From contig NZ_JABBEA010000013.1 of assembly GCF_012912005.1 (NCBI RefSeq), positions 62,001 through 126,000 on the forward strand: DNA of 64,000 bases, written 5' to 3'. How positions within the stretch are numbered: position 1 is the stretch's first letter; every line of letters begins with the position of its first letter. The DNA comes from Paenibacillus sp. SZ31 (lineage in GTDB: Bacteria > Bacillota > Bacilli > Paenibacillales > Paenibacillaceae). The notes under the pieces were generated by a model. It was given only the letters and a program-made list of their open reading frames with translations, was not told the DNA's origin and did not search any database. This document shows, piece after piece, positions 1 through 64,000 of this stretch. The translations under genes were made by a program, and so were the position numbers.

Positions 1-170
1 TGTCCAAGCTTAGCGACGATGTATTGAAACCGGGGATGGTTGTTACCGTTGAACCGGGTATATATATTGATGGGCTTGGCGGCGTGCGTATCGAGGATGA
101 CGTAGTGATTACCGAGACGGGTATTCATATTCTCACGAAGTCGGACAAGAAGTTCACCGTAATCGGCTAA
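1..170 (+). CDS. Xaa-Pro aminopeptidase / M24 metallopeptidase, C-terminal end only
   Basis: The window opens inside a gene that ends at the TAA at 168-170. The readable tail (frame beginning at base 3) contains [13 protein letters not shown] followed by [12 protein letters not shown], the metal-ligand Glu segments at the end of the pita-bread fold of M24 peptidases such as PepQ and YqhT. These enzymes remove N-terminal residues before proline in the cytoplasm. It sits directly before efp, as yqhT does in Bacillus subtilis. EF-P relieves ribosome stalling at prolines, so the neighbours share a proline theme. Only about 55 residues are visible; the family call is firm, the substrate is inferred. 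Confidence 0.85.
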
Positions 171-197
171 ATTACAGCCACAGGGATATAAGATGAT

Positions 198-413
198 TTT
201 TAAATGTGTTATTTAAAATGAAAATAAGAAATTTCACCATAACGGAGAGTGCAGAACCAATCTGAAGAAGCGAAGCGTTCGCCTTTATCACCGGATTTTC
301 CCATTGATAATGGGATCAAAAAAATCTGGGGATAACAGCGATCGGAGGATGGTACTGCACTCGAAGTGAACGAGGTGGCCATTCTTGGGCTCATTTTACA
401 TATAACATTAACC
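198..413. repeat. Palindromic intergenic element, family 1, copy 1 (efp leader)
   Basis: An approximately 215-base imperfect inverted repeat fills the gap before efp. The outer arms pair around 198-220 with 394-413, and the mid stem GAGTGCAG.ACC (245-257) pairs with GGTACTGCACTC (351-362). The core holds the GCGAAGCGTTCGC hairpin (270-282), then CCGGATTTTCCCATT (291-305) pairing with AATGGGA...AAATCTGG (309-329), then GGGATAACAGCGATCG. The same core returns near 33.9, 45.4 and 54.7 kb with different but self-complementary stems. Transcribed, it would put a long stem-loop upstream of the efp start. It could be a mobile palindromic repeat or a structured RNA; function is unknown. Confidence 0.8.
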
Positions 414-461
414 CATCGTCTTATATCACCTACTTTTCAACCATATCAGGAGGGATTTTTT

Positions 462-1019
462 GTGATTTCAGTAAACGATTTTAAAACAGGCTTGACCGTG
501 CAAGTAGATAACGATATCTATACCGTGCTTGATTTCCAACACGTTAAACCAGGTAAAGGCGCTGCCTTTGTACGTTCCAAATTGAAAAACCTGCGTAACG
601 GTAACACCGTTGAAAAAACATTCCGTGCAGGCGAAACGATTGGTCGTGCCATCATCGAAAACCGTGGCGTATCCTACCTGTATGCAAGCGGTACAGAGCA
701 CACGTTCATGGATAACGAAACATATGATCAGTTCACATTGACTAGTGATCAACTGGAATGGGAATTGAATTTCCTGAAAGAAAACATGGTCGTTAAGATC
801 GTTAGCTACCAAGGTGAAATCCTCGGAATCGACTTGCCAACAAGCGTTGAGTTGAAAGTTATCGAGACTGAGCCAAGCGTTAAAGGTAACACTGCACAAG
901 GCGCTACCAAAAACGCAAAAGTGGAAACAGGCTTGAATGTACAGGTTCCTTTGTTCATTAACGAAGGTGACGTTCTCCTGATTGATACACGTGAAGGTAA
1001 ATACTCTTCCCGTGCGTAA
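462..1019 (+). CDS. efp: Elongation factor P
   Basis: This 185-residue protein has the normal EF-P length when started at the GTG at 462, seven bases behind a clear AGGAGGG; an upstream in-frame ATG at 366 would add an unrelated tail lying in the palindromic repeat. EF-P binds the ribosome E site and restores peptide bond formation at polyproline stretches. The KOW-like N-domain carries the loop [10 protein letters not shown] with Lys32 at the tip, the residue that Bacillus subtilis decorates with 5-aminopentanol. Two OB domains follow, ending in [16 protein letters not shown] rho-independent terminator follows at 1055. Regulation is unclear because the leader is occupied by the repeat element. 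Confidence 0.97.
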
Positions 1020-1054
1020 CTTTCACAACCTGTAAGCTAAAAAAGGTTATTAAC

Positions 1055-1089
1055 AACCCTTTGCCATTCCTTTGGCAGAGGGTTTTTTC
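1055..1089 (+). terminator. Terminator of efp
   Basis: An 11-bp stem AACCCTTTGCC / GGCAGAGGGTT (one wobble) is followed by a T-run at 1083-1088. Confidence 0.85.
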
Positions 1090-1209
1090 GAAAAAAGATT
1101 AGCCTATCAGTCGCTTTCGTAATATACTGGGTTAAAGTCATTTCTCGTAGAGAATAATGACGATGGACATCAATTATGCATACTGCACAAGGTAGGGAGT
1201 GGATTTGCG

Positions 1210-2463
1210 TTGTCATTGTACGTCATGAAATTTGGGGGCAGCTCGGTCGGAGATACTGAACGCATGAAGCGTGTAGCCGGACGTGTTGTAGAAAAAGCTG
1301 ATGAAGGACATCGATGTGTAGTCGTGGTTTCGGCCATGGGGGATACAACAGATGATTTGATTGATCAGGCAAAACAACTGAATAGTGAACTGCCTGCTCG
1401 TGAGATGGATATGCTCTTAACGACAGGAGAACAGATTTCGATCTCCTTGTTATCGATGGCTATTCAAGCGCTTGGACGTAAGGCAGTATCGTTTACGGGC
1501 TGGCAAGCGGGATTCCGCACAGAGCCGGTTCACGGAAAAGCACGTATTCATGATATTCATCCAGACCGTGTGAATGCAGCGCTTGCTGAAGGCAACATTG
1601 TTATTGTTGCAGGCTTCCAGGGCATGACGGAAGACGGCGAGATCACAACACTGGGTCGTGGTGGTTCGGATACAACAGCTGTCGCGCTGGCCGCAGCCAT
1701 TAAGGCGGATGCGTGCGAGATCTATACGGATGTAGATGGAATCTATTCTACAGATCCGCGCATTGTTAAGGTTGCGCGTAAGCTGAAGGAAATATCGTAT
1801 GACGAAATGCTGGAACTCGCTAATTTGGGAGCAGCGGTGCTGCATCCGCGTGCAGTAGAGTACGCGAAGCATTCCGGTGTACCTTTAATTGTAAGATCCA
1901 GCTTTAACCATAATGAAGGAACGGTTGTGAAGGAGGAAGCAGCAATGGAACAAGGCGTAGTGGTTAGTGGTATTGCCTATGACAAAAACGTGGCTCGCAT
2001 CAGTATTTTGGGTGTGCCGGATGTACCAGGAGTTCTGGCTGAAGTATTTGGTGCGCTTGCATCCAATCAGCTGGATGTGGACATTATCGTTCAGAGCGGA
2101 GTGATGGATGGCAAAGCGGACTTCTCGTTCTCTGTTGCTCTGTCTGATCGTGAGGACGCATTGCGTGTCATTGAAGGCCTTCACAGCCGCTTGCCTTACC
2201 GTGAAGTCACATCTGAAGAGAACCTCGTTAAAATCTCCATTGTTGGCGCAGGCATGGTTAGTCACCCAGGTGTAGCTGCCAAGATGTTCAAAGTCATTTC
2301 TGCTGAGGGCGTGAGCATAAAGATGGTGAGTACTTCCGAGATCAAAGTATCTTGTGTCATTGACGGAGATAAGCTGCATGACGTCATTAAGGCATTGCAT
2401 ACAGCATATGATCTTGACACTGCTGAGCAAGCCGTTATTGGCGGACCTCAAGATCGCAGATAA
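1210..2463 (+). CDS. lysC: Aspartate kinase, lysine-sensitive type (alpha subunit, with internal beta start)
   Basis: Aspartokinase phosphorylates L-aspartate with ATP, the first step to lysine, diaminopimelate, threonine and methionine. The 417-residue frame starts at TTG 1210 after GTAGGGAG. It opens with the kinase motif KFGGSSV, has FTGWQAGF and GRGGSDTTAVALA in the nucleotide and substrate sites, and ends in two ACT domains (about residues 260-405). Length and domain order fit Bacillus subtilis LysC (aspartokinase II). An internal SD and ATG at residue 246 would give a separate ACT-domain subunit, as known for that enzyme. No lysine riboswitch is visible in the 190-base gap upstream. It is transcribed toward comB and ends at a shared bidirectional terminator. 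Confidence 0.96.
   Translation: MSLYVMKFGGSSVGDTERMKRVAGRVVEKADEGHRCVVVVSAMGDTTDDLIDQAKQLNSELPAREMDMLLTTGEQISISLLSMAIQALGRKAVSFTGWQAGFRTEPVHGKARIHDIHPDRVNAALAEGNIVIVAGFQGMTEDGEITTLGRGGSDTTAVALAAAIKADACEIYTDVDGIYSTDPRIVKVARKLKEISYDEMLELANLGAAVLHPRAVEYAKHSGVPLIVRSSFNHNEGTVVKEEAAMEQGVVVSGIAYDKNVARISILGVPDVPGVLAEVFGALASNQLDVDIIVQSGVMDGKADFSFSVALSDREDALRVIEGLHSRLPYREVTSEENLVKISIVGAGMVSHPGVAAKMFKVISAEGVSIKMVSTSEIKVSCVIDGDKLHDVIKALHTAYDLDTAEQAVIGGPQDRR
1945..2463 (+). CDS. lysC: Aspartokinase beta subunit from in-frame internal start
   Basis: AAGGAGG at 1930-1936 lies eight bases before an in-frame ATG at 1945, inside lysC. Translation from it gives a 172-residue protein holding only the two ACT regulatory domains. 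In Bacillus subtilis aspartokinase II is an alpha2-beta2 enzyme whose beta chain is made in exactly this way, so the signal is probably functional. The perfect Shine-Dalgarno is encoded as the non-conserved linker VKEEAA between kinase and ACT domains. Product existence is inferred. Confidence 0.75.
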   Translation: MEQGVVVSGIAYDKNVARISILGVPDVPGVLAEVFGALASNQLDVDIIVQSGVMDGKADFSFSVALSDREDALRVIEGLHSRLPYREVTSEENLVKISIVGAGMVSHPGVAAKMFKVISAEGVSIKMVSTSEIKVSCVIDGDKLHDVIKALHTAYDLDTAEQAVIGGPQDRR

Positions 2464-2488
2464 GTATTTTCTGTGTATTTAAATTAGC

Positions 2489-2527
2489 AAAGGTGTACTG
2501 TTGCCAACGGGCAGCAGTGCACCTTTT
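2489..2527. terminator. Bidirectional terminator between lysC and comB
   Basis: A near-perfect stem AAAGGTGTACTGTTGCC / GGCAGCAGTGCACCTTTT with a 4-base loop has T-tracts on both strands, suiting the convergent genes. Confidence 0.85.
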
Positions 2528-2547
2528 TGTTTTTCTCATAGCCATTC

Positions 2548-3297
2548 TCACAGCAACTTGAATATCTTCTCCCCGCGTATCCCACGATAAGGCGCCATAC
2601 GGTTCCCTTCTCCCATCAAGGGAACACAATCCAGCAGATTTAACTGAGAGCAATACGAAATATCATGAACCCTGCCTAACTTTTCAAGCCTTCGCCCACC
2701 AGATGATATTCTCATCATATCCGGGATGCTGTCCTGGCATTGGGATATCGCCTGATGAAGTACAATACCGAGATCGTTCAATTGAATGGGAGAATAGGAT
2801 TGTCGGTGTAGCTCTTCGATAATACATCCAGCACATAAGCCATCCTCCAGTGCAAATTCATCCTGTGTCCCCGCACACAACAGCAATACATCTCTTTGCA
2901 GCTCGCATAGAACTGTTGCGACAGCCTGCACATTCAGAAATGATCCAGCGAGTACATGTTTCGCCTTGGAAGCTTTGATCAAGGCCCGGGTCCCATCGGT
3001 TGTAGTTAATATGATGGTTTTATCTGCAATGTCTTCAGTCATATATTCATAGGGGGAATTACCCACCTCGAATCCGGTAATTTTTTTGTCAAAACGCTCC
3101 CCGCCCCGAATGCAATCTTTCATTTCCATTTGCTTGGCTTGTGGAACCGTCTCTACGGCAATCACAGCCGCAGCATCATACGCCAGGGCTGTTACAATTG
3201 TACTGGTCGTACATAATACATCAATGACAACCGCACTACGCCCTGCAACATCAATGGTGCGTAACTCATTCACATTGCCTACGACATCAACTCGCAC
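2548..3297 (-). CDS. comB: 2-phosphosulfolactate phosphatase (ComB family)
   Basis: ComB removes phosphate from 2-phosphosulfolactate to give sulfolactate. In methanogens this feeds coenzyme M; in Bacillus spores sulfolactate is a storage compound, and the adjacent spoIIIA operon fits that second role (inference). The 249-residue protein shows the family blocks VIDVLCTTSTI, IRGGER, VGNSPYEY, TTTDGTRAL and LLCAGTQDEFALED. I place the start at GTG 3297, nine bases behind AAAGGAG; the TTG at 3306 would sit only one base from that site. It is divergent from spoIIIA and convergent with lysC. No ComA partner is in the window. Confidence 0.88.
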   Translation of the reverse strand: MRVDVVGNVNELRTIDVAGRSAVVIDVLCTTSTIVTALAYDAAAVIAVETVPQAKQMEMKDCIRGGERFDKKITGFEVGNSPYEYMTEDIADKTIILTTTDGTRALIKASKAKHVLAGSFLNVQAVATVLCELQRDVLLLCAGTQDEFALEDGLCAGCIIEELHRQSYSPIQLNDLGIVLHQAISQCQDSIPDMMRISSGGRRLEKLGRVHDISYCSQLNLLDCVPLMGEGNRMAPYRGIRGEKIFKLL

Positions 3298-3468
3298 TCC
3301 CCACAACTCCTTTCTGTATCTGGGGATCGGTAGTTCTATTTGAACGGGAATGGAACTTACCTATCTGCAATTACCATATGCATGCACATCTAGACGGGTG
3401 CCTAGAGCAGGAGGTTGATCTATGGTTTCAACTCTCATCCGTATTCTGAAGAAATGATAGATTTCAGC

Positions 3469-3497
3469 GTCATAAATTAAATGTACAGGCATAAACT
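3469..3497 (+). promoter_or_regulatory. SigE-type promoter of the spoIIIA operon
   Basis: GTCATAAA (3469-3476), a 13-base spacer and CATAAACT (3490-3497) match the SigE pattern GTCATATT / CATACANT with few differences. It lies about 60 bases before spoIIIAA, whose Bacillus subtilis counterpart is transcribed by SigE in the mother cell. Confidence 0.75.
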
Positions 3498-3559
3498 TGA
3501 GATATGAACAAGCGCCAGAAGCGTGAACCATATGATCTCAAGGTTGGAGGAGCCTACTC

Positions 3560-4564
3560 ATGAAGGTGAACTGGAAGGAACTTTTTCCGGAACCGATCCG
3601 CACCATTCTCGGAAGAATGCCACCCGCTCTATTGGACCAAGTGGAGGAAGTACGTATTCGTGAAGGCAGACCCCTGGAGATAAATGCAGGCAACACATAC
3701 CACTTCCTGACACCTCAAGGTAGCCCGACAGGGAACCCGGAAGAAGCATATGTTCCTCAGAAAGAAGTGACGCATAGGTTGCTGGATCTGATCAGTAACC
3801 ATTCACTTTATACATTGGAAGAGGAACTGCGTAAAGGGTTCATCACCATACCCGGGGGACATCGAATTGGACTTGCTGGCCGAACGGTATTGAGCGGTGG
3901 GCGTGTAGAATACCTGCGCGACATCAACGGATTTAACGTTCGGGTAGCGCGTGAGGTACATGGAGTGGCTGATCGTATCCTTCCTTATCTTATCGATATG
4001 AAGAGCGGACAGGTCTTCCATACATTGATCCTTTCACCGCCTCAACAGGGAAAAACGACGTTGCTGCGAGATCTGGCGAGACAGATTAGCAGTGGTACGA
4101 AGCTTACGGGGGGCAGTGAACTGCTTCAGGGAATACGTCCGCGTCTGAAAGTGGGCATTGTGGATGAAAGGTCCGAAATCGCTGGTAGCTACAAAGGAGT
4201 ACCTGGATTCGACGTAGGCCCACGAACAGATGTGATGGACGGTTGTCCGAAGGCTGAGGGCATGATGATGATGCTCCGCTCCATGTCGCCCGATGTCCTG
4301 ATTGTGGACGAGATTGGTCGTCCGGAGGATGCTGAGGCGGTAATGGAAGCCCTGCATGCAGGCGTCTCTGTGATCGCGACTGCTCATGGCCGTGACCTGT
4401 CGGAGCTGTCGGCCAGACCCGCGCTCAGAACCTTAATTGCGGAGCAGATGTTTCAACGGTATGTACAACTGCAACGGACGAGCCGAGGCATGACCTTTCG
4501 GCTGGCTGATGGCAAAATGCGTGTGTTGCAGCAGACCGGGGCAGGAGGTGAAGCCTTTGGTTAA
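3560..4564 (+). CDS. spoIIIAA: Stage III sporulation protein AA (ATPase)
   Basis: SpoIIIAA is the cytoplasmic ATPase of the mother-cell SpoIIIA-SpoIIQ feeding-tube complex and resembles type II/IV secretion ATPases. The 334-residue protein has a Walker A in LSPPQQGKTTLLRD (about residues 158-171), a Walker B in DVLIVDEIGRPEDAEA and an arginine-rich C-terminal ATPase half ending in ATAHGRDLSEL. Start ATG 3560 follows TTGGAGGAGC. It overlaps spoIIIAB by eight bases, which suggests coupled translation. Length is a little above the Bacillus subtilis protein. Confidence 0.97.
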   Translation: MKVNWKELFPEPIRTILGRMPPALLDQVEEVRIREGRPLEINAGNTYHFLTPQGSPTGNPEEAYVPQKEVTHRLLDLISNHSLYTLEEELRKGFITIPGGHRIGLAGRTVLSGGRVEYLRDINGFNVRVAREVHGVADRILPYLIDMKSGQVFHTLILSPPQQGKTTLLRDLARQISSGTKLTGGSELLQGIRPRLKVGIVDERSEIAGSYKGVPGFDVGPRTDVMDGCPKAEGMMMMLRSMSPDVLIVDEIGRPEDAEAVMEALHAGVSVIATAHGRDLSELSARPALRTLIAEQMFQRYVQLQRTSRGMTFRLADGKMRVLQQTGAGGEAFG

Positions 4565-5075
4565 CATGTTTGGTGCGGTAATCATTCTGCTAGCCAGCAC
4601 CCTCGCCGGTTTTTACAAGGCCAGACAATATGCATTAAGACCGAGACAGTTGCGAGAACTCATTGCAGCCCTCCAGCGACTATTGACAGAGATTAATTAT
4701 GGGCTCACTCCCCTTCCCGATGCCATGGGCAAGATGGGAGCACAGACCAAAGAACCTGTAAAGACGCTTTTCCTTCATGCAGCCACACAGATGGAACCTC
4801 CTCATGGACTCACTGCCCGGGAAAGTCTGCAGTCCGGCGTAGATCTGGCTTGGGGAAGATCGGCCATGAAGGCTGATGAGCGGGAAGTCATGCTGCAATT
4901 AAGCTTCAGCCTTGGCACAAGTGACCGTCAGGATCAGACCAAACATATATCGTTAGCCATTCAACAACTAATGCATGAGGAATCCCGTGCCCAGGCCGAT
5001 CAAATGAAATATGAACGAATGAGCCGAAGTCTCGGGATGCTTGTCGGAGCGTTAATCGTCATTCTGATCTTCTGA
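4557..5075 (+). CDS. spoIIIAB: Stage III sporulation protein AB
   Basis: SpoIIIAB is a bitopic membrane component of the SpoIIIA channel, similar to GspF-type platform proteins. I start it at TTG 4557, six bases after GGAGGTG; this gives 172 residues and aligns the first residues (LVNMFGAV) with the Bacillus subtilis start. An N-terminal hydrophobic helix (GAVIILLASTLAGF), the RPRQLRELIAAL stretch and a C-terminal helix (LGMLVGALIVILIF) frame a charged helical middle. The start overlaps the end of spoIIIAA. Confidence 0.95.
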   Translation: MVNMFGAVIILLASTLAGFYKARQYALRPRQLRELIAALQRLLTEINYGLTPLPDAMGKMGAQTKEPVKTLFLHAATQMEPPHGLTARESLQSGVDLAWGRSAMKADEREVMLQLSFSLGTSDRQDQTKHISLAIQQLMHEESRAQADQMKYERMSRSLGMLVGALIVILIF

Positions 5076-5104
5076 AATAGCCGGGATAGTGAGGTGCCAA
5101 GGTC

Positions 5105-5308
5105 ATGAATCTAGAAGTGAACGCAATCTTTCAAATTGCGGGTATCGGAATCATTATTGCCATGATTCACACGGTACTGAAACAAATGGGAAAGGAAGAT
5201 ATGGCTCACTGGGTGACCGTAATCGGATTTGTCGTTGTATTGTTCATGGTGGTCCGGATGTTGGACAGCCTGCTACAAGAGATCAAATCGATATTTCTTT
5301 TTCAATGA
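5105..5308 (+). CDS. spoIIIAC: Stage III sporulation protein AC
   Basis: A 67-residue protein with two hydrophobic segments (IFQIAGIGIIIAMIHTVL and WVTVIGFVVVLFMVVRML), the size and topology of SpoIIIAC. The family forms small integral-membrane subunits of the SpoIIIA complex. Its ATG follows GAGGTGCCAAGGTC. It sits 29 bases after spoIIIAB and 32 before spoIIIAD. Confidence 0.95.
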   Translation: MNLEVNAIFQIAGIGIIIAMIHTVLKQMGKEDMAHWVTVIGFVVVLFMVVRMLDSLLQEIKSIFLFQ

Positions 5309-5340
5309 AAAACGGTCATGAAGCCGGATGGTGGTGACCT

Positions 5341-5730
5341 GTGGAAATTATACAAGTTGTAGGTTTGGCGCTCATCGCAACAGTGCTCATTCTGGTCATT
5401 AAGGAACAGAAGCCGATGTTTGCCTTTCTGATTGCTGCCGCGACTGGCATCGTCATCTTCATGTTGTTGATTGGCAAGATCGGTGCAGTCATCGAGGTGT
5501 TGAAGCGGCTTGCCGAGAATTCAGGCATGGAGAGTATTTATCTGAAAACGGTGCTGAAAATTATTGGCATAGCGTACATTGCTGAATTTGGTGCACAGAT
5601 TGTAAGGGATGCAGGCCAGGAAAGCATTGCTTCCAAAATCGAACTGGCTGGTAAGGTGTTAATCCTCGTACTTGCTATACCGATCATCAGCATTATTATC
5701 GAAACCGTCATGAAGCTGATGCCGGTGTAG
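5341..5730 (+). CDS. spoIIIAD: Stage III sporulation protein AD
   Basis: SpoIIIAD is a polytopic membrane protein of the SpoIIIA complex, related in sequence to SpoIIIAC. The 129-residue product starts at GTG 5341 (GATGGTGG upstream) and has about four hydrophobic helices, beginning IIQVVGLALIATVLILVI. The motif YIAEFGAQIVRDAGQ is typical of the family. It is close in length to the 133-residue Bacillus subtilis protein and is followed after 20 bases by spoIIIAE. Confidence 0.95.
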   Translation: MEIIQVVGLALIATVLILVIKEQKPMFAFLIAAATGIVIFMLLIGKIGAVIEVLKRLAENSGMESIYLKTVLKIIGIAYIAEFGAQIVRDAGQESIASKIELAGKVLILVLAIPIISIIIETVMKLMPV

Positions 5731-5750
5731 AAAGGGCGTGCGGACTTCAT

Positions 5751-6941
5751 ATGAAATCAATGCATCATAAGCCGCAGTGGCGCCTTACGGTTGTGCTGAT
5801 GCTCTGTTTTCTGTTTGGTATCCTGGGACAGGTTACTGCAACCTCGCCTTCCGGTGAGTGGATGGAGCAGCAGGCCGATCAGCTTCCCAAGGATCAGGTG
5901 GAGAAATACTGGGATCAACTGATGCAACAATACGGTGGTTTCTTCCCGGATGGGAAGACCCCTTCCTTCATGGATATGTTAATCCCCGGCAATGAAGGGT
6001 TCAGCCTGAAATCGGTATTTGTAGCCATAGGAACCTTCATGCTGCATGAAATTTTATATAACGGCAAGCTTCTGGTCACAATTGTGATGTTAAGCGTACT
6101 GAGCATGATTCTGGAGACCCTTCAGACCGCATTTGAGAAAAATAATATTAGCAAAATTGCCTATTCCATCTGTTATATGGTCATCATCATCATTGCGATC
6201 AACAGCTTCAGTGTGGCGATAGGATACGCCAAGGATGCCATAACGGGCATGATCAACTTCATGATGGCGATGGTTCCGTTGTTATTCACACTGCTCGCGT
6301 CCATGGGTAACGTCATCACCGTCTCGGTAACCCATCCACTCATCATTTTCATGATTCATCTGGTGAGTACATTGATTCACATGCTGGTATTCCCACTACT
6401 CTTCTTCTCAGCTGTACTGCATCTCGTCAGTTCATTGTCTGACAAGTACAAGCTGACACAGTTGGCAGACCTCCTGCGCAATATTAGCGTGGCGCTGCTG
6501 GGTATCCTGCTGACGATGTTTCTGGGCGTAATCTCGGTTCAGGGAGCATCGGGCTCCGTAGCGGATGGAGTCAGCCTGAAGGCCGCCAAATACATCGCAG
6601 GCAACTTTGTCCCAGTTGTAGGCAGAACATTTGCGGATGCGACAGATACGGTAATTACAGCTTCTTTACTTGTCAAAAATGCAATTGGACTCACTGGAGT
6701 GATCATCATTCTGTTTCTATGTGCCTTTCCAGCACTCAAGATCCTGGCTCTTGCCTTGATATACAACGTTACTGGTGCCATTATGCAACCGCTCGGAGAT
6801 ACCCCGATCGTAGGATGTCTGCAGGCCATTGGCAAGAGCATGATCTACGTATTTGCGGCGCTGGCAGCCGTTGGGCTGATGTTTTTCTTGGCGATCACCA
6901 TCCTGCTGACTGCGGGGAATCTGACTGTCATGATGCGTTGA
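5751..6941 (+). CDS. spoIIIAE: Stage III sporulation protein AE
   Basis: SpoIIIAE is the large polytopic membrane subunit of the SpoIIIA channel. The 396-residue protein begins with a cleavable-looking signal (LTVVLMLCFLFGILGQVTAT), then a short outside segment, then about seven membrane helices from residue 85 onward, ending LLTAGNLTVMMR. Length and hydropathy match the family. Start ATG 5751 follows AAAGGGCG. It is 32 bases from spoIIIAF. Confidence 0.96.
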   Translation: MKSMHHKPQWRLTVVLMLCFLFGILGQVTATSPSGEWMEQQADQLPKDQVEKYWDQLMQQYGGFFPDGKTPSFMDMLIPGNEGFSLKSVFVAIGTFMLHEILYNGKLLVTIVMLSVLSMILETLQTAFEKNNISKIAYSICYMVIIIIAINSFSVAIGYAKDAITGMINFMMAMVPLLFTLLASMGNVITVSVTHPLIIFMIHLVSTLIHMLVFPLLFFSAVLHLVSSLSDKYKLTQLADLLRNISVALLGILLTMFLGVISVQGASGSVADGVSLKAAKYIAGNFVPVVGRTFADATDTVITASLLVKNAIGLTGVIIILFLCAFPALKILALALIYNVTGAIMQPLGDTPIVGCLQAIGKSMIYVFAALAAVGLMFFLAITILLTAGNLTVMMR

Positions 6942-6973
6942 ATGTATGTTGGGAAGAAAGGGGTTGGAAAAGG

Positions 6974-7804
6974 ATGGGGTGGCTGAGCAACTGGCTCCAG
7001 GAATTGATCATGATCGTTCTGCTGGCCACTTTCGTGGATATGTTGTTGCCCAATCGATCCATGGAACGTTATGTCAAGCTTGTGCTGAGCCTTCTCATCC
7101 TGCTAACCCTTTTATCACCCATAACCAAGCTGCTCAAAAGTGATCCGGTTGGCGAACTGAAACGGGCAATGACGGCAATGGATGCTCCCTCGGATGGAAA
7201 TGCAACGCTCGAACAGATTCTGGCTCAGGGCAAGCGGCTGCAAGCGGGCGAACAGGAACAATCCCTGCAATGGACAGCGAAAGAACTGGCTAATGTCATG
7301 AAAGGCCAGATTGAAGAAACAACAGGAGCGAAGGTTCGGTCCGTAGAGGTACAGCTGGCAATGAGTAAATATGAAACGGAAATGGAAGCAGCCTCGTCAG
7401 TCGAATTACCTGTGATCCAGCGTGTAGTGGTCGAGATGGCGGGAGAGAATGCAGGAGGAGAAGTGAAATCAAGCCAGCAAGAAGTTGTTGCAACTACACA
7501 ACCCCTATTCGGCACAGATCCAGAGTCAGGAAAGGGCGAATCGCAACAAATCCAGCAGCCCATCCAGATTGGTCAGATAGAAGTGCCTGATGTACAGGTT
7601 GATGTGAGTAAAAGTCAACATGATGGAAATGAAGCGTCTTCCGAGCCTGTTATACGTGATCATGCAGATGAGACGAAGCAGCAAGGTGAGACATCCACAA
7701 GGTCTGAACATGCGGTGCAGATTATTACATTGTTGACTGAAAAGTGGGATGTTGATGCGAACAAAGTTCAAGTGAAAGAACCGAAAAGTGCTGAAGTGCT
7801 CTGA
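6974..7804 (+). CDS. spoIIIAF: Stage III sporulation protein AF, extended form
   Basis: SpoIIIAF is a bitopic membrane protein whose extracytoplasmic ring-building-motif domain joins the SpoIIIA-SpoIIQ channel. The start is ATG 6974 behind AAAGGGG; upstream in-frame residues belong to spoIIIAE DNA in another frame. Two N-terminal helices (ELIMIVLLATFVDMLL and VKLVLSLLILLTLL) are followed by an RBM-like domain. The 276-residue product is longer than the roughly 206 residues of Bacillus subtilis because of a polar Gln/Glu/Ser-rich insert (about residues 165-235) before a conserved-looking tail QIITLLTEKWDVDANKVQV. Confidence 0.93.
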   Translation: MGWLSNWLQELIMIVLLATFVDMLLPNRSMERYVKLVLSLLILLTLLSPITKLLKSDPVGELKRAMTAMDAPSDGNATLEQILAQGKRLQAGEQEQSLQWTAKELANVMKGQIEETTGAKVRSVEVQLAMSKYETEMEAASSVELPVIQRVVVEMAGENAGGEVKSSQQEVVATTQPLFGTDPESGKGESQQIQQPIQIGQIEVPDVQVDVSKSQHDGNEASSEPVIRDHADETKQQGETSTRSEHAVQIITLLTEKWDVDANKVQVKEPKSAEVL

Positions 7805-7819
7805 GAAGGAGGGTGTCCG

Positions 7820-8458
7820 ATGAAACAATGGTTCAAAAAGATGGAAACCTGGATGGGTGGCGGAGAAGGCGGGGCAAGGCGGAGCCAAACCTTCCGTTGG
7901 CTGATTATCCTCGGTTTGATCGGGGTGGGAATCATGCTGTTCAATTCCTTCGTCAATGTCAAAAAAATTGATTCCGAAAATATCGGTCGGGAACCACCGG
8001 ACCCGGCAACATCCATGGCATCCATACAGAGTGATCCGATGGATCAGAACCCTTTTCAGGCAATCGAAATGGCATTTGAGGACAAAATCAAAGGTGTGCT
8101 GGAAAACATTGTTGGTGTGGGAACGGTCGATGTAATGGTTACCGTGGATTCCACAGAGGAACTGGTCGTTCAGCGGAATGTGAAGGATTCTCAGCAACTT
8201 ACCGAAGAAACGGATGCTAACGGGGGCAAGCGACATATGACGCAATATACCCGCGATGGCGAGATTATTACGTACGAAATATCAGGGGATCAGACACCGA
8301 TAGTGACCAAAAAGCTCAAACCGCAGATCCGTGGTGTGCTTGTGGTTGCGAGAGGTGCAGAGAACAAGGTTGTAAAGGACCTGATAACCGATGCTGTGGA
8401 AAAAGGACTGAATGTGGCAGCCTACCGAATCTCGGTTGTACCGCGCAAACAAGACTAA
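7820..8458 (+). CDS. spoIIIAG: Stage III sporulation protein AG
   Basis: SpoIIIAG forms the large membrane-embedded ring of the mother-cell to forespore channel. The 212-residue protein has one N-terminal membrane helix (RWLIILGLIGVGIMLF), a linker and the ring-building domain with ALE..F..KI, VGTVDVMVTVDS and GVLVVARGAENKVVKDLI, followed by the beta-insertion typical of AG. Start ATG 7820 sits behind AGAAGGAGG. It is 65 bases before spoIIIAH. Confidence 0.95.
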   Translation: MKQWFKKMETWMGGGEGGARRSQTFRWLIILGLIGVGIMLFNSFVNVKKIDSENIGREPPDPATSMASIQSDPMDQNPFQAIEMAFEDKIKGVLENIVGVGTVDVMVTVDSTEELVVQRNVKDSQQLTEETDANGGKRHMTQYTRDGEIITYEISGDQTPIVTKKLKPQIRGVLVVARGAENKVVKDLITDAVEKGLNVAAYRISVVPRKQD

Positions 8459-8523
8459 TTTGGTTAGTTGAATCACAAGATTCAATTCTCATAGATTGAA
8501 GCCAATTTGAGGAGGAAGTTCTA

Positions 8524-9354
8524 ATGAATAACAAACGTCAAACGGTATGGCTCGTTTCCATGCTGAGTCTGATGGTCATTTTGTCCGCGTATTATCTGTT
8601 CACTGAGGATTCTGGTCCAGTCAATGCGCCGGTGGCTGATAGTCAGCAAGTTGATGGAATCAAGCAAGGGGAAGCGAAGGAAACAGCAGGCATTCTTGAT
8701 CCTACAGAAGGTTTGGTTGTGAATGAAGTGGTGAATAGCGGCGAAGTTGAAAGTGATCCAAGTGCGGCTGGCACGGCTGAAGATCCGGTGGCTACGGAAG
8801 GTAAAGAAACTGGAAATACAGAGAAAACACCTGCTGTCGAACCAGGCGAGAATAAGGGTGAAGCAGGAAAAGAAGCTGACAAAGAAACCGACAAAGGTGC
8901 AGCAACCACACCAGAGACGGAAGGTCAGACAGAAGGCACTGCAACGAAGACGGACGAGGAAGTCCTCAAGGAAATGGAAGAGCAGAATACGGCAGCATCT
9001 GCGAGCAGCCAGTTCCAGAACTACCAGTGGCAACGTGAGGAAAGCAACAATCGTAAGTATGAGGAACTGATGACTGTGGCAGGTGATCTGAGCAAAACGC
9101 CGGAGGAGAATGCGAAAGCAACGGAGCAACTCCGTACACTGGAAGAAAAAGAAGCTAAAATCACTGGCATTGAGGAGACGCTCTCTCAGCAGTTCACTAA
9201 TGCGATCGTTCAAGAAGATGCCGACAAGTATAAAGTGGTGGTCCTCAGTGACAAACTGGATGTAAAACAGGCGGTATCCATTGTGGATCTGGTGATGAAA
9301 GAATTGGCTGTTTCCCAGAATAAAATCAGTGTTCAATACGTTACAGAACAGTAA
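8524..9354 (+). CDS. spoIIIAH: Stage III sporulation protein AH, long linker
   Basis: SpoIIIAH anchors in the mother-cell membrane and binds forespore SpoIIQ across the septum. The 276-residue protein has one helix (TVWLVSMLSLMVILSAYYLF), then a strongly acidic Glu/Thr/Gly-rich low-complexity linker (about residues 45-155), then the ring-building domain (YEELMTVAGDLSKTP to AVSQNKISVQYV). Bacillus subtilis SpoIIIAH is 218 residues, so the linker is longer here. ATG 8524 follows GAGGAGG. A weak terminator follows. Confidence 0.95.
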   Translation: MNNKRQTVWLVSMLSLMVILSAYYLFTEDSGPVNAPVADSQQVDGIKQGEAKETAGILDPTEGLVVNEVVNSGEVESDPSAAGTAEDPVATEGKETGNTEKTPAVEPGENKGEAGKEADKETDKGAATTPETEGQTEGTATKTDEEVLKEMEEQNTAASASSQFQNYQWQREESNNRKYEELMTVAGDLSKTPEENAKATEQLRTLEEKEAKITGIEETLSQQFTNAIVQEDADKYKVVVLSDKLDVKQAVSIVDLVMKELAVSQNKISVQYVTEQ

Positions 9355-9372
9355 TTCAAATCATGGAAATGC

Positions 9373-9412
9373 AGTCCCGGGAGCTGGTTGTACTCTCGGG
9401 CTCTTTCCATTT
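9373..9412 (+). terminator. Probable terminator of spoIIIA
   Basis: AGTCCCGGGAG pairs with CTCTCGGGCT across a 9-base loop and is followed by a T-rich but interrupted tract. Confidence 0.5.
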
Positions 9413-9422
9413 TTAACGATTA

Positions 9423-9431
9423 TGATATAAT
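9423..9431 (+). promoter_or_regulatory. Extended -10 promoter of accB
   Basis: TGATATAAT is a perfect extended -10 (TGN-TATAAT); no good -35 is seen, which such promoters tolerate. It lies 57 bases before the accB start. Confidence 0.5.
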
Positions 9432-9487
9432 ACATAAAGCCATATGACCGTCCTAGTGAGACTGGCATGATGCCGAAGGAGTGAATA

Positions 9488-9958
9488 ATGGAAATGTTTA
9501 AATTGAGTGAGATCAAAGAACTGATCAAACTGGTAGATGAAAGTTCCGTTCAAGAGTTGGAAATTGAAAATGAAGGATCACGGTTATCGATCCGCAAACC
9601 GGGCAAAACGGAGTATGTTCAAGCAGCTGCTGTACAACCGCAAATGATTGCTGCTCCGCAAGTACAGCCGGCAGCAGTGGTAAGTGAAGCTGCACCGCAG
9701 GTCGATACTACAAGTCATTTACATAAAATTGTATCTCCGATGGTAGGTACTTTTTACAGAGCTTCCTCGCCGGAAGCGGGTCCTTTTGTGAGCGCAGGTG
9801 ATAAAGTTGTTGAAAAAACAACGGTATGTATCATCGAAGCCATGAAGCTGATGAACGAGCTTGATGCTGACATCAAGGGAGAAATCGTTGAAGTGCTGGT
9901 TGAGAACGGACAGCTGGTCGAGTATGGGCAGCCCCTTTTCCTGGTGAAACCGGAATAA
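9488..9958 (+). CDS. accB: Biotin carboxyl carrier protein of acetyl-CoA carboxylase
   Basis: AccB carries the biotin that AccC carboxylates during malonyl-CoA formation. The 156-residue protein has the N-terminal helix region ([16 protein letters not shown]), an Ala/Pro/Gln-rich swinging linker (about residues 45-75) and the biotinyl domain with [12 protein letters not shown]; the acceptor is Lys120. ATG 9488 follows AAGGAG. It is 55 bases before accC, the usual operon partner. Confidence 0.97.
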
Positions 9959-10013
9959 CCGTTATAGCTGGTTAACAGCTAACCGCATGAGCTTCGAAGG
10001 AGGACAAAACGAA

Positions 10014-11357
10014 ATGAAATTTCAAAAAATACTGATTGCGAACCGTGGAGAGATTGCGGTACGTATTATTCGTGCCTGCCGCGAAATCGGCATCTCAACG
10101 GTAGCTGTCTATTCGGAAGCGGATAAGGATTCTCTGCATGTTCGTCTTGCAGATGAGGCTTACTGTATCGGACCGACACTGTCCAAGGACAGTTACCTGA
10201 ACTTCACCAACCTGATGAGTGTAGCCACGCTGACGGAATGTGATGCAATCCACCCTGGTTACGGTTTTTTGGCGGAGAATGCTGATTTTGCAGAAATCTG
10301 TGGTTCCTGCAACATTACATTCATCGGGCCTTCACCTGAAGCCATTACCAAAATGGGAGACAAGGCTGTTGCCAAACAAACGATGAAAGATGCAGGAGTA
10401 CCTGTTATTCCTGGATCAGACGGCCTCGTTGAAAATATGGATGAAGCCATCATGATTGCTAGAGATATCGGATATCCTATCATTATTAAAGCTACTGCTG
10501 GTGGCGGAGGTAAGGGAATTCGTATTGCCGAAGATGAAGAAACGCTGATTAAGCAGATTACAGCTGCTCAGCAGGAAGCACAAAAGGCATTTGGCAATGC
10601 AGGTGTATATCTGGAGAAATTCCTGACAGGCATGAAACATGTGGAAATCCAGATCATTGCTGATAAACACGGAAATGCAGCTCATCTGGGAGAGCGTGAT
10701 TGCTCGGTTCAGCGTCGTCGCCAGAAATTGGTAGAAGAAGCTCCGTGTCCAATTCTCTCTGAAGATGTGCGTACACTGATGGGGGAAGCTGCGGTACGGG
10801 CAGCCCTTGCCGTGGATTACTCGGGAGCGGGTACATTGGAGTTCCTGCTTAGCCCGAATGGCGAGTTCTATTTCATGGAGATGAATACGCGTATTCAGGT
10901 AGAGCATCCGGTAACCGAGATGGTTACTGGCGTGGATCTGATTCGTGAGATGATCTCGGTAGCTGAAGGCAACCCACTTTCATTCCGTCAGGAAGACGTG
11001 GTAATCAATGGCTGGTCCATAGAATGTCGTATCAATGCAGAAGATCCGTATCGTAACTTCATGCCATCACCAGGCAAAATCGGATTCTACCTTGCACCTG
11101 GAGGACCGGGCGTGCGTGTAGATAGTGCTGCTTATCCGGGTTATACCATTTCACCTTTCTACGATTCCATGATCGCAAAGTTGATTGTGTGGGGAGCGAA
11201 TCGTGAAGAGGCGATTGCCAAGATGAAGCGTGCGCTTGGGGAATTTGCCATTGAAGGCATATCCACAACAATCCCTTTCCATCAAAAATTGCTGGAGCAC
11301 CCAACGTTCATTCGTGGGGACTTTGATATCAAATTCCTTGAGGAAAACGAGATTTAA
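10014..11357 (+). CDS. accC: Acetyl-CoA carboxylase, biotin carboxylase subunit
   Basis: AccC uses ATP and bicarbonate to carboxylate biotin on AccB. The 447-residue ATP-grasp protein starts at ATG 10014, nine bases after GGAGGA, with [20 protein letters not shown]. The glycine-rich loop [13 protein letters not shown] and the catalytic [15 protein letters not shown] block are present, and length is normal. A longer reading from 9987 adds nine residues with no ribosome site. accA and accD are not in the window. Confidence 0.97.
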
Positions 11358-11419
11358 AAGGTATATTGGGCTTGTTTGTCATAATGTAGCCCAAATGATA
11401 TAGTATGAATAATAAGAGC

Positions 11420-11560
11420 GCATGTCTCCTGCAAAGGATAAGCCCGCACCTCGCGGATGTTTGCAGGAGTTCCGGTAAAGCCGGACCGGAAGGGTTCTGA
11501 AGGTCGATTGACCTGAGTCCAGCGCCCTGACGGATGGCCGCAAACTTATCTCGCGAAAGG
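11420..11560 (+). other. Candidate structured RNA leader between accC and asp23
   Basis: The gap contains a run of good hairpins: TCCTGCAAA paired with TTTGCAGGA around a small CCGC/GCGG hairpin, TTCCGG paired with CCGGAA, and AGGTC-GATT-GACCT. No U-run follows any of them, so they are not simple terminators. I do not recognise a known riboswitch class here. The stretch could be a regulatory leader of the Asp23-AmaP group or an untranslated processing site. Confidence 0.35.
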
Positions 11561-11574
11561 TGTGTTGAACAGTT

Positions 11575-11985
11575 ATGAGTACACTACCGACTGAATTTGA
11601 ACGAACGGATATCGGTGAAATCCAGATCGCACCTGAAGTTATTGAAGTGATTGCTGGATTGGCGACCCTTGAAGTGAAAGGTGTTGCAGGCATGAGTGGC
11701 GGATTCGCTGGCGGATTTGCTGAATTGCTTGGTCGCAAAAACCTTTCCAAAGGCGTTAAAGTTGAAGTAGGCCAACGTGAAGCTGCAGTTGATGTTTCCG
11801 TAATTATCGAGTACGGATACCGTCTGCCACAAGTAGCTACGGAGATTCAACAGAACGTGAAACGTTCCATCGAGAACATGACAGGCTTGAATGTGAATGA
11901 AGTGAATGTGCACATTCATGACGTTCAGTTCAAGAGCACCGAGAAAGTGGAAGAGATCGACCTGAACAGTCAGCGCGTAAAATAA
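11575..11985 (+). CDS. Asp23/Gls24 family envelope stress protein (YqhY-like)
   Basis: This 136-residue protein has the Asp23 (DUF322) fold pattern: GEIQIAPEVIEVIAGLATLEVKGV, a central GGFAELLGRKNLSKGV and the final VNVHIHDVQF. Asp23 proteins coat the inner face of the membrane and are held there by AmaP, which is the next gene. In Bacillus subtilis the homologue yqhY sits with accBC as it does here. ATG 11575 lacks a strong nearby SD. Function beyond envelope stress is not established. Confidence 0.92.
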   Translation: MSTLPTEFERTDIGEIQIAPEVIEVIAGLATLEVKGVAGMSGGFAGGFAELLGRKNLSKGVKVEVGQREAAVDVSVIIEYGYRLPQVATEIQQNVKRSIENMTGLNVNEVNVHIHDVQFKSTEKVEEIDLNSQRVK

Positions 11986-11998
11986 AAGAAGACAGATT

Positions 11999-12021
11999 CC
12001 CCCGGCATCATCTGCCGGGGG
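11999..12021 (+). terminator. Strong hairpin after asp23, possible attenuator
   Basis: CCCCCGGCA-TCATC-TGCCGGGGG is a 9-bp GC stem. The following bases are TTATCCCG with no proper T-run, so it may be a partial terminator or mRNA stabiliser that sets asp23 above amaP. Confidence 0.5.
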
Positions 12022-12136
12022 TTATCCCGTCTTGGACAGGTCTTCATTATAGCGAAAGCTAGATGAGGATCTGATTTTTTGCTAGTGAACAGGACCGGTT
12101 AAGTAATGTTAGTGAGCAAGGGAGGCTGTGCAGTTC

Positions 12137-12676
12137 GTGGCTAAAATACTGGATCGGCTTCTGTTGTTTATATACAGCATAAGCGTTGGAGCAATATCGG
12201 CAGCCGTCATTCTTCTGATCAGCGGTGTGCTGCCTTACGAATTGAATTACCAGCAGGAACAAAACGTTATTGTTGCGTCGGTTATTGCAGCAGCGATTTT
12301 GTTTATCCTGAGTTTGCGATTTTTCTACATCTCGGTTCGGCGTGAGCGTGCATCGTTGCCGTCTGTAGATCAACGTACTGAGTTTGGTGATGTACAGATT
12401 TCGATGGAGACGATTGAGAATCTCTGTTTGAAGGCGACTTCCCGTTTCAGGGGAGTACGTGATGTCAAGGCACGCATACGTGTGGTTGAGTCAGGACTGG
12501 AGATTATGATCCGTGCGGTAGTGGATGGTGAGACACCTATTCCTGCGCTGACTTCTGATCTGCAAAAGGCGATTCATGATCATGTGCAAGAGATTACGGG
12601 CATCCCGGTATCTTTTGTCACGGTGTATATCGCTAATGTAACCCAGTCGCCTAACTACAAGAGTCGAGTGGAATGA
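12137..12676 (+). CDS. amaP: Alkaline shock response membrane anchor protein AmaP
   Basis: AmaP anchors Asp23 to the membrane. The 179-residue protein has two N-terminal helices (LLLFIYSISVGAISAAVILL and NVIVASVIAAAILFILSL) followed by an Asp23-like cytoplasmic domain (FGDVQISMETIENLCLKA to VTVYIANV). I choose GTG 12137, eleven bases after GGGAGG, over GTG 12128, which is only two bases from it. It lies 14 bases before the DUF2273 gene. Confidence 0.88.
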   Translation: MAKILDRLLLFIYSISVGAISAAVILLISGVLPYELNYQQEQNVIVASVIAAAILFILSLRFFYISVRRERASLPSVDQRTEFGDVQISMETIENLCLKATSRFRGVRDVKARIRVVESGLEIMIRAVVDGETPIPALTSDLQKAIHDHVQEITGIPVSFVTVYIANVTQSPNYKSRVE

Positions 12677-12690
12677 GGTGAGTTTCACTG

Positions 12691-12924
12691 ATGCTGTGGA
12701 AAGAGATTTGGGATAGTCACAGAGGCCGAATTACCGGAATTATCGGCGGCATCTTTTTTGGATTTCTTTATGTATGGATCGGTTTTTGGGATATGTTGTT
12801 CTTTGCACTCTTGGTGTTCATTGGTTATACGTTAGGCAGACGAAGCGATTCGAAGTTGGGTTCGTCCATTCCCTGGAGGGAGTGGGGACAGTGGCTTGGC
12901 GATCGCTGGCGTCCGTTTAAGTGA
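12691..12924 (+). CDS. DUF2273 small membrane protein
   Basis: A 77-residue protein with two adjacent hydrophobic segments (GRITGIIGGIFFGFLYVWIG and MLFFALLVFIGYTLGRR) and a charged Trp-rich tail, the DUF2273 pattern. Members lie beside asp23 and amaP and are thought to be part of the same membrane assembly. Start ATG 12691 follows GAGGTGAG. A long terminator hairpin follows. Confidence 0.9.
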   Translation: MLWKEIWDSHRGRITGIIGGIFFGFLYVWIGFWDMLFFALLVFIGYTLGRRSDSKLGSSIPWREWGQWLGDRWRPFK

Positions 12925-12932
12925 CCTACCTG

Positions 12933-13015
12933 AACCCTGCAATATGTTTCTTCCGAAAATAGAGCTGTAGTTTAGGTTGCCCGTTTTTTGGAGGAAACGT
13001 ATTGCAGGTTTTTTT
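12933..13015 (+). terminator. Long-stem terminator after the asp23 group
   Basis: About 25 bases beginning AACCCTGCAATATGTTTC pair with the mirror arm ending GTATTGCAGGTT (12985-13010), followed by seven T. Confidence 0.85.
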
Positions 13016-13145
13016 GTGAAAAGGGATAACAATAACAATACCATGGAAGCCATTGATCTATCCGACACAGGATATGATGTGATGGTTGCATGATTTTAAA
13101 ATAAGCATGATGACGCTCCAGACGGAGCGCTGCAGGAGGCAGGAC

Positions 13146-13598
13146 ATGAAAAGACGTTTGGCAAGGGAAATTGCAGTACAAAGTCTGTATCAGATGGAAA
13201 TGAATGAGGTAGGCGCAGCAGAAGCTGTAAACATGTTGATCAATGAAGCTGCTGAAGATAATGAAACCGAAGTGGTTATTCGCGATGCAGATGTAATGCG
13301 TACCTATGTTACTGAGATTGTACAAGGAGCCTGGAACAATAAGGAAGCGATTGACGGGCTGCTCGTGGATTATTTGAAAGGTTGGCAAATCAGCCGTCTG
13401 TCACGTGTGGATCGCCAGATTCTACGACTGTCTACGTATGAAATGGTATTCCGTGATGACATTCCGGCAAAGGTATCCGTCAATGAAGCGATTGAACTGT
13501 CCAAATATTTTGGTACAGATGAATCCGGTAAGTTCGTCAATGGCGTACTTGGACGCATGATTCAGGAAGTTGACGGCATTAAAGCAAAATTGTCTTAA
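13146..13598 (+). CDS. nusB: Transcription antitermination factor NusB
   Basis: NusB with NusE binds boxA RNA and supports processive rRNA transcription. The 150-residue all-helical protein starts at ATG 13146 (GGAGGCAGGAC upstream) with KRRLAREIAVQSLYQMEMNE and carries RVDRQILRLSTYEMVF and VNEAIELSKYFGTDESGKFVN, both family signatures. An upstream in-frame ATG at 13086 lacks a ribosome site. A solo family-2 palindrome follows. Confidence 0.96.
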   Translation: MKRRLAREIAVQSLYQMEMNEVGAAEAVNMLINEAAEDNETEVVIRDADVMRTYVTEIVQGAWNNKEAIDGLLVDYLKGWQISRLSRVDRQILRLSTYEMVFRDDIPAKVSVNEAIELSKYFGTDESGKFVNGVLGRMIQEVDGIKAKLS

Positions 13599-13614
13599 GT
13601 TATGATTAACTATA

Positions 13615-13684
13615 GTGCGTGTTCAAAAGGACCGGTTTTCAGTATCCTTCGTAATCAAAAGCGGTTTTTTTGAACAACCTCTAA
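13615..13684. repeat. Palindromic element, family 2, solo form
   Basis: GTGCGTGTTCAAAAGGACCG (from 13615) pairs with the mirror arm ending in GAACAACCTCT (to 13682) around a short TATCCTTCG loop. The two arms are nearly identical to the outer ends of a 220-bp element at 21257, from which the interior is missing here. The T-rich 3' arm could act as a terminator for nusB. Confidence 0.75.
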
Positions 13685-13715
13685 ATTTATATTCACATAA
13701 GGGAGAGAGAGTACA

Positions 13716-14573
13716 ATGACAGCATCTATTATTAACGGTAAAGAAGTATCCCAAGAGATCCGCGCAAGCATGACAACAGAAGTAAAACAGCTTAGCGAAC
13801 AGGGGGTAGTACCTGGTCTGGCTGTTGTGCTCGTCGGTGAAGATCCGGCATCTCAAGTCTATGTGCGTAATAAAGAAAAAGCATGTCACGATCTCGGTTT
13901 CTACTCCGAAGTGCATCGTTTGGATGCAGACACGTCCCAAGAAGATCTGCTCGCGCTGGTGGACAAGCTGAACAATCAACAATCCATTAACGGAATTTTG
14001 GTTCAACTTCCACTACCGAAACACATCGAAGAGAAAGCGGTTATTGATGCGATTGCCGTGGATAAAGACGTAGACGGATTCCATCCAGTCAATGTTGGTA
14101 ATCTCGTAATTGGAGACGATAGTCTGCTTCCATGTACCCCAGCGGGTGTAATTGAACTGATCAAACGTACTGGACTGGAAATGTCCGGTAAACATGCGGT
14201 AGTCATCGGAAGAAGCAATATTGTCGGCAAACCGGTATCGCTGTTGCTGCAACGTGAGAATGCGACGGTAACCATGTGCCATTCCCGCACAGCCAACATG
14301 AAAGAAATTACACGCCAGGCGGACATTCTAGTTGTAGCCATCGGCCGTGCTAATTTTGTGGATGCTGATTTTGTGAAACCGGGTGCTGTTGTTATCGATG
14401 TCGGCATGAACCGTTTGGAGAATGGCAAACTGGCAGGAGACGTTGATTTCGAGAGTGTGAAAGAAGTTTCTGGTCCAATTACACCGGTTCCAGGTGGTGT
14501 TGGTCCGATGACAATCACAATGCTGATGCAAAATACATTGATCGCTGCGAAGCGCGCTCACGGATTGGCCTAG
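13716..14573 (+). CDS. folD: Methylenetetrahydrofolate dehydrogenase / cyclohydrolase
   Basis: FolD interconverts 5,10-methylene-, methenyl- and 10-formyl-tetrahydrofolate with NADP. The 285-residue protein shows [16 protein letters not shown] with the catalytic Lys, [12 protein letters not shown], the NADP loop [17 protein letters not shown] and the C-terminal [19 protein letters not shown] 13716 follows AGGGAGAGAG. xseA starts 10 bases after the stop, so folD leads the folD-xseA-xseB-ispA operon. Confidence 0.98.
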
Positions 14574-14583
14574 GGTTTTGTCT

Positions 14584-15948
14584 GTGGCAGATCAAAAGAT
14601 CTACTCCATCAAAGACCTGAACCGATACATTCGAATGAAACTTGAATCGGATCAGGTCCTGTCGGACGTCTGGCTGCGCGGGGAGATTTCGAATTTCACA
14701 CATCACTCCAGCGGCCATATGTATTTTACATTGAAGGACAAGGACAGCCGGATTAAGTCGATTATGTTCGCATCCCATAACCAGCGATTACCCTTTGTAC
14801 CGAAGGAGGGTGCAAGGGTTATTGCTCGTGGTAATGTCTCGGTGTATGAACGGGATGGGCAGTATCAATTCTACGCTACCCATATGCAACCGGACGGGAT
14901 TGGGAGTCTGTATCTGGCTTACGAACAGCTGAAGAAAAAGCTCGAGGATGAAGGGTTATTTTCACCTTCGCGAAAAAGACAGATCCCACGTTATCCACAG
15001 ACCATCGGGGTTGTAACTTCACCGACGGGAGCGGCCGTGCGGGATATCATGATCACACTCCAACGTAGATACCCTTCTGCCAAAGTTGTTTTGTATCCGG
15101 TTCTGGTTCAAGGCAAAGGTGCAGCACCTTCCATCGTCAAAGCGATTGGCAACCTGAACCGGATGGGAGAAGCCGATGTACTTATCGTTGGACGCGGAGG
15201 CGGTTCACTGGAGGAATTATGGGCCTTCAATGAGGAGATTGTGGCAAGAGCAATAGTCGCTTCGGACATTCCTGTTATCTCTGCAGTTGGTCACGAAACG
15301 GACTTCACTATTGCTGATTTTGCGGCGGATTTGCGTGCGGCTACACCTACAGCAGCTGCGGAACTGGCTGTACCCAATCGAGCTGAGTTGCTCGATCAGA
15401 TTGCACAACGTCAGCGCCAATTACAGCACAGCTTGCGTCAGCGTGCTGTTCATAATCGTGAACGGCTCGCGAGATTACAGCGTTCGCCAGTGCTTGTTCA
15501 TCCAAGACGTACCTTGATGCAACATACGGAACGACTGGATATGATGCACCAACGGCTTTTGAGAACAGTGGATACGCGTATGAAATGGACGGGAGAGAAG
15601 CAGGAACGTCTGCGGGCCGCGCTGCAACGATTCAATCCTCGTGATCAAGTCAATGCAGCACGCCGTGAAAATGCGGCAGCACGCAGACAACTGGAACTTG
15701 CGATCAGGTCCATAACCAGATCGAAGCAGCAACAGTGGAAATCATCTGTGCGGCATCTGGATGCGCTTAGCCCGCTTAAAGTCATGTCACGTGGATACAG
15801 CCTTGTCTATGATGAGCAGGAACAGCGATTGATCAAGTCGACGAAGGATGTACAGCCTGGAGATTCAATCAAGATTAAATTAACAGACGGACAGCTGGAC
15901 TGTCAGGTTTGGGGAATGAAGGAGGACGACAATACCCATGGCGAATGA
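14584..15948 (+). CDS. xseA: Exodeoxyribonuclease VII large subunit
   Basis: XseA with XseB degrades single-stranded DNA. The product has an N-terminal OB domain (VWLRGEISNFTHHSSGHMYF), the catalytic domain (TSPTGAAVRDIMITLQRRYP, VLIVGRGGGSLEELWAFNEE, SAVGHETDFTIADFAAD) and a long C-terminal coiled coil. I prefer GTG 14584 (454 residues, eight bases after TAGGG) to TTG 14578. It overlaps xseB by 11 bases, indicating coupling. Confidence 0.96.
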   Translation: MADQKIYSIKDLNRYIRMKLESDQVLSDVWLRGEISNFTHHSSGHMYFTLKDKDSRIKSIMFASHNQRLPFVPKEGARVIARGNVSVYERDGQYQFYATHMQPDGIGSLYLAYEQLKKKLEDEGLFSPSRKRQIPRYPQTIGVVTSPTGAAVRDIMITLQRRYPSAKVVLYPVLVQGKGAAPSIVKAIGNLNRMGEADVLIVGRGGGSLEELWAFNEEIVARAIVASDIPVISAVGHETDFTIADFAADLRAATPTAAAELAVPNRAELLDQIAQRQRQLQHSLRQRAVHNRERLARLQRSPVLVHPRRTLMQHTERLDMMHQRLLRTVDTRMKWTGEKQERLRAALQRFNPRDQVNAARRENAAARRQLELAIRSITRSKQQQWKSSVRHLDALSPLKVMSRGYSLVYDEQEQRLIKSTKDVQPGDSIKIKLTDGQLDCQVWGMKEDDNTHGE

Positions 15949-16195
15949 ACCGGAATTGAATTTTGAAGAGGCAATGGCGGCATTGGAAGACATCGTAGGT
16001 CAGCTTGAGCATGGTGATGTTCCGTTGGAACAGGCCATTGATCTGTTTCAACGCGGGATGAAACTTTCGCAACTTTGCGGTCTGAAGCTGGAACAAGTGG
16101 AACGCAAGATCGAGATGATCGTAGAAGAAGATGGAGAGCTTCGCAAGAAGCCCTTCGGAACTGCAGACGATGAGAGCGGTGAAATCCATGAGTAA
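15938..16195 (+). CDS. xseB: Exodeoxyribonuclease VII small subunit
   Basis: An 85-residue helical-hairpin protein with FEEAMAALEDIVGQLEHGDVPLEQAI, the XseB signature; several copies wrap the XseA coiled coil. The ATG follows AAGGAGG inside the end of xseA. Its last codons overlap ispA by eight bases. Confidence 0.95.
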   Translation: MANEPELNFEEAMAALEDIVGQLEHGDVPLEQAIDLFQRGMKLSQLCGLKLEQVERKIEMIVEEDGELRKKPFGTADDESGEIHE

Positions 16196-17093
16196 TCGTC
16201 CTTCGTTTCAAGCATACCTGGAGGAGGTCACAGCTGAGGTGACAGAAGAGTTGAAACACACTCTTCCCGATCACTGGGATGTACCCCAATCGCTGACGGA
16301 TGCGATGCAGTACTCACTTATGGCCGGAGGCAAACGCCTTCGTCCTCTTCTGGTCGTTGCTGCGGCGGAAGCCTTCGGCGCACAGCGTACAGCTGCAATG
16401 CCGGTAGCCTGCGCCGTGGAGATGGTTCATACCTATTCACTGATCCACGACGACCTGCCTGCTATGGATAATGATGATTACCGCAGGGGAAAATTAACGA
16501 ATCACAAGGTATATGGTGAAGCAACCGCCATATTGGCGGGAGATGCGTTGCTAACTCATGCTTTTTATAGCATTGTTCAAGCGGGTCGCCGCAGTGGTGT
16601 GACGGCAGATGCGTTGCTGTCCATCGTAGAGGACATGTCCGAACTTGCTGGAGCAAGAGGTATGGTCGGCGGTCAAGTCGCGGATATGGAAGGCGAGCAA
16701 GGCATGACCGATCTTTCACAGCTCCAATATATTCATTTGCACAAAACGGGTGATCTGATTGTTTTCTCCCTCATTGCTGGAGCACGAATTGGTGGAGCAA
16801 CAGAAGGACAGTTGGAAGCACTGCGTGTGTTCGGCCGTGATCTGGGGCTGGCGTTCCAGATTCAGGATGATATTCTCGATCTGACGGGCGACGAGCAGAA
16901 GATGGGTAAGAAAACACAGAGCGATGTGAATCAGCAGAAGGTAACATATCCTTATTTTATTGGCATGGAGGCTTCTGTAGTTGAGGTGAAATCCCTTACT
17001 CAATCTGCAAAAGATGCGCTTGAAAGAGCCGAGTTACCTGATGCATCCAGATTACTGGAAATTGCGGATTATCTGATGAGTCGAGACCATTAG
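16188..17093 (+). CDS. ispA: Polyprenyl (farnesyl) diphosphate synthase
   Basis: IspA condenses IPP with DMAPP and GPP to farnesyl diphosphate. The 301-residue protein has the first Asp-rich motif DDLPAMDNDDYRRGK, GGKRLRP for substrate binding and the second motif FQIQDDILD. Start ATG 16188 overlaps the xseB stop, giving MSNRPSFQAYLEE. Together with dxs it places two isoprenoid steps side by side, as in Bacillus subtilis. Chain length (C15 or C20) cannot be fixed by eye. Confidence 0.94.
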   Translation: MSNRPSFQAYLEEVTAEVTEELKHTLPDHWDVPQSLTDAMQYSLMAGGKRLRPLLVVAAAEAFGAQRTAAMPVACAVEMVHTYSLIHDDLPAMDNDDYRRGKLTNHKVYGEATAILAGDALLTHAFYSIVQAGRRSGVTADALLSIVEDMSELAGARGMVGGQVADMEGEQGMTDLSQLQYIHLHKTGDLIVFSLIAGARIGGATEGQLEALRVFGRDLGLAFQIQDDILDLTGDEQKMGKKTQSDVNQQKVTYPYFIGMEASVVEVKSLTQSAKDALERAELPDASRLLEIADYLMSRDH

Positions 17094-17287
17094 ATTCGGA
17101 CGGTGCGCGCTGTTTCAAAACCTGTATAACCGTGTAATGAATGTAATGTCCTTTTTCCGAGTGGATGGAAAAAGTCTGTCCCGAGTGGATGCAGGAATAC
17201 ATATGGAGAAGGATTCTATATAACTTGCTGGCGAAAATGCTCGTTATCGGGAGTATAGTGCAGTAAATTATGATTCTTGTTCTTTTA

Positions 17288-17296
17288 TGTTATAAT
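17288..17296 (+). promoter_or_regulatory. Extended -10 promoter of dxs
   Basis: TGTTATAAT in the AT-rich 283-base gap is a perfect TGN-TATAAT, 81 bases before dxs. The rest of this gap holds two direct copies of CCGAGTGGATG (near 17158 and 17182) and a CTTTTTCC/GGAAAAAG hairpin; no gene is seen. Confidence 0.5.
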
Positions 17297-17376
17297 GATT
17301 TAATGTCATTTGATTCATAATGTATATATGGATTTACAACAACAATCAAACAATCTAGGAAAGCGGGGAGATTCTC

Positions 17377-19284
17377 GTGCTGCTTCCACAAATTAAACAA
17401 CCCAGTGATCTAAAGTCGATGTCTCAGGATGATCTTGCGCTTTTGTCGGCAGAGATCCGGCAGTTTCTGATTGAGAAACTGTCCGTTACAGGGGGGCATC
17501 TCGCACCCAACTTAGGAGTGGTTGAGCTCACGGTAGCCCTGCATTACTGCTATAACAGTCCAGCAGACAAAATGATTTTCGATGTAGGGCATCAGGCTTA
17601 TGTGCATAAAGTCCTGACAGGGCGTATGGATCGCTTTGATACATTGCGTCAACATAATGGCCTGTGCGGGTTTGTCAAACGCAACGAAAGTGAACATGAT
17701 GTATGGGAAGCTGGACACAGCAGTACATCACTGTCCGCTGCGATGGGGATGGCCCTTGCGCGTGATCTGAAGGGTGAAGATAATCAAGTCATCGCGATGA
17801 TTGGTGATGGAGCGCTTACAGGTGGTATGGCATTTGAAGCCCTCAATCATATTGGTCATGAGCAGAGAAAACTGATGGTTATTCTGAATGATAATGAAAT
17901 GTCCATTGCTCCAAACGTTGGGGCTATGCATAAATATTTGAGCAAGATTCGTTCGGATCGTCATTATCTGAAAGCGAAAGATGATGTCGAGGGCATGCTC
18001 AAAAAAATCCCTGCTATTGGAGACCGGTTGGCCAAATCGGCAAGCTGGATCAAAGACAGTGTCAAATATATGATGGTACCAGGTGTTCTTTTTGAAGAAC
18101 TGGGCTTCACGTATTTGGGACCGATTGATGGGCATGATATTCCCAAATTGATCGAAACCTTCAAACAAGCGGATAACGTGGATGGTCCTGTGCTCGTTCA
18201 TGTGCTTACAACCAAAGGCAAAGGTTATCAGCCAGCAGAAGCCGATTCGCACAAGTGGCACGGAATCTCTCCGTACAAAATTGAATCCGGTCAAGTGTTG
18301 AAGGCAGTGGGGAAACCGATGTACACGGAAGTGTTCGGCCAAACGCTGATTGATCTTGCGAAGCAAGATAAGCGGATCGTAGCTGTAACGCCGGCAATGC
18401 CTACGGGATCAGGTCTCATTCCTTTTAGTAAGGAATTTCCGGATCGCATGATTGACGTGGGTATCGCAGAACAGCATGCGGCGACCATGTGTGCTGCACT
18501 GGCTATGGAAGGCTTGAAGCCGGTCTTTGCCGTGTATTCTACTTTTATGCAACGTGCATATGATCAGATTGTACATGATATTTGTCGTCATAACGCCAAC
18601 GTGATGTTTGCCATTGACCGTGCCGGGTTTGTTGGTCCAGATGGGGAAACACATCAAGGGGTATACGATGTGGCATTTATGCGCCATATTCCAAATATCG
18701 TTCTGATGATGCCAAAAGACGAAAATGAATTGCGTCATATGATGAAAACGGCGCTTGATTATAATGAAGGTCCAATTGCTTACCGTTATCCACGAAACAA
18801 TGTGGTGGGAGTACCTCTGGATGATGTGCTTGTTCCGATACCAATTGGAACATGGGAGCAGTTGCGTCCATCCGAAGGATATGCTGTTATCGCTTCAGGA
18901 TCAATGGTGCAGCTTGCAGAAGAAGCAGCAGAGATGGCGAAGCGGGAAGGCATTACAGCAGGCGTAATCAACGCTCGCTTCCTCAAACCTCTGGATGAGC
19001 AAATGCTGCGTGATTTGGCTGTTCGAGGCACCAAATTGATTGTACTTGAAGAAGCTTCTCAAGCGGGTAGCATGGGCAGTGCGGTTCTGGAGTTCTACGC
19101 AGAACAGGGATTGCATGATGTACATGTACAATTGATGGGGATTCCGGATCGCTTCATCGAGCATGGCAGTATCAAGGAACAACGTGAGGAAGTGGGTCTT
19201 ACCGTTGAGAATGTATGTGCTGAACTGCGCAACATGGCCGTTCAATCTTCTTACGGCATACCCAAAACACGTTTTCCTTCGTAA
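17377..19284 (+). CDS. dxs: 1-deoxy-D-xylulose-5-phosphate synthase
   Basis: DXS joins pyruvate and glyceraldehyde 3-phosphate using thiamine diphosphate, opening the MEP isoprenoid route and feeding thiamine and pyridoxal synthesis. The 635-residue transketolase-fold protein has [34 protein letters not shown], the ThDP/Mg motif [27 protein letters not shown] and [18 protein letters not shown] 17377 follows AGCGGGGAG; the next codons [12 protein letters not shown] are a normal start. tlyA begins 22 bases later. Confidence 0.98.
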
Positions 19285-19306
19285 ATTTACATGATAGGAG
19301 AAATAC

Positions 19307-20152
19307 ATGTCACTCCCGAAAGAACGAATTGATGTTCTGCTGGTTGAGCAGGGCTTTTATGAAAGTCGTGAGAAGGCGAAAGCAGCGATCATGGCTGGAC
19401 TGGTGTATGCCAATAATGAGCCGATCGAAAAGGCGGGCATGAAAATTCCAAGGGAAGCCGAGCTGAAAGTTAAAGGCTCGGTACATCCCTATGTCGGCAG
19501 AGGCGGATTGAAGCTCGAAAAAGCGATCCGCCATTTCGGCCTTGATATGAATGGACTTGTCATGCTCGATATCGGTTCATCCACCGGTGGTTTTACGGAT
19601 TGTGCACTACAGCATGGTGCGTCTCACGTTTACGCTATTGATGTGGGCTATAATCAGCTTGACTGGTCTTTGCGTAATGATGAGCGGGTTACTGTTATGG
19701 AACGAACCAATTTTCGCTATGTGACTCCTGAAGATCTGACGGGACCTGTGCCGAACTTTGCGAGCATTGATGTGTCGTTCATTTCATTGCGAATCATATT
19801 GCCGCCACTCTTGGCCCTTTTGAAACAACCTGCAGATATCGTAGCATTGATTAAACCTCAATTTGAGGCAGGGCGTGAAAAAGTAGGCAAGTCCGGTGTG
19901 GTACGTGATACGAAGGTACACAAGGATGTATTGCAGACGATGCTCCATTTTGCGAGTCAACTTGGTTTGCATCTGCAGAGTTTAACTTTTTCTCCCATAA
20001 CCGGTGGAGAAGGTAATATAGAATTTCTCGCACATTGGCGTCTGGAAGCACCAGATGCAACACAACCAGAGAACGATCCAGCTTCACTTGATGCACTTGC
20101 GGAGCAAGTTGCGAAGGAAGCAGCTCATACATTTACGGGAAACTCATCATAA
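19307..20152 (+). CDS. tlyA: TlyA family rRNA 2'-O-methyltransferase
   Basis: The 281-residue protein has an N-terminal S4 RNA-binding domain (ERIDVLLVEQGFYESREKAK) and an FtsJ-type methyltransferase domain with the SAM motif MLDIGSSTGGFTDCALQHGA. TlyA enzymes methylate cytidines of 16S and 23S rRNA and set capreomycin sensitivity; some were first called hemolysins. ATG 19307 follows ATAGGAG. It is YqxC in the Bacillus subtilis order, between dxs and argR. Confidence 0.93.
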   Translation: MSLPKERIDVLLVEQGFYESREKAKAAIMAGLVYANNEPIEKAGMKIPREAELKVKGSVHPYVGRGGLKLEKAIRHFGLDMNGLVMLDIGSSTGGFTDCALQHGASHVYAIDVGYNQLDWSLRNDERVTVMERTNFRYVTPEDLTGPVPNFASIDVSFISLRIILPPLLALLKQPADIVALIKPQFEAGREKVGKSGVVRDTKVHKDVLQTMLHFASQLGLHLQSLTFSPITGGEGNIEFLAHWRLEAPDATQPENDPASLDALAEQVAKEAAHTFTGNSS

Positions 20153-20236
20153 GATGGGTTTCTTTTCGCTGGAAAGATGATTGGTGTAAAGGGAAATCGT
20201 TACTGAACCTCGAATATGTCTTCGAGGTGAGCGATA

Positions 20237-20722
20237 ATGGATGGACAATATGACACAATCGTTATAGGTGTACTTGCTGTCTGTTTGATCTTGTGGCTGT
20301 TCTTCGGCTTGCGTAATTGGGTGAACCGACCGATGCCGGTAAGCTTGTCTGGATTGCAACTGAACGTGAAGATTAAGGATTCCCCAGCATTGGATTTGCT
20401 TGAAGCTCAGGGTTACGAAGTCATCGGTGGCAAAATGAAAGTTCCTTTGGCTTTTGAGACCAACGAATCCGTATTTTACAGCAGATTATTTATCGATTAT
20501 GTTGCAGAGCGTGAGGATCTCAGATACCTGGTCAAGACATCGCGTCGCAGACAACCGCTTGAATTGACTGGACCTGCGCTAAGGGATCGCTTCCTCAACT
20601 ATCTGTTGTTATACCCTGGCTGTGAAGGACTGCTGTATGTTGACGTGGAAGATTCCGATATTAAGTTAATCAGGCTTATGGACTACCAGGAAGATGTGTA
20701 TGATGGGGATGATCTGGACTGA
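20237..20722 (+). CDS. Hypothetical membrane-anchored protein
   Basis: I do not recognise this 161-residue protein. It has one N-terminal membrane helix (TIVIGVLAVCLILWLFFGL), a PMPVSLSG segment, then a soluble domain of about 130 residues (SPALDLLEAQGYEVIGGKMK, LFIDYVAEREDLRYLVKTS, a basic RRR) and a very acidic C terminus. ATG 20237 follows CGAGGTGAG. It lies between tlyA and argR with short gaps and may be co-transcribed. The domain looks globular and the codon use resembles its neighbours, so it is probably real. Confidence 0.8.
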   Translation: MDGQYDTIVIGVLAVCLILWLFFGLRNWVNRPMPVSLSGLQLNVKIKDSPALDLLEAQGYEVIGGKMKVPLAFETNESVFYSRLFIDYVAEREDLRYLVKTSRRRQPLELTGPALRDRFLNYLLLYPGCEGLLYVDVEDSDIKLIRLMDYQEDVYDGDDLD

Positions 20723-20805
20723 TAAAGTAAAAAACCATGATTTGGCGAAATCTGCGGCGAACTACACTAGCTGCTTTATTGCAATACATTTAACTGGAGG
20801 CATGT

Positions 20806-21255
20806 ATGAAAGGACAAAGACACATCAAGATTCGTGAAATCATTAGTCAAAATGAAATTGAGACCCAGGATGATCTGGTTGAATCATTGCGCCAATCAGG
20901 TTTTCAGGTGACTCAGGCGACGGTATCCCGGGATATCAAGGAACTTCTGTTAATCAAGATACCGATGGATGACGGACGGTACAAGTACTCTTTACCGACA
21001 GATCAACGATATAATCCGATTCAAAAGTTGAAGCGTGCACTCGTGGACAACTTCCTGCACATTGATCACACGAACAATCTGGTTGTGATGAAATGTTTGC
21101 CAGGAACAGCCAACTCCATTGCAGCTTTACTTGATAATATTGAGTGGAATGAAGTCATGGGCACGATCTGTGGAGATGACACCATCCTCATTATCTGCCG
21201 GACTGAAGGTAACAGCGTGACCGTTATTGAACGCATCATGGGTTATATTGCTTAA
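20806..21255 (+). CDS. argR: Arginine repressor ArgR/AhrC
   Basis: ArgR is a hexameric repressor of arginine synthesis and activator of catabolism, with arginine as co-repressor. The 149-residue protein has the winged helix ([32 protein letters not shown]) and the C-terminal oligomerisation and arginine-binding domain ([29 protein letters not shown]), with the Gly-Asp-Asp that contacts arginine. ATG 20806 follows ACTGGAGG. It precedes recN as in Bacillus subtilis, separated by a large palindromic element. Confidence 0.97.
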
Positions 21256-21256
21256 A

Positions 21257-21475
21257 GTGCGTGTTCAAAAAGATCGGTTTTCAGTACCGAGAAGATGGGA
21301 TGAAGCTAGAAGTGGAGTAGCGGAGCGTAGGGAAAACTACGTGAGCAACTGCAATGTTTCCGAAGGAAACATACTTCGTAAGCATCCCACTTATTTCGGC
21401 TAAATTCCATATTCGATGCTGATGATGCCACCAGGCATCCTTCGTAATCAAAAGCGGACTTTTTGAACAACCTCT
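21257..21475. repeat. Palindromic element, family 2, full form
   Basis: The outer arms GTGCGTGTTCAAAAAG.. (21257) and ..CTTTTTGAACAACCTCTT (to 21475) match the solo element at 13615. Nested inside are GATGGGATG pairing with GCATCCCAC, a GTTTCC-GAA-GGAAAC hairpin and CTTCGTAAGCAT. The run GGAGTAGCGGAGCGTAG and the hairpin-CGTAAGCAT unit also resemble parts of family-1 copy 3 at 45375-45425, so the two families share modules. It fills the whole argR-recN gap. Confidence 0.75.
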
Positions 21476-21533
21476 TAAATCAATGGTTCAAAAACATAAT
21501 TTCTGAGTTAGTCATCCGGAGGTGTTTTTGCAG

Positions 21534-23270
21534 ATGTTAGTTACTTTATCGATTCGCAATCTGGCTGTGGTGGAAGAAGTGGACGTTGTATTCCATCCAG
21601 GATTCCATGTACTTTCAGGGGAAACGGGTGCGGGGAAGTCGATTATTATAGATGCACTTGGCTTAATTGCCGGTGGGCGCAGTTCAGCGGATCTGATCCG
21701 GTACGGATGTGAGAAGGCAGAGATGGAGGCCTTGTTCGAGATGGAGCAGAGTCATCCGGTATGGCAAACATTAGAGAAGCTTGGTATTCACTGTGAGCCG
21801 GAAGAGCATTTGGTTATTCGGCGTGAGCTGAATACACAGGGAAAGAGTACATCCCGCATTAACGGGCAATTGGTCAATCTGACCATGCTGCGGGAAGTAG
21901 GCGAGAAGCTGATCAATATCCATGGACAACATGAACATCAGAGTCTGCTGAGAGCTGAGAGCCATCTGGGGCTTCTTGACACCTATGGCTCGGAAGTCAT
22001 CGGACCGATCAAAGCGAAGTACCAGGAGCGCTACAGCAAGTTTATCACGGCGGAAAAAGAACTGCGTGCGCTTCAGGAGTCCAGTCAGCGTGCATATCAA
22101 CTCTTGGACATGTATCGCTTTCAGCTTGAAGAGATCGCAGCCGCAGGCCTTACACGAGGTGAGGATGAATTACTCGGGGAAGAACGGGTCAAACTATCCC
22201 ATAGTGAGAAAATGATGGACAGTGTTGCTGGTGCATATGATCTGCTCAGTGGTCAACGCGGGCTTGAAGCTGTTAGCATTGCTCTTTCTAGAATTGAAGA
22301 TATCTCTGGCTACGATAGCAAAGGTCTGCAACCGATTGTAGAGCAGTTGCAATCGGCATTTTATCAATTGGAAGATGCGACATTCCAGTTAAGGGATTAC
22401 CGGGAGAAGATTGAATTTAATCCGGCTAGGCTGGAAGAAGTGGAGCAAAGGCTGAATCTGATTTCTGGCCTCAGACGGAAATACGGAGACAGTGTGGAAC
22501 TTATTCTGAGTTATTATGATCAGATTAGCCATGAAACCGACCAACTGGAGAACAAGGACGAACGGCTGGAGAAATTGCGAGCTGAACGTGACAAAATGCT
22601 TAACCTTGTGATGGAGTCTGCCGAAGAACTCAGCAAGATTCGCAAACAATGTGCAGAGGAACTTGCTGCTCAGGTGGAAAGTGAGCTCAAGGATCTACAG
22701 ATGGAGCGAACCACACTTCGTGTTCAGATTACTCCATTCGAAGATCCGAAGGGAATTGAATGGAATGGACGCCGTATTCGTCTGAATCGTCATGGTGCGG
22801 ACAATGCGGAATTCCTGATCTCACCCAACCCTGGTGAGCCACTGCGACCACTGGGCAAGATTGCTTCAGGTGGTGAGTTGTCGAGAATGATGCTGGCGAT
22901 GAAGAGTATCTTTGCACGACATGACCGGATACCTGTGTTGATTTTTGATGAAGTTGATACAGGAGTTAGCGGTAGAGCAGCTCAATCCATTGCGGAAAAA
23001 CTGTTCCGTTTGTCTTCGACCTGTCAGGTTTTCTCAATAACTCACTTACCACAAGTGGCTTGTATGGCAGATCATCAGTACCTCATCGAGAAACATGTCT
23101 ACGATGGACGAACGATGACACAGGTGGAATCGCTGTCAGACGAAGGCAGAGTGAAGGAATTGGCACGTATGCTGGGTGGTGTGGAAATTACAGAAAAAAC
23201 GCTGCATCATGCACAGGAAATGCTGAATTTGGCGGAAGCCAAAAAAGGGTTAAACGAACGGCTGGCGTAA
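21534..23270 (+). CDS. recN: DNA repair protein RecN
   Basis: RecN is an SMC-like ATPase acting early in double-strand break repair. The 578-residue protein has Walker A GETGAGKSIIIDALGLIAGG at the N terminus, a central coiled coil (about residues 170-360), the signature region KIASGGELSRMMLA and Walker B LIFDEVDTGVSG. Start ATG 21534 lies 10 bases after GGAGGT; an in-frame GTG at 21522 overlaps that site. The gap upstream is fully occupied by the palindromic repeat. Confidence 0.96.
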   Translation: MLVTLSIRNLAVVEEVDVVFHPGFHVLSGETGAGKSIIIDALGLIAGGRSSADLIRYGCEKAEMEALFEMEQSHPVWQTLEKLGIHCEPEEHLVIRRELNTQGKSTSRINGQLVNLTMLREVGEKLINIHGQHEHQSLLRAESHLGLLDTYGSEVIGPIKAKYQERYSKFITAEKELRALQESSQRAYQLLDMYRFQLEEIAAAGLTRGEDELLGEERVKLSHSEKMMDSVAGAYDLLSGQRGLEAVSIALSRIEDISGYDSKGLQPIVEQLQSAFYQLEDATFQLRDYREKIEFNPARLEEVEQRLNLISGLRRKYGDSVELILSYYDQISHETDQLENKDERLEKLRAERDKMLNLVMESAEELSKIRKQCAEELAAQVESELKDLQMERTTLRVQITPFEDPKGIEWNGRRIRLNRHGADNAEFLISPNPGEPLRPLGKIASGGELSRMMLAMKSIFARHDRIPVLIFDEVDTGVSGRAAQSIAEKLFRLSSTCQVFSITHLPQVACMADHQYLIEKHVYDGRTMTQVESLSDEGRVKELARMLGGVEITEKTLHHAQEMLNLAEAKKGLNERLA

Positions 23271-23372
23271 TGTTTGACAGTAATAAAAGCCTGGGGGCGA
23301 GGTTATCTTAAAGGTACGCAATTGGCGACCACCTTTCGTCAAGCGAAAGAAGCAAAGGGAGTGTGACAGCCA

Positions 23373-24701
23373 TTGAATTCCCCCCTCAGGAAGAAATTGC
23401 TAGGTCTTTTATTTGCCTTCTTTCTTTGTGTGATTAGCCAGGCCATTCAGCCTGTGCAAAGTTATGCTTCACTGCCGGATGAATTACAGGTGTTTGCTGG
23501 CAGGCAAGCGGATGTCCGGCTCGCTGTACCTGCTGCTTCAAGCGCCGTTGTAGATCGTCCTGATATCGTTGGTTTGGATGATCAGGCAGCGATGCATGTT
23601 ACCAGGCAACAACCTTTGCATCTTCACCCCCAACAAACGGGACATGCCAAATTAACGTTAAAGTTGTGGGGTAAAATTCCGGTGAAAACAGTGCATGTGA
23701 ATGTGATTCCGGATTTGCGTGTTGTACCCGGGGGTCAAACCATTGGCGTCAAGGTTAAATCGGCAGGCATTCTGGTTGTCGGCCATCATCTGGTCCGTTC
23801 CGGACAGGATGAGCGCGTATCGCCCGGAGAAACAGCAGGCATTAAGCTCGGAGATCTGATTACGCATATGGATGGGAAACGTCTGGATGGCGTGGCAGGT
23901 GTCTCCGAAGCCGTTGAACTTGCAGGCAAAAGTAAAAAAGGCATCGATGTGGTATTGAAACGTGGTAAGGAAACGGTCAAGACTCGATTAACTCCTGCTT
24001 ACGACTCTGAAGATCAAGCGTGGAGGCTTGGCTTGTACATTCGTGATTCCGCTGCTGGTGTTGGGACACTTACCTTCTATGCTCCCGATCAGGGCGTATA
24101 TGGCGCACTCGGCCATGTCATAACAGATATGAACACACAGACATCTATTGTTGTGGGTAGTGGTCAGATCGTTCAGTCCAATGTAACGTCAATTTCGAAG
24201 AGCGAGACCGGTGATCCGGGTGAAAAACGTGCTCATTTCCTCAAGGAAAGCAAGATTTTGGGCAATATTGAACGCAATACGGCTTTTGGCATCTTTGGTA
24301 AAATGTCCGGAAATCCTGAGCACAGTTTGTACTCGAAAGGCATTCCCGTCGCTTTTTCTCATGAAGTAAAGGAAGGCCCGGCCGAAATACTTACCGTGGT
24401 TGACGGTCAACAAGTTGAACGCTTCTCCATTGACATTGTTCATGTGGCAGATCAAACCGAGCCAGCGACCAAGGGTCTGGTACTTCGAATCACGGACCCG
24501 AAATTGCTGGATAAGACCGGAGGCATTGTTCAAGGAATGAGTGGCAGCCCTATTGTGCAAAATGGTAAATTGATTGGTGCGGTTACTCATGTATTTGTCA
24601 ATGATCCGAAATCGGGTTACGGTTGCTTCATTGAATGGATGTTACAAGATGCTGGCGTTATGATGAAAAAGGAAAACGATAAGAACCTCAAGGCTGGCTA
24701 A
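23373..24701 (+). CDS. spoIVB: SpoIVB serine peptidase
   Basis: SpoIVB is made in the forespore, crosses into the intermembrane space and cleaves SpoIVFA, which lets SpoIVFB activate SigK. The 442-residue protein begins at TTG 23373 (AAAGGGAG upstream) with a membrane anchor (LLGLLFAFFLCVISQAI), a PDZ domain (about residues 150-215) and an S55 peptidase domain with the nucleophile in GIVQGMSGSPIVQNG. The stop codon lies in the loop of its own terminator. It precedes spo0A as in Bacillus subtilis. Confidence 0.96.
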   Translation: MNSPLRKKLLGLLFAFFLCVISQAIQPVQSYASLPDELQVFAGRQADVRLAVPAASSAVVDRPDIVGLDDQAAMHVTRQQPLHLHPQQTGHAKLTLKLWGKIPVKTVHVNVIPDLRVVPGGQTIGVKVKSAGILVVGHHLVRSGQDERVSPGETAGIKLGDLITHMDGKRLDGVAGVSEAVELAGKSKKGIDVVLKRGKETVKTRLTPAYDSEDQAWRLGLYIRDSAAGVGTLTFYAPDQGVYGALGHVITDMNTQTSIVVGSGQIVQSNVTSISKSETGDPGEKRAHFLKESKILGNIERNTAFGIFGKMSGNPEHSLYSKGIPVAFSHEVKEGPAEILTVVDGQQVERFSIDIVHVADQTEPATKGLVLRITDPKLLDKTGGIVQGMSGSPIVQNGKLIGAVTHVFVNDPKSGYGCFIEWMLQDAGVMMKKENDKNLKAG

Positions 24702-24722
24702 ACAGCCTTGAGGTTCTTTTTT
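24681..24722 (+). terminator. Terminator of spoIVB overlapping its stop codon
   Basis: A perfect 16-bp stem AAGAACCTCAAGGCTG / CAGCCTTGAGGTTCTT with a GCTAAA loop and six T. The TAA stop is in the loop, and the T-run ends in the first 0A box of spo0A. Confidence 0.92.
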
Positions 24723-24841
24723 GTCGAAAGCAAACATAATATATCGGATAATGAAATAAATTATTTATTATATAGGATCAAGAAAAAAAAATAAAGAAAA
24801 ATAATTTTCGACAGGAGGATTTTAACCTGCTGTGTCGAAAA
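24721..24841 (+). promoter_or_regulatory. spo0A control region: three 0A boxes and a SigH promoter
   Basis: TTGTCGAA (24721-24728), inverted TTCGACA (24807-24813) and TGTCGAA (24833-24839) match the Spo0A binding consensus TTGTCGAA. A SigH-like promoter AGGATTT (24816-24822), 11-base spacer and GTCGAAAAT (24834-24842) lies between, its -10 region overlapping the third box. Bacillus subtilis spo0A is likewise driven by a SigH promoter with several 0A boxes, so autoregulation is expected. Confidence 0.75.
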
Positions 24842-24896
24842 TTTAACCTGTAAGGAAATGTACGAAACGATGTTTAATTTAAAGGAGGATACCGTT

Positions 24897-25703
24897 TTGC
24901 AAAAAATTGAGGTATTGCTGGCCGATGATAATCGTGAATTTACGAATTTGCTTGCCGAATATATATCTGAACAGGAAGATATGGAAGTAACCGGTATTGC
25001 ATACAATGGAGAAGAAGTACTGCAATTGCTGGAGCAAACTCGAGATGTTCCGGATGTATTGATTCTGGATATTATCATGCCTCATCTGGATGGACTGGGC
25101 GTACTTGAGCGCTTGCGCAACTTGAACCTGTCTCCACAGCCTAAAGTCATTATGCTTACGGCATTCGGACAAGAGAATATCACACAGCGTGCCGTGCAAC
25201 TCGGAGCTTCCTATTACATTCTTAAGCCGTTTGACATGGAAGTGCTCGCGAATCGTGTGCGTCAACTAGTGGGAACGCAGACGGCGATGTCCACAAGTAG
25301 CGGTTCATCCATGTTCATGAAATCCAATGTTGTGCCAATGGGCAAACACAAAAATCTGGATGCCAGCATTACGTCCATCATACATGAAATCGGCGTTCCT
25401 GCGCATATTAAGGGATATCAGTATTTGCGCGAAGCGATTACGATGGTGTATAACAATATCGAAATTTTGGGAGCCATCACCAAAACATTGTATCCGGCGA
25501 TTGCCGAAAAATTCAAAACCACGCCGTCCCGCGTCGAACGTGCGATCCGTCATGCGATTGAAGTGGCATGGACTCGTGGTAACATCGACAGCATCAGCCA
25601 CTTGTTTGGTTATACGATCAATATCAGCAAGTCGAAACCAACAAATAGCGAGTTCATCGCGATGGTTGCTGACAAGCTGAGAATCGAGCATAAGGTAAGC
25701 TGA
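24897..25703 (+). CDS. spo0A: Sporulation master regulator Spo0A
   Basis: Spo0A~P, fed by the phosphorelay, commits cells to sporulation by binding 0A boxes. Starting at TTG 24897, six bases after AAAGGAGGAT, gives 268 residues, almost the Bacillus subtilis length. The receiver has the acidic pair VLLADDNRE, phospho-acceptor Asp58 in [12 protein letters not shown] and Lys in ILKPFDM. The C-terminal DNA-binding domain has [20 protein letters not shown] with the recognition helix. The ATG at 24858 upstream lies beyond the SD and is not used. Confidence 0.98.
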
Positions 25704-25832
25704 AAGGGTCAGGAGTAGTGAGCTGGCAAGTATAGCTTGGATTCAGGAAAGGTTCTAGCCAAATGAATATTAGCGTCTTATATCTGAATTCATTCATTTC
25801 ATGCCAATAAACTTCTGTAATATAGGCCAACG

Positions 25833-25883
25833 AATACCGTCATTTATTGGATTGATAATATCCAGTTCATGACGGTATTTTTG
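25833..25883 (+). terminator. Terminator of spo0A
   Basis: AATACCGTCAT pairs perfectly with ATGACGGTATT (25869-25879) across a 25-base loop, then TTTT. The remaining part of the 347-base gap to 26050 is AT-rich with no clear gene or promoter. Confidence 0.8.
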
Positions 25884-26050
25884 CATAACGAAATATCACA
25901 GAATCATGAGGTGAAAATTATCTTTTATAAACTTTTACCTTCAGTTAACGCTTTTTCAAGTAGAAAGTGGTACGATGTGACCATTGATAAAGACCTACAT
26001 ATATATTTGGAAGTACGGATTAGATGCTACGAATAGAGGAGTAGAATAGT

Positions 26051-27007
26051 ATGTTTACGCAAATAGGCGAGATTGCTGAACCAATTCCTGTAGTACGATC
26101 TGATACAAAATGCGATATCGTCTATCATCTTTTCAAGTCCAATCCTAATCTGGAAGGTATAGCTGTTATGGGGGAGAAGGGTGTGTCGTTGATGATGCGA
26201 CCCCGATTCTTTCAGCAGATTGGCACACAGTATGGATATAATCTGTATATGGGACGCCCTGTAGAACTGGTGATGAATACGCAGGCACTGGTCGTGGATT
26301 ATTCGGAACAGATTACAGAGGTCAGTGTTCTCGCTATGGACCGAGATGACGGGGAAATATATGACCTTGTGCTGGTCACGTCGGGGAACAGTTTCTTTGG
26401 AGCTGTGAGTATTCGTCGTTTGCTGCTTGCTGTTGCTGATGTACGTGCCGAAATGGCGATTTTTATGAACCCGCTAACAGGCCTTCCCGGGAACCATATC
26501 ATAGACGAACGGCTATCTCAGGCCCTTCAGATGGACCATTTTAGCGTGTTGTACGTTGATCTCGATCAATTCAAATCCTACAATGACAGCTACGGCTTCA
26601 AAATGGGGGATCAGCTTATTCAGGCGACAGCTAACTTGCTTCGCAAGCTTTTTGTTTTCCCTGAAGCTTTTCTTGGACATATCGGTGGTGATGACTTTAT
26701 TACGATCCTGAATCACCATGATTACAAGCATATTAGTGAGGAAGTCATCTCAGGTTTTGAGGAAATGAAAAAGACGTTCTACAACGAACATGATTGGCAT
26801 AATCAATATGTTCTGGGGGAAGGACGGTCCGGGCTGAATCGGCCCATTCCTCTCGTGTCGGTATCGATCGCCGTTGTAACCAACAGCAAGCGAACATATA
26901 AAAACATAGATCAAATTATCGATGAGGCTACACGGATCAAAAAAAGTTGTAAAGCGATTGCCGGAAGCATCATCTGTGCAAATGATACCGCCACTACTCC
27001 GTGTTAG
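26051..27007 (+). CDS. CBS-GGDEF protein with variant GGDDF site
   Basis: The 318-residue cytoplasmic protein has an N-terminal CBS-pair-like region (about residues 1-125, with IPVVRSDTKCDIVYHLF and GRPVELVMN) and a GGDEF domain from NPLTGLPGNHIID (residue 140) with VDLDQFKSYND. The active loop reads HIGGDDF (residues 210-216), so the second acidic residue is Asp instead of Glu, and no RxxD inhibitory site precedes it. It may make cyclic-di-GMP weakly or act as a GTP sensor. ATG 26051 follows AGAGGAG. Its position next to spo0A is suggestive but not proof of a sporulation role. Confidence 0.85.
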   Translation: MFTQIGEIAEPIPVVRSDTKCDIVYHLFKSNPNLEGIAVMGEKGVSLMMRPRFFQQIGTQYGYNLYMGRPVELVMNTQALVVDYSEQITEVSVLAMDRDDGEIYDLVLVTSGNSFFGAVSIRRLLLAVADVRAEMAIFMNPLTGLPGNHIIDERLSQALQMDHFSVLYVDLDQFKSYNDSYGFKMGDQLIQATANLLRKLFVFPEAFLGHIGGDDFITILNHHDYKHISEEVISGFEEMKKTFYNEHDWHNQYVLGEGRSGLNRPIPLVSVSIAVVTNSKRTYKNIDQIIDEATRIKKSCKAIAGSIICANDTATTPC

Positions 27008-27014
27008 AAATAAG

Positions 27015-27116
27015 ATTACGAGAACGAATAGGACAGAGAGAACCTGAAGATGTGGGTCTAAAAGCTTTCTGTAAGAAAGCTTCTTCGGAAGCCGAGGCTC
27101 CACCTCTATACCCATA
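27015..27116. repeat. Degenerate family-1-like palindromic remnant
   Basis: The stretch holds GAACGAATAGGACAGAGAG, like GAACGGAGAGGACAGAA of copy 3, then CTAAAAGCTTTCTG.AAGAAAGCT as in the copy-3 insert, then CTTCGGAAG, all enclosed by TGGGT/ACCCA. The standard GGGGATAAC core is absent. Probably a decayed or recombined member. Confidence 0.5.
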
Positions 27117-27131
27117 ACGTTAAAATACAGA

Positions 27132-27175
27132 AAAACCGCTACTTATCAGGAGTTAGTCACCTGTAATAGCGGTTC
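27132..27175 (-). terminator. Terminator of the FlxA-like gene
   Basis: AACCGCTA (27135-27142) pairs with TAGCGGTT (27168-27175); on the minus strand the stem is followed by TTTTTC. Confidence 0.65.
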
Positions 27176-27272
27176 TATCATTGGATGCGAGTCAAAGGTT
27201 GTGTAGCGAACGAGCCACTTTAATCTTTAACCTCATTATGTATACATAAAGTTATGTTTGATCAATGCGCAA

Positions 27273-28085
27273 TTAGATTCGAATATCGACGGATGGATAT
27301 GAAGCAGCAGGAGATGCAGAAGCCGGAGTTTGCGGGCCGTTTCCTGCTTCCTGATCTGTGGTTCCGCCATCGGATGGCTTCTCCTTACTTCCCGTTTTCT
27401 TTCCCTCATTTACTTCCTGATCTTCTTTCCCAGATGCTGCAGAGCTAGGAGGTTGTACCTTTTCTTTAGGTGCGGGCTGATGGATTTCTTTTATCAGATC
27501 TCCAATTTTCTGATCCACCTTGCTCAGCTGGGAATGGATGTCCTGAACAACCTCTCGTTTTGCCTGAAAGACGGTGCGCTCTGAGTTTTCCAGCATCATT
27601 GATTTGCCGAGGTCGAGTTCATTTCCCGGAGGATTGATCTCCAGAACGAGTCGGTCGAATCTGGTCTCTCCTTCAGTGGTCTGAATGGAGCCCTGCATAC
27701 GATCACGCAAACCGACTAACTTGCCTAATTGATCATAAGTCTGACTATGTTTAATTAGGTGATCCAGTGAAGAGGCTTGTGTCTCGTCGGTTGGTTTGGG
27801 TTGTTGCTGTTGAGCCTTTTCGGGCTGTCTTAATTTGTTCTTTTCCTGCAATTCCTCAGATTTAATTTGCGCAATCTGACTGTCAATCTGGGATATGGAG
27901 TTTGTTAAGGATTTAATTCGCTGAGCTTTGGTTTTGGTATCCAACTCGTCATTGGATTTTACGCCTTGCATTTCTTCATTGAGCCGAACCTTCTGCTGCA
28001 TGAGTCTCTGGATTTCTTTATCCCGATTGGAGACTTGATTCCCAGGAGTGAAACTGCTTTTGGTTGCAGGTGAGATTGAATTCAT
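27273..28085 (-). CDS. FlxA-like coiled-coil protein
   Basis: The 270-residue protein has a coiled coil at about residues 18-85 ([18 protein letters not shown] and [20 protein letters not shown]) of the type seen in FlxA-like proteins, a Gln/Pro linker, a second helical region (about 105-205) and a low-complexity Pro/Ser/Glu tail. No signal peptide or membrane helix is present. FlxA itself is a flagellar-regulon protein of unknown function, and no motility gene is nearby, so I give no function. ATG 28085 follows GAAGGAGGA on the minus strand. It is divergent from the iron island. Confidence 0.75.
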
Positions 28086-28223
28086 ATCTTCTGTCCTCCT
28101 TCTCCTCTTTATCTTGGTTCTATTTACATATATCGGATGTTAAGAGAAGGATTTGAATAGCTCTTGTTTCATCCCAATGGATTCATTTTACGTCGGTTGT
28201 ATTGCGTACTTCATCATAATAAT

Positions 28224-28238
28224 TGATAATGGTTATCA
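28224..28238. promoter_or_regulatory. Fur box upstream of the first AraC-lipoprotein frame
   Basis: TGATAATGGTTATCA fits the 7-1-7 Fur consensus TGATAATNATTATCA with one mismatch. It is 55 bases before the ATG at 28293, so iron repression of that gene is expected. Confidence 0.8.
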
Positions 28239-28292
28239 ATAAGTGAGTGGAAGTTCAGACACAATCTATGTAGACGGAGATGGGTTAGCAAA

Positions 28293-30254
28293 ATGTGGAA
28301 TGATTATTATATCCTCTGGAACTATGCTGCTGTGAGTATAACAGATATCCGATACATGGAATTTGGGGCATATGAGGAGATGAAATACAAATTTCCGACA
28401 AGTACATTTGTACTCACCATTCAGGGTGAGGCTGGAGTCACAATAGACAACAAAACGTATGAAGTGGACCGCTTTTATGTTCTCCATGGGGGAAAAGGGA
28501 GTAAGTTGGTTATTCAAGCCGGCGAGGCCGGATTACGCATGTATTACTTGATGTACAAAGCGAACCTGCCCAGTGGCGGGAGAAATGATCTGGGAAGGTT
28601 AATGGAGCGTATTAATCCGTTCCAGTTGAACTATGGGTTTAGCCCCGATACACCAACCATTCTATATGAGCAATTGAAGCAGATGCACTTTTTGTGGGAT
28701 CAAAAGAATCCTATTCAGCACTTTCAGGCCAAGAGTTTGTTCTATCCCTTTGTGGAGCAGATATCATCACAGATTCCTCGTGTATCCAATCGCTATCCGA
28801 GTATTGTGGATCAGGTGAGCAAAGTCATTGAAATTATAGAGTCCTCCTACACCAAGCCGCTTACGCTGCATGCTTTGGCAGAAATGATCGGCTTGAGCCC
28901 AAGGAGTTTGTCACGAAAGTTCAAGCAGTCGACCGGAACCAGTCCCATTGATTATCTGATTCAGTTTCGTTTGTTCAAAGCCAAGGAGATGTTGCTGCAG
29001 ACAGACGCCACGTTGGATGAGATCGCAGCAGGTATCGGTTATCCTGATGGATATTATTTGGGACGTATGTTCAAGAAACACACAGGTCTTTCTCCTTTGC
29101 AATTCAAAGAGAAGACCTCAGCACCTCTGTATTGGCCTGATCTGACATCAGGTGTGGCTCGAAATGACATTTTCAGAGGCGGAAGTGGAAGGTATGTTTA
29201 TAGTGATGGTGATAATCATTATCAATATAAGCATGGAGGGTCAATAAATATGAACAGACAGACAAGAACGGGAATGCTGCTTAGTATTTTACTAAGTCTT
29301 ACGTTACTGCTAAGTGCCTGCTCAACAGGTGTTGCCAGTAATTCGAGCGGAGATGCATCCGGAAGCAAAAGTGCGTCAAGTTCAACGAACACAGTAACAG
29401 CGGATAATCAAACCAAAACATCTGAACCACGTACAATTTCAACGGTGAAGGGAGATATTACAATCCCTGCTGAACCTAAACGGATTGTGGTTGACTTGTA
29501 TCTGGGAAGTCTGATCGCCCTGGGGATTAAACCTGTGGGTACACCGGAGATGAACCTGAAGAATCCATATTTTATCGAATCACTTGAGGGTGTGCAGAAT
29601 ATTGGTGAATATGAAACCATTTCTCTCGAAAAGGTGTTGGAACTTGAACCGGATCTCATTGTAACAGGTAATCCTGATTTATTTGATTCCTTTAGCAAAA
29701 TTGCGCCTACCTTGGTTGTTCCTTATGGCGAATTGAAAAACACCCATGAAGAGATCGCCTACTTTGGGGAAGTGCTGAATAAAGAAAAAGAGTCCGAGGC
29801 ATGGTTAGCAGATTATGACGCAAGAATTGCGGATGCCAAGAAACGCGTTGGTGAGGCGATTGATCCAGCAGCCGAGGTGTCGGTCATGCAGTTCTATGAT
29901 AAAGGACCGTTGGCCTTTGGTGATAATTTTGGTCGGGGAGGTCAGGCAGTCTATAGCGCGCTTGGTTTGAATCCTCCTGCAGATAAAAAAGAGATCTTAA
30001 TGAAGGATCAACTGGTTGAAGTTTCATCGGAAGCAATTCCTGAATTTGCCGGAGACTACATCATTCTAACAGCAGATAATCTGACCCTGGAAGAGTTGAA
30101 ATCCAAACCGGTCTGGAGCTCACTGGATGCGGTTAAGAATGATCGAGTGTTTATCTGGAGCCCGGATCGTTCATGGTACTTTGACCCGATTGCAACATTG
30201 GATCAGACCGAGGAATTGGCCGCGTGGTTTACGAAGTTATCTGGACAAAAATAA
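28293..30254 (+). CDS. AraC-family regulator in continuous frame with siderophore-binding lipoprotein, copy 1
   Basis: One 653-codon open frame holds two proteins. Residues 1-110 are a cupin-like sensor; about 165-280 form two AraC helix-turn-helix motifs (LHALAEMIGLSPRSLSRKFK, LDEIAAGIGYPDGYYLGRMF). After a 40-residue linker come Met320, a signal sequence with lipobox LLSAC (Cys343) and a periplasmic-binding fold (about 380-650) of the iron-siderophore class. The domain order recalls Bacillus Btr (YbbB), but Btr has no lipoprotein signal. A Fur box, SD and ATG lie inside the frame, so a separate lipoprotein is likely as well as, or instead of, a fusion. No permease or ATPase gene adjoins. 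Confidence 0.85.
   Translation: MWNDYYILWNYAAVSITDIRYMEFGAYEEMKYKFPTSTFVLTIQGEAGVTIDNKTYEVDRFYVLHGGKGSKLVIQAGEAGLRMYYLMYKANLPSGGRNDLGRLMERINPFQLNYGFSPDTPTILYEQLKQMHFLWDQKNPIQHFQAKSLFYPFVEQISSQIPRVSNRYPSIVDQVSKVIEIIESSYTKPLTLHALAEMIGLSPRSLSRKFKQSTGTSPIDYLIQFRLFKAKEMLLQTDATLDEIAAGIGYPDGYYLGRMFKKHTGLSPLQFKEKTSAPLYWPDLTSGVARNDIFRGGSGRYVYSDGDNHYQYKHGGSINMNRQTRTGMLLSILLSLTLLLSACSTGVASNSSGDASGSKSASSSTNTVTADNQTKTSEPRTISTVKGDITIPAEPKRIVVDLYLGSLIALGIKPVGTPEMNLKNPYFIESLEGVQNIGEYETISLEKVLELEPDLIVTGNPDLFDSFSKIAPTLVVPYGELKNTHEEIAYFGEVLNKEKESEAWLADYDARIADAKKRVGEAIDPAAEVSVMQFYDKGPLAFGDNFGRGGQAVYSALGLNPPADKKEILMKDQLVEVSSEAIPEFAGDYIILTADNLTLEELKSKPVWSSLDAVKNDRVFIWSPDRSWYFDPIATLDQTEELAAWFTKLSGQK
29210..29224. 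promoter_or_regulatory. Perfect Fur box inside the coding frame
   Basis: TGATAATCATTATCA is an exact 7-1-7 Fur palindrome, translated in frame as part of DNHYQY. It lies 25 bases before the internal ATG at 29250 and just upstream of that start's GGAGGG. Confidence 0.8.
29250..30254 (+). CDS. Iron-siderophore substrate-binding lipoprotein (internal start), copy 1
   Basis: ATG 29250 follows GGAGGG (29235-29240) by nine bases and begins a lipoprotein signal: basic MNRQTR, hydrophobic LLSILLSLTLLL and lipobox SAC with Cys24. The 334-residue product then has a Ser/Thr-rich tether and a type III binding-protein fold (ISTVKGDITIPAEPKRIV, ALGIKPVGTPE, LEPDLIVTGNPD, NFGRGGQAVYSALGL). Such proteins deliver ferric siderophores to an ABC importer at the membrane. 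The transporter must be elsewhere in the genome. Confidence 0.75.
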   Translation: MNRQTRTGMLLSILLSLTLLLSACSTGVASNSSGDASGSKSASSSTNTVTADNQTKTSEPRTISTVKGDITIPAEPKRIVVDLYLGSLIALGIKPVGTPEMNLKNPYFIESLEGVQNIGEYETISLEKVLELEPDLIVTGNPDLFDSFSKIAPTLVVPYGELKNTHEEIAYFGEVLNKEKESEAWLADYDARIADAKKRVGEAIDPAAEVSVMQFYDKGPLAFGDNFGRGGQAVYSALGLNPPADKKEILMKDQLVEVSSEAIPEFAGDYIILTADNLTLEELKSKPVWSSLDAVKNDRVFIWSPDRSWYFDPIATLDQTEELAAWFTKLSGQK

Positions 30255-30306
30255 GCATAACATGTGCTTGATAAGATGAAATCCATTTCCAGTCTAAATT
30301 ACAGTT

Positions 30307-30325
30307 GATAATGAAAATTATTATC
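30307..30325. promoter_or_regulatory. Fur box upstream of the second AraC-lipoprotein frame
   Basis: GATAATGAAAATTATTATC matches 17 of 19 bases of the classic Fur box GATAATGATAATCATTATC. Confidence 0.8.
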
Positions 30326-30443
30326 ATCTATAATGAGAGATATATTAGTGAACCTCTGCTATTCATATGTTATCGGATGTGTGGCAGAATGATGACCTTG
30401 TAAGGTCTTTGTTCCGGGTGAGGCTGGGATTGGAGAGTATTCA

Positions 30444-32420
30444 ATGCAATTAGACGAACAGATGAAATGCTGGAATCATGCCGCTGTTAAGGTTCTGGAT
30501 ATACGCCGGATCGTTATGGAGGCGGGAGCGCAACTGGATGCCTATACACTTCCGGCAAATGGTTTTATATATACGATTCGAGGATCGGCTCAACTTCAAT
30601 TAGATGGACAAACATACAAGGCAGAGCGATTTTACATGCTTCATGGGGCGAAAGGATCTTCACTGGATATTCAAACCAACGAAGATTTTGAATATATTCT
30701 GCTGTATTACAGAGCATTCCTTGCCTTTCCTAGTTATCGCAAAAAGTGGTTATTGGCACAGCCAGAGGTTGCACCGTTCTCTTTGCAATATGGATTTACG
30801 CCAAGTAGTCCACTTGGATTGTTACGTTACCTTGATGAGCTTGAGGATGCATGGGCACAGTCTGGCAGTTTGGATCTGCTTCATACGAAAAGTTTATTTT
30901 ACCAATTCATTCATGAAATAATGGTTCAGCTCGCAGAGCAGGAGATCAAAACAGAACTTGCTGATCCGGTGAAACAAACCCTTCGTTACATACAGAACCA
31001 TTACAGGGAACAGGTCACACTTGATTTCCTGGCTGAACAATTCAACTATAGCTCCCGGCATTTATCCATGCAATTCAAACGACAGACGGGTTACAGTCCG
31101 ATTGATTATTTAATTCAGACCCGAATCGCCAAGGCTCGCAATCTCCTTTTGCGATCGGATGCAACGCTGAGTGAAATTTCAGCAGAAGTGGGTTATTCGG
31201 ATGTGTATTATTTTAGTCGTATATTCAAAAAACATGTAGGGATCTCTCCGATTCTATACCAACGAAAGATGAGAGAAGAGTCGCGAAGAGAGGATCGTCC
31301 ATTGCAAATCTCTGAATCGTCCATTGGCCGGAGATGGAAGTCGGGATATATTGATTATGAGAATCATTATCAATATATAGACGGAGGGTCTACATCAATG
31401 AAAAGAAGAAAAACAAGTTCCAGTATGATCATGGTTGCATTATTGAGCATAACGATGCTCCTCGCAGCCTGCTCTTCAGGTACAGCAACAACAACACCAG
31501 CAGCTGGCGAAGGAACGGGTGCCAGTTCCAATAACAGCAGTACGGCAGTGTCATCGGACACGGGAAGCCAGACGAACAAAGACAATGAAACACGCACAGT
31601 CTCAACGGTTAAGGGTGACGTGGTTGTTCCAGCCAATCCCAAACGGGTTGTTGTATTGTATCTCCAGGGGGATGTCGTCGCACTTGGAGTTAAGCCAATC
31701 GCTACCTCAGATGTATATGACGGGGCTGCATACAAGAGTGAGCTTGAAGGTGTAAATGCACTGGGTACTTGGTTTGAACCGAATCCTGAAGCTGTTATTG
31801 ATCTTGATCCGGATCTGATTATCGTTCCTTCAGAAGAGACGTATACGTTATTAAAAGATATTGCACCTACGGTATATATTCCGTATGAAAAATTGTCTAC
31901 AGAAGAAAGACTCCATAGTATAGCGAGTATTTTTGGAAAAGAGCAGGAAGCTGAGACGTTAATCAATAATCTCAACACCAAAGTTGAAGAAAGTAAGAAG
32001 ACTCTTGCAGATGCAGGCATACTGGACAAAACTATCTCTATTGTGGAGGGCGGTTTGAAAGGTATGGTCATTGTAGAGAGCAAGCAATTTGGCCGGGGAT
32101 CTCAGGCGGTATATGAGTACTTGGGAATGAAAGCACCTGAAGTCGTACAGAAGAAAATTGATGTGGTTTCGGACGCAGCAGGCTCCAACATCTCCATGGA
32201 AGTACTTCCTGAATATATCGGGGACTATGTGTTTCGCTCGGTGTATGAAGGAGCAGATAACTTGACGGATAATCCAATATGGAGCAGTATCCCTGCGATC
32301 AAAGAAGGTCGTCTGATTGAGATTGATTTTGATTTCTTCTATTATTCGGATATTTATTCAATCAATAAACAACTTGATTTTGTCGTGGAAAAGCTGTTGG
32401 CGGCTCCAAGAGCACAATAG
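30444..32420 (+). CDS. AraC-family regulator in continuous frame with siderophore-binding lipoprotein, copy 2
   Basis: A 658-codon paralogue of the preceding frame with the same plan: cupin-like sensor (1-115), AraC DNA-binding domain (about 165-275; LDFLAEQFNYSSRHLSMQFK, LSEISAEVGYSDVYYFSRIF), an open linker, then Met319, signal and lipobox LLAAC with Cys343, the same residue number as copy 1. The binding domain ends near 655. Identity with copy 1 is moderate and the linkers have diverged, yet both stay open. ATG 30444 has a GGAG upstream. Role: probably iron-siderophore sensing and uptake, inferred from family and Fur boxes. Confidence 0.85.
   Translation: MQLDEQMKCWNHAAVKVLDIRRIVMEAGAQLDAYTLPANGFIYTIRGSAQLQLDGQTYKAERFYMLHGAKGSSLDIQTNEDFEYILLYYRAFLAFPSYRKKWLLAQPEVAPFSLQYGFTPSSPLGLLRYLDELEDAWAQSGSLDLLHTKSLFYQFIHEIMVQLAEQEIKTELADPVKQTLRYIQNHYREQVTLDFLAEQFNYSSRHLSMQFKRQTGYSPIDYLIQTRIAKARNLLLRSDATLSEISAEVGYSDVYYFSRIFKKHVGISPILYQRKMREESRREDRPLQISESSIGRRWKSGYIDYENHYQYIDGGSTSMKRRKTSSSMIMVALLSITMLLAACSSGTATTTPAAGEGTGASSNNSSTAVSSDTGSQTNKDNETRTVSTVKGDVVVPANPKRVVVLYLQGDVVALGVKPIATSDVYDGAAYKSELEGVNALGTWFEPNPEAVIDLDPDLIIVPSEETYTLLKDIAPTVYIPYEKLSTEERLHSIASIFGKEQEAETLINNLNTKVEESKKTLADAGILDKTISIVEGGLKGMVIVESKQFGRGSQAVYEYLGMKAPEVVQKKIDVVSDAAGSNISMEVLPEYIGDYVFRSVYEGADNLTDNPIWSSIPAIKEGRLIEIDFDFFYYSDIYSINKQLDFVVEKLLAAPRAQ
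31353..31372. promoter_or_regulatory. Fur box inside the second coding frame
   Basis: GATTATGAGAATCATTATCA matches 17 of 19 Fur-box bases and is translated as part of YENHYQY. TTGATT (31351) and TATATA (31374) flank it with a 17-base spacer like a promoter, but the start point would fall in the SD, so an internal promoter is uncertain. Confidence 0.7.
31398..32420 (+). CDS. Iron-siderophore substrate-binding lipoprotein (internal start), copy 2
   Basis: ATG 31398 lies nine bases after GGAGGG (31383-31388), the same spacing as in copy 1. The 340-residue product starts MKRRKTSSSMIMVALLS and has lipobox LLAAC (Cys25), a Thr/Ser/Gly tether and a binding-protein fold (VSTVKGDVVVPANPKRVVVL, ALGVKPIAT, IDLDPDLIIVPSEE, QFGRGSQAVYEYLGM). 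The binding residues differ from copy 1, so the ligands may differ. It could also exist only as the C-terminal part of the longer frame. Confidence 0.75.
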   Translation: MKRRKTSSSMIMVALLSITMLLAACSSGTATTTPAAGEGTGASSNNSSTAVSSDTGSQTNKDNETRTVSTVKGDVVVPANPKRVVVLYLQGDVVALGVKPIATSDVYDGAAYKSELEGVNALGTWFEPNPEAVIDLDPDLIIVPSEETYTLLKDIAPTVYIPYEKLSTEERLHSIASIFGKEQEAETLINNLNTKVEESKKTLADAGILDKTISIVEGGLKGMVIVESKQFGRGSQAVYEYLGMKAPEVVQKKIDVVSDAAGSNISMEVLPEYIGDYVFRSVYEGADNLTDNPIWSSIPAIKEGRLIEIDFDFFYYSDIYSINKQLDFVVEKLLAAPRAQ

Positions 32421-32521
32421 TGAAGAGCGAACTTGTTGATAGAAGTTTTGTACAAGAAATGTTTGTTTTTTAGCCATTGTAATTTGATAAGATTACCATT
32501 AAACTAGGATTTAAGTGATAA

Positions 32522-32536
32522 TGAGAATCGATATCA
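32522..32536. promoter_or_regulatory. Fur box upstream of the ferredoxin-NADP reductase gene
   Basis: TGAGAATCGATATCA matches 12 of 14 fixed positions of the 7-1-7 Fur consensus, 44 bases before the start. Confidence 0.65.
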
Positions 32537-32579
32537 AATACTCGATGTTCTGGATCGAATTAACGGAGGTATTTTTAAT

Positions 32580-33617
32580 ATGAATCAGCAGTTGGAACTT
32601 TATGATGTAACCATTATCGGCGGTGGCCCAGCGGGCATGTACTCTGCCTTTTATAGCGGCATGCGGGATATGAAGACCAAGTTGATTGAGGCACGTGACA
32701 GATTGGGCGGTCGCATGCTCTTTTATCCGGAGAAAATGATCTGGGATGTTGGAGGTGTGACGCCAATTCTATGTGAAGATCTGATCAAACAATTGGAAGA
32801 ACAGGCACGAACTTTCGAGCCAACGCTTGTATTTGAACAACAGATCGAAGGATTCGAACGTCAACCTGATGGCACGATTCTGTTAACTTCTGCAACAGGT
32901 GAACAACACTGGACACGTACTGTCATTTTGGCAATCGGTTATGGTATATATAAAATGGCCAAGCTGGAGCTTGAAGGTGCAGATCGTTATGAGGTGAGCA
33001 ATCTGCACTATACGGTGCAGGAACTCGAGCCATTCCGTGGTAAGCGGGTGCTGATCTCAGGTGGAGGCGACTCTGCTGTAGACTGGGCGAATGAACTGGA
33101 AGCACTGGCAGAGAAAGTTACGGTTGTGCATCGTCGTGACCGCTTTGGCGGGCTGGAGCGTAATGTACTGCGCATGAGAGAATCCTCTGTAGATATCCGG
33201 ACACCTTATGCGGTAGAGACACTGCATAGTTTGAGCGGCGATGTGATTGAGCAGGTGACCATTTCACACGTGGACACAGGTGAAACTGAACTGCTTGAAG
33301 TGGATGCTGTCATCGTAAACCATGGCATGAAGAGTGATTTTGGTCCAATCCGTGATTGGGGACTTGATCTTGGTGAATGGCATGTGACTACGACGGATAG
33401 ATTGCAAACGAATATTCCTGGCGTATTTGGCGCAGGCGATTTTGTAGATTATGGTAGCAAGCTGTACCTGATTGCGGGTACTTTCACGGATGCAGCCCTA
33501 GCGGTAAACAGTGCGAAGCTTTACATGGACCCTGAAGCGGAGAAAGTGGCTTATGTTTCTTCCCATAACAGTCGCTTTAAGGAGAAAAATAAAGCACTTG
33601 GTGTTGTAGAAGAATAA
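32580..33617 (+). CDS. Ferredoxin--NADP(+) reductase, thioredoxin-reductase-like
   Basis: The 345-residue flavoprotein has an FAD loop [19 protein letters not shown], an NADP loop [15 protein letters not shown] and the FAD end motif [15 protein letters not shown]. It lacks the CxxC of thioredoxin reductase, which fits the YumC/YcgT class. Bacillus subtilis ycgT is Fur-regulated, and a Fur box lies here too, so the enzyme probably supplies electrons for iron release from siderophores or iron-sulfur repair. ATG 32580 follows CGGAGGT. A strong terminator follows. Confidence 0.9.
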
Positions 33618-33638
33618 AGGTCTGCGATCGGTTATATT

Positions 33639-33676
33639 AAGATGACTTCGGGTTCATTCCGAAGTCATCTTTTTTG
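33639..33676 (+). terminator. Terminator of the iron island
   Basis: AAGATGACTTCGG / CCGAAGTCATCTT is a perfect 13-bp stem followed by TTTTTTG. Confidence 0.93.
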
Positions 33677-33784
33677 CATAAAATGGGTACTAAGAAGGCA
33701 TAATTGGCACAAGATAGAACACGCTTAGAATTGAACATGAATCACCAAATGTCTATAATAAGGCTGAGAAACTGTAGAATGACA

Positions 33785-33979
33785 CTATATAAGTTGAAAT
33801 AATCATTTACACGATAACGGAGAGGACAGAAAAAATCTGAAAAAGCGAAGCGGTCGCCTTTATCACCGGATTTTCCCTTAAGAAAAAGGGAATCGAAAAA
33901 ATCTGGGGATAACAGGGATTGGAAGATTGTTCTGTCATCGTAGTGTCAGTGTAAATAAACTCTAATTCAACTTATATAG
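33785..33979. repeat. Palindromic element, family 1, copy 2
   Basis: The 195-bp element is bounded by CTATATAAGTTGAA (33785) and its complement TTCAACTTATATAG (to 33979). Inside, TTTACAC and GGACAGAA pair with TTCTGTC and GTGTAAA. The core has GCGAAGCGGTCGC, then CCGGATTTTCCCTT paired with AAGGGA...AAATCTGG, then GGGGATAACAGGGAT. It fills most of the 395-base gap between the reductase and the papain-like gene. Confidence 0.85.
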
Positions 33980-34012
33980 ATACAATAAATAGATGAGAGT
34001 AGAGTGCAGCGT

Positions 34013-34663
34013 ATGAAAAAGGGTTCACAACCACAACAAGGTTTCACCTTCATCCAGCGGTGGTTCAAACGACCTGATAAGAAAAAGATCAAATGGTCCG
34101 AAATGTATCTCGCACTTGCCGGTGCGCTTCATCGCTTGTTGGTTGAAGGGCGGCGTGAACGTTCAGCAGCCAAACGGTTACAACAGGATTTGCCTATCAA
34201 CGCATTGGGCGAGATGAAGTTGGAGCCAGGGGATATCGTGTACACACCAAGCTCGGAATCCACCTATTACGCCGGACATATGGGCATTATTGGACTCGAT
34301 GGCAAAGTATATCATGTGCACCCTTATGGGCCTGTATTTGCTGACTCATTAGATTGGTATCTCACACGTTTCTATGAAGGAGATCGTTTCATTGTATTCC
34401 GTTCCAGACTGAATGAGGCCGGCATGAAGGCTGCTGGGTGGGTACAGGAACACTACAAGCAGGTCAAATTCTACCGTTTGCAGACCAATCTGCGCAGTAT
34501 TGAGCGCAATTACTGCTCCAAGTTTATATATCAGGCCTATCAGTTCACATCGGGACTGGACCTGTGGAGCCGCAAGTTTACCCGAATGAATCAGGGATAT
34601 ATTTATCCTTTTCGAATTGAGCGCTCACCAGAGCTGGACGTTCTGGGAACTTTTTATAAATAA
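34013..34663 (+). CDS. Permuted papain-like (YiiX/C92) amidase-type protein
   Basis: The 216-residue protein shows the circularly permuted NlpC/P60 layout: a His early in YYAGHMGIIG (His89) and the Cys late in RNYCSKFIYQAY (Cys168), with LEPGDIVYTPS before the His. Such proteins are cysteine hydrolases of uncertain substrate, often lipids or peptidoglycan. There is no signal peptide but a basic N terminus. I use ATG 34013; GTG 34004 would add three residues, and neither has a strong SD. The substrate is unknown. Confidence 0.75.
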   Translation: MKKGSQPQQGFTFIQRWFKRPDKKKIKWSEMYLALAGALHRLLVEGRRERSAAKRLQQDLPINALGEMKLEPGDIVYTPSSESTYYAGHMGIIGLDGKVYHVHPYGPVFADSLDWYLTRFYEGDRFIVFRSRLNEAGMKAAGWVQEHYKQVKFYRLQTNLRSIERNYCSKFIYQAYQFTSGLDLWSRKFTRMNQGYIYPFRIERSPELDVLGTFYK

Positions 34664-34669
34664 GGCTCT

Positions 34670-34729
34670 AACCGACTAAAATGCTGTTCTTCCGAAAGTA
34701 AGAAAAGCAGGTTATGTCGGTTTTTTTTT
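34670..34729 (+). terminator. Terminator after the papain-like gene
   Basis: AACCGAC pairs with GTCGGTT around an inner CTGTTCTT/AAGAAAAGCAG stem, followed by nine T. Confidence 0.8.
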
Positions 34730-34894
34730 ATATGTGTAGAGATTAAAAACAGGAAAAACGCTCAAAACGTCGAATAGATTATGAGATAGGCATGCACAAC
34801 TTGGAATCGTATACATAAAAAAAGGCGCGATGATTTTTAGCCCAGAGTAAAAAAACGACTACAAAAGTAGGCGAACAAGAAAGAGTGAAGCGAG

Positions 34895-35110
34895 ATGAAA
34901 TGGCCGGGCTTCTTACGCCGATTCCGACTGAACAAAAACGTAGTGAAGCTATCGGACTACACCCCAAAAAAGGAAAGGAGGCACTACTGTTCCATATGCA
35001 AGAAAAATGTTAAATCGGTTGTGCATTATGCGGCTCCACAGGGAAATGTTTCAGGTGTATGCAGTTCCTGTAAGACTTTGGCGGATGAACGAGGAATGTT
35101 CCCCATTTAA
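34895..35110 (+). CDS. Small zinc-ribbon protein, unknown function
   Basis: A 71-residue protein with a basic N terminus and two CxxC knuckles (HYCSICKKN and GVCSSCKTL) about 22 residues apart, which should bind one zinc. I do not recognise the family. The SD (GAAGCGAG) is weak. The 231 bases upstream are AT-rich and hold only the previous terminator. It is followed after 89 bases by another protein with a zinc-ribbon. Confidence 0.6.
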   Translation: MKWPGFLRRFRLNKNVVKLSDYTPKKERRHYCSICKKNVKSVVHYAAPQGNVSGVCSSCKTLADERGMFPI

Positions 35111-35199
35111 TAAGAAGAGATGCGCTCAGGAAATAACATTGCTTTGATTTATGCGCGTTTTTGTAGTACATTAGCAAATGTATTCGAAGGAGGATTCTA

Positions 35200-35676
35200 A
35201 TGTACTCAGGTAGACAAGACGATACTTTATACATCATGACCTACACCTTAAACAGCGGTATCAAGGGTACGGTTCCACTGTCTAATAAGCAGATTATTGA
35301 GTGGCTGGATTGCTACAGAAATGAGAAGCGCTTCGTGACCGAAATCGGCAAGGAGTTTTTTGGATTGAATGCAGGATTGGTAGCAGATTTCAAGGTTCAG
35401 AATCATTTATCGGATTATCAGCAGACCATTATGCCTACACAGCAGCAGGATAACCTGGAGCGCCTGTCCAGTGCTTATAAATCAACCGAGTTATTAATGA
35501 AGATTGATTGTAAATGCGGCACGGCTTACGTGACGGAATCTCCATATAAGCGCACGAAATGGTACTGCACAAAGTGTAAAGAGATTGTATTTTTGGATGC
35601 TAAAAAAGGAATGGTGGAAACGTCGCGTGGTGACGCTTACTACATGACCAACAAATATTTTGTTTCCCGGGACTAG
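35200..35676 (+). CDS. Hypothetical protein with C-terminal zinc ribbon
   Basis: A 158-residue protein preceded by a good GAAGGAGG. The N-terminal hundred residues are mixed and hydrophilic (LSNKQIIEWLDCYRNEKRF); the C-terminal part has a CKCGTAYV and WYCTKCKEIVFLD pair, a classic zinc ribbon. No enzymatic motif is seen. Zinc-ribbon tails often bind nucleic acid or protein, but nothing more can be claimed. Ends at a strong terminator. Confidence 0.7.
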   Translation: MYSGRQDDTLYIMTYTLNSGIKGTVPLSNKQIIEWLDCYRNEKRFVTEIGKEFFGLNAGLVADFKVQNHLSDYQQTIMPTQQQDNLERLSSAYKSTELLMKIDCKCGTAYVTESPYKRTKWYCTKCKEIVFLDAKKGMVETSRGDAYYMTNKYFVSRD

Positions 35677-35692
35677 CGGGAAGTGAGCCTGG

Positions 35693-35722
35693 AAGCATCG
35701 CTGCAAAGCGGTGCTTTTTTTT
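35693..35722 (+). terminator. Terminator of the zinc-ribbon gene
   Basis: AAGCATCGCT-GCA-AAGCGGTGCTT with one wobble, then eight T. Confidence 0.88.
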
Positions 35723-35746
35723 GTAATTGTTCATTACAACAAACAA

Positions 35747-35768
35747 AAAAAGCCCGAAAGGGCTTTTT
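35747..35768 (-). terminator. Terminator of tdk
   Basis: AAAAAGCCC-GAAA-GGGCTTTTT is symmetrical and can stop transcription of tdk on the minus strand and backup read-through on the plus strand. Confidence 0.85.
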
Positions 35769-35794
35769 CGAGGATCTCAGAGATCTCTTAGAAA

Positions 35795-36394
35795 TTATGA
35801 TGAGCATTCAACTTTGTGAGGAGGAATGAAGCAGCAACGACAGCGTGGCTCGTAAGCTTCTGAATCGCCAATCATAACAACCGGACCCAAGGTAACGGGT
35901 TCCCCATTGACGATACGTTGCGTAAAGGCAGCATCCGGGCTACCACATACGGCACAGAAAGCCGAGAGTTTCTCAATGTCATCTGCCATGGCGAGCAAAC
36001 CGCCGACATATCCGAATTCCTTACCACGGTAATCCATATTAAGTCCATCCACAATAACATGTTTGCCACAATAGGCTAGCTCCGATACGAGTTCCATAAT
36101 GGCACTGCTGAAAAATTGTACTTCATCAAATGCAACAACATCAGCATCTATAGTTTGGTTCAGGATCATTTCTACGGATTCCGGGGTTAATTGCCGGGGA
36201 ATAGAGTGAGCATGTAATCGATAACCAATTCGGCTCACGATCTCGTCCTGGGCAAATCGATCATCCTCGGCTGGTTTGTAGGCCACAACCTTTTTACGGC
36301 CAAATTGTATTAATTTCTGACAACGGCGAATGAGTTCACCGGATTTTTCACTGAACATGGGCCCAGTAATTACGGTAATACGTCCTGTTTGCAC
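35795..36394 (-). CDS. tdk: Thymidine kinase with altered P-loop
   Basis: Thymidine kinase phosphorylates thymidine for salvage. The 199-residue type-II enzyme starts at GTG 36394, about ten bases after GAGAGGAG, and has Walker B VVAFDEVQFF, the lid GLNMDYRGKEFG and a zinc site (CAVCGSPDA and PRCRCC). The P-loop reads GPMFSEKSGELIRR where the family has GPMFSGKSEELIRR: the invariant second Gly is Glu16 and the following Glu is Gly19. This may disable or reshape ATP binding, or be a lineage variant. An ATG at 36430 gives a longer, unlikely N terminus. Confidence 0.9.
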   Translation of the reverse strand: MQTGRITVITGPMFSEKSGELIRRCQKLIQFGRKKVVAYKPAEDDRFAQDEIVSRIGYRLHAHSIPRQLTPESVEMILNQTIDADVVAFDEVQFFSSAIMELVSELAYCGKHVIVDGLNMDYRGKEFGYVGGLLAMADDIEKLSAFCAVCGSPDAAFTQRIVNGEPVTLGPVVMIGDSEAYEPRCRCCFIPPHKVECSS

Positions 36395-36570
36395 GGTGCT
36401 GCTACTCCTCTCACATACGGGATTCAACAAAAAAAGCGACCTTTACAGAGTACCACAAAATCTTTGGAAAGAGCCAGAACTAATCTGTACAGCTTTGTGT
36501 TACTATATGGATTGTTAAGTTATTGGTTCCGGCAGCTGTTAATAGGAGTTATGGAAAAGAGGTGTTTAAG

Positions 36571-36783
36571 ATGAGTGAAGCATTAACATCACTTCAAGAG
36601 CGGTATGAAAGCTTGAAAGAGCAGGTGTCTCTGGATGAAACGGCTCAGGCCTTATTTGCAGAACTGTTCGCAGAAGCGGAGCGACTTCAGGCAAGTAACC
36701 TGACGTTACGCAGAACGATTTTGAAGTCTTCTTCCAAAGAATCACGTATGTCTACCAAACTGCGGGATGCTTTATACGAATGA
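36571..36783 (+). CDS. Small helical protein, unknown
   Basis: A 70-residue protein, start ATG 36571 behind AAGAGGTG. It is almost wholly helical and charged (SLQERYESLKEQVSLDETAQ, LFAEAERLQASNLTLRRTIL), compatible with a short coiled coil. No family recognised. It is convergent with the channel gene and shares the GC hairpin at 36782-36803. Confidence 0.55.
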   Translation: MSEALTSLQERYESLKEQVSLDETAQALFAELFAEAERLQASNLTLRRTILKSSSKESRMSTKLRDALYE

Positions 36784-36803
36784 CCCGGGGGTTACTCCGG
36801 GTC
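36782..36803. terminator. GC hairpin between convergent genes
   Basis: GACCCGG and CCGGGTC pair across an 8-base loop and cover both stop codons. There is no T-run on either strand, so termination would be weak. Confidence 0.35.
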
Positions 36804-37139
36804 CTCTTCTGTCTTTAATTTGCGAGGGAATAGAATACCTGCTGTAATTCTGGCAATCATGGCAAAGGTGAGACCAATGCCTGCAAACATGTAGATCACG
36901 GTAAAGGCTTTGCTGAATCCGGTGGATGGCACAAAATCAGGATGTCCCACTGTAGTCAAAGTAACCGCACAGAAGTATAACGCATCGATCCAGTGCAGAC
37001 CTTCAACACGAGTGTAAAACAAAGTGCCTGACAGCAACGTTGCTGCGGTTAACGCGAACAGAGCCAGAAACTTGGGGTCTTTGAACGCATGAAAAATGCC
37101 TTTGAGCAATCGCTGTAACGTGATTAGAAATGATACCAT
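36792..37139 (-). CDS. Two-helix ion channel with unusual filter
   Basis: The 115-residue protein has helix one (FLALFALTAATLLSGTLFY), a pore loop (GLHWIDALYFCAVTLTTVGHPDF) and helix two (FTVIYMFAGIGLTFAMIARI), the minimal KcsA-like potassium-channel plan. The filter is TVGHPD (residues 63-68) where potassium channels have TVGYGD. The ion specificity is therefore uncertain. The basic N terminus and acidic C terminus should be cytoplasmic. The gene points away from DUF2627 DNA in the same direction with 63 bases between. Confidence 0.82.
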   Translation of the reverse strand: MVSFLITLQRLLKGIFHAFKDPKFLALFALTAATLLSGTLFYTRVEGLHWIDALYFCAVTLTTVGHPDFVPSTGFSKAFTVIYMFAGIGLTFAMIARITAGILFPRKLKTEEDPE

Positions 37140-37194
37140 GATGATCCATCCTGTCTATGTAAAGTTGTAGGTATGTTGTATAAACACACAAAAA

Positions 37195-37221
37195 GCCCGG
37201 ACTCATGGAGTCCTTCCGGGC
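37195..37221 (-). terminator. Terminator overlapping the end of the DUF2627 gene
   Basis: On the minus strand GCCCGGAAGGACT pairs with AGTCCGGGC, followed by TTTTTG; the stop codon at 37203 lies within the stem. Confidence 0.75.
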
Positions 37222-37514
37222 GTCTCTGCTTTTTCGGATACACTTTTGGACCGGAAACGGGGACCTACATAATTACGCTTGCGGTCACGGAACAGGATCC
37301 AGCCTCCCAGAAAACTCATACCTGCCGCAAAAAGGACAAGTCCACCAGCAAAGGAAAGCCACTGGAAACCTGGTGAGATCAGTTCGTTCCCGTGCTCGGC
37401 ATAATATAGGAACAGGGCATCTTTCATCATCAGAAAACCCTTCATTGCCATTAAACCGGGAATGACCAGAACAACAATCGCCAAAAATCGGGCAAAGACT
37501 AATCTTGTATTCAT
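37203..37514 (-). CDS. DUF2627 membrane protein
   Basis: A 103-residue protein with two membrane helices (FLAIVVLVIPGLMAMKGFLM and WLSFAGGLVLFAAGMSFLGG) and a DALFLYYAEHG segment between them, the DUF2627 pattern found near bkd genes in Bacilli. I use ATG 37514, eleven bases after AAAGGG; TTG 37520 is too near. Function unknown. It is divergent from the bkd operon. Confidence 0.85.
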   Translation of the reverse strand: MNTRLVFARFLAIVVLVIPGLMAMKGFLMMKDALFLYYAEHGNELISPGFQWLSFAGGLVLFAAGMSFLGGWILFRDRKRNYVGPRFRSKSVSEKAETPGRTP

Positions 37515-37619
37515 GAGCAATATACCCTTTCTGCCAAAGTCGACATTAAATAAAGGTTACGCTTACAGATCATACCTGATTCCATCATAGCTTGGAATGC
37601 ATAGGCTGTCCATGTGTGA

Positions 37620-37660
37620 TTGGCTCAAACTTTGAGTTGACCGCTCAAGGAGAGTACAAT
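37620..37660 (+). promoter_or_regulatory. bkd operon promoter with palindromic operator
   Basis: TTGAGT (37632-37637), a 17-base spacer and TACAAT (37655-37660) form a SigA-type promoter. The perfect palindrome CTCAAA-C-TTTGAG (37624-37636) overlaps the -35. TTGGCTC at 37620 resembles half of a SigL (-24) element, as used by Bacillus subtilis bkd, but the -12 GC is not conserved and no bkdR gene is present. Confidence 0.5.
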
Positions 37661-37753
37661 GGTAGATAGAGGGTATAAGCCAAACCATGATTCAAGCCAT
37701 CATCATTTTAATAAATCATATTGAAATTTGATTCATAGAGGAGAGCATGAGAG

Positions 37754-39178
37754 ATGCCAATTACATGTGATGTTGCAATACTTGGAGGAGGGACCGGTGG
37801 ATATGTAGCCGCGATCCGGGCTGCACAGCTGGGGAAACAGGTCGTTATTATTGAGAAGGATAAGCTTGGCGGAACCTGTCTGCATCGTGGCTGTATTCCG
37901 AGTAAGGCTCTGCTGAAAAGCGCGGAAGTATACGCCGAGATCCAGGAGAGCGAGACGTATGGTATCGAGACAGCTGGAGCCACCCTTGTATTTCCCAAAG
38001 TACAGGCGCGAAAGGATGCAATTGTCGAACAGCTCCATCAGGGCGTTCAATATTTGATGAAAAAAAATAAAATCCAGGTTGTACACGCGAAAGGTCGCGT
38101 CATCGGACCATCCATCTTCTCCCCACAGAGCGGAGCAGTCGCTGTAGAGTTCGAAGATGGCGAGATGGATACGGTTGTGCCAACCAATCTGATTATTGCT
38201 ACCGGTTCACGTCCACGTGTGCTGCCGGGCCTGGAACCGGACGGCAAGTTCATTATGAGCAGTGACGAAGCCCTGCGTATGGATGAGCTTCCTGCATCAC
38301 TCATCATTGTCGGTGGGGGTGTGATTGGACTGGAGTGGGCATCCATGCTGAATGACTTTGGCGTAGACATCACAGTAGTAGAAGCAGCTGCTCACGTGTT
38401 GCCTGCCGAGGATGAGGATGTTGCCAGAGAAATGCAGCGATTGCTCGGCAAACGAGGTGTTCGTTTCCTGACAGGTGCCACTGTTCTAACGGAAACATAT
38501 AGCACAGATCAAGAGGGCATCCAGATTGATGTGCAGCTTGGTGACGATAAGCAGGAAACGCTGAGAGCGGAGAAAATGCTCGTATCGGTTGGACGCCAGG
38601 CCAATGTCGAAAATATCGGACTGGAAAATACAGATATCAAACTGGAACGCGGCTTCATCGCTGTGAACAAACAGTTACAAACCGGCGAAGGTCACATCTA
38701 CGCCATTGGCGACTGCATCGGCGGTCTACAGCTTGCACATGCCGCCAGTCATGAAGGCATTCTCGCTGTCGATCATCTGGCGGGGGAAACGGTACATGCC
38801 GTAGAATCTCATCGCATCCCGCGCTGTGTGTATACACGTCCGGAAGCAGCCAGCATCGGATTCACCGAGCGTGAAGCCAAAGAACGTGGCTATGAACTCA
38901 AAACAGGCAAGTTCCCATTCTCGGCCATTGGCAAATCACTCATTCATGGAAGTCGTGATGGATTCGTGAAGGTAATCGCAGATGCCAAGACGAATGATAT
39001 ATTGGGGGTACATATGATTGGAACCCATGTGACGGAATTGATCGCTGAAGCCTCATTGGCTCAGATGCTGGATGCCACACCTTGGGAAGTCGGACAAACC
39101 ATCCATCCACACCCTTCTCTGTCGGAAATCATGGGTGAAGCCATGCTGGCGGTCGATGGAAAGGCCATTGGAATATAA
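37754..39178 (+). CDS. lpdV: Dihydrolipoyl dehydrogenase (E3) of the branched-chain complex
   Basis: E3 reoxidises the lipoyl group of E2 and passes electrons to NAD. The 474-residue flavoprotein has the FAD loop VAILGGGTGGYVAAIRAAQ, redox-active disulfide GGTCLHRGCIPSKALL, NAD loop LIIVGGGVIGLEWASML and the C-terminal catalytic HPHPSLSE. ATG 37754 follows GAGAGCATGAGAG. It heads the operon, before E1-alpha; a TATAAT at 39230 in the 139-base gap might provide a second promoter. Confidence 0.95.
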   Translation: MPITCDVAILGGGTGGYVAAIRAAQLGKQVVIIEKDKLGGTCLHRGCIPSKALLKSAEVYAEIQESETYGIETAGATLVFPKVQARKDAIVEQLHQGVQYLMKKNKIQVVHAKGRVIGPSIFSPQSGAVAVEFEDGEMDTVVPTNLIIATGSRPRVLPGLEPDGKFIMSSDEALRMDELPASLIIVGGGVIGLEWASMLNDFGVDITVVEAAAHVLPAEDEDVAREMQRLLGKRGVRFLTGATVLTETYSTDQEGIQIDVQLGDDKQETLRAEKMLVSVGRQANVENIGLENTDIKLERGFIAVNKQLQTGEGHIYAIGDCIGGLQLAHAASHEGILAVDHLAGETVHAVESHRIPRCVYTRPEAASIGFTEREAKERGYELKTGKFPFSAIGKSLIHGSRDGFVKVIADAKTNDILGVHMIGTHVTELIAEASLAQMLDATPWEVGQTIHPHPSLSEIMGEAMLAVDGKAIGI

Positions 39179-39317
39179 GTCAAACAGGCTTATGAGAAAG
39201 GTCCTTTCCTTTTTTGGGCAAAAGGGATTATAATAAGGTTAAGCCAAGTCTTAGTACCAGGTTATAAGATCGGGTGGTAAGAATGGCACAGGCTCTGATT
39301 AAAAGGAGGTACCTCAT

Positions 39318-40346
39318 ATGAGTTCAAAAGGTACTGCAGACGCGGTCCACAGGCATCAACAGCTGGGACTTAGCGATGGTGAAGTATTGGATATGTACAA
39401 ATACATGCTGCTCGCACGCAAGTTTGATGAGCGTTGCTTACTCTTGCAGCGTGCCGGCAAAATTAACTTTCACGTATCCGGTGTAGGACAGGAAGCTGCG
39501 CAAGTAGGCGCCGCTTTTGGTCTGGATCGGGATCACGATTATTATTTACCTTATTACCGCGATTACGGTTTTGTACTGGCAGTAGGCATGACTCCGCGTG
39601 AGTTGATGTTGTCTGCATTTGCGAAGGCAGAAGATCCGAATAGTGGCGGTCGGCAAATGCCGGGTCACTTCGGTCACAAAAAGCTGCGGATTGTGACGGG
39701 TTCCAGCCCGGTAACAACACAAGTTCCACACGCTGTTGGTTTTGCGCTGGCTGCCAAAATGAAGAAGCAAGAATTTGTTTCTTTTGTTACGTTTGGTGAA
39801 GGATCCAGCAATCAGGGGGACTTCCACGAAGGAGCCAATTTTGCAGGTGTGCACAAATTACCTGTCATTATTATGTGTGAGAACAATCAGTATGCAATTT
39901 CGGTACCGATTCACAAACAGCTGAGCGGCAAAATATCCGATCGAGCACAAGGATACGGGTTCCCCGGACTGCGTGTAGATGGTAACGATGCATTGGAAGT
40001 ATACGCTGCAGTGAAGGAAGCACGTCGCCGTGCTATTGCCGGAGAAGGCCCGACACTGATTGAAGCGATGATGTATCGGTTGTCTCCTCATTCCACCTCC
40101 GACAATGATCTGGCTTACCGGACCAAAGAGGAAGTGGAGGAGAACTGGAAGAAAGATGGCGTTCCTCGCATGAAAAACTATTTGATCGATTGTGGCATCT
40201 GGGATGAAGCCCGGGATGCGGATCTGGCTTCCCAGCTTGCGCTGGAAATGAAAGAAGCAACTGAATATGCAGACAACGCGCCATATCCGAAACCTGAGGA
40301 CACTCTGACGCACGTTTATGCGGACAGCGAAGAAGGGGGACGGTAA
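39318..40346 (+). CDS. bkdAA: 2-oxoisovalerate dehydrogenase E1 alpha subunit
   Basis: E1-alpha binds thiamine diphosphate and decarboxylates branched-chain 2-oxo acids from valine, leucine and isoleucine. The 342-residue protein has the ThDP motif FGEGSSNQGDFHEGANFAGV, YRDYGFVLAVGMTP and the phosphorylation-loop-like YRLSPHSTSDND. ATG 39318 follows AAAGGAGG. bkdAB starts two bases after the stop, implying coupling. Products prime iso- and anteiso-fatty acids, which dominate membranes of this group. Confidence 0.95.
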   Translation: MSSKGTADAVHRHQQLGLSDGEVLDMYKYMLLARKFDERCLLLQRAGKINFHVSGVGQEAAQVGAAFGLDRDHDYYLPYYRDYGFVLAVGMTPRELMLSAFAKAEDPNSGGRQMPGHFGHKKLRIVTGSSPVTTQVPHAVGFALAAKMKKQEFVSFVTFGEGSSNQGDFHEGANFAGVHKLPVIIMCENNQYAISVPIHKQLSGKISDRAQGYGFPGLRVDGNDALEVYAAVKEARRRAIAGEGPTLIEAMMYRLSPHSTSDNDLAYRTKEEVEENWKKDGVPRMKNYLIDCGIWDEARDADLASQLALEMKEATEYADNAPYPKPEDTLTHVYADSEEGGR

Positions 40347-40348
40347 GG

Positions 40349-41335
40349 ATGGCAGTGATGGAATATATTGATGCAATCCGTCTCGCGATGAAAGAAGAGA
40401 TGGAACGGGATGAGAATGTTTTTATCCTTGGTGAAGACGTAGGTCTCAAAGGTGGTGTGTTTACCACAACCAAAGGGTTGCAAGATCAGTTTGGCGAAAT
40501 GCGAGTGATGGACACACCATTGTCTGAATCCGCTATTGCAGGTGTTGCCATTGGTGCAGCGATGTATGGCATGAAGCCGATTGCCGAAATGCAATATTCG
40601 GACTTTATGCTGCCAGCAACAAACCAGATCATTAGTGAAGCGGCCAAGATCCGCTATCGTTCCAACAATGACTGGAGCTGTCCGATTGTTATCCGTGCGC
40701 CGATTGGTGGCGGGATCTTCGGTGGGTTGTATCACTCCCAATGTCCGGAATCGATCTTCTTTGGTACACCTGGTCTAAAAATTATAGCTCCCTACTCGGC
40801 ATACGATGCCAAGGGACTGCTCAAGGCCGCTATTCGTGACCCGGACCCGGTACTCTTTTTTGAAAATAAAAAATGCTACAAACTTATCAAGGAAGATGTG
40901 CCTGAAGATGATTACATCGTTCCGATTGGTAAAGCCAACGTACTTCGTGAGGGTGCGGATATTACGGTGATCGGTTACAGTCAGCCGCTGCATTTTGTCA
41001 TGCAGGCTGCGGAGGAGCTGGAGCGTGAAGAAGGCATTACAGCACATGTTCTCGATCTGCGCACATTGCAACCGTTGGATCGTGAAGCGATTATTGCTTC
41101 CGCTCGTCTGACAGGCAAAGTGCTGATCGTACACGAAGATAACAAAACGGGTGGTGTAGGTGCCGAAGTTGCCGCTATTATTAGTGAGGAATGTCTGTTT
41201 GAACTGGATGCACCGATTCAGCGTCTTTGCGGACCTGACGTGCCGGCCATGCCAATTAGCCCAACATTGGAGAAATTCTACATGCTGAGCAAGGACAAAG
41301 CCAAAGCAGCAATGCGTACACTGGCCGAGTTTTAA
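40349..41335 (+). CDS. bkdAB: 2-oxoisovalerate dehydrogenase E1 beta subunit
   Basis: E1-beta completes the E1 active site. The 328-residue protein has VFILGEDVGLKGGVFTTTKG, DTPLSESAIAGVAIGAAMYG, RAPIGGGIFGGLYHSQ and the C-terminal VHEDNKTGGVGAEVAAII. It follows bkdAA directly, with GGGGACGGTAAGG as ribosome site. Length is normal for the family. Confidence 0.96.
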   Translation: MAVMEYIDAIRLAMKEEMERDENVFILGEDVGLKGGVFTTTKGLQDQFGEMRVMDTPLSESAIAGVAIGAAMYGMKPIAEMQYSDFMLPATNQIISEAAKIRYRSNNDWSCPIVIRAPIGGGIFGGLYHSQCPESIFFGTPGLKIIAPYSAYDAKGLLKAAIRDPDPVLFFENKKCYKLIKEDVPEDDYIVPIGKANVLREGADITVIGYSQPLHFVMQAAEELEREEGITAHVLDLRTLQPLDREAIIASARLTGKVLIVHEDNKTGGVGAEVAAIISEECLFELDAPIQRLCGPDVPAMPISPTLEKFYMLSKDKAKAAMRTLAEF

Positions 41336-41373
41336 TTTCGTTTTTTAAAAGTAAAGTTTGGAGTGATAATCAA

Positions 41374-42819
41374 ATGGCTGAACGTATGAAATGGATCGAG
41401 GTCATTATGCCGCAATTGGCGGAATCGCTGGTCTCGGCTACCATAGGCAAATGGTTGAAAAAACCGGGCGACCGTGTGGAACAGTACGAGCCGATCTGTG
41501 AAGTAATTACCGATAAAGTCAATGCTGAGATTCCATCCACTGTGGATGGAATTATGGGTGACCTTTTGGTGGAAGAGGGCACAACGATTGCTGTTGGTGA
41601 AGCAATCTGCCGCATGCAGGTCGCAGCTTCCAACGAAGAAGCGGCTGAGCAAGTAACACAAGTATCGCAGCAACAGGAGCAAGTGCAGCAACATGCGAGC
41701 CACTCTCCTGTTGCCGCCTCAAATACAGCAGCACATGACCCCAACCAGCCGATGCGAAATCGGTATTCCCCGGCAGTGCAATCCTTGGCAGCTGAGCATG
41801 GCTTGAACTTGCAAAGCATCCAAGGCACCGGTGCCGGTGGCCGGATTACCCGCAAAGATGTGCTAACATTTGTTGCACAAGGAGGTAACGCGGCTGGGTC
41901 GTCTGCGCAAGCATCATCTGCAGCTGTACAGCATGCGCCTTCTGGCGTGCCGTCTGCTTCTCCATTCAGCGGAGTGAATCGTGGAAATGGTGAAATGGGT
42001 TTAACCGCGGGAGAAGCGATCTCAGCATCCGATGCGGGTGTTCCTGTGAGACATTCTGGCATTCATCTGACCGAAAGTCCGAAAATTCCACAGATCGAAG
42101 TGGAAGGTGGCGGCCAGGGAAGATCGGAGTATTTCATCGATGTTACCCCTGTGCGTAATGCCATTGCTCGAAACATGCGTCAGAGCGTATCGGAAATCCC
42201 GCATGCATGGACGATGATCGAAGTAGACGTAACAAATCTCGTGATGCTGCGCAATAAACTCAAGGATGAGTTCAAGCGTAAGGAAGGCATCAATCTGACA
42301 TACCTTTCCTTCATGATGAAGGGAGTCGTTAACGCGATTAAAGACTTCCCGATTATGAACTCGGTATGGGCAGTCGATAAAATTATCGTTAAACGGGACA
42401 TTAACTTGTCCATGGCGGTAGGGACCGAAGATTCCGTACTGACACCGGTAATCAAACATGCCGATCAGCGTAATATCGCAGGTCTGGCTCGTGAAGTGGA
42501 TGAGCTGGCTCGCAAAACGCGCGAGGGTACATTGAAGCTGGACCATATGCAGGGTGGTACGTTCACAGTGAACAACACGGGTTCATTCGGATCGATCCTG
42601 TCCCAGCCAATCATTAACTATCCACAGGCAGCGATTCTTACATTCGAGTCGATTGTCAAGAAACCAGTGGTTATTAATGATATGATCGCCGTTCGTTCGA
42701 TGGCTAATCTGTGTCTGTCGCTGGATCATCGAATCCTGGATGGCGTAATCAGCGGACGTTTCTTGCAACGTGTCAAAGAAAACCTGGAAGGATACACCAT
42801 GGAAACCAAGGTGTATTAA
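41374..42819 (+). CDS. bkdB: Branched-chain 2-oxo acid dehydrogenase E2 (lipoamide acyltransferase)
   Basis: E2 is the core of the complex. The 481-residue protein has one lipoyl domain (residues 5-80; EVITDKVNAEIPS with the lipoylated Lys), a Gln/Ala linker, the E1/E3-binding domain (NRYSPAVQSLAAEHGLNL, GTGAGGRITRKDV), a second linker and the catalytic domain ending LSLDHRILDGVISGRFL with the active His. Start ATG 41374 follows TTTGGAGTG. lipB, which supplies octanoyl groups for lipoylation, is next. Confidence 0.96.
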   Translation: MAERMKWIEVIMPQLAESLVSATIGKWLKKPGDRVEQYEPICEVITDKVNAEIPSTVDGIMGDLLVEEGTTIAVGEAICRMQVAASNEEAAEQVTQVSQQQEQVQQHASHSPVAASNTAAHDPNQPMRNRYSPAVQSLAAEHGLNLQSIQGTGAGGRITRKDVLTFVAQGGNAAGSSAQASSAAVQHAPSGVPSASPFSGVNRGNGEMGLTAGEAISASDAGVPVRHSGIHLTESPKIPQIEVEGGGQGRSEYFIDVTPVRNAIARNMRQSVSEIPHAWTMIEVDVTNLVMLRNKLKDEFKRKEGINLTYLSFMMKGVVNAIKDFPIMNSVWAVDKIIVKRDINLSMAVGTEDSVLTPVIKHADQRNIAGLAREVDELARKTREGTLKLDHMQGGTFTVNNTGSFGSILSQPIINYPQAAILTFESIVKKPVVINDMIAVRSMANLCLSLDHRILDGVISGRFLQRVKENLEGYTMETKVY

Positions 42820-42837
42820 GTAAATAGATGAAGGACG

Positions 42838-42872
42838 GGAAAGTGTATGTGCCGCAGGCCGTGCACTTTTCC
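42838..42872 (+). terminator. Hairpin between bkdB and lipB
   Basis: GGAAAGTG and CACTTTTCC pair around an inner GCC/GGC loop. No T-run follows, so it may tune lipB expression rather than end transcription. Confidence 0.45.
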
Positions 42873-42935
42873 GGCTGTCTACGGACATGTGCTCAATTTT
42901 ACATTGAACATGAAGCAGAAGGGTGTGGGGAAATC

Positions 42936-43643
42936 ATGAGCAAGCCGCTGGATGTTGCATACATACCGATGCTTGATTATGAAGTGGCTTGGAACCGCCA
43001 GAAAGCGATTGTACAGCGATTGGACGAGGGCGAGGGAGCGGAGCAGATGCTGCTTTTACAGCACCCGCCAACGTATACGATGGGCTCACAAAATCATCCG
43101 GAGCATCTGCTTCTCAGTCCGGAAGAGTTGCGCGAGCAAGGGATCTCTTTGTTTCAAATTGACCGTGGCGGTGATATTACTTATCATGGTCCGGGCCAGT
43201 TGGTAGGCTACCCGTTATTGGTTCTTGGTCGGGATGAAGACTTGGATCTACACGCATATTTACGTAAACTTGAGCAAGTGCTTATGGATTATCTATCAGA
43301 CCAGGGCATTGAAGCCGGACGCAAAGAGGGTTACACCGGTGTGTGGGTTGGCGATATGAAGATTGCTGCGATCGGCATCAAATTTAATCGGTGTAAACAC
43401 CGCCGCGGTTTCGTGACCAGTCACGGATTTGCTTTTAACATCACCTCAGGCATTCAACATGCTGGTTTTCAGGGGATCGTTCCTTGTGGAATTGAGCAGT
43501 ATGGCGTTACCTCACTGGAGGATATAACGGGTAAGTCCTATGCAGTGGAACAGGTAGCGCGCGAGATTGTTCCGTACTTTAATCGCATTTTTCCATATCA
43601 AATCAATTGGGTCACCGAAAAAGAAGCCCTTCAACGTCTGTAA
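42936..43643 (+). CDS. lipB: Lipoyl(octanoyl) transferase LipB
   Basis: LipB moves octanoate from acyl carrier protein to lipoyl domains. The 235-residue protein starts at ATG 42936 behind GTGTGGGG and has DRGGDITYHGPGQLVGYP, the catalytic Cys in FQGIVPCGIEQYGVTSLED and Lys in AAIGIKFNR. An in-frame ATG at 42828 would add 36 residues covering the hairpin and is rejected. Its place behind bkdB fits the lipoate need of the E2. Bacillus subtilis uses LipM/LipL instead, so this is a lineage difference. Confidence 0.93.
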   Translation: MSKPLDVAYIPMLDYEVAWNRQKAIVQRLDEGEGAEQMLLLQHPPTYTMGSQNHPEHLLLSPEELREQGISLFQIDRGGDITYHGPGQLVGYPLLVLGRDEDLDLHAYLRKLEQVLMDYLSDQGIEAGRKEGYTGVWVGDMKIAAIGIKFNRCKHRRGFVTSHGFAFNITSGIQHAGFQGIVPCGIEQYGVTSLEDITGKSYAVEQVAREIVPYFNRIFPYQINWVTEKEALQRL

Positions 43644-43669
43644 ACAGACCATCGAAAGGCTTCAGGTTG

Positions 43670-43771
43670 CTATCCGAACAGTAACGGTTCGAGAGCTATG
43701 AAAAGGGTGGACCCGATCATGGCGATCAGCATGAGATAGATGATGATTTTGAACCATTTCTTTTTTTGCAT
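43670..43771 (-). CDS. Prli42-like stressosome-associated mini-protein
   Basis: A 33-codon gene with a strong AAAGGAGTT before its ATG (start 43771). It encodes a basic N terminus MQKKKWFK, one membrane helix (IIIYLMLIAMIGSTLF) and a short tail. The pattern of lysines followed by xxxYLMLIAM and a single helix is that of Prli42, the membrane anchor of the Listeria stressosome that is widespread in Bacillota. It is convergent with lipB and divergent from the peptidase gene. Confidence 0.8.
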   Translation of the reverse strand: MQKKKWFKIIIYLMLIAMIGSTLFIALEPLLFG

Positions 43772-43853
43772 GATGAGAGAACTCCTTTCAACAAAAAGTA
43801 AACAAGCCATAGTAATTGTATTGTACCGTATCCACGAGAGGGAGGAAAGTCCT

Positions 43854-44987
43854 ATGATTAAACAACAACGTGTTATCGATCAGTTCATGGAACTGGTGCA
43901 GATTAATAGTGAAACGAAAAACGAACAGAACATCTCGAAGGTGTTAAAAGAACAGTTTGCAGAGCTTGGTCTTCATGTCTATGAGGACGACACCATGGAG
44001 CAAACCGGACATGGCGCCGGAAACCTCGTCATTACCTGGGAAGCCGAAGGAACAGAAGGGGTTGCACCGATCTTTTTCACATGTCATATGGACACCGTAA
44101 CGCCGGGACAGGGAATTAAGCCTGAACTGGGTGAAGATGGCTGGATTCGCAGTGATGGAACAACGATCCTTGGAGCAGATGACAAGGCTGGGATTGCGGC
44201 GTTGTTCGAAGCGATTCGTGTGGTCCAGGAAAACAACATTCCGCATGGCAAAATTCAATTGGTTATTACAGTCGGTGAAGAGTCTGGTCTGGTAGGCGCG
44301 CGCGCCATGAATCCGAAGGATATCGATGCTGAGTTTGGTTATGCACTTGACTCCAATGGTGCTGTAGGCACGATCTGTGTAGCTGCACCGGCCAGAGCTG
44401 AAATTCAAATGAGCATCTATGGGAAGTCCGCACATGCGGGCGTGAACCCGGAAGACGGGATCAGCGCCATACAGGTTGCAGCGAAAGCCATTGCAGCCAT
44501 GAAGCTTGGACGAATTGATGATGAGACAACCGCGAACATTGGCAAATTCCAGGGTGGATCAGCACTCAACGTGGTATGTGACTTTGTACAGATTGAGGCG
44601 GAAGCCCGCAGTATTGTGCAGGAGAAAGTGGAATTGCAGGTTGCACAGATGCGTGAAGCGTTGGAAACGACATGCCGCAAATACGGTGCAACGGCTGAAT
44701 TCAGAAGCGAGATCCTGTATCCTGCATTTGGTTTCCATGATGAACATGAGGTTGTACAACTTGCGCAGCGTGCCATTCGCAGTCTGGGGCTGGAGACAAG
44801 TACGTTTGCCTCTGGTGGTGGCAGTGATGCCAACATCTTTAACGGATTCGATATTCCGACAGTGAATCTGGCGGTAGGGTATGAGGATATTCATACAACC
44901 AAAGAGCGCATTCGTGCCGAAGACATTGTGAAGTTGTCTCAGGTGGTTGTGGCTATTATTCAGGAAACGGCAGCAGACAAGAAATAA
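43854..44987 (+). CDS. M20 family PepT-like metallopeptidase (YqjE-like)
   Basis: The 377-residue protein has zinc-site motifs FFTCHMDTVTPGQG, ILGADDKAGIAAL, ITVGEESGLVGA and ASGGGSDANIFN, typical of tripeptide-type M20 peptidases. It removes N-terminal residues from small peptides in the cytoplasm; the exact substrate is not known. Start ATG 43854 follows GAGGGAGG; an upstream reading from 43740 crosses the divergent mini-gene and has no ribosome site. A terminator follows at 45023. Confidence 0.9.
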   Translation: MIKQQRVIDQFMELVQINSETKNEQNISKVLKEQFAELGLHVYEDDTMEQTGHGAGNLVITWEAEGTEGVAPIFFTCHMDTVTPGQGIKPELGEDGWIRSDGTTILGADDKAGIAALFEAIRVVQENNIPHGKIQLVITVGEESGLVGARAMNPKDIDAEFGYALDSNGAVGTICVAAPARAEIQMSIYGKSAHAGVNPEDGISAIQVAAKAIAAMKLGRIDDETTANIGKFQGGSALNVVCDFVQIEAEARSIVQEKVELQVAQMREALETTCRKYGATAEFRSEILYPAFGFHDEHEVVQLAQRAIRSLGLETSTFASGGGSDANIFNGFDIPTVNLAVGYEDIHTTKERIRAEDIVKLSQVVVAIIQETAADKK

Positions 44988-45022
44988 TATAGAGCACGTG
45001 TTACCTCACATGTTGTTAGACA

Positions 45023-45057
45023 AAAGTCCGAACCCGGTCTGTGGATTCGGACTTTTT
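45023..45057 (+). terminator. Terminator of the M20 peptidase gene
   Basis: AAAGTCCGAA and TTCGGACTTT form a perfect 10-bp stem with T-run to 45057. Confidence 0.88.
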
Positions 45058-45093
45058 GTGAATTCATGTTATATTTCATGGGAGAAGATTCGT

Positions 45094-45228
45094 TTATTTA
45101 CGTCCTGCGAGCAGATCGATTAACTTGGCATCTGGGCCCCACTCGCGCAACCATTGTTTAAGTATGAGCTGTACTTGCCGGGCTTGTCCTACCACGTGTA
45201 CGGATTGAGGCGTCATATAACTGTTCAT
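45094..45228 (-). CDS. mciZ: MciZ-like inhibitor of Z-ring formation
   Basis: A 44-codon gene, start ATG 45228 behind AGGGGGAC on the minus strand. It contains SVHVVGQARQVQLILKQW, which matches the MciZ pattern VxLVGKAxxIRxxLK of Bacillus subtilis, and it lies next to nudF as mciZ does there. MciZ is a SigE-made 40-residue peptide that caps FtsZ filaments in the mother cell. Identity outside the motif is low, so the assignment rests on motif, size and synteny. Confidence 0.78.
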   Translation of the reverse strand: MNSYMTPQSVHVVGQARQVQLILKQWLREWGPDAKLIDLLAGRK

Positions 45229-45315
45229 TAAAAGTCCCCCTGATTCGTTTATATTTGCTGTGAGAGTTCTATAAGCTCACCATATGCCCAAAATCAGAAA
45301 ATTATACATTCACCA

Positions 45316-45547
45316 ATATATAAATTGAGCTAATCCTTTACACAAGAACGGAGAGGACAGAAATAACCAAGAGAAGCGGAGCGTTCGCCTAAAAGCTTTC
45401 TGAAAGAAAGCTGCATCGTAAGCATAAGCTATCACCAAATTTTATCTATTAGTTAAAGAAATCAAAAAAATCTGGGGATAACAGCGATCGAAGGGTTGTT
45501 CTGTCATTGGAGTGGTTAGTGTAAATATTCTTAGTCCATTTATATAT
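45316..45547. repeat. Palindromic element, family 1, copy 3 (with insert)
   Basis: The 232-bp element is bounded by ATATATAAAT (45316) and ATTTATATAT (to 45547). GGAGAGGACAGAA pairs with TTCTGTC and TTTACAC with GTGTAAA. The core has GCGGAGCGTTCGCC, then an insert CTAAAAGCTTTCTG.. with an AGCTTTCT-GAA-AGAAAGCT hairpin and CATCGTAAGCAT, then AAATCTGGGGATAACAGCGATCG. It lies between mciZ and nudF, ending 28 bases before nudF. The rest of the 347-base gap is AT-rich and has no gene. Confidence 0.82.
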
Positions 45548-45575
45548 AATCCTACGATATGGAGTTGAAGAACGA

Positions 45576-46169
45576 ATGAAACCAAACCAATCTGCCCAAT
45601 CCATTCATGCGGCGCAAGCTGCCAATCCGAAGCTGGATGAAGTGACCGTATCCACCAAGCCGATCTTCGAGGGAAAAGTGATTTCACTACAGGTCGATAC
45701 GGTTAAGCTACCAAACGGCCAAACGGCTACACGTGAGATTATCCGGCATCCGGGTGCTGTAGCTGTACTTGCGCTAAACGGGGATCGCATGCTTGTTGTA
45801 GATCAGTATCGTCAGGCAATGGGACGCACCGAAGTAGAGATTCCTGCGGGGAAACTGGACCCGGGTGAAGAGCCAGAGGTTGCTGCAGCACGTGAATTGC
45901 GAGAAGAGACAGGATATGTAGCCAAGTCGCTACGTCATTTGCGTTCGTTCTACACCTCACCAGGGTTCGCAGATGAGATCATTCATCTTTACATCGCCGA
46001 AGAGTTGGAAGCAGGGGACATGGCGCTGGACGAAGATGAATTCCTTGAAGTTGCCGAAATAACTCTGGAGGAAGCCTATGCGCTCATGGACGAGAACCGG
46101 ATTAGTGATGCCAAAACGATGATGGCCGTGTACGCGTGGGATCTCTACAGAACGACAGGACGGTTCTAA
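45576..46169 (+). CDS. nudF: ADP-ribose pyrophosphatase (Nudix)
   Basis: NudF hydrolyses ADP-ribose to AMP and ribose 5-phosphate. The 197-residue protein has a complete Nudix box GKLDPGEEPEVAAARELREETGY and IPAGK before it, with SFYTSPGFADEIIHLY after it. Start ATG 45576 follows ATGGAG. The N terminus is about 20 residues longer than usual. The next gene starts two bases after the stop. Confidence 0.93.
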   Translation: MKPNQSAQSIHAAQAANPKLDEVTVSTKPIFEGKVISLQVDTVKLPNGQTATREIIRHPGAVAVLALNGDRMLVVDQYRQAMGRTEVEIPAGKLDPGEEPEVAAARELREETGYVAKSLRHLRSFYTSPGFADEIIHLYIAEELEAGDMALDEDEFLEVAEITLEEAYALMDENRISDAKTMMAVYAWDLYRTTGRF

Positions 46170-46171
46170 GG

Positions 46172-47392
46172 ATGCAAGATCAACTGGCAACGTCCGCCTT
46201 GTGGGATCCCTGTTATACAGACCTGCATATTCACATCGGACGAACGTCTCGCGGCGAGGCCGTTAAAATCAGCGGCAGTCGGGATCTGACATTTGAGAAT
46301 ATTGCCCGGGAAGCTTCGGAACGTAAAGGAATTCATTTGCTTGGTGTTATTGATTGTCATTCTCCGGTTGTGCAGATGGATATTGAGCAATTGCTGGAGA
46401 GTGGGACGATGTCCGAGATTGAGGGAGGCGGCATTGCCTACCAGGACACCACCATTCTGCTGGGTACAGAGATTGAGCTGCGCGAGCCTGGAACACGTGA
46501 ATTTCATATGCTGGCGTACTTTCGTGATCTGAAAACGATGAAGTCCTTCACGGACTGGATGAAACGTTATATGAAAAATGTAAACCTCAGTTCTCAGCGG
46601 GTATACGTGCCCGCTCTTGAGATGCAGGCCGAGATTAAGGCCCGTGGTGGACTCATTGTGCCTGCACATGTGTTTACACCGCATAAAGGCATCTATGGCA
46701 GTACGGCGCCCCGTATGGGCGATGTACTGGATACCCGTCTTGTGGATGCGGTCGAGCTGGGCTTAAGCTCTGATTCATCGATGGCCAGTTATATTCAGGA
46801 ATTGGATCATGTTCCGTTTCTGACCAATTCGGATGCCCACTCTCTCGGTAAGATTGGACGGGAGTATAATGAACTGCAAGTGGCTTCGCCTTCTTTTGAT
46901 GAGTTCCGTATGGCACTTCAAGGAGAAGCAGGCAGAAGCATTGCCGCCAATTATGGACTGAATCCACGGCTGGGCAAATATCACCGTACTTACTGTGCAG
47001 CATGTGGCAGCATTATGGATGAGCAAGCGCTGTCAGCAGAGCGCTGTCCTCACTGTGGCAGTCTGAAGCTGGTGCAGGGGGTGCTGGATCGCATTCTGGC
47101 GATCTCTGATCGAGAGAGTCCTCATGTTCCTGCAAACAGACCAGCCTATCATTATCAGGTGCCACTGGAGTTCATTCCGGGACTTGGCAAAGCCAAACTG
47201 CGCCAGCTACTGGACCATTTTGGTACAGAAATGAACGTACTTCATCGCACGCGTGAGGAAGAGCTTGCTACGGTTGTTGGACCTGTGCTGGCAGGCCTGA
47301 TTGTGGCTGCACGGAACGGACAACTGGAGCTGTCCTCCGGAGGTGGCGGCACGTACGGAAAGGTTACTGTTCAGGAAAGAGCTTCGGAGTGA
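46172..47392 (+). CDS. PHP-domain nuclease-like protein (TIGR00375 / YqxK)
   Basis: The 406-residue protein joins a PHP metal-dependent hydrolase domain (TDLHIHIGRTS, GVIDCHSPVV, FLTNSDAHSLGKIG), a zinc ribbon (YCAACGSIMDEQ and RCPHCGS) and a C-terminal helix-hairpin-helix (FIPGLGKAKLRQLLDHFG). This plan is that of EndoQ-related proteins, which cut DNA at deaminated bases; the Bacillus protein is not well characterised. ATG 46172 lies two bases after the nudF stop, with AAGG as weak SD. Its end overlaps the reading frame leading into spoIIM. Confidence 0.88.
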   Translation: MQDQLATSALWDPCYTDLHIHIGRTSRGEAVKISGSRDLTFENIAREASERKGIHLLGVIDCHSPVVQMDIEQLLESGTMSEIEGGGIAYQDTTILLGTEIELREPGTREFHMLAYFRDLKTMKSFTDWMKRYMKNVNLSSQRVYVPALEMQAEIKARGGLIVPAHVFTPHKGIYGSTAPRMGDVLDTRLVDAVELGLSSDSSMASYIQELDHVPFLTNSDAHSLGKIGREYNELQVASPSFDEFRMALQGEAGRSIAANYGLNPRLGKYHRTYCAACGSIMDEQALSAERCPHCGSLKLVQGVLDRILAISDRESPHVPANRPAYHYQVPLEFIPGLGKAKLRQLLDHFGTEMNVLHRTREEELATVVGPVLAGLIVAARNGQLELSSGGGGTYGKVTVQERASE

Positions 47393-47459
47393 CCCGTGTA
47401 AATACTCCTAGGTTCAACTCATATAGCTTCGCTTCACGTAGAGCCAATCTGGACAAGAA

Positions 47460-47490
47460 GTCATACAGGTGCGTTCCGGTTCATAAGAAT
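47460..47490 (+). promoter_or_regulatory. Possible SigE promoter of spoIIM
   Basis: GTCATACA (47460-47467), 14-base spacer and CATAAGAAT (47482) resemble the SigE elements, about 65 bases before the spoIIM start. spoIIM is SigE-dependent in Bacillus subtilis. The -10 has three mismatches. Confidence 0.45.
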
Positions 47491-47553
47491 GACTATGAGG
47501 ATGTAACTGAGAATCCTTGCAGCATGATAACCGGAAAGGGGACTCGTACCTGT

Positions 47554-48183
47554 ATGCGCTCTTCCTACTTTACATTTAAAGGTCAGACTTCGTTATATGT
47601 ATTCGTGGCTGTCTTGTTTCTGGTCGGCGTCATTTTTGGCGCACTCATGGTCAATGCATTGTCACTTGAGCAACGTCAGGATCTGGAGGGTTATCTCGGC
47701 AATTTCTTTATGACAGTGCAGCACAGCGCACAAGTGACTGATACCGGGGCATATTGGGACATTGCCATGCTTCATCTGAAATGGGTAGGTCTGATCTTTA
47801 TTCTGGGTTTATCCGTCGTCGGACTGCCCGGCATACTGGTTCTGGATTTTCTGAAAGGTGTGCTCATTGGATTCACAGTGGGGTACCTTGTTGGGCAGTA
47901 TTCCTGGAAAGGGCTGCTTTTTGCACTGGTGTCCGTGGCACCGCATAATTTGTTCGTCATTCCGATCCTGCTGATCTGCAGTGTGGCGGCCATGACGTTC
48001 TCGTTATACATCATTCGTAATCGTGTTTTGATGCAACGAACACCGGGTCGACAAAGGCCGTTTGCTTCATATATAGTGTTAACTTTGGTCATGGCTGCAC
48101 TGCTGCTTGGCGTGGCGTCTTTTGAAACATGGGTTACACCTGCGATGATGCGCTGGGTCACACCAATGCTACTACCGGCCTAA
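47554..48183 (+). CDS. spoIIM: Stage II sporulation protein M
   Basis: SpoIIM with SpoIID and SpoIIP forms the DMP complex that thins septal peptidoglycan and drives engulfment. I start it at ATG 47554 (GGAAAGGGG upstream), giving 209 residues, near the 214 of Bacillus subtilis. A longer reading from 47389 would add 55 polar residues without a ribosome site. Five hydrophobic helices are visible (SLYVFVAVLFLVGVIFGALM, GLIFILGLSVVGLPGILVL) with conserved VSVAPHNLFVIPILL. Confidence 0.92.
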   Translation: MRSSYFTFKGQTSLYVFVAVLFLVGVIFGALMVNALSLEQRQDLEGYLGNFFMTVQHSAQVTDTGAYWDIAMLHLKWVGLIFILGLSVVGLPGILVLDFLKGVLIGFTVGYLVGQYSWKGLLFALVSVAPHNLFVIPILLICSVAAMTFSLYIIRNRVLMQRTPGRQRPFASYIVLTLVMAALLLGVASFETWVTPAMMRWVTPMLLPA

Positions 48184-48206
48184 CGTGCACCGTATAGTGT
48201 AAAATG

Positions 48207-48236
48207 TTGACTTTAATTACGCACTCCCCCTATAAT
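48207..48236 (+). promoter_or_regulatory. SigA promoter of fur
   Basis: TTGACT (48207-48212), an 18-base spacer and TATAAT (48231-48236), 55 bases before the ATG. No Fur box is seen here, so self-repression is not indicated. Confidence 0.8.
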
Positions 48237-48290
48237 GAAAAGAGTGGGTTAAGTTGCAGTGTGCAGTGATTTCCTAGGGGGAGGGAGAAA

Positions 48291-48758
48291 ATGGAAGCAC
48301 GGATTGATAAAATTAAGCAGCAACTACAGTCCCAAGGATATAAATTAACGCCCCAGCGGGAAGCCACCTTAAGAGTACTTCTTGAGAATGAAGAAGATCA
48401 TCTGAGCGCAGAAGATGTATTCATGCTCGTTAAAGAAAAGGCTCCCGAAATCGGTCTGGCAACCGTGTACCGTACCCTCGAACTGCTGAGTGAGCTGCAT
48501 GTTGTAGAGAAAATCAACTTCGGCGACGGTGTAGCGCGTTATGATCTGCGCGGAGATACATCCAAGCATCACCATCATCACTTAATCTGTGTTCAATGCG
48601 GAAGTATGGATGAAATACGTGAAGACTGGCTTGGACCGCTTGAAGAGCGTTTGGAGCGGGAATTTAACTTTTCGGTAGTAGATCACCGACTGGACTTTCA
48701 TGGAATTTGTTATCGTTGCAAAGCTAAAAATGAACAGAAACCCAAAGATGAAGAATAA
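48291..48758 (+). CDS. fur: Ferric uptake regulator Fur
   Basis: Fur with ferrous iron represses iron acquisition genes. The 155-residue protein has the winged-helix region (GYKLTPQREATLRVLLE, IGLATVYRTLELLSELHVVEK), the metal-binding HHHHHLICVQCGSMDEI and a second cysteine pair CYRCKAK. The position (spoIIM-fur-yqzK-xerD) equals that of Bacillus subtilis fur rather than perR or zur. ATG 48291 follows GGGGGAGGG. It probably controls the iron island 15-20 kb upstream. Confidence 0.94.
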   Translation: MEARIDKIKQQLQSQGYKLTPQREATLRVLLENEEDHLSAEDVFMLVKEKAPEIGLATVYRTLELLSELHVVEKINFGDGVARYDLRGDTSKHHHHHLICVQCGSMDEIREDWLGPLEERLEREFNFSVVDHRLDFHGICYRCKAKNEQKPKDEE

Positions 48759-48773
48759 CATAGCATATCTTCA

Positions 48774-48809
48774 AGCTCTCACCGGCGGTTTTGACGGGAG
48801 AGCTTTTTT
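48774..48809 (+). terminator. Terminator of fur
   Basis: AGCTCTC pairs with GAGAGCT across a 17-base loop containing ACCGGCGG, then six T. Confidence 0.8.
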
Positions 48810-48916
48810 GGCACCGGAGTGATCTGGAGTTTACCCTGAATGGCATAAACCTGTGTTTATGGACATACCCTGATTCAAGGACAATACCGGATTCGAATCA
48901 GGAGGGGGACACGCCC

Positions 48917-49159
48917 ATGATTATATCAGTACGGAGAGGGCTCCGTTTTATTCGATTTATTATATTTTTTGCCGCATTAGTTTATCTGTTCTATCATGTT
49001 CTGGATCTGTTTAATGGCTGGATCTCACCTGTGGATCAGTATCAGATGCCAACTGGAAATGCGATCAAAGTATTTCAGGAAACGGATTGGCCGGGTAATG
49101 GGGAAGGACGTCCTACGATGGCAGAGCGTCTCCGTCTGTTCTATTGGTACGGGGAGTAG
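48917..49159 (+). CDS. yqzK: DUF4227 / YqzK family membrane protein
   Basis: An 80-residue protein starting at ATG 48917, eight bases after GGAGGGGG. It has one membrane helix (FIRFIIFFAALVYLFYHVL) and the conserved tail AERLRLFYWYGE. YqzK proteins occur between fur and xerD in Bacillus and have no known function. A TTG at 48791 upstream would pull in the fur terminator. Confidence 0.88.
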   Translation: MIISVRRGLRFIRFIIFFAALVYLFYHVLDLFNGWISPVDQYQMPTGNAIKVFQETDWPGNGEGRPTMAERLRLFYWYGE

Positions 49160-49235
49160 CTTCGAACAGCCAGGGATGCAAATACGGGAGCAGTCTGCCC
49201 AATGCGGCAGGTCTGTCAGTTGAGGAGCGTTGTAC

Positions 49236-50126
49236 ATGAAACAGACGATACACGCCTATGCCTTATACTTGGAAGATGATAAAGGGATGTCAAGCAGCAC
49301 ACTTGAATCATATCTCCGAGACGTGGACAAGTTCATTGAATTTGCAGATAAGGAATATGGCATACGTGAAGCCGATCAGGTCAGACGCACGCATGTCGTC
49401 CTGTTTACAGGGCAACTCAAACAGGCAGGACGTGCAAACGCAACCATTGCCCGCAGCATCGTATCTCTGCGCTCCTACTTTCATTTTTTGATGCGGCGGG
49501 GTGATATTATACAGGACCCTACGTTCGATGTGGAAGCCCCCAAGGCGGATAAGACGCCTCCACAGGTGTTAACCATTCCTGAGATCGAACAGCTGCTGAC
49601 AGCGCCTGATATTCGTTCACCGCAGGGTGTGAGAGATCGAGCGATGCTTGAGCTATTGTATGCTACAGGCATTCGGGTATCGGAACTGATTGCGCTCGAC
49701 ATTCGGGATGTACAGCCTGGCATGCGATTTATACGATGCGGCGGGGCAGGCAAGGAACGCATTCTTCCCATCGGTGCGCCAGCCGCACATTGGGCAAGTG
49801 TATATGTGGAGGAATTCCGCAATCAGTTGCTCAAAACCGATTCGGACGAGCAGGCACTGTTCGTGAATGTGTCTGGCAGGCGTTTAACCCGGCAAGGCTT
49901 CTGGAAGCTGCTCAAAAAAGCGGCGGTGGATGCGGGGATCTCGGAAGAAATTACGCCGCATACGCTACGTCATTCGTTCGCAGCACACCTGATTGCCAAT
50001 GGGGCAGACACACGTGCGGTACAGGACATGCTGGGCCATGTGGAGCAGCCGGGACAACAATATGGCAATCATGGTCGCAAAACCATGAAAGAAATCTATG
50101 AAACCCATCATCCGAGGGCAAGATAG
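49236..50126 (+). CDS. xerD: Tyrosine recombinase XerD
   Basis: XerD with XerC resolves chromosome dimers at dif. Started at ATG 49236, ten bases after GAGG, it has 296 residues, as in Bacillus subtilis. The SAM-like N domain is followed by the catalytic residues: Arg in YATGIRVSEL, Lys in GGAGKERI, HTLRHSFAAH, LGH. After LGH the usual DxSTTQIYTHV is replaced by VEQPGQQYGNHG, one residue shorter before the nucleophilic Tyr. The end MKEIYETHHPRA is normal. This may be a lineage variant or a small compensated frameshift. Confidence 0.92.
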   Translation: MKQTIHAYALYLEDDKGMSSSTLESYLRDVDKFIEFADKEYGIREADQVRRTHVVLFTGQLKQAGRANATIARSIVSLRSYFHFLMRRGDIIQDPTFDVEAPKADKTPPQVLTIPEIEQLLTAPDIRSPQGVRDRAMLELLYATGIRVSELIALDIRDVQPGMRFIRCGGAGKERILPIGAPAAHWASVYVEEFRNQLLKTDSDEQALFVNVSGRRLTRQGFWKLLKKAAVDAGISEEITPHTLRHSFAAHLIANGADTRAVQDMLGHVEQPGQQYGNHGRKTMKEIYETHHPRAR

Positions 50127-50255
50127 ATTTTGACGCATGGCATTCACAAATAAATGCGGAACATCGGGCCGATTTAGGATAAAATAAATTGAATACATCT
50201 AAACGCCGTTATACATAAGACGGATCGTTTCAACTCAAGGAGGAACATACATCGC

Positions 50256-51080
50256 ATGACAGCACTAAACCAACAAATGATTTCGGAAGCAGCATCTTAT
50301 ATTCAAAGCAAAAGCTCCATCAAGCCGGAAGTCGGTTTGATTTTGGGTTCGGGTTTGGGCGTACTGGCAGAACTGATTGAAGATGGCGTAAGTATTGCTT
50401 ATCAGGATATTCCGCATTTTCCAGTGTCCACAGTAGAAGGACATGAAGGTGAGCTATTGGTCGGAACCATTAAAGGTCGTCCAGTGGTGATGATGAAAGG
50501 ACGCTTCCACATGTACGAAGGATATGGTCCGGAACTGACAGCCTTCCCGGTACGTGTTATGAAAGAAATGGGTGTAGGTAGCCTGCTTGTAACGAATGCT
50601 GCAGGTGGCGTGAATACGTCATATGAAGCTGGAGACTTGATGCTGATCTCGGATCACTTGAATCTTACAGGCAAAAATCCACTGATCGGACCAAATGACG
50701 CTGCACTGGGCGTGCGTTTCCCTGATCTGTCGGAAGCATATAGCCGCCGTTTGCGTGCGCTGGCGAAGGATACGGCTGCATCACAAGGTTTTAACGTACG
50801 TGAAGGGGTATACGCAGGTATGCTCGGTCCGAACTATGAGACACCGGCAGAGATCAGAATGCTGCGTACATTGGGCGCAGACGCAGTGGGCATGTCCACT
50901 GTATCTGAAGTGATTGTGGCACGCCATGCAGGCCTGGAAGTGCTCGGTATTTCCTGTATCAGCAACATGGCTGCCGGAATTCTGGACCAGCCTCTGTCAC
51001 ATGATGAAGTGATGGAAACGACGGAACGTGTTCGTGAGTCGTTCCTGGCGCTGGTATTGGCAGTTATTCCTCAAATGTAA
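50256..51080 (+). CDS. punA: Purine nucleoside phosphorylase
   Basis: PunA splits inosine and guanosine with phosphate to base and ribose 1-phosphate. The 274-residue protein has GLILGSGLGVLAE, the phosphate loop VEGHEGELLVG, KGRFHMYEGY, VTNAAGGVN, GPNYETPAEIRML and ISNMAAG, all PNP signatures. ATG 50256 follows CAAGGAGG. In Bacillus subtilis deoB lies between xerD and this gene; it is absent here. Ends at a terminator. Confidence 0.95.
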   Translation: MTALNQQMISEAASYIQSKSSIKPEVGLILGSGLGVLAELIEDGVSIAYQDIPHFPVSTVEGHEGELLVGTIKGRPVVMMKGRFHMYEGYGPELTAFPVRVMKEMGVGSLLVTNAAGGVNTSYEAGDLMLISDHLNLTGKNPLIGPNDAALGVRFPDLSEAYSRRLRALAKDTAASQGFNVREGVYAGMLGPNYETPAEIRMLRTLGADAVGMSTVSEVIVARHAGLEVLGISCISNMAAGILDQPLSHDEVMETTERVRESFLALVLAVIPQM

Positions 51081-51097
51081 TTAAGAATTGAGTAGAT

Positions 51098-51141
51098 AAG
51101 GTTACCTCTTTGGATGAGAAATCATCGGGGTAACTTTTTTT
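51098..51141 (+). terminator. Terminator of punA
   Basis: AAGGTTACC and GGTAACTT pair with one bulge around an inner GAT/ATC stem; eight T follow. The remaining 190 bases to dacF show no gene and no convincing forespore promoter. Confidence 0.75.
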
Positions 51142-51328
51142 TGTTGTGTTGAACGTACGGTTACTCATTCCTTGAGTGCAGTGCGTTTTTTTTGGCTATG
51201 ACCACATTTTCAATAAAAGTTCGGGAAATCATGCTTTACATGGAATAATTTACTGGAAACGGGCCGACAATGATTAGCAGTACATGCATGGAACATGCAG
51301 TAAGCAAGTCATTTGAGGAGGTAACCTT

Positions 51329-52504
51329 GTGAAGAAAAGAATAATGGCATCGTTCATGACCCTTTGTATCCTGCTGTCCCTTATGGCATCAACGGCATTG
51401 GCTGAAGAAACACCGAAGGCAGCGGGAGGAACGGATCTAGCCCCGTCGGCGCGGTCTGCGATTTTAATGGATGCAGATACGGGAACGGTTATTTATGAGA
51501 AAAATAGTCATGATCAGCTGCCTCCGGCGAGCATTACAAAGATTATGACGATGCTGCTCACGATCGAAGCGATCGACTCGGGCAAGCTGAAGCTGACGGA
51601 CAAGGTAAGAACGAGCGAATACGCAGCTTCCATGGGCGGTTCGCAGATCTTCCTGGAGCCCGGGGAAGAAATGACGGTCGATGACATGTTAAAAGGCATC
51701 GCGATGGCTTCGGGCAATGATGCCTCGGTAGCTATGGCTGAGAAGATCGCTGGCTCGGAAGAAGCCTTTGTACAGCTGATGAATGAGCGTGCGAAGGAGC
51801 TTGGCATGAAGGATACTCATTTTGCCAACTGTAACGGCCTTCCGGTCGATAATCATTATTCTTCCGCCCATGACATTGCCGTCATGAGCCGTGAACTGCT
51901 GAAGCATTCCGGGATTACGAAGTACACCGGTGCATATCAGGATTACCTTCGCAAAGATACGGAAAAACCATTCTGGCTGGTTAATACGAACAAGTTGGTT
52001 CGTTTTTATGAAGGGGCAGACGGTTTGAAAACAGGATATACGTCCGAAGCGAAATTCTGTCTGTCCGCTACAGCGTCCAAGGATGGACTGCGTGTCGTTT
52101 CCGTGGTACTCGGTGAACCCAATACCAAAACACGGAACAGTGAGGTGTCTTCGATGTTTGACTATGCTTTTAGTCAATATACGATGAAGGCTCTATACAA
52201 GGCAGGGGATCTGCTGGGCAGTCTGAGAATCGAAAAAGGGGAAGTTGCTGAATTGCCTCTGAATGCCATGCAAAATTATAGTGTGCTGATGCGCAAAGGA
52301 GTCAAATCCAACGACATCCGGCATGAATTACTGGTCGCCAAAGAATTGAAAGCTCCGATCAAAGCCGGGCAAAGTATAGGTAAACTTGTGGTGTACCAAG
52401 GCAATGACGTGATTAAGGAGTTCGACATTCAGGCTCCGCAGGATGTGAATAAGGCTGGATGGTGGAAGCTGTTCAAGCGGACGACGTCCAACCTGTTTGA
52501 CTAA
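51329..52504 (+). CDS. dacF: D-alanyl-D-alanine carboxypeptidase (DacF)
   Basis: DacF trims the terminal D-Ala from peptidoglycan and controls cortex cross-linking in spores. The 391-residue PBP has a signal peptide (CILLSLMASTALAEE), the SxxK motif PPASITKIMT, SGN in AMASGNDASVAMAE, KTG in GLKTGYTSEAKF, and the C-terminal PBP5-type domain with an amphipathic anchor helix. GTG 51329 follows TTGAGGAGG. It leads straight into spoIIA, as in Bacillus subtilis, where read-through by SigF occurs. Confidence 0.92.
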   Translation: MKKRIMASFMTLCILLSLMASTALAEETPKAAGGTDLAPSARSAILMDADTGTVIYEKNSHDQLPPASITKIMTMLLTIEAIDSGKLKLTDKVRTSEYAASMGGSQIFLEPGEEMTVDDMLKGIAMASGNDASVAMAEKIAGSEEAFVQLMNERAKELGMKDTHFANCNGLPVDNHYSSAHDIAVMSRELLKHSGITKYTGAYQDYLRKDTEKPFWLVNTNKLVRFYEGADGLKTGYTSEAKFCLSATASKDGLRVVSVVLGEPNTKTRNSEVSSMFDYAFSQYTMKALYKAGDLLGSLRIEKGEVAELPLNAMQNYSVLMRKGVKSNDIRHELLVAKELKAPIKAGQSIGKLVVYQGNDVIKEFDIQAPQDVNKAGWWKLFKRTTSNLFD

Positions 52505-52575
52505 ACGGCGATTTCCGCGAGTTGCACGCATCCTTCGAACATATTTTGTAGTTAAATAGGGGTTTTCTTCTAGTT

Positions 52576-52614
52576 TTGTCGGGGGGCAGGAAAAGCCTTC
52601 GGAAACGTAGAAAT
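52576..52614 (+). promoter_or_regulatory. SigH promoter of spoIIA with possible 0A box
   Basis: AGGAAAA (52588-52594), a 12-base spacer and GTAGAAAT (52607-52614) fit the SigH consensus. TTGTCGGG at 52576-52583 is a partial 0A box just upstream of the -35. Bacillus subtilis spoIIA is a SigH, Spo0A~P-activated operon. Confidence 0.65.
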
Positions 52615-52648
52615 CCTTGTTCTAAGACAGGGAGGAGAGTGAGCAAAC

Positions 52649-53002
52649 GTGAACTTGCATGTGGAAATGGAACACCATCGCGGGATTCTGATTGTACGAT
52701 TATCCGGGGAGCTGGATCACCATACAGCTGACATGGTACGGATGCAGATGGATGAAGCCATCCAGCGGAGACAAAGCGAGCATCTCGTACTCAGCCTGAA
52801 AGATCTGCAATTTATGGACAGTTCAGGTCTGGGTGTCATTTTGGGAAGATACAAGCTCATTAAGAATAAAGGCGGCAAGATGGTAGTATGTGACGTCAAT
52901 TCGCCAGTGTACCGTTTGCTGGAAATGTCGGGTTTGTTCAAGATTATGCCGATATACGAAAACGAGGGAACAGCTCTCTCAGGTCTGGAGGTCGTCTCAT
53001 GA
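52649..53002 (+). CDS. spoIIAA: Anti-sigma F factor antagonist SpoIIAA
   Basis: SpoIIAA frees SigF by binding SpoIIAB and is switched by phosphorylation. The 117-residue STAS protein has the phosphorylated serine in [17 protein letters not shown] (Ser58, matching Bacillus subtilis). GTG 52649 follows GGGAGGAG. Its TGA overlaps the spoIIAB ATG by four bases, so translation is coupled. The phosphatase SpoIIE is not in the window. Confidence 0.96.
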
Positions 53003-53454
53003 ATGAAGGAACAGGGACAAATTTCATGAATCTGCAATTCGCGGCCAAGTCAGAGAATGAATCGTTTGCACGGGTAACCGTTGCTGCGTTTATCTCCCAG
53101 CTTGATCCAACGATGGACGAGCTAAGTGACCTGAAGACGGTCATTTCGGAAGCCGTGACCAACAGTATCATCCACGGATACAACAATAACTCCGAAGGTG
53201 TTGTGTCCATCCAGGCCGAGATTCGGGAAGACATGATTACGATTATTGTGGAAGACCGTGGTGAAGGAATCGAAGATCTTGAACTGGCCAAGCAGCCGCT
53301 ATATACGTCCAAACCCGAACTTGAGCGGTCGGGCATGGGCTTCACCATTATGGAAAACTTTATGGATGAATTCGAAGTCAGCAGTGAGCCCGGCAGAGGC
53401 ACCTCCATCAAGATGAAGAAAAGGATTGAATCCAAGAAAGCATTGTATAATTAG
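52999..53454 (+). CDS. spoIIAB: Anti-sigma F factor / kinase SpoIIAB
   Basis: SpoIIAB holds SigF inactive and phosphorylates SpoIIAA. The 151-residue GHKL kinase has the N box [13 protein letters not shown]1 box [11 protein letters not shown] and the ATP lid [20 protein letters not shown] 52999 follows CTGGAGG and overlaps the spoIIAA stop; starting at ATG 53026 would fit the Bacillus N terminus more closely but lacks an SD. sigF follows after 14 bases. Confidence 0.96.
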
Positions 53455-53468
53455 GGGTTGGTGTTCTT

Positions 53469-54224
53469 ATGGATGCTGAAGTGAAACCATCTTCACAGAC
53501 CTATTTGGACGATGCCGAGGTCAAACGGCTGATTGCGCTCAGTCAGTCGGGTGACCATGTCTCACGGGATACGCTGGTGAACTGCAACATCAGACTCGTC
53601 TGGTCCGTCGTACAGCGTTTTATGAACAGGGGATATGACCCGGAGGATCTGTTCCAGATTGGTTGTATCGGTCTGCTCAAGTCAGTGGACAAATTCGATC
53701 TCAGTTATGACGTGAAGTTCTCAACCTACGCGGTGCCGATGATCATCGGAGAAATCCAGCGATTCCTGCGGGATGATGGTACGCTGAAGGTCAGTCGTTC
53801 ACTGAAAGAGATGGCGAATAAAGTCCGAAAGAAAAGGGACGAACTGTCCAAGCATTTGGATCGTTTGCCAACGATCAAGGAAGTTGCCGCGGAGCTGGGG
53901 GTAACCCCGGAGGAAGTTGTATTTGCCCAGGAAGCGAACAAACCACCGACTTCTATCCATGAGACGGTATTCGAGAATGACGGCGATCCCATTACGTTAA
54001 TGGACCAGATTGCCGATGAGTCTCAGGAACGTTGGTTTGACAAGCTGGCGCTGAACGAAGCCATTGGTGGTCTCAGCGAGCGGGAGCGGTTAATCGTTTA
54101 TCTTCGGTATTACCGGGATCAGACGCAGTCCGAGGTTGCCAGCAGACTGGGAATATCTCAGGTGCAGGTATCACGTCTGGAGAAAAAAATATTGCAATCC
54201 ATCCGCGACCAGATCGCGCAGTGA
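53469..54224 (+). CDS. sigF: RNA polymerase sigma factor SigF
   Basis: SigF is the first forespore-specific sigma factor. The 251-residue protein has region 2 (NIRLVWSVVQRFMNRGYDPE, LFQIGCIGLLKSVDKFDL, VKFSTYAVPMIIGEIQRFLR), region 3 and region 4 with the helix-turn-helix SEVASRLGISQVQVSRLEKK. ATG 53469 follows GGGGTTGG weakly. It ends at a strong terminator, separating spoIIA from spoVA. Confidence 0.97.
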   Translation: MDAEVKPSSQTYLDDAEVKRLIALSQSGDHVSRDTLVNCNIRLVWSVVQRFMNRGYDPEDLFQIGCIGLLKSVDKFDLSYDVKFSTYAVPMIIGEIQRFLRDDGTLKVSRSLKEMANKVRKKRDELSKHLDRLPTIKEVAAELGVTPEEVVFAQEANKPPTSIHETVFENDGDPITLMDQIADESQERWFDKLALNEAIGGLSERERLIVYLRYYRDQTQSEVASRLGISQVQVSRLEKKILQSIRDQIAQ

Positions 54225-54302
54225 TTCGGGATTGTAAACAACAATATTGGCGTTTATATACCAATATACGACAACTAACAACCTTCTATCGCGCATTATG
54301 GC

Positions 54303-54352
54303 GAGGGAGGTTATTTGTTGTTAGTGAAACAAATAACCTCCCCTCTCTTTTA
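54303..54352 (+). terminator. Terminator of spoIIA-sigF
   Basis: GAGGGAGGTTATTTGTT (54303-54319) pairs with AACAAATAACCTCCC (54328 on), followed by CTCTCTTTT. CTAACAACC just upstream could compete by pairing with GGTT..TTGTTGTTAG. Confidence 0.88.
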
Positions 54353-54355
54353 AAT

Positions 54356-54451
54356 CCCTCCCTGCCACCTCCCAGTATATTTACTACAAACGTTTGGAAA
54401 CGGGAGGATGACTGGTAGCGAAGGGATGGAATCGGTCAAAAGGAGCGAAGC
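54356..54451. repeat. Truncated 5' half of a family-1 element
   Basis: This stretch, from CCCTCCCTGCCACC to AAAAGGAGCGAAGC, is a near copy of 54631-54728, the 5' half of the complete element downstream. Both have CAAACGTTTGGAAACGGGAG and GGGATGGAATCGGTCAAAAG. The match stops in the middle of the GCGAAGCGTTCGC hairpin, and no 3' arm follows. Confidence 0.75.
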
Positions 54452-54501
54452 ATGAGGGTTCATCTAAGGGGATACATAAGCAACACAGGCGGCAGATTAG
54501 A

Positions 54502-54540
54502 CCTGAAGAAGCGAAGCGTTCGCCTTTGTCTCCAAATTTC
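54502..54540. repeat. Isolated family-1 core fragment
   Basis: CTGAAGAAGCGAAGCGTTCG, as in copy 1, followed by CCTTTGTCTCCAAATTTC. The GGGGATAAC half is missing. It lies between the truncated and complete copies. Confidence 0.55.
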
Positions 54541-54654
54541 TACACAACTGTAGTCTAGACGGTCCCAGAAGACAACTCCAAAGTCATAGAATTTTGAGCA
54601 AAATAACCCCAAAAAGCTTTTCTTTCAATTCCCTCCTGCCCACCCATCCCAGCA

Positions 54655-54864
54655 TATTTATTTCAAACGTTTGGAAACGGGAGGACGATGGGCAGCGGAG
54701 GGATGGAATCGGTCAAAAGGAGCGAAGCGTTCGCCTTTAGCACCGGATTTCCTCCTTGAAAAGGAGAGTTCAAGAAATCCGGGGATAACAGCGACCAATG
54801 ACCGATCCATCCCGCAGCACTAGTACAACCTCCCGATCTTTTTCCAACCCGTTTGTAATAAATT
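54655..54864. repeat. Palindromic element, family 1, copy 4
   Basis: The outer stem ATTTATT.CAAACG..TTGGAAA (54657 on) pairs with TTTTTCCAACCCGTTTG.AATAAAT (to 54864); the inner stem GGGATGGAATCGGTC (54699-54714) pairs with GACCGATCCATCCC (54799-54812). The core has GCGAAGCGTTCGC, CCGGATTTCCTCCTT paired with AAGGAG..AAATCCGG, and GGGGATAACAGCGA. Together with the two partial copies it fills the 691-base gap between sigF and spoVAA; no gene is seen there. Confidence 0.85.
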
Positions 54865-54915
54865 TGCACATTCTTCAAATACTAACCTAAATTACGCAGT
54901 AAAGGAGTGCTATGG

Positions 54916-55572
54916 ATGTCCCAGACACCCACTCCAATGGTCTACGTTCGTCTACGCAGCCGTATTCGCATCCAGAGGGGCAGAGCAGTCAAGCTTGGAG
55001 ACATTGCCCATGTGCTGACTTCTTCTGAAGATCAGGAGGACAGGTTACTGGAGCTTGAACTGCTGCACCCTGGACCGGAGGACGGCAATCTGATCCTCAT
55101 TGATATATTGCAGATTATTCCCAGCATTCGGCACATCTTGCCTGAGGTAAGCGTGGAACTGATTGGATCCGGCCATACACTTGTTGAAGTCATTGCGGGA
55201 AATGGTCAACCTTCCAAGTCTCTGTTCATATTGGTTTGGCTGCTGCTGTTCTTCGGATCGGCCTTAACCATTATGAATTTTCATGCCGATGTGAACATGC
55301 AGGAAGTACAGATTCGTATTGTGGAGATGCTTACAGGGCATCGGGATGAACATCCGTATCTGTTCCAAGTGGCGTATTCCATCGGCATTGGATTCGGGAT
55401 GGCGGTATTCTTTAACCATTTGTTCAAGAAGAAGTGGAATGAGGAGCCTACCCCGCTCGAAGTGGAGATGTTTCTGTACCAACAAAATGTAGATAAATAT
55501 GTGGTGATTGAAGAAAGCGAACGGATGCATGAGCAGGAACGCGGGGAGATGAATGCGGATGAGCGTTCTTAA
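54916..55572 (+). CDS. spoVAA: Stage V sporulation protein AA
   Basis: SpoVAA is a forespore membrane protein of the SpoVA group that moves dipicolinic acid into spores and out at germination. The 218-residue protein has a soluble N-terminal domain (TPMVYVRLRSRIRIQRGRAV, LILIDILQIIP) and two C-terminal helices (LFILVWLLLFFGSALTIMNF, VAYSIGIGFGMAVFF). ATG 54916 lies eight bases after AAAGGAG; GTG 54907 overlaps it. It overlaps spoVAB by 20 bases. Confidence 0.92.
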   Translation: MSQTPTPMVYVRLRSRIRIQRGRAVKLGDIAHVLTSSEDQEDRLLELELLHPGPEDGNLILIDILQIIPSIRHILPEVSVELIGSGHTLVEVIAGNGQPSKSLFILVWLLLFFGSALTIMNFHADVNMQEVQIRIVEMLTGHRDEHPYLFQVAYSIGIGFGMAVFFNHLFKKKWNEEPTPLEVEMFLYQQNVDKYVVIEESERMHEQERGEMNADERS

Positions 55573-55981
55573 TGGAGCGATCAGCATTGTACTGGGCATC
55601 GCAGGGGGGATTGCCGTAGGAAGCGGCGTAATTGCGCTTATTCTGGTGCTCGATATGATCCCCAGATTGGCTCAAATTACGCAATCGTATGACAAGACCC
55701 ATTGGTACGAAGGGGCGCTAATTGGTGGTTCGCTGCTCGGTACTGTGGCGGATTTTTGGCACTGGAAAATGCAGGGGGTGCTATTGCTCAGCCCGATCAT
55801 TGGTCTGTTCTGTGGTGTGTTCATCGGCCTGCTGGCCGCGGCGCTCACTGAGGTACTCAATGTACTGCCCGTGCTAGCCAAAAGGCTGGGCATGAAACCT
55901 TATTTGTTTGGATTACTGCTCGCCATGATTTTGGGCAAAATGACAGGTTCCCTGTTTGATTTTTTTATATATCAGCGGTAG
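55553..55981 (+). CDS. spoVAB: Stage V sporulation protein AB
   Basis: A 142-residue membrane protein with about four helices (GAISIVLGIAGGIAVGSGVI, VLLLSPIIGLFCGVFIGLLA, YLFGLLLAMILGKMTG) and conserved ALTEVLNVLP, the SpoVAB pattern and length. ATG 55553 follows GGGGAG; ATG 55559 is possible. It lies in the end of spoVAA and 24 bases before spoVAF. The rest of the usual operon (spoVAC, AD, AE) does not follow. Confidence 0.92.
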   Translation: MRMSVLNGAISIVLGIAGGIAVGSGVIALILVLDMIPRLAQITQSYDKTHWYEGALIGGSLLGTVADFWHWKMQGVLLLSPIIGLFCGVFIGLLAAALTEVLNVLPVLAKRLGMKPYLFGLLLAMILGKMTGSLFDFFIYQR

Positions 55982-56005
55982 CTCGGGGCCATAGGAGGAT
56001 GGAAA

Positions 56006-57673
56006 ATGGATGAACGAACGGAACATACAGGCCAGGAAAATAGTGAAGGTATAACGGAAGAGATGTTACACAAGTCGGCTTATGAGATTCAAAAGGAGGA
56101 AGAGGAGAAAGCGTACGATAAGAAAAAACAGAATGAGATGTCCGATAGTATTGAGGAATCAGTGCAGTATTGGCAAGAAAATGATGATATTTCACCACGC
56201 ATGAGTGAGAACAGATATACCCTGCAACAGGTGCTGGGGCTTGGAGAATCCTTCGACGTGAACATGAGGGAAATGGTTCTGGGTGGCAAGCACGTTGGAT
56301 TGCTGATGATCACCGGCTTCGCGAAGGATGAGATATTGCTTGAAGTGTTAAAAAGATTGACCTATCTCACACCGGATGACGTGTCCGGACACGCACTCAA
56401 ATCCTATTTTGAATGTTATATTCCCCATATTCAGGTAGAAAAAGTCGATAAGATGAGTGCTGTCATCAACAAGGTTCTTACCGGTATGAGCGCAATGTTC
56501 GTTGAAGGGGATCGCTCGGTCCTAATTATGGATACCCGCAGTTACCCGGTACGTTCACCGGAAGAACCTTCATTGGAAAGGGTAGTCCGAGGTTCCAGAG
56601 ACGGCTTTACCGAGACGCTCCTGACCAACGTAACATTAGTGCGTCGCAGAATACGCGACCCTGGATTGAAGTTTGAGATCATGCAGGTGGGGCGGAGAAC
56701 ACAAACGGACGTCTGCGTGGTGTACATTGATGATATTGTGGATAAAGTGCAGGTGGATTCAGTCCGGGAAAAAATTCAGCGAGTGGATATCGATGGTATT
56801 CCCGCCGCCGATAAGCAGCTGGAGGAAGCGATTATCAACAAGGGATGGAATCCGTTCCCACTCGTTCGTTATTCAGAACGACCAGATGTTACAGCTTCTC
56901 ATTTGCTGGAAGGACGAGTCGTCATTTTCGTAGACACTTCCCCCAGTGTGATGATTCTGCCTACGACCTTCTTCGACCTGTGTGAGCATGCGGAAGAGAA
57001 CAGACAGACGGCCTTGATGGGAACCTATTTACGATGGGTGCGTTTTGCAGGGATTCTTATATCGTTGTTTTTGCTACCACTATGGCTTCTCATGGTTATC
57101 GACCCTTCGATTAAACCCATGGGACTCGACTTCATTGGTCCACAGGAAAATGTAAAGCTTCCGTTAATTCTACAGTTTCTCCTGATCGAACTTGGCGTCG
57201 ACTTATTACGGATGGCAGCGGTTCATACGCCTACACCTCTGGCATCGGCCATGGGCTTGATCGCGGCCATTCTGGTCGGGGATATCGCCGTGAAAACGGG
57301 ATATTTTGTCAATGAAGTTGTACTCTATATGGCCATCGCAGCCATCGGCATGTTTGCCACGCCAAGTTACGAGCTGGGTCTCGCCAATAGGCTGGTCAGG
57401 TTAGTTCTGCTCATTGCCGTAGCGATATTCAAGGTTCCGGGATTGGTCGTGGGCTGTACATTGCTTATATTGGCGCTTACCGTTCACCGGTCGTACAATT
57501 CTTCGTATCTCTGGCCTTTTATACCGTTTAATGCAAAGGCCCTGGGCAACTTTTTATTCCGGCTTCCGTTGCTGGAAAATAAAAAACGTCCATCATTCAA
57601 TAAAACCCGTGACAACACCAAAATGTCCGATGATCCGGACGGGGAACTGCGAAAAAGTAAAAAACACAAATGA
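56006..57673 (+). CDS. spoVAF: Stage V sporulation protein AF (GerA-type A subunit homologue)
   Basis: SpoVAF is related to the A subunit of germinant receptors and helps germination signalling. The 555-residue protein has an acidic N-terminal extension (about residues 1-55), a soluble GerA domain (FMITGF-like LLMITGFAKDEILLEVLKRL, EGDRSVLIMDTRSYPVRSPE, GSRDGFTETLLTNVTLVRRR) and five or six C-terminal helices from residue 345. It is longer than the 493-residue Bacillus protein because of both ends. ATG 56006 follows AGGAGG. lysA is next, as in Bacillus subtilis. Confidence 0.93.
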   Translation: MDERTEHTGQENSEGITEEMLHKSAYEIQKEEEEKAYDKKKQNEMSDSIEESVQYWQENDDISPRMSENRYTLQQVLGLGESFDVNMREMVLGGKHVGLLMITGFAKDEILLEVLKRLTYLTPDDVSGHALKSYFECYIPHIQVEKVDKMSAVINKVLTGMSAMFVEGDRSVLIMDTRSYPVRSPEEPSLERVVRGSRDGFTETLLTNVTLVRRRIRDPGLKFEIMQVGRRTQTDVCVVYIDDIVDKVQVDSVREKIQRVDIDGIPAADKQLEEAIINKGWNPFPLVRYSERPDVTASHLLEGRVVIFVDTSPSVMILPTTFFDLCEHAEENRQTALMGTYLRWVRFAGILISLFLLPLWLLMVIDPSIKPMGLDFIGPQENVKLPLILQFLLIELGVDLLRMAAVHTPTPLASAMGLIAAILVGDIAVKTGYFVNEVVLYMAIAAIGMFATPSYELGLANRLVRLVLLIAVAIFKVPGLVVGCTLLILALTVHRSYNSSYLWPFIPFNAKALGNFLFRLPLLENKKRPSFNKTRDNTKMSDDPDGELRKSKKHK

Positions 57674-57710
57674 TCTTCCGAAAAATCCATTCATCTCGCT
57701 GCCTAATTTG

Positions 57711-57755
57711 ATATACTGGTGTAAAATCATTGGAATATCAATTGTTCCAGTATAT
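57711..57755 (+). promoter_or_regulatory. Perfect inverted repeat before lysA
   Basis: ATATACTGG (57711-57719) and CCAGTATAT (57747-57755) are perfect complements 27 bases apart, and end six bases before the lysA SD. It could be a repressor site or an mRNA hairpin; TTGATA at 57708 and TGGAAT at 57731 may be promoter elements inside it. Confidence 0.4.
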
Positions 57756-57776
57756 AAAAAGTGAGGAATGCAGATT

Positions 57777-59108
57777 ATGTATTTACATGGTACAAGTAAA
57801 ATAAATGCGCAAGGACATCTGGAGATTGGCGGAGTCGATGCAACAGATCTGAAAGAACAATTTGGAACTCCCCTGTACGTTGTGGACGAGCAATTGGTTC
57901 GCGAGCGTTGCAGAGAGTATATGGAAGCTTTCCGTGCTTCCGGGCTGGGCTTCCAGGTTGCTTACGCAAGTAAAGCATTTTGTGTAATGGCGATGTGTGC
58001 CCTTGCCGCTGAAGAAGGACTTTCCCTGGATGTCGTATCTGACGGTGAACTGTTTACTGCACTGCAAGCAGGATTCCCGGCTGAGCGCATTCATTTCCAT
58101 GGTAACAACAAAACGCTGGAAGAGATCGAAATGGCTCTTGATGCAGAGATCGGATGCTTTGTTGTTGATAACTTCAATGAATTGCATCTGTTGCAGGCTG
58201 TAGCAGCGGACAAAAATCGTAAAGTAAACATTTTGCTTCGTGTGACGCCTGGGGTTGAGGCACATACGCATGAATATATCTCCACTGGTCAGACGGATTC
58301 GAAATTTGGATTTGATATCGGCAATGGTACAGCATTTGAAGCGATTGAACTGGCTTCCAAGCAGTCTAACCTGGTATTGCTCGGTGTGCATTCCCACATC
58401 GGTTCCCAGATCTTCGAAGTTGAAGGCTTCCAGATGGCTGTTCAACGTGTTGCTGAATTTGCAGCAAGCGTATATGAGCGTCTTAACGTTGCTTTCAAAG
58501 TGGTTAACCTTGGTGGTGGATTCGGAATCCGTTATATCGATGGAGATACGCCGCTTGAAGTTGCGCAATACGTGAAGGCTATTACAGATGCAGTTAAAAA
58601 TCATTTTGCTCAAATCGGCTATGCCGTCCCTGAGATCTGGGTTGAACCAGGCCGCAGCATCGTGGGTGAAGCGGGAACAACGCTGTATACCGTTGGAACA
58701 AGCAAAGACATTCCAGGCGTGCGTAAATATGTTGCCGTTGATGGTGGTATGACCGATAACCCACGTCCTGCTTTGTATGAATCCAAGTATGAAGCTGTGC
58801 TTGCCAACCGTGCGAATGAGGCTGCTCAGGAAACCGTATCCGTTGCGGGTAAATGCTGCGAGAGTGGCGATATGCTGATCTGGGATCTGGACTTGCCAAA
58901 AGTGGAAAGTGGCGATCTGCTCGCTGTAGCTTGCACAGGCGCGTATAACTACTCCATGGCAAGCAACTACAATCGGATTCGTCGTCCTGCCGTTGTATTT
59001 GTCAAAGACGGTCAAGGGGATGTCGTTGTACGCCGTGAGACGTATCAGGATATCATCCAGAATGACCTGGTACCTGCACGTATTGGCAAACAGCCAGTAA
59101 CTCGCTAA
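57777..59108 (+). CDS. lysA: Diaminopimelate decarboxylase
   Basis: LysA decarboxylates meso-diaminopimelate to lysine, the last step of the pathway started by LysC at 1.2 kb. The 443-residue PLP enzyme has the Lys anchor in VAYASKAFCV, HFHGNNKTLEEI, HSHIGSQIFE, NLGGGFGIRY, EPGRSIVGEAG and CCESGD near the dimer site. I use ATG 57777, ten bases after GAGG, over ATG 57768. A terminator follows. Confidence 0.96.
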   Translation: MYLHGTSKINAQGHLEIGGVDATDLKEQFGTPLYVVDEQLVRERCREYMEAFRASGLGFQVAYASKAFCVMAMCALAAEEGLSLDVVSDGELFTALQAGFPAERIHFHGNNKTLEEIEMALDAEIGCFVVDNFNELHLLQAVAADKNRKVNILLRVTPGVEAHTHEYISTGQTDSKFGFDIGNGTAFEAIELASKQSNLVLLGVHSHIGSQIFEVEGFQMAVQRVAEFAASVYERLNVAFKVVNLGGGFGIRYIDGDTPLEVAQYVKAITDAVKNHFAQIGYAVPEIWVEPGRSIVGEAGTTLYTVGTSKDIPGVRKYVAVDGGMTDNPRPALYESKYEAVLANRANEAAQETVSVAGKCCESGDMLIWDLDLPKVESGDLLAVACTGAYNYSMASNYNRIRRPAVVFVKDGQGDVVVRRETYQDIIQNDLVPARIGKQPVTR

Positions 59109-59164
59109 TTCGTCAAAAGATAATGTGTCTCTACATTATTGAGGATATATGAGTTTTACAGTTG

Positions 59165-59204
59165 AAGCAGATGAAAAGGGAACTTCCTTTTTCGTCTGCT
59201 TTTT
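59165..59204 (+). terminator. Terminator of lysA
   Basis: AAGCAGATGAAAAGG pairs with CCTTTTTCGTCTGCTT (one mismatch), then a T-run. Confidence 0.88.
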
Positions 59205-59356
59205 GTGTATTTGAGCTAATTCATGAAAAAAGTTGCCGTTTTTTTTGCGATCCAGACATTTTCGGTGTACACTAAGAAAAGTGCTGTAATGCTTGGCCCA
59301 GGGTCATGCGTTTTGGTACCATTAACGATGGTCAATACGAAAGGAGTCATTTACAT

Positions 59357-59788
59357 ATGGCGAAACAAGCGAAAATTAAATTGGCAAACGGCGGAGAAGT
59401 TCTGATCGACCTGTTCGATCAAGAAGCTCCAAACACAGTAGCAAACTTTGAGAAACTGGCTAACTCCGGTTTCTACAATGGTCTTACATTCCACCGCGTT
59501 ATCCCGGGCTTCGTAGCTCAAGGCGGATGCCCTAACGGTAGCGGTGCAGGTGGCCCAGGTTACACAATCAACTGTGAAATCAACCCGAACAAACATGAGC
59601 GCGGAACACTCGCTATGGCACATGCTGGCCGTAACACAGGTGGAAGCCAGTTCTACATCTGCTACCAACCGCAACCACATTTGGATGGACAACATACTGT
59701 ATTTGGTAAAGTAACTAAAGGTATGGAGTTCGTAGACGCTTTAGAAGGTAAAGACAAAATGGAAACTGTTGAAGTCGTAGAAGCTTAA
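59357..59788 (+). CDS. ppiB: Peptidyl-prolyl cis-trans isomerase, cyclophilin type
   Basis: PpiB is a cytoplasmic cyclophilin that isomerises proline bonds. The 143-residue protein has [19 protein letters not shown] with the catalytic Arg and Phe, [18 protein letters not shown] and [15 protein letters not shown] 59357 follows AAAGGAGTC. No signal peptide. The codon use is strongly biased, hinting at high expression. Confidence 0.96.
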
Positions 59789-59817
59789 TACCTTCAGCTT
59801 AACTGGATCCAAACATG

Positions 59818-59847
59818 AAGTGCTTCTTTTATAGAAGCACTTTTTTT
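59818..59847 (+). terminator. Terminator of ppiB
   Basis: AAGTGCTTCT-TTTAT-AGAAGCACTT perfect 10-bp stem with T-run. Confidence 0.92.
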
Positions 59848-59900
59848 ATTTTTTACATGTCACGTATTCGAAATCGATAATTGGAAAGGATGAATGAACC

Positions 59901-61214
59901 TTGGATATCGTTTCTCAGCTAAGCTTGTTAAAGCAAATTTATAGTGATCGTTCGTTGTGGGATGAAGAACTGCAGGCATCGCGACATGTCGTTCCGGATA
60001 GTGTACCCGCACAGGATAGAGAAGCTCTTGAGGCAGCCGGGCATGAACCGAATCGATTTGTGCGTCCGCAACATGATGAAACGATTACTGAGCTGAAAAA
60101 ACTTGCGAATCAATGGACGATAGAGAATGCAGCGCAGGCCTTTGTCTCTTCTTTGTGGTCAGCACCCATGATCTGGCGCTCGCTTCTTACGGGCAAGCTT
60201 ATTGCAAGTAGTATGCCAGACCATGAACACACGCCGTATCCATCTTCGAGCACTTGTAAGATCTGCGGATTAAGTGTAGATCAAGCCACCGACACGACGT
60301 TGCAATGGTATTGGCGCATGACCAATGGAACCCCGTTGGACGGTGATCCCTTTGGACAAATGCTGGCACTTCGAGAGCTGGCTGCCGCACAGGAGCTTCC
60401 AATACCCAATGAATACGACCGCTGGACATTCCGTGCAGCATTAACGGTGCTACGCGAATTACCTCCCAAAACACGCTATAGTAAGGCAGCAGTTGCGCTC
60501 AAGAAGGAACGTCTTTTGCCTACACAAAAGGAATATGCCTATCGTGACTTGCTTGAGACGTTAGCCCTGATTGGCATACTGGATACGCCGGAACGTCCCG
60601 GAATGATAACTCAATTTACGACTTACATACAGCGTGACGAGCGCCCCAATGTTCGGGTTGAAGTGCAGGCGCCTCTGGCGTGGTGGGACTCATCTGTCGG
60701 AATCAATGAGAACAACCTAAACAAGATATTCCATGATTTTGATCTGAGTAACATATCTCTTTCGGATAAGCCTGAGGTGAGTCCAGCAGTAAAGGACACG
60801 ATCTTAGGTGCATTGGAGAAGAAGAGAAGTGTTCGCGGAAAAGTACCAAAGGCATCTCCTGATGCAGGTACCGGGGAGGTACAGTCTGGAGATGTATATG
60901 CTGTTCGGGTCCGGGAAGGGGTATGGGTGACGGTATACTGTCATGAAGTGAGAGACAAGCGTGTCATCGTCGAATATCTGGATGGTGTCTTTCCAGAGAT
61001 GCCGGCAAAAGCAGATTTGCATGGGACGTTTCGACCGAGAACGAATGGACGCTGGAAATGCTCTGCTATCGCGATCGACTCGACAAGTTGGGTCAGAAGA
61101 GTGGCAAGAGAGTTTCCGCTTCCCGCTTCGCCCCTGCAAGAACCTGACCGCATTCCATTTTATAATGCCAAAGAATTGAAGCATATGGCGAGCTGGTGTT
61201 TTCCTGATATGTAG
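59901..61214 (+). CDS. Hypothetical protein with zinc-knuckle-like motif
   Basis: I do not recognise this 437-residue soluble protein. It starts at TTG 59901, about 12 bases after AAAGGA; the nearby ATGs are out of frame. The N-terminal third is helical and contains HEHTPYPSSSTCKICGLS (about residues 107-124), a possible zinc site. The middle has RTLRELPPKTRYSKAA-like helices and QAPLAWWDSSVGINENNL. The C-terminal part (about 330-437) has VYAVRVREGVWVTVYCHEV and looks like a small beta domain. It lies alone between ppiB and the rib operon and has its own terminator. Confidence 0.72.
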   Translation: MDIVSQLSLLKQIYSDRSLWDEELQASRHVVPDSVPAQDREALEAAGHEPNRFVRPQHDETITELKKLANQWTIENAAQAFVSSLWSAPMIWRSLLTGKLIASSMPDHEHTPYPSSSTCKICGLSVDQATDTTLQWYWRMTNGTPLDGDPFGQMLALRELAAAQELPIPNEYDRWTFRAALTVLRELPPKTRYSKAAVALKKERLLPTQKEYAYRDLLETLALIGILDTPERPGMITQFTTYIQRDERPNVRVEVQAPLAWWDSSVGINENNLNKIFHDFDLSNISLSDKPEVSPAVKDTILGALEKKRSVRGKVPKASPDAGTGEVQSGDVYAVRVREGVWVTVYCHEVRDKRVIVEYLDGVFPEMPAKADLHGTFRPRTNGRWKCSAIAIDSTSWVRRVAREFPLPASPLQEPDRIPFYNAKELKHMASWCFPDM

Positions 61215-61251
61215 AATGATGCGATGGATGGATGTGAAATGCCTCCAAGTA

Positions 61252-61286
61252 AAAACCGTGCCTCCTTGGGAGGAAGCGGTTTTTTG
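61252..61286 (+). terminator. Terminator of the 59.9-kb hypothetical gene
   Basis: AAAACCG and CGGTTTT enclose a GCCTCC-TTG-GGAGG hairpin, followed by a T-run. Confidence 0.82.
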
Positions 61287-61339
61287 TTGTTTCTTAGCTT
61301 ATTAAAAGTTAGTATGTGACAAAAAGGAACAAAAAACAA

Positions 61340-61368
61340 TTGATTTTTTGGCATTAAAGTGCTAACAT
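61340..61368 (+). promoter_or_regulatory. SigA promoter of the rib operon
   Basis: TTGATT (61340-61345), 17-base spacer and TAACAT (61363-61368); transcription would start about 12 bases before the FMN riboswitch. Confidence 0.65.
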
Positions 61369-61387
61369 CCAATTAATAACGAAAGCA

Positions 61388-61551
61388 ATCCTTCAGGGCA
61401 GGGTGCGATTCCCTACCGGCGGTGATGCAGGAAGTGTAAGGACACAAGTCCAGCACTTGATGCAAAGTCCGTGACCTGTCTGCCTATGGCAGATGGCTGA
61501 TCTGGTGTAATTCCAGAACCGACAGTATAGTCTGGATGGGAGAAGGAGAGG
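61388..61551 (+). ncRNA. FMN riboswitch (RFN element)
   Basis: The RFN aptamer is complete: CTTCAGGGCAGGGTG at the 5' end, TTCCCTACCGGCGGTGATG, AGTCCGTGACC, GGCAGATGGCTGATCTGGTG, AATTCCAGAACCGACAGTAT and AGTCTGGATGGGAGAAGGAG at the 3' end. It binds FMN and represses the riboflavin genes downstream. A terminator lies about 250 bases further on. Confidence 0.96.
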
Positions 61552-61802
61552 TGCAGACCTAACGGGTTTGCATTCAGCAGGAGTATTGCTGCACAGTCAC
61601 TATTTGTGATGTATGCACTGTGCAGGGAAGATCCGGATACGCCGGACAGTTCCATACATATGCCACACTATAGAAGCTCTTTACCTGTAATTGATTTTCA
61701 TTAAGGTATGTGTCTATTTTCACTTGCCCGAAATGAAGTTTTGGGCAAAGTGTTGGCGTGCTGTATCCATTTCACTCCTGCTGTTGACATTTGTCTCTCA
61801 TC

Positions 61803-61838
61803 ATCCCCATCGAACTGATTGTTCGACGGGGATTTTTT
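61803..61838 (+). terminator. Regulated terminator of the rib leader
   Basis: ATCCCCATCGAAC-TGATT-GTTCGACGGGGAT (one mismatch) followed by TTTTTT, 41 bases before ribD. It is the natural expression platform of the riboswitch. The 250 bases between contain CTGCACAG/CTGTGCAG-like arms and no gene. Confidence 0.85.
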
Positions 61839-61878
61839 ATAATTAAGACTAAGACTTTAAACCGCGGGGTGAACGGAT

Positions 61879-62982
61879 TTGGAAATGATCAATGATGAAT
61901 TTTATATGGCACTGGCACTTGATATGGCGGAACGAGCACAGGGACAGACGGGAATTAATCCGGTCGTTGGATGTGTAGTTGTAAAAGAAGGGCGTATTGT
62001 AGGCTTGGGAAGCCATCTGAAACGTGGAACTGGTCATGCGGAAGTGCATGCACTTAACATGGCAGGAAGCGACGCAGAGGGCAGTACGGTATACGTTACA
62101 CTCGAGCCCTGTAGTCATTATGGCAAGACGCCACCTTGCAGTGAACGCCTGATTCATGAAAAGGTGAAACGTGTCGTGGTATGTTGTGAAGATCCAAATC
62201 CGCAAGTATCCGGCAAGGGCATAAGCATGCTCCGTCAACAAGGCATTGAAGTTGAAGTTGGTGTATTGCGTGAGCGTGGAAGACGCATGAATGAAAAATT
62301 CATTAAATTTATTACAACGGGTCTACCTTTCGTGACGCTGAAGACGGCTACGACTTTGGATGGAAAGATTGCTACTCGCAGCGGAGACAGCAAGTGGATC
62401 TCCAACGAGCCCGCTCGTGAGATTGTTCATGCGCTTCGTCATCGTCACCAGGGAATTATGGTTGGCGTGGACACAGTTATTGCCGATAATCCGGAGCTTA
62501 CAACCCGTTTGCAAGTAGAAGGCATTAGTCCGGTACGCATTGTGGTGGATTCCAAGCTGCGTCTTCCTTTAGGTGCCAAGATGGTTAAAGATGGTCTAGC
62601 CCCAACATGGGTACTGACAACAGACGAAGCCAGTCCTGAAGCTGCTGAGCGTTTGGAAGCCTACGGCATCGAAATTATACGCTGTGGTCCTGGACCACGT
62701 GTTGATCTGTTAAGCGGACTTAGCAAGCTGGGTGAGCGTGAGATCGGTTCAATTTTGCTTGAAGGTGGAGGCACTCTGAATGGAGCCATGTTGGAGGCAC
62801 GGTTGGTCGATCGCTTGCTGATGTTTATCGCTCCTAAGATTGTAGGCGGTTATGATACACCTGGAAGCTTCCGCTTCGAGGGTGTGGAACGTATGAATCA
62901 GGCGATTCAGTTGAATCAGCTGGAAATCGAACAAGTTGGAGATAATATCAGCATTGGCGGTATTCCGGTGTGGCCTGAATAA
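61879..62982 (+). CDS. ribD: Bifunctional riboflavin deaminase-reductase RibD
   Basis: RibD deaminates diaminohydroxyphosphoribosylaminopyrimidine and reduces the ribosyl side chain. The 367-residue protein has the zinc deaminase site (GHAEVHALNMAG and LEPCSHYGKTPPC) in the first 145 residues and a DHFR-like reductase domain (TLKTATTLDGKIATRSGDSK, GIMVGVDTVIADNPELTTR, ILLEGGGTLNG). It starts at TTG 61879 after CGGGGTG; ATG 61885 is possible. First gene of the rib operon. Confidence 0.95.
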   Translation: MEMINDEFYMALALDMAERAQGQTGINPVVGCVVVKEGRIVGLGSHLKRGTGHAEVHALNMAGSDAEGSTVYVTLEPCSHYGKTPPCSERLIHEKVKRVVVCCEDPNPQVSGKGISMLRQQGIEVEVGVLRERGRRMNEKFIKFITTGLPFVTLKTATTLDGKIATRSGDSKWISNEPAREIVHALRHRHQGIMVGVDTVIADNPELTTRLQVEGISPVRIVVDSKLRLPLGAKMVKDGLAPTWVLTTDEASPEAAERLEAYGIEIIRCGPGPRVDLLSGLSKLGEREIGSILLEGGGTLNGAMLEARLVDRLLMFIAPKIVGGYDTPGSFRFEGVERMNQAIQLNQLEIEQVGDNISIGGIPVWPE

Positions 62983-63042
62983 ATAAATGGATCATAAAGT
63001 AATAAGTAAGGATCCTTAGAAATGATCGAGGGAGGCGGCAGC

Positions 63043-63711
63043 ATGTTTACCGGTTTGGTGGAAGAAGTTGGTCAGATTCGGCGTATTGGTCGGAAGGGCG
63101 AAGCGATGGTCCTGAATATCGGGGCTTCCGCCATCATGGACGATCTAAAGATTGGCGATAGTGTGGCAGTGAACGGAGTATGCTTGACAGCGACAACGCT
63201 GGAAGGTGGAGGTTTTACCGCCGATGTAATGCCTGAAACGTATCGTCATACCAATCTCAGTCAGTTGCAATCTGGCAGTAAAGTTAATCTGGAGCGAGCC
63301 ATGCAATCAGGCGGCCGTTTTGGCGGACATATCGTTCAGGGCCATGTCGATGGTACTGGAGTGATCGGCAGTATCACTCGTGATCAGAACGCAATTGTGT
63401 TTGAGATCAAGCCGGATGATCACCAGTTGTTCAAATATCTGATCCCCAAAGGGTCAGTTACACTGGATGGCATTAGCTTGACCGTTGTCCATACTTCACA
63501 GACCGCATTCACAGTTTCCATTATCCCTCATACGATTGGTGAGACTGTACTAAATGTCAAAAAGACAGGGGATACCATCAATATCGAATGCGATATTTTG
63601 GGGAAATATGTGGATCATTTGCTGCAGTATGGGAGAGGACATCAGGAGACGGGTGCTGGCAAGCCGCGCAGTATCAGTGAAGATTTTCTCGCCAATCACG
63701 GATTTGCATAA
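63043..63711 (+). CDS. ribE: Riboflavin synthase alpha subunit
   Basis: It converts two lumazine molecules to riboflavin. The 222-residue protein begins MFTGLVEEVGQI and has two lumazine-binding repeats (NGVCLTATTL..FTADVMPET and DGISLTVVHTS..FTVSIIPHT). ATG 63043 follows GAGGGAGG; an earlier in-frame ATG at 63022 lies before that SD. Between ribD and ribBA as usual. Confidence 0.95.
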   Translation: MFTGLVEEVGQIRRIGRKGEAMVLNIGASAIMDDLKIGDSVAVNGVCLTATTLEGGGFTADVMPETYRHTNLSQLQSGSKVNLERAMQSGGRFGGHIVQGHVDGTGVIGSITRDQNAIVFEIKPDDHQLFKYLIPKGSVTLDGISLTVVHTSQTAFTVSIIPHTIGETVLNVKKTGDTINIECDILGKYVDHLLQYGRGHQETGAGKPRSISEDFLANHGFA

Positions 63712-63748
63712 TGAAAGTAGAGAACAGAAATAAACTGGAGGTGGACCA

Positions 63749-64000
63749 ATGTCAGAACAATCCATTCTGGACACGGTAGAAGAAGCCATATATGATCTCA
63801 TGCGTGGTAAACCCGTCATTGTTGTGGATGATGAAGATCGGGAGAATGAAGGCGATTTTATCGCTTTGGCCGAAAAGGCGACACCTGAAGTCATCAATTT
63901 CATGATTACTGAAGGTAGAGGTCTGGTCTGTGTTCCGATTACACAACAACGTGCGGACGAACTTAACCTGAAACCCATGGTTCAACAAAATACGGATTTC
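63749..64000 (+). CDS. ribBA: DHBP synthase / GTP cyclohydrolase II RibBA, N-terminal part
   Basis: The first 84 codons are present before the window ends. They show [19 protein letters not shown] and [14 protein letters not shown], the active-site motifs of 3,4-dihydroxy-2-butanone 4-phosphate synthase. In this operon position the gene is normally the fused RibBA, but the second domain is not visible, so a lone RibB cannot be excluded. ATG 63749 follows CTGGAGGTGG. Confidence 0.9.

Follow-up and report, generated by a model that had tools for sequence, protein, structure and literature searches.

A mobile MITE-like repeat family of Paenibacillus with an inner slot rewritten in place between two fixed sequences

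Between argR and recN, the Paenibacillus genome studied here carries a MITE-like element of a repeat family (family 2) in which a single inner slot is rewritten precisely and in place, at resident copies, between two fixed sequences: the pentanucleotide GGACA and a 44-nt hairpin cassette. The family is also mobile, as demonstrated by target site duplications (TSDs) and by empty sites in relatives. We think it probable that family 2 is made of MITEs moved by an outside transposase, that the slot is rewritten, likely by copying from a donor, and that internal deletions turn some copies into remnants. The window referred to throughout is the whole stretch of DNA analysed, 64 kb forming part of one contig of a 6.48-Mb genome.

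The long form of the element, 218 bp and non-coding, occupies positions 21257–21474 of the plus strand, a slight refinement of the 21257–21475 given in the first-pass annotation. It has a TTAAA on either side: the left one (21252–21256) overlaps the argR stop codon at 21255, the right one (21475–21479) was placed from the empty-site comparison and the copy catalogue, and the relatives' empty sites contain a single TTAAA. recN lies on the other side of the element. Alignment conservation defines the terminal inverted repeats (TIRs), GTGCGTGTTCAAAAAG on the left (21257–21272, plus strand) and GAGGTTGTTCAAAAAG on the right (21459–21474, minus-strand reading), which are imperfect inverted repeats of each other. 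The interior contains AGCGGAGCG (21319–21327), which precedes hairpin 1 (GCGTAG...CTACGT, 21325–21342, from the consensus fold), followed by the exchangeable cassette (21350–21393) with its tail ACTTCGTAAGCAT, replaced by GGACA in the 179-bp copies; all three are on the plus strand. The cassette hairpin has a 3-nt loop and a stem pairing 21354–21361 with 21365–21372. Only chance open reading frames of at most 58 residues are found in the 218 bp, and no transposase gene.

The host genome holds 33 complete copies with near-identical ends, and the full and short forms already recognised in the first-pass annotation fall there into three size classes: 216–218 bp (n = 10), 177–180 bp (n = 15) and 43–67 bp (n = 8). 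The further copies it expected in related genomes are indeed there: matches occur in 28 of 59 relatives, nearly all within the genus Paenibacillus, with carriers that include P. tundrae, P. xylanexedens, P. amylolyticus, P. taichungensis, P. illinoisensis, P. barcinonensis and others, the home group being P. amylolyticus/xylanexedens. The TIR core TGTTCAAAAAG is present 81 times in the host genome, versus 6 for its reversed control. The copies are dispersed and about 92% alike. All those catalogued in the host genome lie between genes, none inside a long reading frame, and their orientation relative to genes is near even (about 11 co-directional, about 13 opposite).

A perfect 5-bp TSD flanks 15 of the 33 copies, whereas 5000 shuffles gave 1.4 on average and never more than 7; the duplications are A+T-rich and belong to a TNNNA/T set, and a recognisable TSD is missing in about a third of the copies. 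When the two flanks are joined and used as a query, ten relatives of the closer set prove to lack the element at the argR-recN site, five of these matching at 92–94% identity. The site is occupied in the host genome by the 218-bp form and in G002 by a mid form of 178 bp, and is also filled in two more genomes, G027 with the long form and a P. amylolyticus strain with the mid form. Short and non-coding, bordered by TIRs and a TSD, and with empty sites at both argR-recN and nusB-folD, family 2 has the properties of a MITE. At one locus (L502), three family-2 copies are present in duplicated segments whose flanks are 93–94% similar, and their cassette states differ.

The TIRs and TSDs point to a DDE-type transposase acting in trans, which would insert the element with 5-bp A+T-rich duplications. 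No autonomous partner with matching ends was found in the host genome, in a genome from another Paenibacillales family (G051), in viral contigs or in 80 loci of 8 kb. Among all 81 exact TIR cores, the orphans proved to be AraC-type genes, chance matches or truncated ends; the two DDE_Tnp_1 genes of the host are without family-2 ends; the end-like matches in viral contigs came down to one 329-bp element on a prophage contig (L105), with no transposase; beyond the end of the single-ended G051 elements lie host genes; and the candidates in the 80 loci have degenerate family-2 ends. The plasmid matches of P. cellulosilyticus are unannotated there. A Y1 transposase (PF01797; IS200/REP-type) is absent from the host genome, the control genomes being positive, and a REP/RAYT origin was rejected on this ground.

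The sole difference between the long and mid forms is the slot lying between GAGCAAC and TTTCGG. It is filled either by the 5-nt GGACA or by the 44-nt stretch, whose 8-bp hairpin is followed by the tail ACTTCGTAAGCAT and which ends in CTTCGTAAGCAT. Mixed long and mid states were found at 13 of the 32 orthologous sites represented by no fewer than two genomes or copies, in a non-random sample whose loci were picked because they resembled the long form or fitted a conserved pattern, and with one of the 13 consisting of duplicated segments inside a single locus. Complete single-contig genomes are among these mixed cases. Outside the slot, identity is 97.8% for mixed pairs and 98.2% for same-state pairs, as compared with 91.9% when the copies come from different sites. 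In the 15 nt on either side of the slot, with one pair used per site, mismatches come to 1.8% in mixed pairs (12 sites), 1.5% in same-state pairs and 6.2% between different sites (P = 3e-5). The copies L016 and L043, for example, are in opposite slot states and differ by one outer base, while L021, L341 and L342 form a mixed set with a common right-end lesion. Mapped onto a tree built from the outer sequence, the cassette state requires 15 changes, much like the 17.1 of shuffled labels (89 of 500 shuffles were as low).

Plain deletion or insertion of the cassette was rejected as the source of this variation: GGACA is absent from the long form, and the sequence CGGACA is identical in all 74 mid copies examined, so the mid state does not result from repeated independent deletions. 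In the consensus fold, the two fillings pair differently with one and the same left arm, GAAATGGAGT, and the hairpin shape is thus kept through the switch. Two family-2 relatives have the hairpin module elsewhere, near the left end (L053) or inside hairpin 1 (L105).

How could a resident copy be rewritten so neatly? Neither insertion alone nor excision alone can give the GGACA alternative, and templated copying is therefore invoked, the most likely route being copying from another family-2 copy. Strands of two dispersed copies would pair, ordinary mismatches would be corrected to the resident sequence, and the palindromic cassette, extruded as a hairpin, would escape correction and alone be retained. 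In yeast, palindromic loops are known to escape mismatch repair. One point against donor copying is that ectopic conversion normally drags flanking differences along, and no excess of these is seen within about 15 nt.

A less likely explanation, to which we still give some weight, is that the hairpin unit is a tiny mobile element entering and leaving the slot by a dedicated and precise mechanism, with no homologous donor. The switch boundaries are precise, and the unit is present in at least three unrelated settings: at two points of family 1, at two or three of family 2 (the central slot, L053 and L105), in the G051 elements, and as solo or tandem copies at atpA-atpG and infA-rpmJ. However, GGACA is not removable by insertion, nor could excision bring it back without variation in all 74 copies; moreover, the stems differ by family instead of being common to both, and the genome is devoid of the Y1 (IS200/REP-type) transposase. 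Comparably doubtful is the broader proposal that the unit and its CTTCGTAAGCAT tail are an independent nano-scale cassette with its own precise exchange, which would have spread to several unrelated MITE families and to essential operons, at atpA-atpG and infA-rpmJ.

The recurrence of interior modules in family-1 copy 3, pointed out in the first-pass annotation, holds well above chance. AGCGGAGCG is found again at 45375, and the window has 7 occurrences of AGCG(A/G)AGCG where 0.8 would be expected; the module of 21350–21393, a hairpin followed by CGTAAGCAT, is found again at 45389–45431 of the plus strand, after the hairpin GCGGAGCGTTCGC. A second covariance model, trained on family-2 copies alone in order to avoid circularity, recovers this copy with E = 2.5e-8, and another in a truncated family-1 copy (27058–27100, plus strand) with E = 5.8e-6. 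Across the 64 kb, this family-2-only model gives nothing further at E 0.1 except a self-hairpin on the other strand, and its matches to the solo and array copies are weaker. With the module covariance model, about 66 good places are obtained in the host genome: family 2 accounts for 11, family 1 and its remnants (27058 apart) for about 52, the truncated copy at 27058 for 1, and solo units for 2. Two positions are used in family 1: in about 19 copies the module occupies the loop of the small GCGAAG/CTTCGC hairpin, and in about 33 it directly follows the hairpin GCGAAGCGTTCGC. Covariation of the module stem amounts to 42 two-sided changes, with 99.4% of cells paired and six one-sided cells. Among the 59 relatives, 41 have the module, in up to 92 copies.

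The stem reads ATGTTTCC in family 2 and AGCTTTCT in family 1. Since the stems are family-specific, they do not demonstrate a recent exchange between the two families, and judging from the sequences the sharing would be old or convergent rather than recent traffic. The suggestion of nested and exchanged modules consequently survives in its first half, with the module sitting in the family-1 hairpin loop, and is not borne out in its second, what is frequent being the replacement of the module at resident family-2 copies; as for growth by insertion into each other's loops, whole elements are not seen inside one another.

Family 1 is itself near-palindromic (222–375, 33797–33950 and 45330–45520), and its outer arms change together between copies, GAGTGCAG/CTGCACTC in some versus GAGGACAG/CTGTCATC in others; at 27030–27160, a copy is cut down to the left half and the module, without the right half. 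In G051, family-2-like ends on both sides enclose a family-1-like AGCGGAAGCGTTCGCC core, and in another version the module replaces this core. Five G051 loci (L242, L246, L252, L260 and L268) have mirrored ends GAGCGTGTTCAAAAAG and a family-1-like core, with and without the hairpin module. Further along the window, at 54370–54780, two 82-nt direct repeats (TCCCAG..AAACGTTTGGAAACGGGAGGA..) 277 bp apart each lead into a family-1-like AGCGAAGC core, suggestive of a third hairpin family, of larger size and partly duplicated. An FMN riboswitch (Rfam RF00050, 104 bits) lies at 61385–61551.

Arrays of the module are found only at atpA-atpG, outside any MITE; family 2 has either a single cassette or GGACA. 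In the host genome, the atpA-atpG gap contains one module, immediately upstream of the atpG ribosome binding site; in relatives there are arrays of two to about six, and in an outgroup none (the gene names at this gap and at infA-rpmJ were read by eye from translated starts). The stems of these arrays differ (TTTTGAC/GTCAAAA, TTTGGC/GCCAAA). The infA-rpmJ gap has a similar unit and a degenerate second copy (L334). L332 and L366–L388 (atpA-atpG) and L334 (infA-rpmJ) bear one to about six units of hairpin and CTTCGTAAGCAT, and on the sense strand of many units ATGCTTACGAAGTAG/TAA stands ahead of the hairpin, that is to say a start codon, three codons and a stop.

Ordinary long-tract gene conversion, or recombination between strains, would swap the whole element or its neighbourhood, and copies that are dispersed and some 92% alike offer many pairing partners for it. 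Mixed pairs nevertheless retain their site-specific outer variants, as in L016/L043 and L021/L341/L342, and show no extra differences within 15 nt of the cassette, so that we place this explanation a little below that of a dedicated mechanism. Far less credible is that the element is a functional cis-acting RNA, a regulator or terminator under selection and not mobile. It is true that its fold is much more stable than that of shuffles (z = -5.9 as RNA), that some stem positions covary and that the module stem does so strongly. Yet the value is similar as DNA (z = -5.5), as is expected of a near-palindromic element and so of any palindromic MITE; orientation to genes is random, TSDs and empty sites are present, and a search of Rfam with the element matched no family. 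The search for an intrinsic terminator yielded a single weak match, on the minus strand, which shuffled sequences equalled.

The short form behind nusB (13615–13681 of the plus strand, refined from 13615–13684) is a 67-bp internal deletion derivative in the nusB-folD gap. Its outer ends are near-identical to those of the argR-recN element, as had been noticed (91% over 34 nt and 93% over 42 nt). At this site, an outlying relative (G001) has an intact 179-bp element, the 67-bp form is shared by the host genome and six others, all seven being closer, and the site is empty in G003, G012 and G013. The simplest history is a single insertion followed by an internal deletion; of the two earlier options for the interior, deleted or inserted, the first is the one retained, since the intact element in G001 makes an ends-first, interior-later order wrong. 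Internal deletions in this manner leave short end-to-end remnants, of which the nusB copy is an observed example, and the other short copies of the host genome, whose sizes spread from 43 to 60 bp, are probably separate deletions. That end-only short elements are ancestral, with interiors inserted later into their loops, is the least tenable of all the readings: both ends are indeed common to short and full forms, but the nusB site has the 179-bp form in the outlying relative and the short one in the seven closer genomes, and the unequal lengths of the other short copies fit separate deletions.

Small repeats built of modules, BOX among them, were described decades ago, and the route by which modules are gained or lost is unsettled. 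Family 2 offers a dozen orthologous sites at which one and the same change, from one fixed sequence to the other, is sharply bounded, and this makes the mechanism testable: either donor copying, with a palindromic loop evading mismatch repair, or dedicated insertion. The presence of the unit both in transposons and in atp and ribosomal operons suggests a host motif carried by the transposons, or one that the transposons seeded.

In the literature on Paenibacillus MITEs and intergenic repeats, as far as our search went (it covered few subscription journals), family 2 was not found. REP/REPIN sequences (RAYT, Y1) are small hairpins with a conserved flanking tag and many copies, like the hairpin unit; the difference is that the host genome has no Y1 transposase and that family 2 has 5-bp TSDs and TIRs. 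REPs are not known to have either. Correia elements (NEMIS) of Neisseria and ERIC of enterobacteria are intergenic MITEs with TIRs (PMC10969869). Family 2 resembles them in both respects. Correia and ERIC elements exist as full and internally deleted forms. To our knowledge they share no sequence with family 2, and we know of no inner-hairpin exchange between their resident copies. The bcr1/bcr repeats of the Bacillus cereus group are described as interspersed repeats of 100–400 bp with a mean of 39 bcr1 per strain and a 5-bp A+T-rich motif, TTTAT, tied to mobility (PMC6542083). Both bcr1 and family 2 belong to Bacillota and reach tens of copies, but the host group differs, TTTAT falls outside the TNNNA/T set, and this description includes no alternating inner cassette for bcr.

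By analogy, the closest precedent would be the pneumococcal BOX elements. In Streptococcus pneumoniae and S. suis, BOX repeats are short, lie between genes, do not code for protein and have TIRs and TSDs; boxA and boxC are fixed on the outside and the inner hairpin boxB is optional, leaving the rest of the fold undisturbed; at the same site, module content varies by strain, and BOX clusters with other repeat families (PMC3049150). Family 2 likewise has fixed ends around an inner module that may be present or absent at a given site (13 of 32 mixed). The two were compared by description rather than by sequence, and on that basis boxB forms a tandem array, whereas the family-2 slot alternates between GGACA and one hairpin, with a hairpin unit that is common to a second repeat family and to solo and tandem sites. 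What family 2 would add to BOX is thus a two-state slot in place of an array, and a module common to repeat families and host operons.

Follow-up and report, generated by a model that had tools for sequence, protein, structure and literature searches.

An AraC-type regulator and a siderophore-binding lipoprotein in one open frame, with predicted regulatory DNA inside the coding linker

A regulator half and a lipoprotein half in one chain

The window, by which we mean the whole 64-kb stretch of DNA that we analysed, contains an open reading frame (gene 1) that runs exactly from 28293 to 30254 and encodes 653 residues. The first-pass annotation had described this frame as an AraC regulator and a siderophore-binding lipoprotein joined without interruption, and the 43 codons between residue 276, where the AraC domain ends, and Met320 are indeed free of stops. 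The perfect Fur box, the Shine-Dalgarno (SD) sequence, the ATG at 29250, the signal sequence and the lipobox cysteine that it had read from this region were all found again in their places. Three things were absent from it: a tandem paralogue (gene 2), the family-wide recurrence of the frame, and an AraC direct-repeat operator with −35 and −10 elements just upstream of the Fur box. The coding features, with the upstream Fur box of gene 1, are as follows.

28224..28238, + strand: Fur box TGATAATGGTTATCA 5' of full-length gene 1 (13/14 match)
28293..30254, + strand: fused gene 1, with AraC regulator, linker, signal helix and lipobox, and siderophore-binding domain, 653 aa (ORF, domain search, AlphaFold)
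28293..29120, + strand: gene 1 AraC half, residues 1–276, cupin-like fold and two HTH (HTH_18, E=1.8e-22)
29250..29318, + strand: gene 1 predicted internal start Met320 (ATG at 29250) and lipoprotein signal peptide (helix 326–342)
29319..29321, + strand: gene 1 lipobox cysteine, Cys343 (Cys in 53/53 linker clusters, a class picked with a lipobox pattern)
29421..30254, + strand: gene 1 FhuD-type siderophore-binding domain, residues 377–653 (Peripla_BP_2, FhuD and FhuD2 matches)
30444..32420, + strand: fused gene 2, tandem paralogue, 658 aa, architecture as gene 1 (ORF, domain search)

The HTH_18 match of gene 1 covers residues 195–273, and the double HTH places the N-terminal half in the AraC family; a search among solved structures found no close relative of this part. 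The C-terminal half combines a signal peptide, a lipobox and a Peripla_BP_2 fold (residues 403–624, E=4.8e-28), the features of a siderophore-binding lipoprotein. Its closest solved folds are FhuD2, FhuD and FtsB, all hydroxamate siderophore-binding lipoproteins (FhuD 3hxp, E=7e-45; FhuD2 4b8y, E=1e-21 by Foldseek). Gene 1 shares with them the signal peptide, the lipobox, a flexible tether and the fold, but its lipoprotein forms the C-terminal end of a longer frame that starts with a regulator. From the similarity in fold and sequence, we infer that the ligand is a hydroxamate-type ferri-siderophore. The AlphaFold model has two confident halves, the cupin-HTH part (1–276, pLDDT ~90) and the binding domain (377–652); they are separated by a disordered linker (278–325), a signal or anchor helix (326–342) and a disordered tether (344–376). 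Among gene 1 orthologues, dN/dS was 0.12 in the AraC part, 0.24 in the linker and 0.05 in the binding domain, and dN was 0 in the signal peptide. Judged from these ratios, purifying selection is acting on the AraC and binding halves alike.

Btr (YbbB) of Bacillus subtilis also joins an AraC-type DNA-binding part to a siderophore-binding domain, which is FeuA-like, in one chain; its gene adjoins a siderophore-binding lipoprotein gene and is Fur-linked (PMC9609785, PMC3896406). The likeness to Btr that had been proposed for gene 1 holds for the domain order, an AraC HTH followed by Peripla_BP_2 in one chain, but gene 1 is not Btr. The Btr model NF049932 (equivalog, cut-off 900 bits) scores 84.1 bits on gene 1 and 116.4 on gene 2, in both cases on the AraC part only and below the cut-off, and linker and signal differ. 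Btr has neither signal helix nor lipobox, whereas the gene 1 chain has helix 326–342 and Cys343; the target lipoprotein of Btr is a separate gene, and its binding domain is of another type. Btr-like systems use two binding domains, that of the regulator and that of the gene downstream of it, whereas each fused gene has one.

Gene 2 lies directly downstream of gene 1 and is ~35% identical to it. Directly after the two fused genes, the window contains a thioredoxin reductase-like pyridine nucleotide-disulphide oxidoreductase (32580-33617), possibly an iron-siderophore reductase, with a Fur-like stretch, TGATAATGAGAATCGATATCA, upstream at 32518-32538.

Recurrence of the open frame

We searched for the fused architecture in other genomes. 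With the full-length protein as the query, 32/40 genomes of the genus matched at E≤1e-80, mostly with fusions and sometimes with stand-alone lipoproteins, as did 37/118 genomes of the family at E≤1e-70. A search for related loci added Cohnella, Lysinibacillus, Clostridium, Scatolibacter and a Hungatella MAG. With the AraC part alone as the query, 60/149 genomes of the order matched versus 4/348 genomes across the phylum, showing that the fused family is centred on the Paenibacillus order. The 144 distinct linkers collected from Paenibacillales, Lysinibacillus and some Clostridia fell into 53 clusters at ~55% linker identity. The AraC tree separates 50 fused clusters from 19 Btr-like rows by a single branch (support 68); one origin is possible.

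The fused linkers contain 0 stops in 2330 codons versus 162 expected, a comparison that is partly circular because the class was chosen as fused; sequences of one cluster are, moreover, related to each other. The sole unbiased test of the frame is the AraC-only search, which sampled 59 family and 149 order genomes, two overlapping sets. Nearly all of the ~150 matches listed lie in frames of 625–760 aa. Frames shorter than 600 aa numbered eight among the matches listed: three are cytoplasmic Btr-like fusions (L225–L227), and five (L220–L224) are genes decayed by nonsense, deletion or frameshift, four of these five being in one genome. An intact AraC gene with a stop in the linker followed by an intact lipoprotein gene was not found among the AraC-only matches listed. 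Stand-alone genes for related lipoproteins behaved differently: in 66/71, the 45 upstream codons contain in-frame stops, and the distance from Fur box to cysteine, taken modulo 3, is spread 25/18/16 over the three classes versus one class in 44/44 fused clusters. The genome with most of the decay, G025, belongs to the genus and carries four decaying copies (L220, L221, L222 and L223); its gene 1 orthologue has a large internal deletion, through which the beginning of the AraC part now runs directly into the last part of the binding domain.

These data bear on the plainest alternative, chance read-through of two genes of which only a short AraC protein and a short lipoprotein matter. The linker of gene 1 alone would permit it: a run of 43 codons has roughly a 1-in-8 chance of containing no stop ((61/64)^43 for uniform codons), as had been calculated before. 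Yet the frame is open in 144 distinct linkers, no clean split occurs among the AraC-only matches listed, and the frequent stop codons that orthologous linkers were checked for were not found. Since there is no stop in the linker, the AraC half cannot end ahead of the lipoprotein. As a general explanation, chance read-through was rejected on the frame data, and we give it next to no credence.

Selection of the fused class used a lipobox pattern, which makes its conserved cysteine partly a matter of construction; two members with long linkers (L091 and L126) were missed by that pattern. Some Clostridial members have a weaker direct repeat and no Fur box. Five of the Clostridial members (L124, L127, L131, L134 and L146) are without the internal Fur box and have kept a TATAAT-like −10, the internal start, the lipobox and the open frame.

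Predicted regulatory DNA inside the coding linker

A promoter-consensus scan of the region returned promoter-like sites about as numerous as in shuffled sequence, and gene 1 has a weak −35, TTTTCA. Because the window alone did no better than shuffles, we rebuilt the promoter case on the 53 linker clusters; the argument for an internal promoter thus comes from comparison and not from the gene 1 sequence alone. Fur-like boxes exceeded expectation in the window itself: with up to 2 mismatches allowed, there are five versus 0.42 expected, and four of them are at genes 1 and 2. A promoter-like TTGATA-18-TATAAT lies upstream of gene 2 at 30305-30334. The elements predicted in the linker of gene 1, and in and upstream of gene 2, are listed below.

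29139..29147, + strand: gene 1 putative AraC half-site 1, GATCTGACA, within the coding linker (direct repeat, lag 22 bp, n=52 clusters)
29161..29169, + strand: gene 1 putative AraC half-site 2, GAAATGACA, adjoining the −35 (direct repeat, lag 22 bp)
29170..29175, + strand: gene 1 internal predicted −35, TTTTCA (family consensus TTGNNN; t=12.0)
29193..29198, + strand: gene 1 internal predicted −10, TATGTT (family TATNNT), 17 bp from the −35 (t=15.5)
29210..29224, + strand: gene 1 internal Fur box, TGATAATCATTATCA, perfect, read in frame as D-N-H-Y-Q (third-base test, Fur scan)
29235..29240, + strand: gene 1 internal SD, GGAGGG (family duplex energy)
30312..30326, + strand: gene 2 upstream Fur box (Fur scan)
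31293..31323, + strand: gene 2 putative internal operator, direct repeat GATCGTCCA-N13-AATCGTCCA (family alignment)
31324..31352, + strand: gene 2 internal predicted promoter, TTGGCC-17-TATATT (consensus scan, family alignment)
31358..31372, + strand: gene 2 internal Fur box, TGAGAATCATTATCA (Fur scan)
31383..31388, + strand: gene 2 internal SD, GGAGGG (ATG at 31398, Cys at 31470-31472)

Nearly all linkers carry the same order of elements: direct repeat, −35, 17 bp, −10, usually a Fur box, a strong SD, ATG, signal peptide and lipobox. The family pattern reads G-A-T-N-N-T-C-C-A, 22 bp, A-T-N-N-T-C-C-A adjoining T-T-G, 17 bp, T-A-T-N-N-T; the sole cluster off this pattern, L109, reflects an alignment failure in which the lipobox pattern ended too early. 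The two half-sites agree at 5.67 of 9 positions at a lag of 22, versus 1.6–2.8 at other lags from 9 to 44, and they covary within sequences ~7 sd above permutation. Since they stand in different codon phases, their likeness cannot come from protein homology.

We then scored each element against synonymous shuffles of the same linkers (leave-one-out scores). The excess was large for half-site 1 (t=12.6), half-site 2 (t=22.3), the −35 and the −10 (t as listed), smaller for the region between the half-sites (t=5.1) and absent from the spacer, the negative control (t=1.7). The last T of the −10 is present in 52/52 clusters versus 50% expected. An internal Fur box matching at ≥12/14 positions occurs in 131/144 linkers, always in the same frame. 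Scored gene by gene against synonymous shuffles, the Fur box gave a weak result (9/53 at P<0.05) because the amino acids are themselves shaped by the box; the third bases resolved the matter, with T:C at 219:4 versus 147 T expected (z=10.3). The upstream linker also prefers T at third bases, though more weakly (z=3.8). At the internal SD, the mean duplex energy is −10.2 kcal/mol; synonymous versions average −9.1, and the 626 remaining in-frame Met codons −4.0. The energy at the internal SD is at or below −8.2 kcal/mol in 49/49. A Fur-like box also precedes the whole gene in 32/52 fused clusters versus 0.1 expected. Internal promoter, SD and start are thus conserved at the DNA level within an open frame, as in a nested gene, and these comparisons show selection at the DNA level on the predicted operator, promoter, Fur box and SD.

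The elements might instead be intergenic relics of the fusion event, carried in a gene that makes the fusion only. Stand-alone lipoprotein genes are often preceded by operator, Fur box and SD in the order of the fused linkers, and the presence of this order between Btr-like and stand-alone lipoprotein genes suggests where the linker came from. Relics would decay, however: the elements are conserved beyond the amino acids at ~37% AraC identity, the 17-bp spacer is not, and each half-site covaries with its partner as well as with the HTH. We regard the relic explanation as very improbable. Btr-like genes of this family lie ahead of stand-alone lipoprotein genes, with a Fur box and operator-like repeats in the gap. 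Such pairs were seen at L010, L128, L130, L133, L135, L136, L140 and L150–L152; their intergenic regions often contain repeats such as CATAATTGTCCATG, which resemble the half-sites embedded in the fusions.

We wondered which protein reads the operator. Class II activators of the AraC family, such as AraC at araI1-I2, bind two direct-repeat half-sites about two helical turns apart, of which the downstream one adjoins the −35. The half-sites of the fused genes are likewise about two turns apart (22 bp), with the downstream one adjoining the −35, but this operator lies within the coding sequence of the regulator itself and would drive the C-terminal part of the same gene. Once cupin and binding-domain similarity are taken out, operator similarity tracks that of the gene's own HTH (partial Mantel r=0.53, P=0.001), with no such tracking for the cupin (r=−0.15) or the SBP, the substrate-binding protein (r=0.02). 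Nearly all of the 20 best covarying columns are in the double-HTH region, the top one in the second helix-turn-helix. A genome search allowing up to 3 mismatches found no second match to the gene 1 operator, and the other matches to the gene 2 operator (2–3 mismatches) lie only inside three paralogues. The co-variation of HTH and operator, together with the lack of other matches at this stringency outside paralogous fused genes, makes the AraC half of the same gene the likeliest binder of its predicted operator, although more degenerate targets may exist.

A proposed circuit and its alternatives

Taken together, these results suggest a nested, self-regulating receptor gene with two products: a long regulator made of AraC half, membrane segment and SBP, and a short lipoprotein from the internal promoter. 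We put the probability of this reading at roughly 0.77. The fused frame and the co-variation of HTH and operator are shown by the sequence comparisons; the manufacture of both products, activation by bound ligand and a shared permease are what we infer from them. A transcript from the upstream promoter would encode the full-length polypeptide (AraC activator, linker, signal anchor and FhuD-like domain), and the internal promoter in the coding linker, under AraC and Fur control, would yield the siderophore-binding lipoprotein alone. Under iron limitation, Fur would leave both the upstream and the internal boxes. The full-length protein, at a low level, would sense its own ferri-siderophore through the binding domain; its AraC half would then activate the internal promoter within its own gene, and much more free lipoprotein would result, feeding a shared uptake permease.

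Because the AraC half has no stop, translation gives the fusion unless the chain is cut, and the conservation of promoter, operator and SD in the DNA itself makes the internal product very likely; this short product probably has its own transcript, under the control of the AraC half. Most simply, the binding domain would have two uses: sensing in the long form and transport, as a lipoprotein, in the short one. Genes nested in frame and read from internal starts, such as those for IF2 and the CheA isoforms, also give a long and an N-terminally shortened product, as predicted for gene 1; the difference is that the long form of gene 1 appears to be the transcription factor of the short form, and that the short form would be exported.

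The proposal that one gene gives a cytoplasmic sensor fusion and an exported lipoprotein had been made for this locus before. Comparison strongly supports the two products, the fusion and an internally started lipoprotein; the cytoplasmic placing of the sensor fares less well, since the hydrophobic helix and lipobox kept in the fusion make a membrane-anchored regulator with its binding domain outside at least as likely. We favour a fusion that spans the membrane with its N-terminus in and its C-terminus out. CadC, a membrane-bound one-component regulator, has a cytoplasmic DNA-binding domain, a single membrane segment and an outer sensor, the layout proposed here; gene 1 differs in its AraC type, in having a substrate-binding protein as the proposed sensor and in the lipobox of its membrane segment.

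If the helix stayed uninserted, the fusion would be a Btr-like cytoplasmic sensor of imported ferri-siderophore, and the exported lipoprotein would come only from the internal start. The nearest architectural relatives speak for this: Btr-like AraC-SBP fusions (L225–L227 and others) have signal-less, cytoplasmic binding domains, and the AraC N-terminus is soluble and folds ahead of the helix. In these relatives, however, the helix is missing and the linker of ~0–70 residues carries no signal, which suggests a different solution, and the signal-anchor make-up (an R/K-rich n-region and a hydrophobic core) is preserved across the fused clusters in a segment modelled as a helix. We consider the cytoplasmic sensor doubtful.

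The intact lipobox raises another issue: signal peptidase II could separate the halves, which makes a stable transmembrane regulator less likely. Lipidation at Cys343 followed by cleavage would give a membrane-tethered AraC part and an equal amount of lipoprotein, with the internal promoter topping up the latter. In keeping with such processing, the lipobox cysteine is present in all fused clusters, including the Clostridial ones without a Fur box. Processing does not account for why no free AraC half turned up as a separate gene among the AraC-only matches listed, and it would leave the internal SD, promoter and operator largely redundant, yet these are under strong selection at the DNA level. 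We think it unlikely.

Returning to the nested receptor gene, we give about even odds to an extended form of it: a family of transmembrane AraC receptors with a transport lipoprotein as the outer sensor and with the main operator embedded in the regulator's coding region, each gene a complete sense-and-amplify circuit, present in up to 11 copies per genome with paralogue-specific operator-HTH pairs.

If this is true, the long form detects a ligand and in response induces the short form from inside the gene that encodes both. The layout would be compact, with regulator, operator, promoter and target in one open frame, selected on DNA and frame together, and annotation of such genes as single proteins would overlook the operator and the second product alike. 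Duplicated circuits of this kind could account for the way in which a single cell adjusts its uptake of many foreign siderophores, and the matched HTH-operator pairs would be a natural data set for an AraC recognition code. A 2026 survey reports domain co-occurrence in 229/6,023 Peripla_BP_2 genes within siderophore clusters, with HTH_18 as the partner in 98.7% of cases, and ranks Paenibacillus first of the genera compared in the number of binding proteins per siderophore cluster, ~29:1 (PMC13293324). We found no description of the fused AraC-lipobox-SBP architecture in the open-access literature searched, nor of an embedded operator and promoter there or in the passages of the survey that we consulted.

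The genome (6.5 Mb, 32 contigs) contains 11 full-length fused copies, one of which carries a nonsense codon. No FecCD permease was found within ~7 kb of any of them, so that the lipoproteins would have to share permeases, and a plasmid search found no match covering the whole protein. In the copy with the nonsense codon (L228, G000:C6:63554-66500), a TAG interrupts the AraC half, whereas the part with internal promoter, signal peptide and binding domain is still open; this copy is a natural test of whether the internal product can work alone. Elsewhere in the window, and unrelated to the fused genes, an FMN riboswitch (Rfam RF00050, 104 bits) lies at 61385-61551.

Follow-up and report, generated by a model that had tools for sequence, protein, structure and literature searches.

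The window (the whole stretch of 64,000 nucleotides of Paenibacillus sp. SZ31 DNA that was analysed) bears two long ORFs in tandem on the forward strand, referred to as copy 1 and copy 2, each of which joins an AraC-type HTH (PF12833) to a siderophore-type binding protein (SBP; PF01497) in one reading frame (Table 1). The two copies are 35-38% identical. Pfam matches of copy 2 were obtained at residues 196-274 (HTH_18) and 413-629 (Peripla_BP_2). The earlier note had described an open AraC-lipoprotein frame in copy 2 and, common to both copies, an in-frame Fur box, a GGAGGG placed nine nucleotides before an ATG and a lipobox Cys at residue 343; each of these features was recovered, copy 2 being free of internal stops, and the linker was additionally found to hold an AraC-type direct repeat together with a -35/-10 pair. 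The same arrangement of AraC regulator, linker, lipobox and siderophore-type binding protein is present in 11 ORFs of this genome, 10 of which are uninterrupted, and copy 2 shares 31-38% identity with the other ten. The paralogue L006 (G000:C6:64060-65952) contains a TAG, which was rejected as a linker stop because it sits in the N-terminal domain; its linker and binding half stay open, so that it is either a sequencing error or a case in which the regulator half is broken and the nested lipoprotein retained.

Table 1. Coordinates in the window of the two tandem ORFs and of the elements located upstream of and inside them.
Feature	Position	Strand	Remarks
Fur-like box upstream of copy 1, TGATAATGGTTATCA	28223..28237	+	
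Copy 1, long ORF, 653 aa	28293..30254	+	same arrangement as copy 2
Copy 1, half-site 1, TGACAT	29143..29148	+	
Copy 1, half-site 2, TGACAT	29165..29170	+	
Copy 1, -35-like TTTTCA	29170..29175	+	
Copy 1, -10-like TATGTT	29193..29198	+	22/22 ortholog-set sequences
Copy 1, in-frame Fur box TGATAATCATTATCA	29210..29224	+	15/15 match; pS = 0
Copy 1, Shine-Dalgarno GGAGGG	29235..29240	+	9 nt before ATG 29250
Copy 1, nested lipoprotein gene	29250..30254	+	Met320, Cys343
Fur-like box upstream of copy 2, TGAAAATTATTATCA	30312..30326	+	14/15 match to 7-1-7 box
Copy 2, long ORF, 658 aa	30444..32420	+	cupin-like N-domain, AraC HTH, promoter-bearing disordered linker, lipoprotein signal peptide, siderophore-type SBP
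Copy 2, AraC-type regulator half	30444..31268	+	N-domain about 1-170, HTH 171-275
Copy 2, AraC-type half-site 1, ATCGTCCATTG	31294..31304	+	22-bp direct repeat; synonymous sites frozen among orthologues
Copy 2, AraC-type half-site 2, ATCGTCCATTG	31316..31326	+	same basis as half-site 1; overlaps -35
Copy 2, internal -35-like TTGGCC	31324..31329	+	most fusions have TTGnnn with a 17-bp spacing
Copy 2, internal -10-like TATATT	31347..31352	+	codons Tyr302-Ile303; identical in 39/39 ortholog-set sequences
Copy 2, in-frame Fur-type box TGAGAATCATTATCA	31358..31372	+	read as ..ENHYQY..; one mismatch to 7-1-7 box
Copy 2, internal Shine-Dalgarno GGAGGG	31383..31388	+	9 nt before ATG 31398; GGA GGG in 39/39 sequences
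Copy 2, nested lipoprotein gene	31398..32420	+	internal ATG (Met319), lipobox LAAC with Cys343, E449 and E586

The 3' half of each ORF can be read as a transport lipoprotein gene. Signal peptide and lipobox are kept in 52/52 diverse fusions (including Lysinibacillus, Cohnella, Clostridium, Scatolibacter and Hungatella), and 50 of the 52 have an ATG, preceded by a Shine-Dalgarno (SD) sequence, at a distance of 20-24 codons upstream of the lipobox Cys. The strength of the SD is only slightly higher than in a synonymous null (4.73 vs 4.33), as GG codons are already dictated by the amino-acid sequence. A hydrophobic helix is predicted at residues 325-343. Both E449 and E586, which we take to be the permease-docking Glu of the two lobes by analogy to FeuA and BtuF, are found in all 52 fusions and in 50/50 and 49/50 stand-alone SBPs, unlike the Btr-type domains discussed below, which have no signal peptide and carry these residues in only 3/12 and 4/12 cases. 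Concerning the stand-alone Fur-regulated lipoproteins FhuD, FeuA and YfiY (PF01497), the fusions resemble them in the lipobox, the SD-ATG spacing and both putative docking Glu, and a PF01497 match, a lipobox and a signal peptide of proper length from a start codon with an SD characterize the nested product as an SBP lipoprotein; solved structures among its sequence relatives are 3hxp and 3g9q. Unlike these stand-alone siderophore-binding lipoproteins, the nested gene forms the in-frame 3' part of its own regulator gene and, with no upstream stop before it, is not free-standing. Judged from its sequence, the locus is best described as a fusion and at the same time a nested, separately promoted lipoprotein gene, and not as a simple fusion protein.

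The elements of the internal promoter come in the order of the second half-site over the -35, a 17-bp spacer, the -10, the Fur box, the SD and the ATG. The distance from half-site to -10 is rigid, and the distance from -10 to Fur box as well as the total distance vary by whole codons. In 35 non-redundant fusions, the self-match at an offset of 22 is 0.636, compared to 0.20-0.30 at all other offsets between 13 and 41 and to 0.362 +/- 0.020 (maximum 0.414) in a synonymous-recoding null. Since 22 is not a multiple of three, the direct repeat cannot be a protein repeat; AraC-type proteins use about two helical turns between their half-sites. The repeat of copy 1 differs in sequence from that of copy 2 and has the same 22-bp spacing. 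The -10 reads TATATT or TATAAT in 23/35 of the non-redundant fusions, and the features of a sigma-A promoter are present together, with -35 and -10 at about 17 bp, an adjacent direct repeat, a Fur box near the start site and conservation at the DNA level. We infer that the AraC half binds the 22-bp repeats. Allowing up to 3 mismatches, the exact operator pair of copy 2 occurs only once in the 6.5 Mb genome, and the 3' half of the same gene therefore seems to be the chief target of its AraC half; a loose operator-plus-promoter pattern gave 43 genome-wide matches vs 17 in a reversed control, a modest excess in which no clear extra targets were seen.

Substitution patterns indicate what is conserved in the linker. 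In the 39-sequence ortholog set of copy 2, synonymous divergence (pS) is about 0.55 in the N-domain, the HTH, the signal peptide (0.54) and the binding protein, and decreases to 0.31 in codons 276-301 of the linker, to 0.11 in codons 312-318 (SD) and to 0.000 in codons 302-311 (Fur box). Copy 1 (22 sequences) presents values of 0.46-0.47 in the N-domain, the HTH and the binding protein, 0.24 in the linker and 0.000 in Fur codons 307-312. The earlier note had expected both a depletion of stops and a constraint on the amino acids of the linker; the former was found, as described below, while the latter was not, since the dN/dS of 0.54 in codons 276-301 of copy 2 is due to suppressed synonymous changes. 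Constraint at the amino-acid level was rejected as the source of linker conservation, because it is the synonymous sites that do not vary and because a repeat period of 22 is not divisible by three. The linker is conserved as DNA, that is as operator, promoter, Fur box and ribosome-binding site. In the AlphaFold model, residues 287-327 are predicted to be disordered between two confident halves, so this segment can carry a DNA code at little structural cost.

Comparison with known regulators leads to Btr (YbbB) of Bacillus subtilis, an AraC-type one-component regulator of feuABC with a FeuA-like sensory domain. Like Btr, the fusions have an N-domain, an AraC HTH and a Peripla_BP_2-type C-terminal domain (PF01497) in one protein. 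Copy 2 matches the Btr entry NF049932 along residues 41-278 only (E-value = 1.3e-33) and scores 116.4 bits, far under the equivalog cut-off of 900 bits, and the fusion family was therefore not filed as Btr. Unlike Btr, whose cytosolic C-terminal domain follows the HTH directly, the fusions have a linker of about 45 residues, a signal peptide and a lipobox after the HTH. They also differ in bearing a promoter inside the ORF, before their own 3' half, and in having one binding protein instead of two, with no separate SBP gene downstream; in the Btr-type loci examined, the regulator ends with a stop, an intergenic region with a half-site, a -10, a Fur box and an SD follows, and a separate binding-lipoprotein gene comes next.

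No stop interrupts the linker in any of the 52 diverse fusions, nor in the 56 linker-spanning loci of our family survey (8 genera; 9 loci from the SZ31 genome), counts that rest on one genome per species and on a small clostridial set; the phylum-wide profile search scored four candidates per genome and gives presence only. In 75 congeneric genomes, 38 full orthologues of copy 2 were found (70-99% identity), none with a stop. Copy 1 is present in 24 genomes, every time without a stop. When the 35 non-redundant linkers are read in frames 0, 1 and 2, stops appear in 0, 29 and 35 sequences, respectively. The two ortholog trees contain 374 linker substitutions; at the exact positions that were hit, these should have produced 17.4 nonsense changes, against an observed count of zero (P about 3e-8). 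As a control, 47/47 stand-alone binding-lipoprotein genes have an in-frame stop at most 44 codons upstream, among them all 31 that carry a Fur-like box. The stop-free linkers, the nonsense depletion and the upstream stops of the stand-alone genes support selection for an unbroken linker frame, in agreement with the earlier note, which had preferred selection to chance in spite of the ancestry that the two copies share; chance absence of stops and shared ancestry alone were both rejected on the basis of the nonsense depletion. The earlier note had regarded indels that are not multiples of three in the linkers of relatives as evidence against the fusion; the length changes encountered are codon-sized only, across genera and into the clostridia.

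The clostridial members (L049, L050, L053, L056, L059 and L087, from Clostridium, Scatolibacter and Hungatella) keep the open frame, a -10-like hexamer, the SD and the lipobox, and a recognisable Fur box is absent from them; the Fur box as sole cause of the openness was rejected, because these members are open without it. Paenibacillus hemerocallicola L080, considered as a case of a frame-breaking linker, was also rejected, as its frameshift (a pseudogene or an assembly error) lies just 3' of the lipobox Cys and its linker is open. L149 (G037:C6) is an orthologue of copy 2 that has been truncated to a frame of 451 codons, although its own tandem partner is intact. In the distantly related L183 (G280:C114:11962-13848), from another family, a TGA immediately behind the HTH splits the locus into an unfused AraC gene and a following binding-lipoprotein gene, so the fusion is not strictly needed.

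One alternative takes the locus as two ordinary genes, with the lipoprotein promoter overlapping the 3' end of the regulator gene, the missing stop being incidental and the long protein having no role. The internal promoter, SD and ATG alone would account for the lipoprotein, L183 is split, and in Btr-type loci this promoter occupies a genuine intergenic gap behind a stop; the nonsense depletion, the absence of stops in all 52 fusions and the in-frame-only length changes, which extend across genera and into clostridia devoid of the Fur box, speak against this reading and make it quite unlikely. The opposite reading takes the long protein as the only important product, a polyprotein that would be inserted in the membrane, lipidated and cut at Cys343 by Lgt/Lsp, yielding AraC and lipoprotein at 1:1, with an internal promoter that merely boosts expression. 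It draws on the selection on the frame and on the strong signal peptide and lipobox of all the fusions, but an SD and an ATG conserved as DNA at the exact signal-peptide length would be unneeded, and we know of no cleavage after a cytosolic domain of about 320 residues; we consider it unlikely.

The two halves of the fusions do not share one history. Nearest neighbours differ between the regulator half and the binding half in 31/34 members. Copy 2, for instance, is 55% identical to L032 in the regulator half and only 31% in the binding half, while its binding half is 58% identical to that of L073. In topology tests on groups that were picked after the identities had been seen, the pair L001 and L032 (support of 98 on the regulator tree) was rejected on the binding-protein tree (p-AU 3e-109), as was the clostridial clade (4e-5), which is united in its regulator halves. 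Two tests in the opposite direction, with clades of the binding protein imposed on the regulator tree, fell short of rejection. Co-evolution of the two halves is weak (r 0.20). Conflicting phylogenies of the halves were noted for L001/L032/L073, L039/L058/L002 and L049-L087 (A2 alignment). Paralogues have thus exchanged halves, which meet at the promoter-bearing linker, and such swapping fits a binding half that would be both sensor and receptor.

The swapping bears on a further explanation, in which the fusion is a tethered AraC protein similar to ToxR, only the anchor is selected via read-through, the N-terminal cupin-like domain is the sensor and the SBP is a passenger. The fusions would share with the ToxR/CadC class (PMC10269533) a cytoplasmic DNA-binding domain, one membrane segment and an external sensor. 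They differ from it in their AraC-type DNA-binding domain, in having a lipoprotein signal as membrane segment and what would be a transport SBP as sensor, and in a nested promoter that would release this sensor as a protein of its own; the cited survey of transmembrane transcription regulators makes no mention of AraC. No description of a nested-promoter AraC-SBP fusion was found in the open-licence papers searched, and an earlier one may exist elsewhere. A frame that must reach the signal helix and an N-domain that is well folded in the prediction agree with the ToxR-like explanation. Nevertheless, if the N-domain were the specificity sensor, the swaps would mismatch sensor and receptor, and Btr itself senses with its FeuA-like domain (PMC9609785); we regard this explanation as very unlikely.

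We favour instead, as moderately probable, a dual-output, Btr-like gene, with the long AraC-anchor-receptor as sensor and the short, Fur- and AraC-controlled lipoprotein as receptor, so that a single piece of DNA probably encodes both the sensor of the regulator and the receptor for uptake. Transcription from the upstream promoter, which has a Fur-type box to itself, would give the long protein, consisting of the AraC half, the flexible linker, the hydrophobic signal/anchor and the siderophore-binding half. This protein would act as a Btr-like one-component sensor, whose C-terminal binding protein reads the ferric siderophore. Low iron would lift Fur from the box over the internal start site, and the gene's own AraC half, once the binding half is loaded, would switch the internal promoter on, which would then provide many copies of the stand-alone lipoprotein feeding a siderophore permease. 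Both the long and the short protein are presumably made; Btr homology and the swapping suggest that the SBP half is the sensor, and its loading would activate transcription. For the long form, anchoring in the membrane with an external SBP is more likely than a cytosolic location, and cleavage by Lsp at the lipobox may separate the halves. We give even odds to a widespread design of this kind, with a single SBP coding region used as sensor domain by an AraC regulator (probably tethered to the membrane) and, from the AraC/Fur-controlled promoter within the ORF, as a free lipoprotein, the binding half being a plug-in cassette; swapping such a region would change both specificities at once.

Many foreign siderophores are pirated by Gram-positive soil bacteria, and the number of such receptors per siderophore cluster is highest in Paenibacillus (about 29:1; PMC13293324). 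A self-sensing receptor gene, if true, would explain how many receptors are regulated specifically, and new specificities could be gained in one recombination. The linker is also a clear example from nature of a complete regulated promoter, with operator, -35/-10, repressor site and ribosome-binding site, inside an ORF kept open by selection, and the 22-bp operators constitute a ready list of candidate regulator-target pairs. Annotation as one 650-aa AraC protein hides a transport lipoprotein. The expansion extends beyond the genus of the window, as G408, a genome from another genus of the family, contains eleven linker-spanning fusions. Finally, directly downstream of the tandem pair, a Fur-like stretch TGATAATGAGAATCGATATCA (window positions 32516-32536) precedes a thioredoxin/ferredoxin-reductase-like gene (32580-33617), which is possibly an iron-siderophore reductase.

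Follow-up and report, generated by a model that had tools for sequence, protein, structure and literature searches.

Bacterial MITEs are usually viewed as decaying selfish repeats. A MITE family does not strictly require a partner transposase in the same genome, as the source may be lost, and MITEs need not derive from the interior of an insertion sequence. RUP of Streptococcus pneumoniae, about 107 bp long, is believed to owe its mobility to an IS630-type element that acts in trans and duplicates TA, and it is not known to have an RNA core comparable to the one described below. RUP, BOX and SPRITE of S. pneumoniae are intergenic structured repeats, and nesting and clustering occur among them (PMC10969869). 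Correia elements, or NEMIS, are MITEs of Neisseria: small non-coding repeats with terminal inverted repeats (TIRs), present in >100 copies and located mostly immediately upstream of genes, with transcripts that fold and are cleaved by RNase III (review PMC10969869). Members of the IS630 and Tc1/mariner groups use TA as their target and duplicate it upon insertion (PMC2170065), and a CTAG preference of IS630 is cited in the same paper. In Paenibacillus riograndensis SBR5, transcriptome sequencing is reported to have revealed 209 leaders longer than 100 nt, of which only 11 had cis-regulatory hits in Rfam (PMC5670726).

Here we describe a repeat family of Paenibacillus, starting from a stretch of 64,000 nucleotides of Paenibacillus sp. 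SZ31 (the window). Like Correia/NEMIS, its members are small non-coding TIR repeats, in >100 copies and near genes. However, host group and sequence are different, and the Paenibacillus element has a covarying branched core that persists after the TIRs are lost and occurs across an order. RUP, BOX and SPRITE resemble it as intergenic structured repeats with nesting and clustering, but differ in sequence and host. With IS630/Tc1-mariner elements (L210 and L199 in genome G006; ISY100, PMC2170065) it shares the C-TA-G target, the TA duplication and, for L210, the TIR sequence, whereas it encodes no transposase and has only about 18 nt in common with L210. Its covarying helices and conserved junctions are like those of Rfam structured RNA families and of typical cis-regulatory RNA. 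However, no family of Rfam 15 matches it, even at E up to 1, in agreement with a preliminary description that knew no Rfam class with this core. It is also mobile and has far more copies per genome than known riboswitch classes.

Results

Copies in the window

A covariance model built from 67 diverse copies, of which copies A and B below are themselves training members, found all four copies that the preliminary description had placed in the window (81 to 138 bits). E-values, which are rough, ranged from 1e-37 to 3e-21. All four lie on the plus strand and are oriented with the next gene, with their right ends 29–52 nt ahead of its start codon. Copy A (183..430; 198-413 in the preliminary description) scored 137.6 bits over its core at 241-371, which is of the GTGCAG/CTGCA type. 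It is upstream of efp (elongation factor P; 462..1019, +), whose start codon is 49 nt past the end of the copy at 413. Copy B (33785..33979) is a complete MITE that reads C-TA, then TATAAGTTGAAA...ATTCAACTTATA (33788-33976), then TA-G, and scored 136.6 bits at its core, 33816-33948. An ORF without Pfam match (34013..34663, +) has its start codon 34 nt past this copy. Copy C (45316..45547) is a long form of 232 bp with an extra hairpin module of about 38 bp. Its score was 80.9 bits at the core, 45347-45517, and the start codon of a NUDIX hydrolase gene (45576..46169, +) follows after 29 nt. Copy D (54655..54864) is of an older type with other ends (TTTATTTCAAACG / CGTTTGTAATAAA); it scored 109.5 bits at its core, 54694-54822, and stands 52 nt ahead of the start codon of a spoVAA-like gene (SporV_AA domain; 54916..55572, +). 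Folding z-scores of the cores were -6.4 for copy A, -3.7 for copy B and -5.7 for copy D; the z-score of copy C was only -2.0.

The preliminary description had missed the TIRs, the TA duplication and a degenerate fifth copy (54482..54576, +), a relic adjoining copy D that the covariance model found at 20.9 bits (E=0.001) and that nhmmer matched too. Its statement that no copy interrupts a gene was true of all ~130 elements scored with a home-made gene caller in 958 kb of the genome and 80 other loci. The window also holds an FMN riboswitch at 61385-61551 (+; RF00050, 104 bits). In copy B, GGGGATAACAGGGAT resembles the I-SceI site, which was judged a coincidence; other copies have GGGGATAACAGCGATC.

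Core structure and covariation

The consensus was derived from 67 diverse short-form copies, which had been chosen by their junction motifs and not by their stems. It has an inner core of about 130 nt, formed by a long stem whose 5′ side bears a small branch of the GCGAAGC type. Double changes were found in 27 of 34 core pairs, and 94.1% of core cells were paired, versus 84.3% in shuffled sets and 35–43% when the arms were slid. Against a background of shuffle and slide controls, the covariation score was 0.346, versus 0.164 in shuffles (0/500) and 0.056–0.099 for slid arms. Columns 50-108, for instance, hold A-U 47 times and G-C 20 times with zero exceptions, and columns 23-124 hold U-A (33), C-G (19), G-C (4) and A-U (2). 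The junctions CUGnAGAAGCGRAGCGUUCGCCUUU and AACAGCGAUCGGAAG are conserved, a conservation that is overstated because the copies were selected by those motifs; the stems were not selected.

The core had been called fixed. A common core was indeed found, but copy B reads GCGAAGCGGTCGC and copy C has CCAAATTT in place of CCGGATTT. Inner and outer stems differ between copies and yet pair, as had been described, except that the inner hairpin of copy C is mostly unpaired. The GCGAAGCG segment, which had also been picked out, is better read as a mini-hairpin within a branched structure, and the TCGC after it pairs with a downstream GCGA.

Strand of the fold

When 85 non-redundant copies were aligned with a structure-blind profile, the core had A.C mismatches at 0.22 of expectation and G.U at 0.40, and the 67-sequence set agrees (A.C 0.15, G.U 0.35). 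The GU/AC ratio of the core was 2.36 versus 1.31 when permuted, with a maximum of 1.44 in 1,000 permutations, a figure that is no strict probability because the copies are interrelated. At one position of the core, a G.U pair is conserved in 58 of the 85 copies. The TIR arms (0.76 and 0.83) had little excess pairing and no G.U/A.C asymmetry, and such asymmetry was also absent from the apical stem. Were selection to act on the fold solely in double-stranded DNA or a cruciform, or were mutual correction all that kept the arms alike, G.U and A.C would be expected to be equally rare. In the core, G.U is tolerated and A.C avoided on one strand; selection therefore appears to act on the fold of the sense strand. 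G.T is the more stable mismatch in DNA too, so that the strand asymmetry alone does not separate RNA from single-stranded DNA, with RNA being the simpler reading.

Position and orientation

With genes called by a simple home-made coding-potential caller, tandem gaps contained 83 sense and 13 antisense copies (p 1e-13). In divergent gaps, 18 of 19 copies point to the nearer start codon; the copies lie near that start codon and leave about 220 bp on the other side. The typical place is 25–125 nt ahead of a start codon. Antisense copies are mostly near a stop codon (median 11 bp), and antisense or convergent copies lie mostly 2–20 bp from the stop codon of the opposing gene, such as at L250:4587 and, in the SZ31 genome (G000), at C23:315763 and C28:296983.

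The orientation bias was 28:4 for copies with both TIRs and 30:6 for copies without recognisable TIRs. The bias is thus common to TIR-bearing and TIR-less copies, so insertion preference and selection are inseparable by age, and insertion preference instead of selection could be the source of the orientation. Replication direction was assigned in two complete genomes from the mapped position of dnaA, with the terminus taken to lie opposite. Of the 169 exact-motif copies there, 121 (72%) had leading-strand orientation. Gene-driven orientation predicts about 71% (0.86 match; 0.79 of genes on the leading strand), and hence the observed proportion fits gene-driven rather than replication-driven orientation. 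A replication-strand cause had been hinted at by small numbers in G000; larger sets gave it no support.

Terminal repeats and the IS630 link

The element is non-coding and about 187–232 bp long. Its outer layer is formed by TIRs, TATAAGTTGAACTAA, within C-TA-G targets of which the TA is duplicated, and complete copies read CTATATAAGTTGAACTAA ... TTAGTTCAACTTATATAG. TIRs of the TATAAGTTGAAC type occur in 74 copies. TA stands on both sides of 54 of the 74 copies with both TIRs, and CTA..TAG surrounds 29 of the 74. A quarter of copies have an imperfect TA duplication, and at several 'empty' sites, some of which have CAAG, the target is not restored exactly. TIRs are missing from old copies; among tandem-gap elements, 36 of 96 have none that is recognisable. 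Minimal derivatives of 33–41 bp, consisting of TIRs only, were seen just ahead of coding sequences (L069:522-562 and L070:454-486).

Genome G006 contains a 1,162-bp IS630-family element (L210) with a split DDE transposase gene matching Pfam DDE_3. Its ends, TATAAGTTGAACTAAAGA and TATAAATTGAACTAAAGA, are flanked by CTA..TAG. The left end of L210 equals the right TIR of our element over 18 nt, and its other end has one base different. The likeness stops after about 18 nt, and the interior of the element has no sign of being a deletion derivative of L210. Having the same ends, C-TA-G target and TA duplication as an IS630-family element, the TIR-bearing copies are classified, on sequence grounds, as IS630/Tc1-mariner-type MITEs. 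An origin as REP/REPIN repeats with a RAYT is unlikely, given the TA duplication and the DDE-type ends. The IS630 transposase (PF13358) had 0 matches in the SZ31 genome, which is a draft of 32 contigs, and none in most copy-rich relatives; it is present in other Paenibacillus members. One candidate for an autonomous relative in the SZ31 genome, a pair of TIRs 3.6 kb apart on contig C29 (L068), encloses ordinary genes and is no transposon.

Filled and empty sites

Sites of the window were compared with syntenic slices of nine relatives, and a comparison of five species across 200 kb added further sites. Close species differed in having the element or an empty site at two of the four positions in the window and at many elsewhere. 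The site of copy B lacks the element in G011, G002 and G001, contains it in G024, G027, G022 and G008, and holds an internally deleted form in G016 and G023. The site of copy C is empty in G027, G016 and G008 (..ACCGA ATATATAATCC..) and holds a short form in G022. The cleanest private insertion, in G025, reads GATG-C-TA[TACAAGTTGAAC...GTTCAATTTCTA]TA-G-ATAC versus GATGCAAGATAC or GATGCTAGATGC in relatives, so a target C-AA-G or C-TA-G in relatives corresponds to C-TA[element]TA-G when filled.

At the site of copy A, the outermost palindrome, GATATAAGATGAT (~184-197) / ATCGTCTTATATC (~415-427), is common to all ten genomes compared. The interiors across these genomes are of several sequence types despite flanks up to 97% identical, which may reflect reinsertion or conversion. 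At the site of copy D, the apical stem contains a further complete core, nested within it, in G024, G027, G011, G016 and G023, which is absent from the SZ31 genome, G022 and G008. An 'en bloc swap' of the core at this site was rejected, as the alignment shows the second core nested in the first in these five species. Tandem arrays were also seen: three copies with 221–222 bp spacing in P. polysaccharolyticus (L247:2201-2775), and an array with ~260–280 bp spacing in the G011 slice (L159-L168 region). In some copies the central hairpin has been lost between short repeats. A 38-bp hairpin module (AAAAGCTTTCTGAAAGAAAGCTGCATCGGAAGCATACGC) was gained or lost at one same site, 45316-45547 versus its G022 ortholog.

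Copy number and distribution

In 957 kb of the SZ31 genome, the covariance model found 46 copies above 60 bits, which extrapolates to ~310 (about 300) copies in 6.48 Mb. Two complete genomes, G024 and G034, contained 200 and 162 occurrences, respectively, of a 21-base core motif (≤3 mismatches), and the reversed control pattern gave 0. A DNA similarity search gave matches in 33 of 60 genomes, all of the same genus and none outside it. With the covariance model, matches extended to 199 of 248 genomes of the order, in 33 of 47 genera, with counts limited to at most 13 for any one genome; a class-wide sample of 300 genomes gave 28 matches, all in the element's own family of bacteria. The core pattern was found in at least 117 stretches of GTDB genomes. 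Among the 80 matches listed, all are named Paenibacillus but one, 'Bacillus sp. FJAT-27264' (Bacillus per NCBI).

The element had no match in PLSDB plasmids or GenBank phages. In IMG/VR, 10 contigs matched, at least eight of which are one homologous chromosomal prophage-like region. In contigs L369 and L371-L377, the element lies ~0.3–1.8 kb from the same end of homologous predicted proviruses, and it appears to flank one conserved prophage-like region there. A paper on this Paenibacillus repeat was not found in our literature search.

Copies that no longer move

In four species (L062-L065), a TIR-less copy occupies a shared position immediately behind a stop codon. Its core is 95–99% identical among them, on a par with the coding sequence, and the non-coding flank falls to 44–85%. 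Moreover, over the 200 kb compared, low-scoring TIR-less copies tend to occur in all five species, whereas full-length ones vary. As copies age, their ends are lost and movement ceases with the core left in place; the core is therefore retained for something besides transposition.

Discussion

The preliminary description had offered three options for this repeat: a structured RNA, a miniature transposon and a nucleoid or terminator element. The first two turn out both to apply, to different layers of the same element. Covariation above the shuffled and slid controls supports the structured RNA. The miniature transposon is supported by the TIRs, the TA duplication, the unoccupied sites and an IS630-family element that shares the ends. 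The checks that had been proposed by covariance model, copy number and target duplications are those given above. The third option gained no support, as copy B has no sense-strand terminator with a U-tract.

We suggest, with a probability of roughly 0.6, that the family consists of IS630/Tc1-mariner-type MITEs built around a conserved branched core of ~130 nt that is under selection as sense-oriented RNA within host transcripts, and we hold an RNA acting in cis to be about equally probable. An IS630-family transposase would recognise the TATAAGTTGAACTAA ends in trans, insert the element at C-TA-G and duplicate TA; its source today is found only in other Paenibacillus species. Survivors are found only between genes and nearly always sense, typically 25–125 nt before a start codon. 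Upon transcription of the host gene, the element would fold as a long branched hairpin in untranslated mRNA, as covariation and strand asymmetry suggest. This fold would probably affect the mRNA in cis. The simplest role would be that of a signal for processing or stability, through RNase III-type cleavage or protection, which may let the host tolerate the insertion or benefit from it, as has been reported for Correia elements. This mRNA processing or stabilisation version of the cis-acting RNA is put forward tentatively; it is favoured because RNase III cleaves mRNAs at Correia elements, which are of similar size and similarly placed. Just as tentative is the proposal that the core represents a mobile functional RNA of a new class found across the order. 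It would be a portable module for mRNA control or processing, perhaps with its own binding protein or a catalytic activity, that spreads on transposase ends to hundreds of genes in each Paenibacillales genome and is then kept by hosts.

A cis-regulatory RNA that responds to a ligand or protein, such as a riboswitch-like leader or attenuator hitching on IS630 ends, would also be oriented in sense, carry conserved junctions and stand, as all four window copies do, 29–52 nt ahead of start codons. However, the downstream genes look unrelated (efp, NUDIX, spoVAA and an ORF without Pfam match), and a single riboswitch specific for one ligand is hard to reconcile with linked genes that have no obvious common function. 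The copy number of about 300 per genome also speaks against this reading, as do some retained copies that follow stop codons rather than precede genes, and we regard it as rather doubtful. A selfish foldback MITE without RNA function, whose arms are kept complementary by template-switch correction and gene conversion, is a little more doubtful still. It accounts for the TIRs, the TA duplication, internal deletions between short repeats, the near-palindromic form of the whole element and the tandem and nested copies. But a preference for G.U rather than A.C that is confined to one strand is not what palindrome correction produces, and the TIR arms, which are just as palindromic, have neither strong pairing nor asymmetry. 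Conserved single-stranded motifs, the order-wide spread of covariance-model matches and purifying selection on a TIR-less copy are also unexpected for such an element.

The fold might instead matter as single-stranded DNA, for example as a hairpin associated with replication or transposition, with sense orientation as a by-product. G.T is the most stable mismatch in DNA as well, the core contains GCGAAGC, a sequence that forms an exceptionally stable DNA mini-hairpin, and four of the seven antisense tandem-gap copies in G000 are leading-strand oriented. Genes nevertheless track orientation better (83:13 in tandem gaps, 18:1 in divergent gaps) than replication does (72% leading in two complete genomes), and we consider this explanation unlikely. 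Most improbable is a transcription terminator or nucleoid-organising repeat. Long stable intergenic hairpins fit such a role, and the antisense strand of copy B has a terminator-like hairpin with a T-run. However, this T-run is weak in most other copies, the selected sense strand has no U-tract, and copies in divergent gaps are close to the start codon with ~220 bp on the other side.

Against the usual picture of bacterial MITEs, the MITE shell here bears a covarying core that occurs in most of an order, stands near-always in sense beside genes and is conserved after mobility is lost. The strongly conserved fold, probably one of RNA, has so far been uncatalogued, and the element may serve as a mobile, ready-made device for the control or processing of mRNA. 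If the RNA reading is true, hundreds of Paenibacillales genes would share one mobile post-transcriptional element that annotation and Rfam have missed, and its presence or absence between close species would be a natural experiment on its role.
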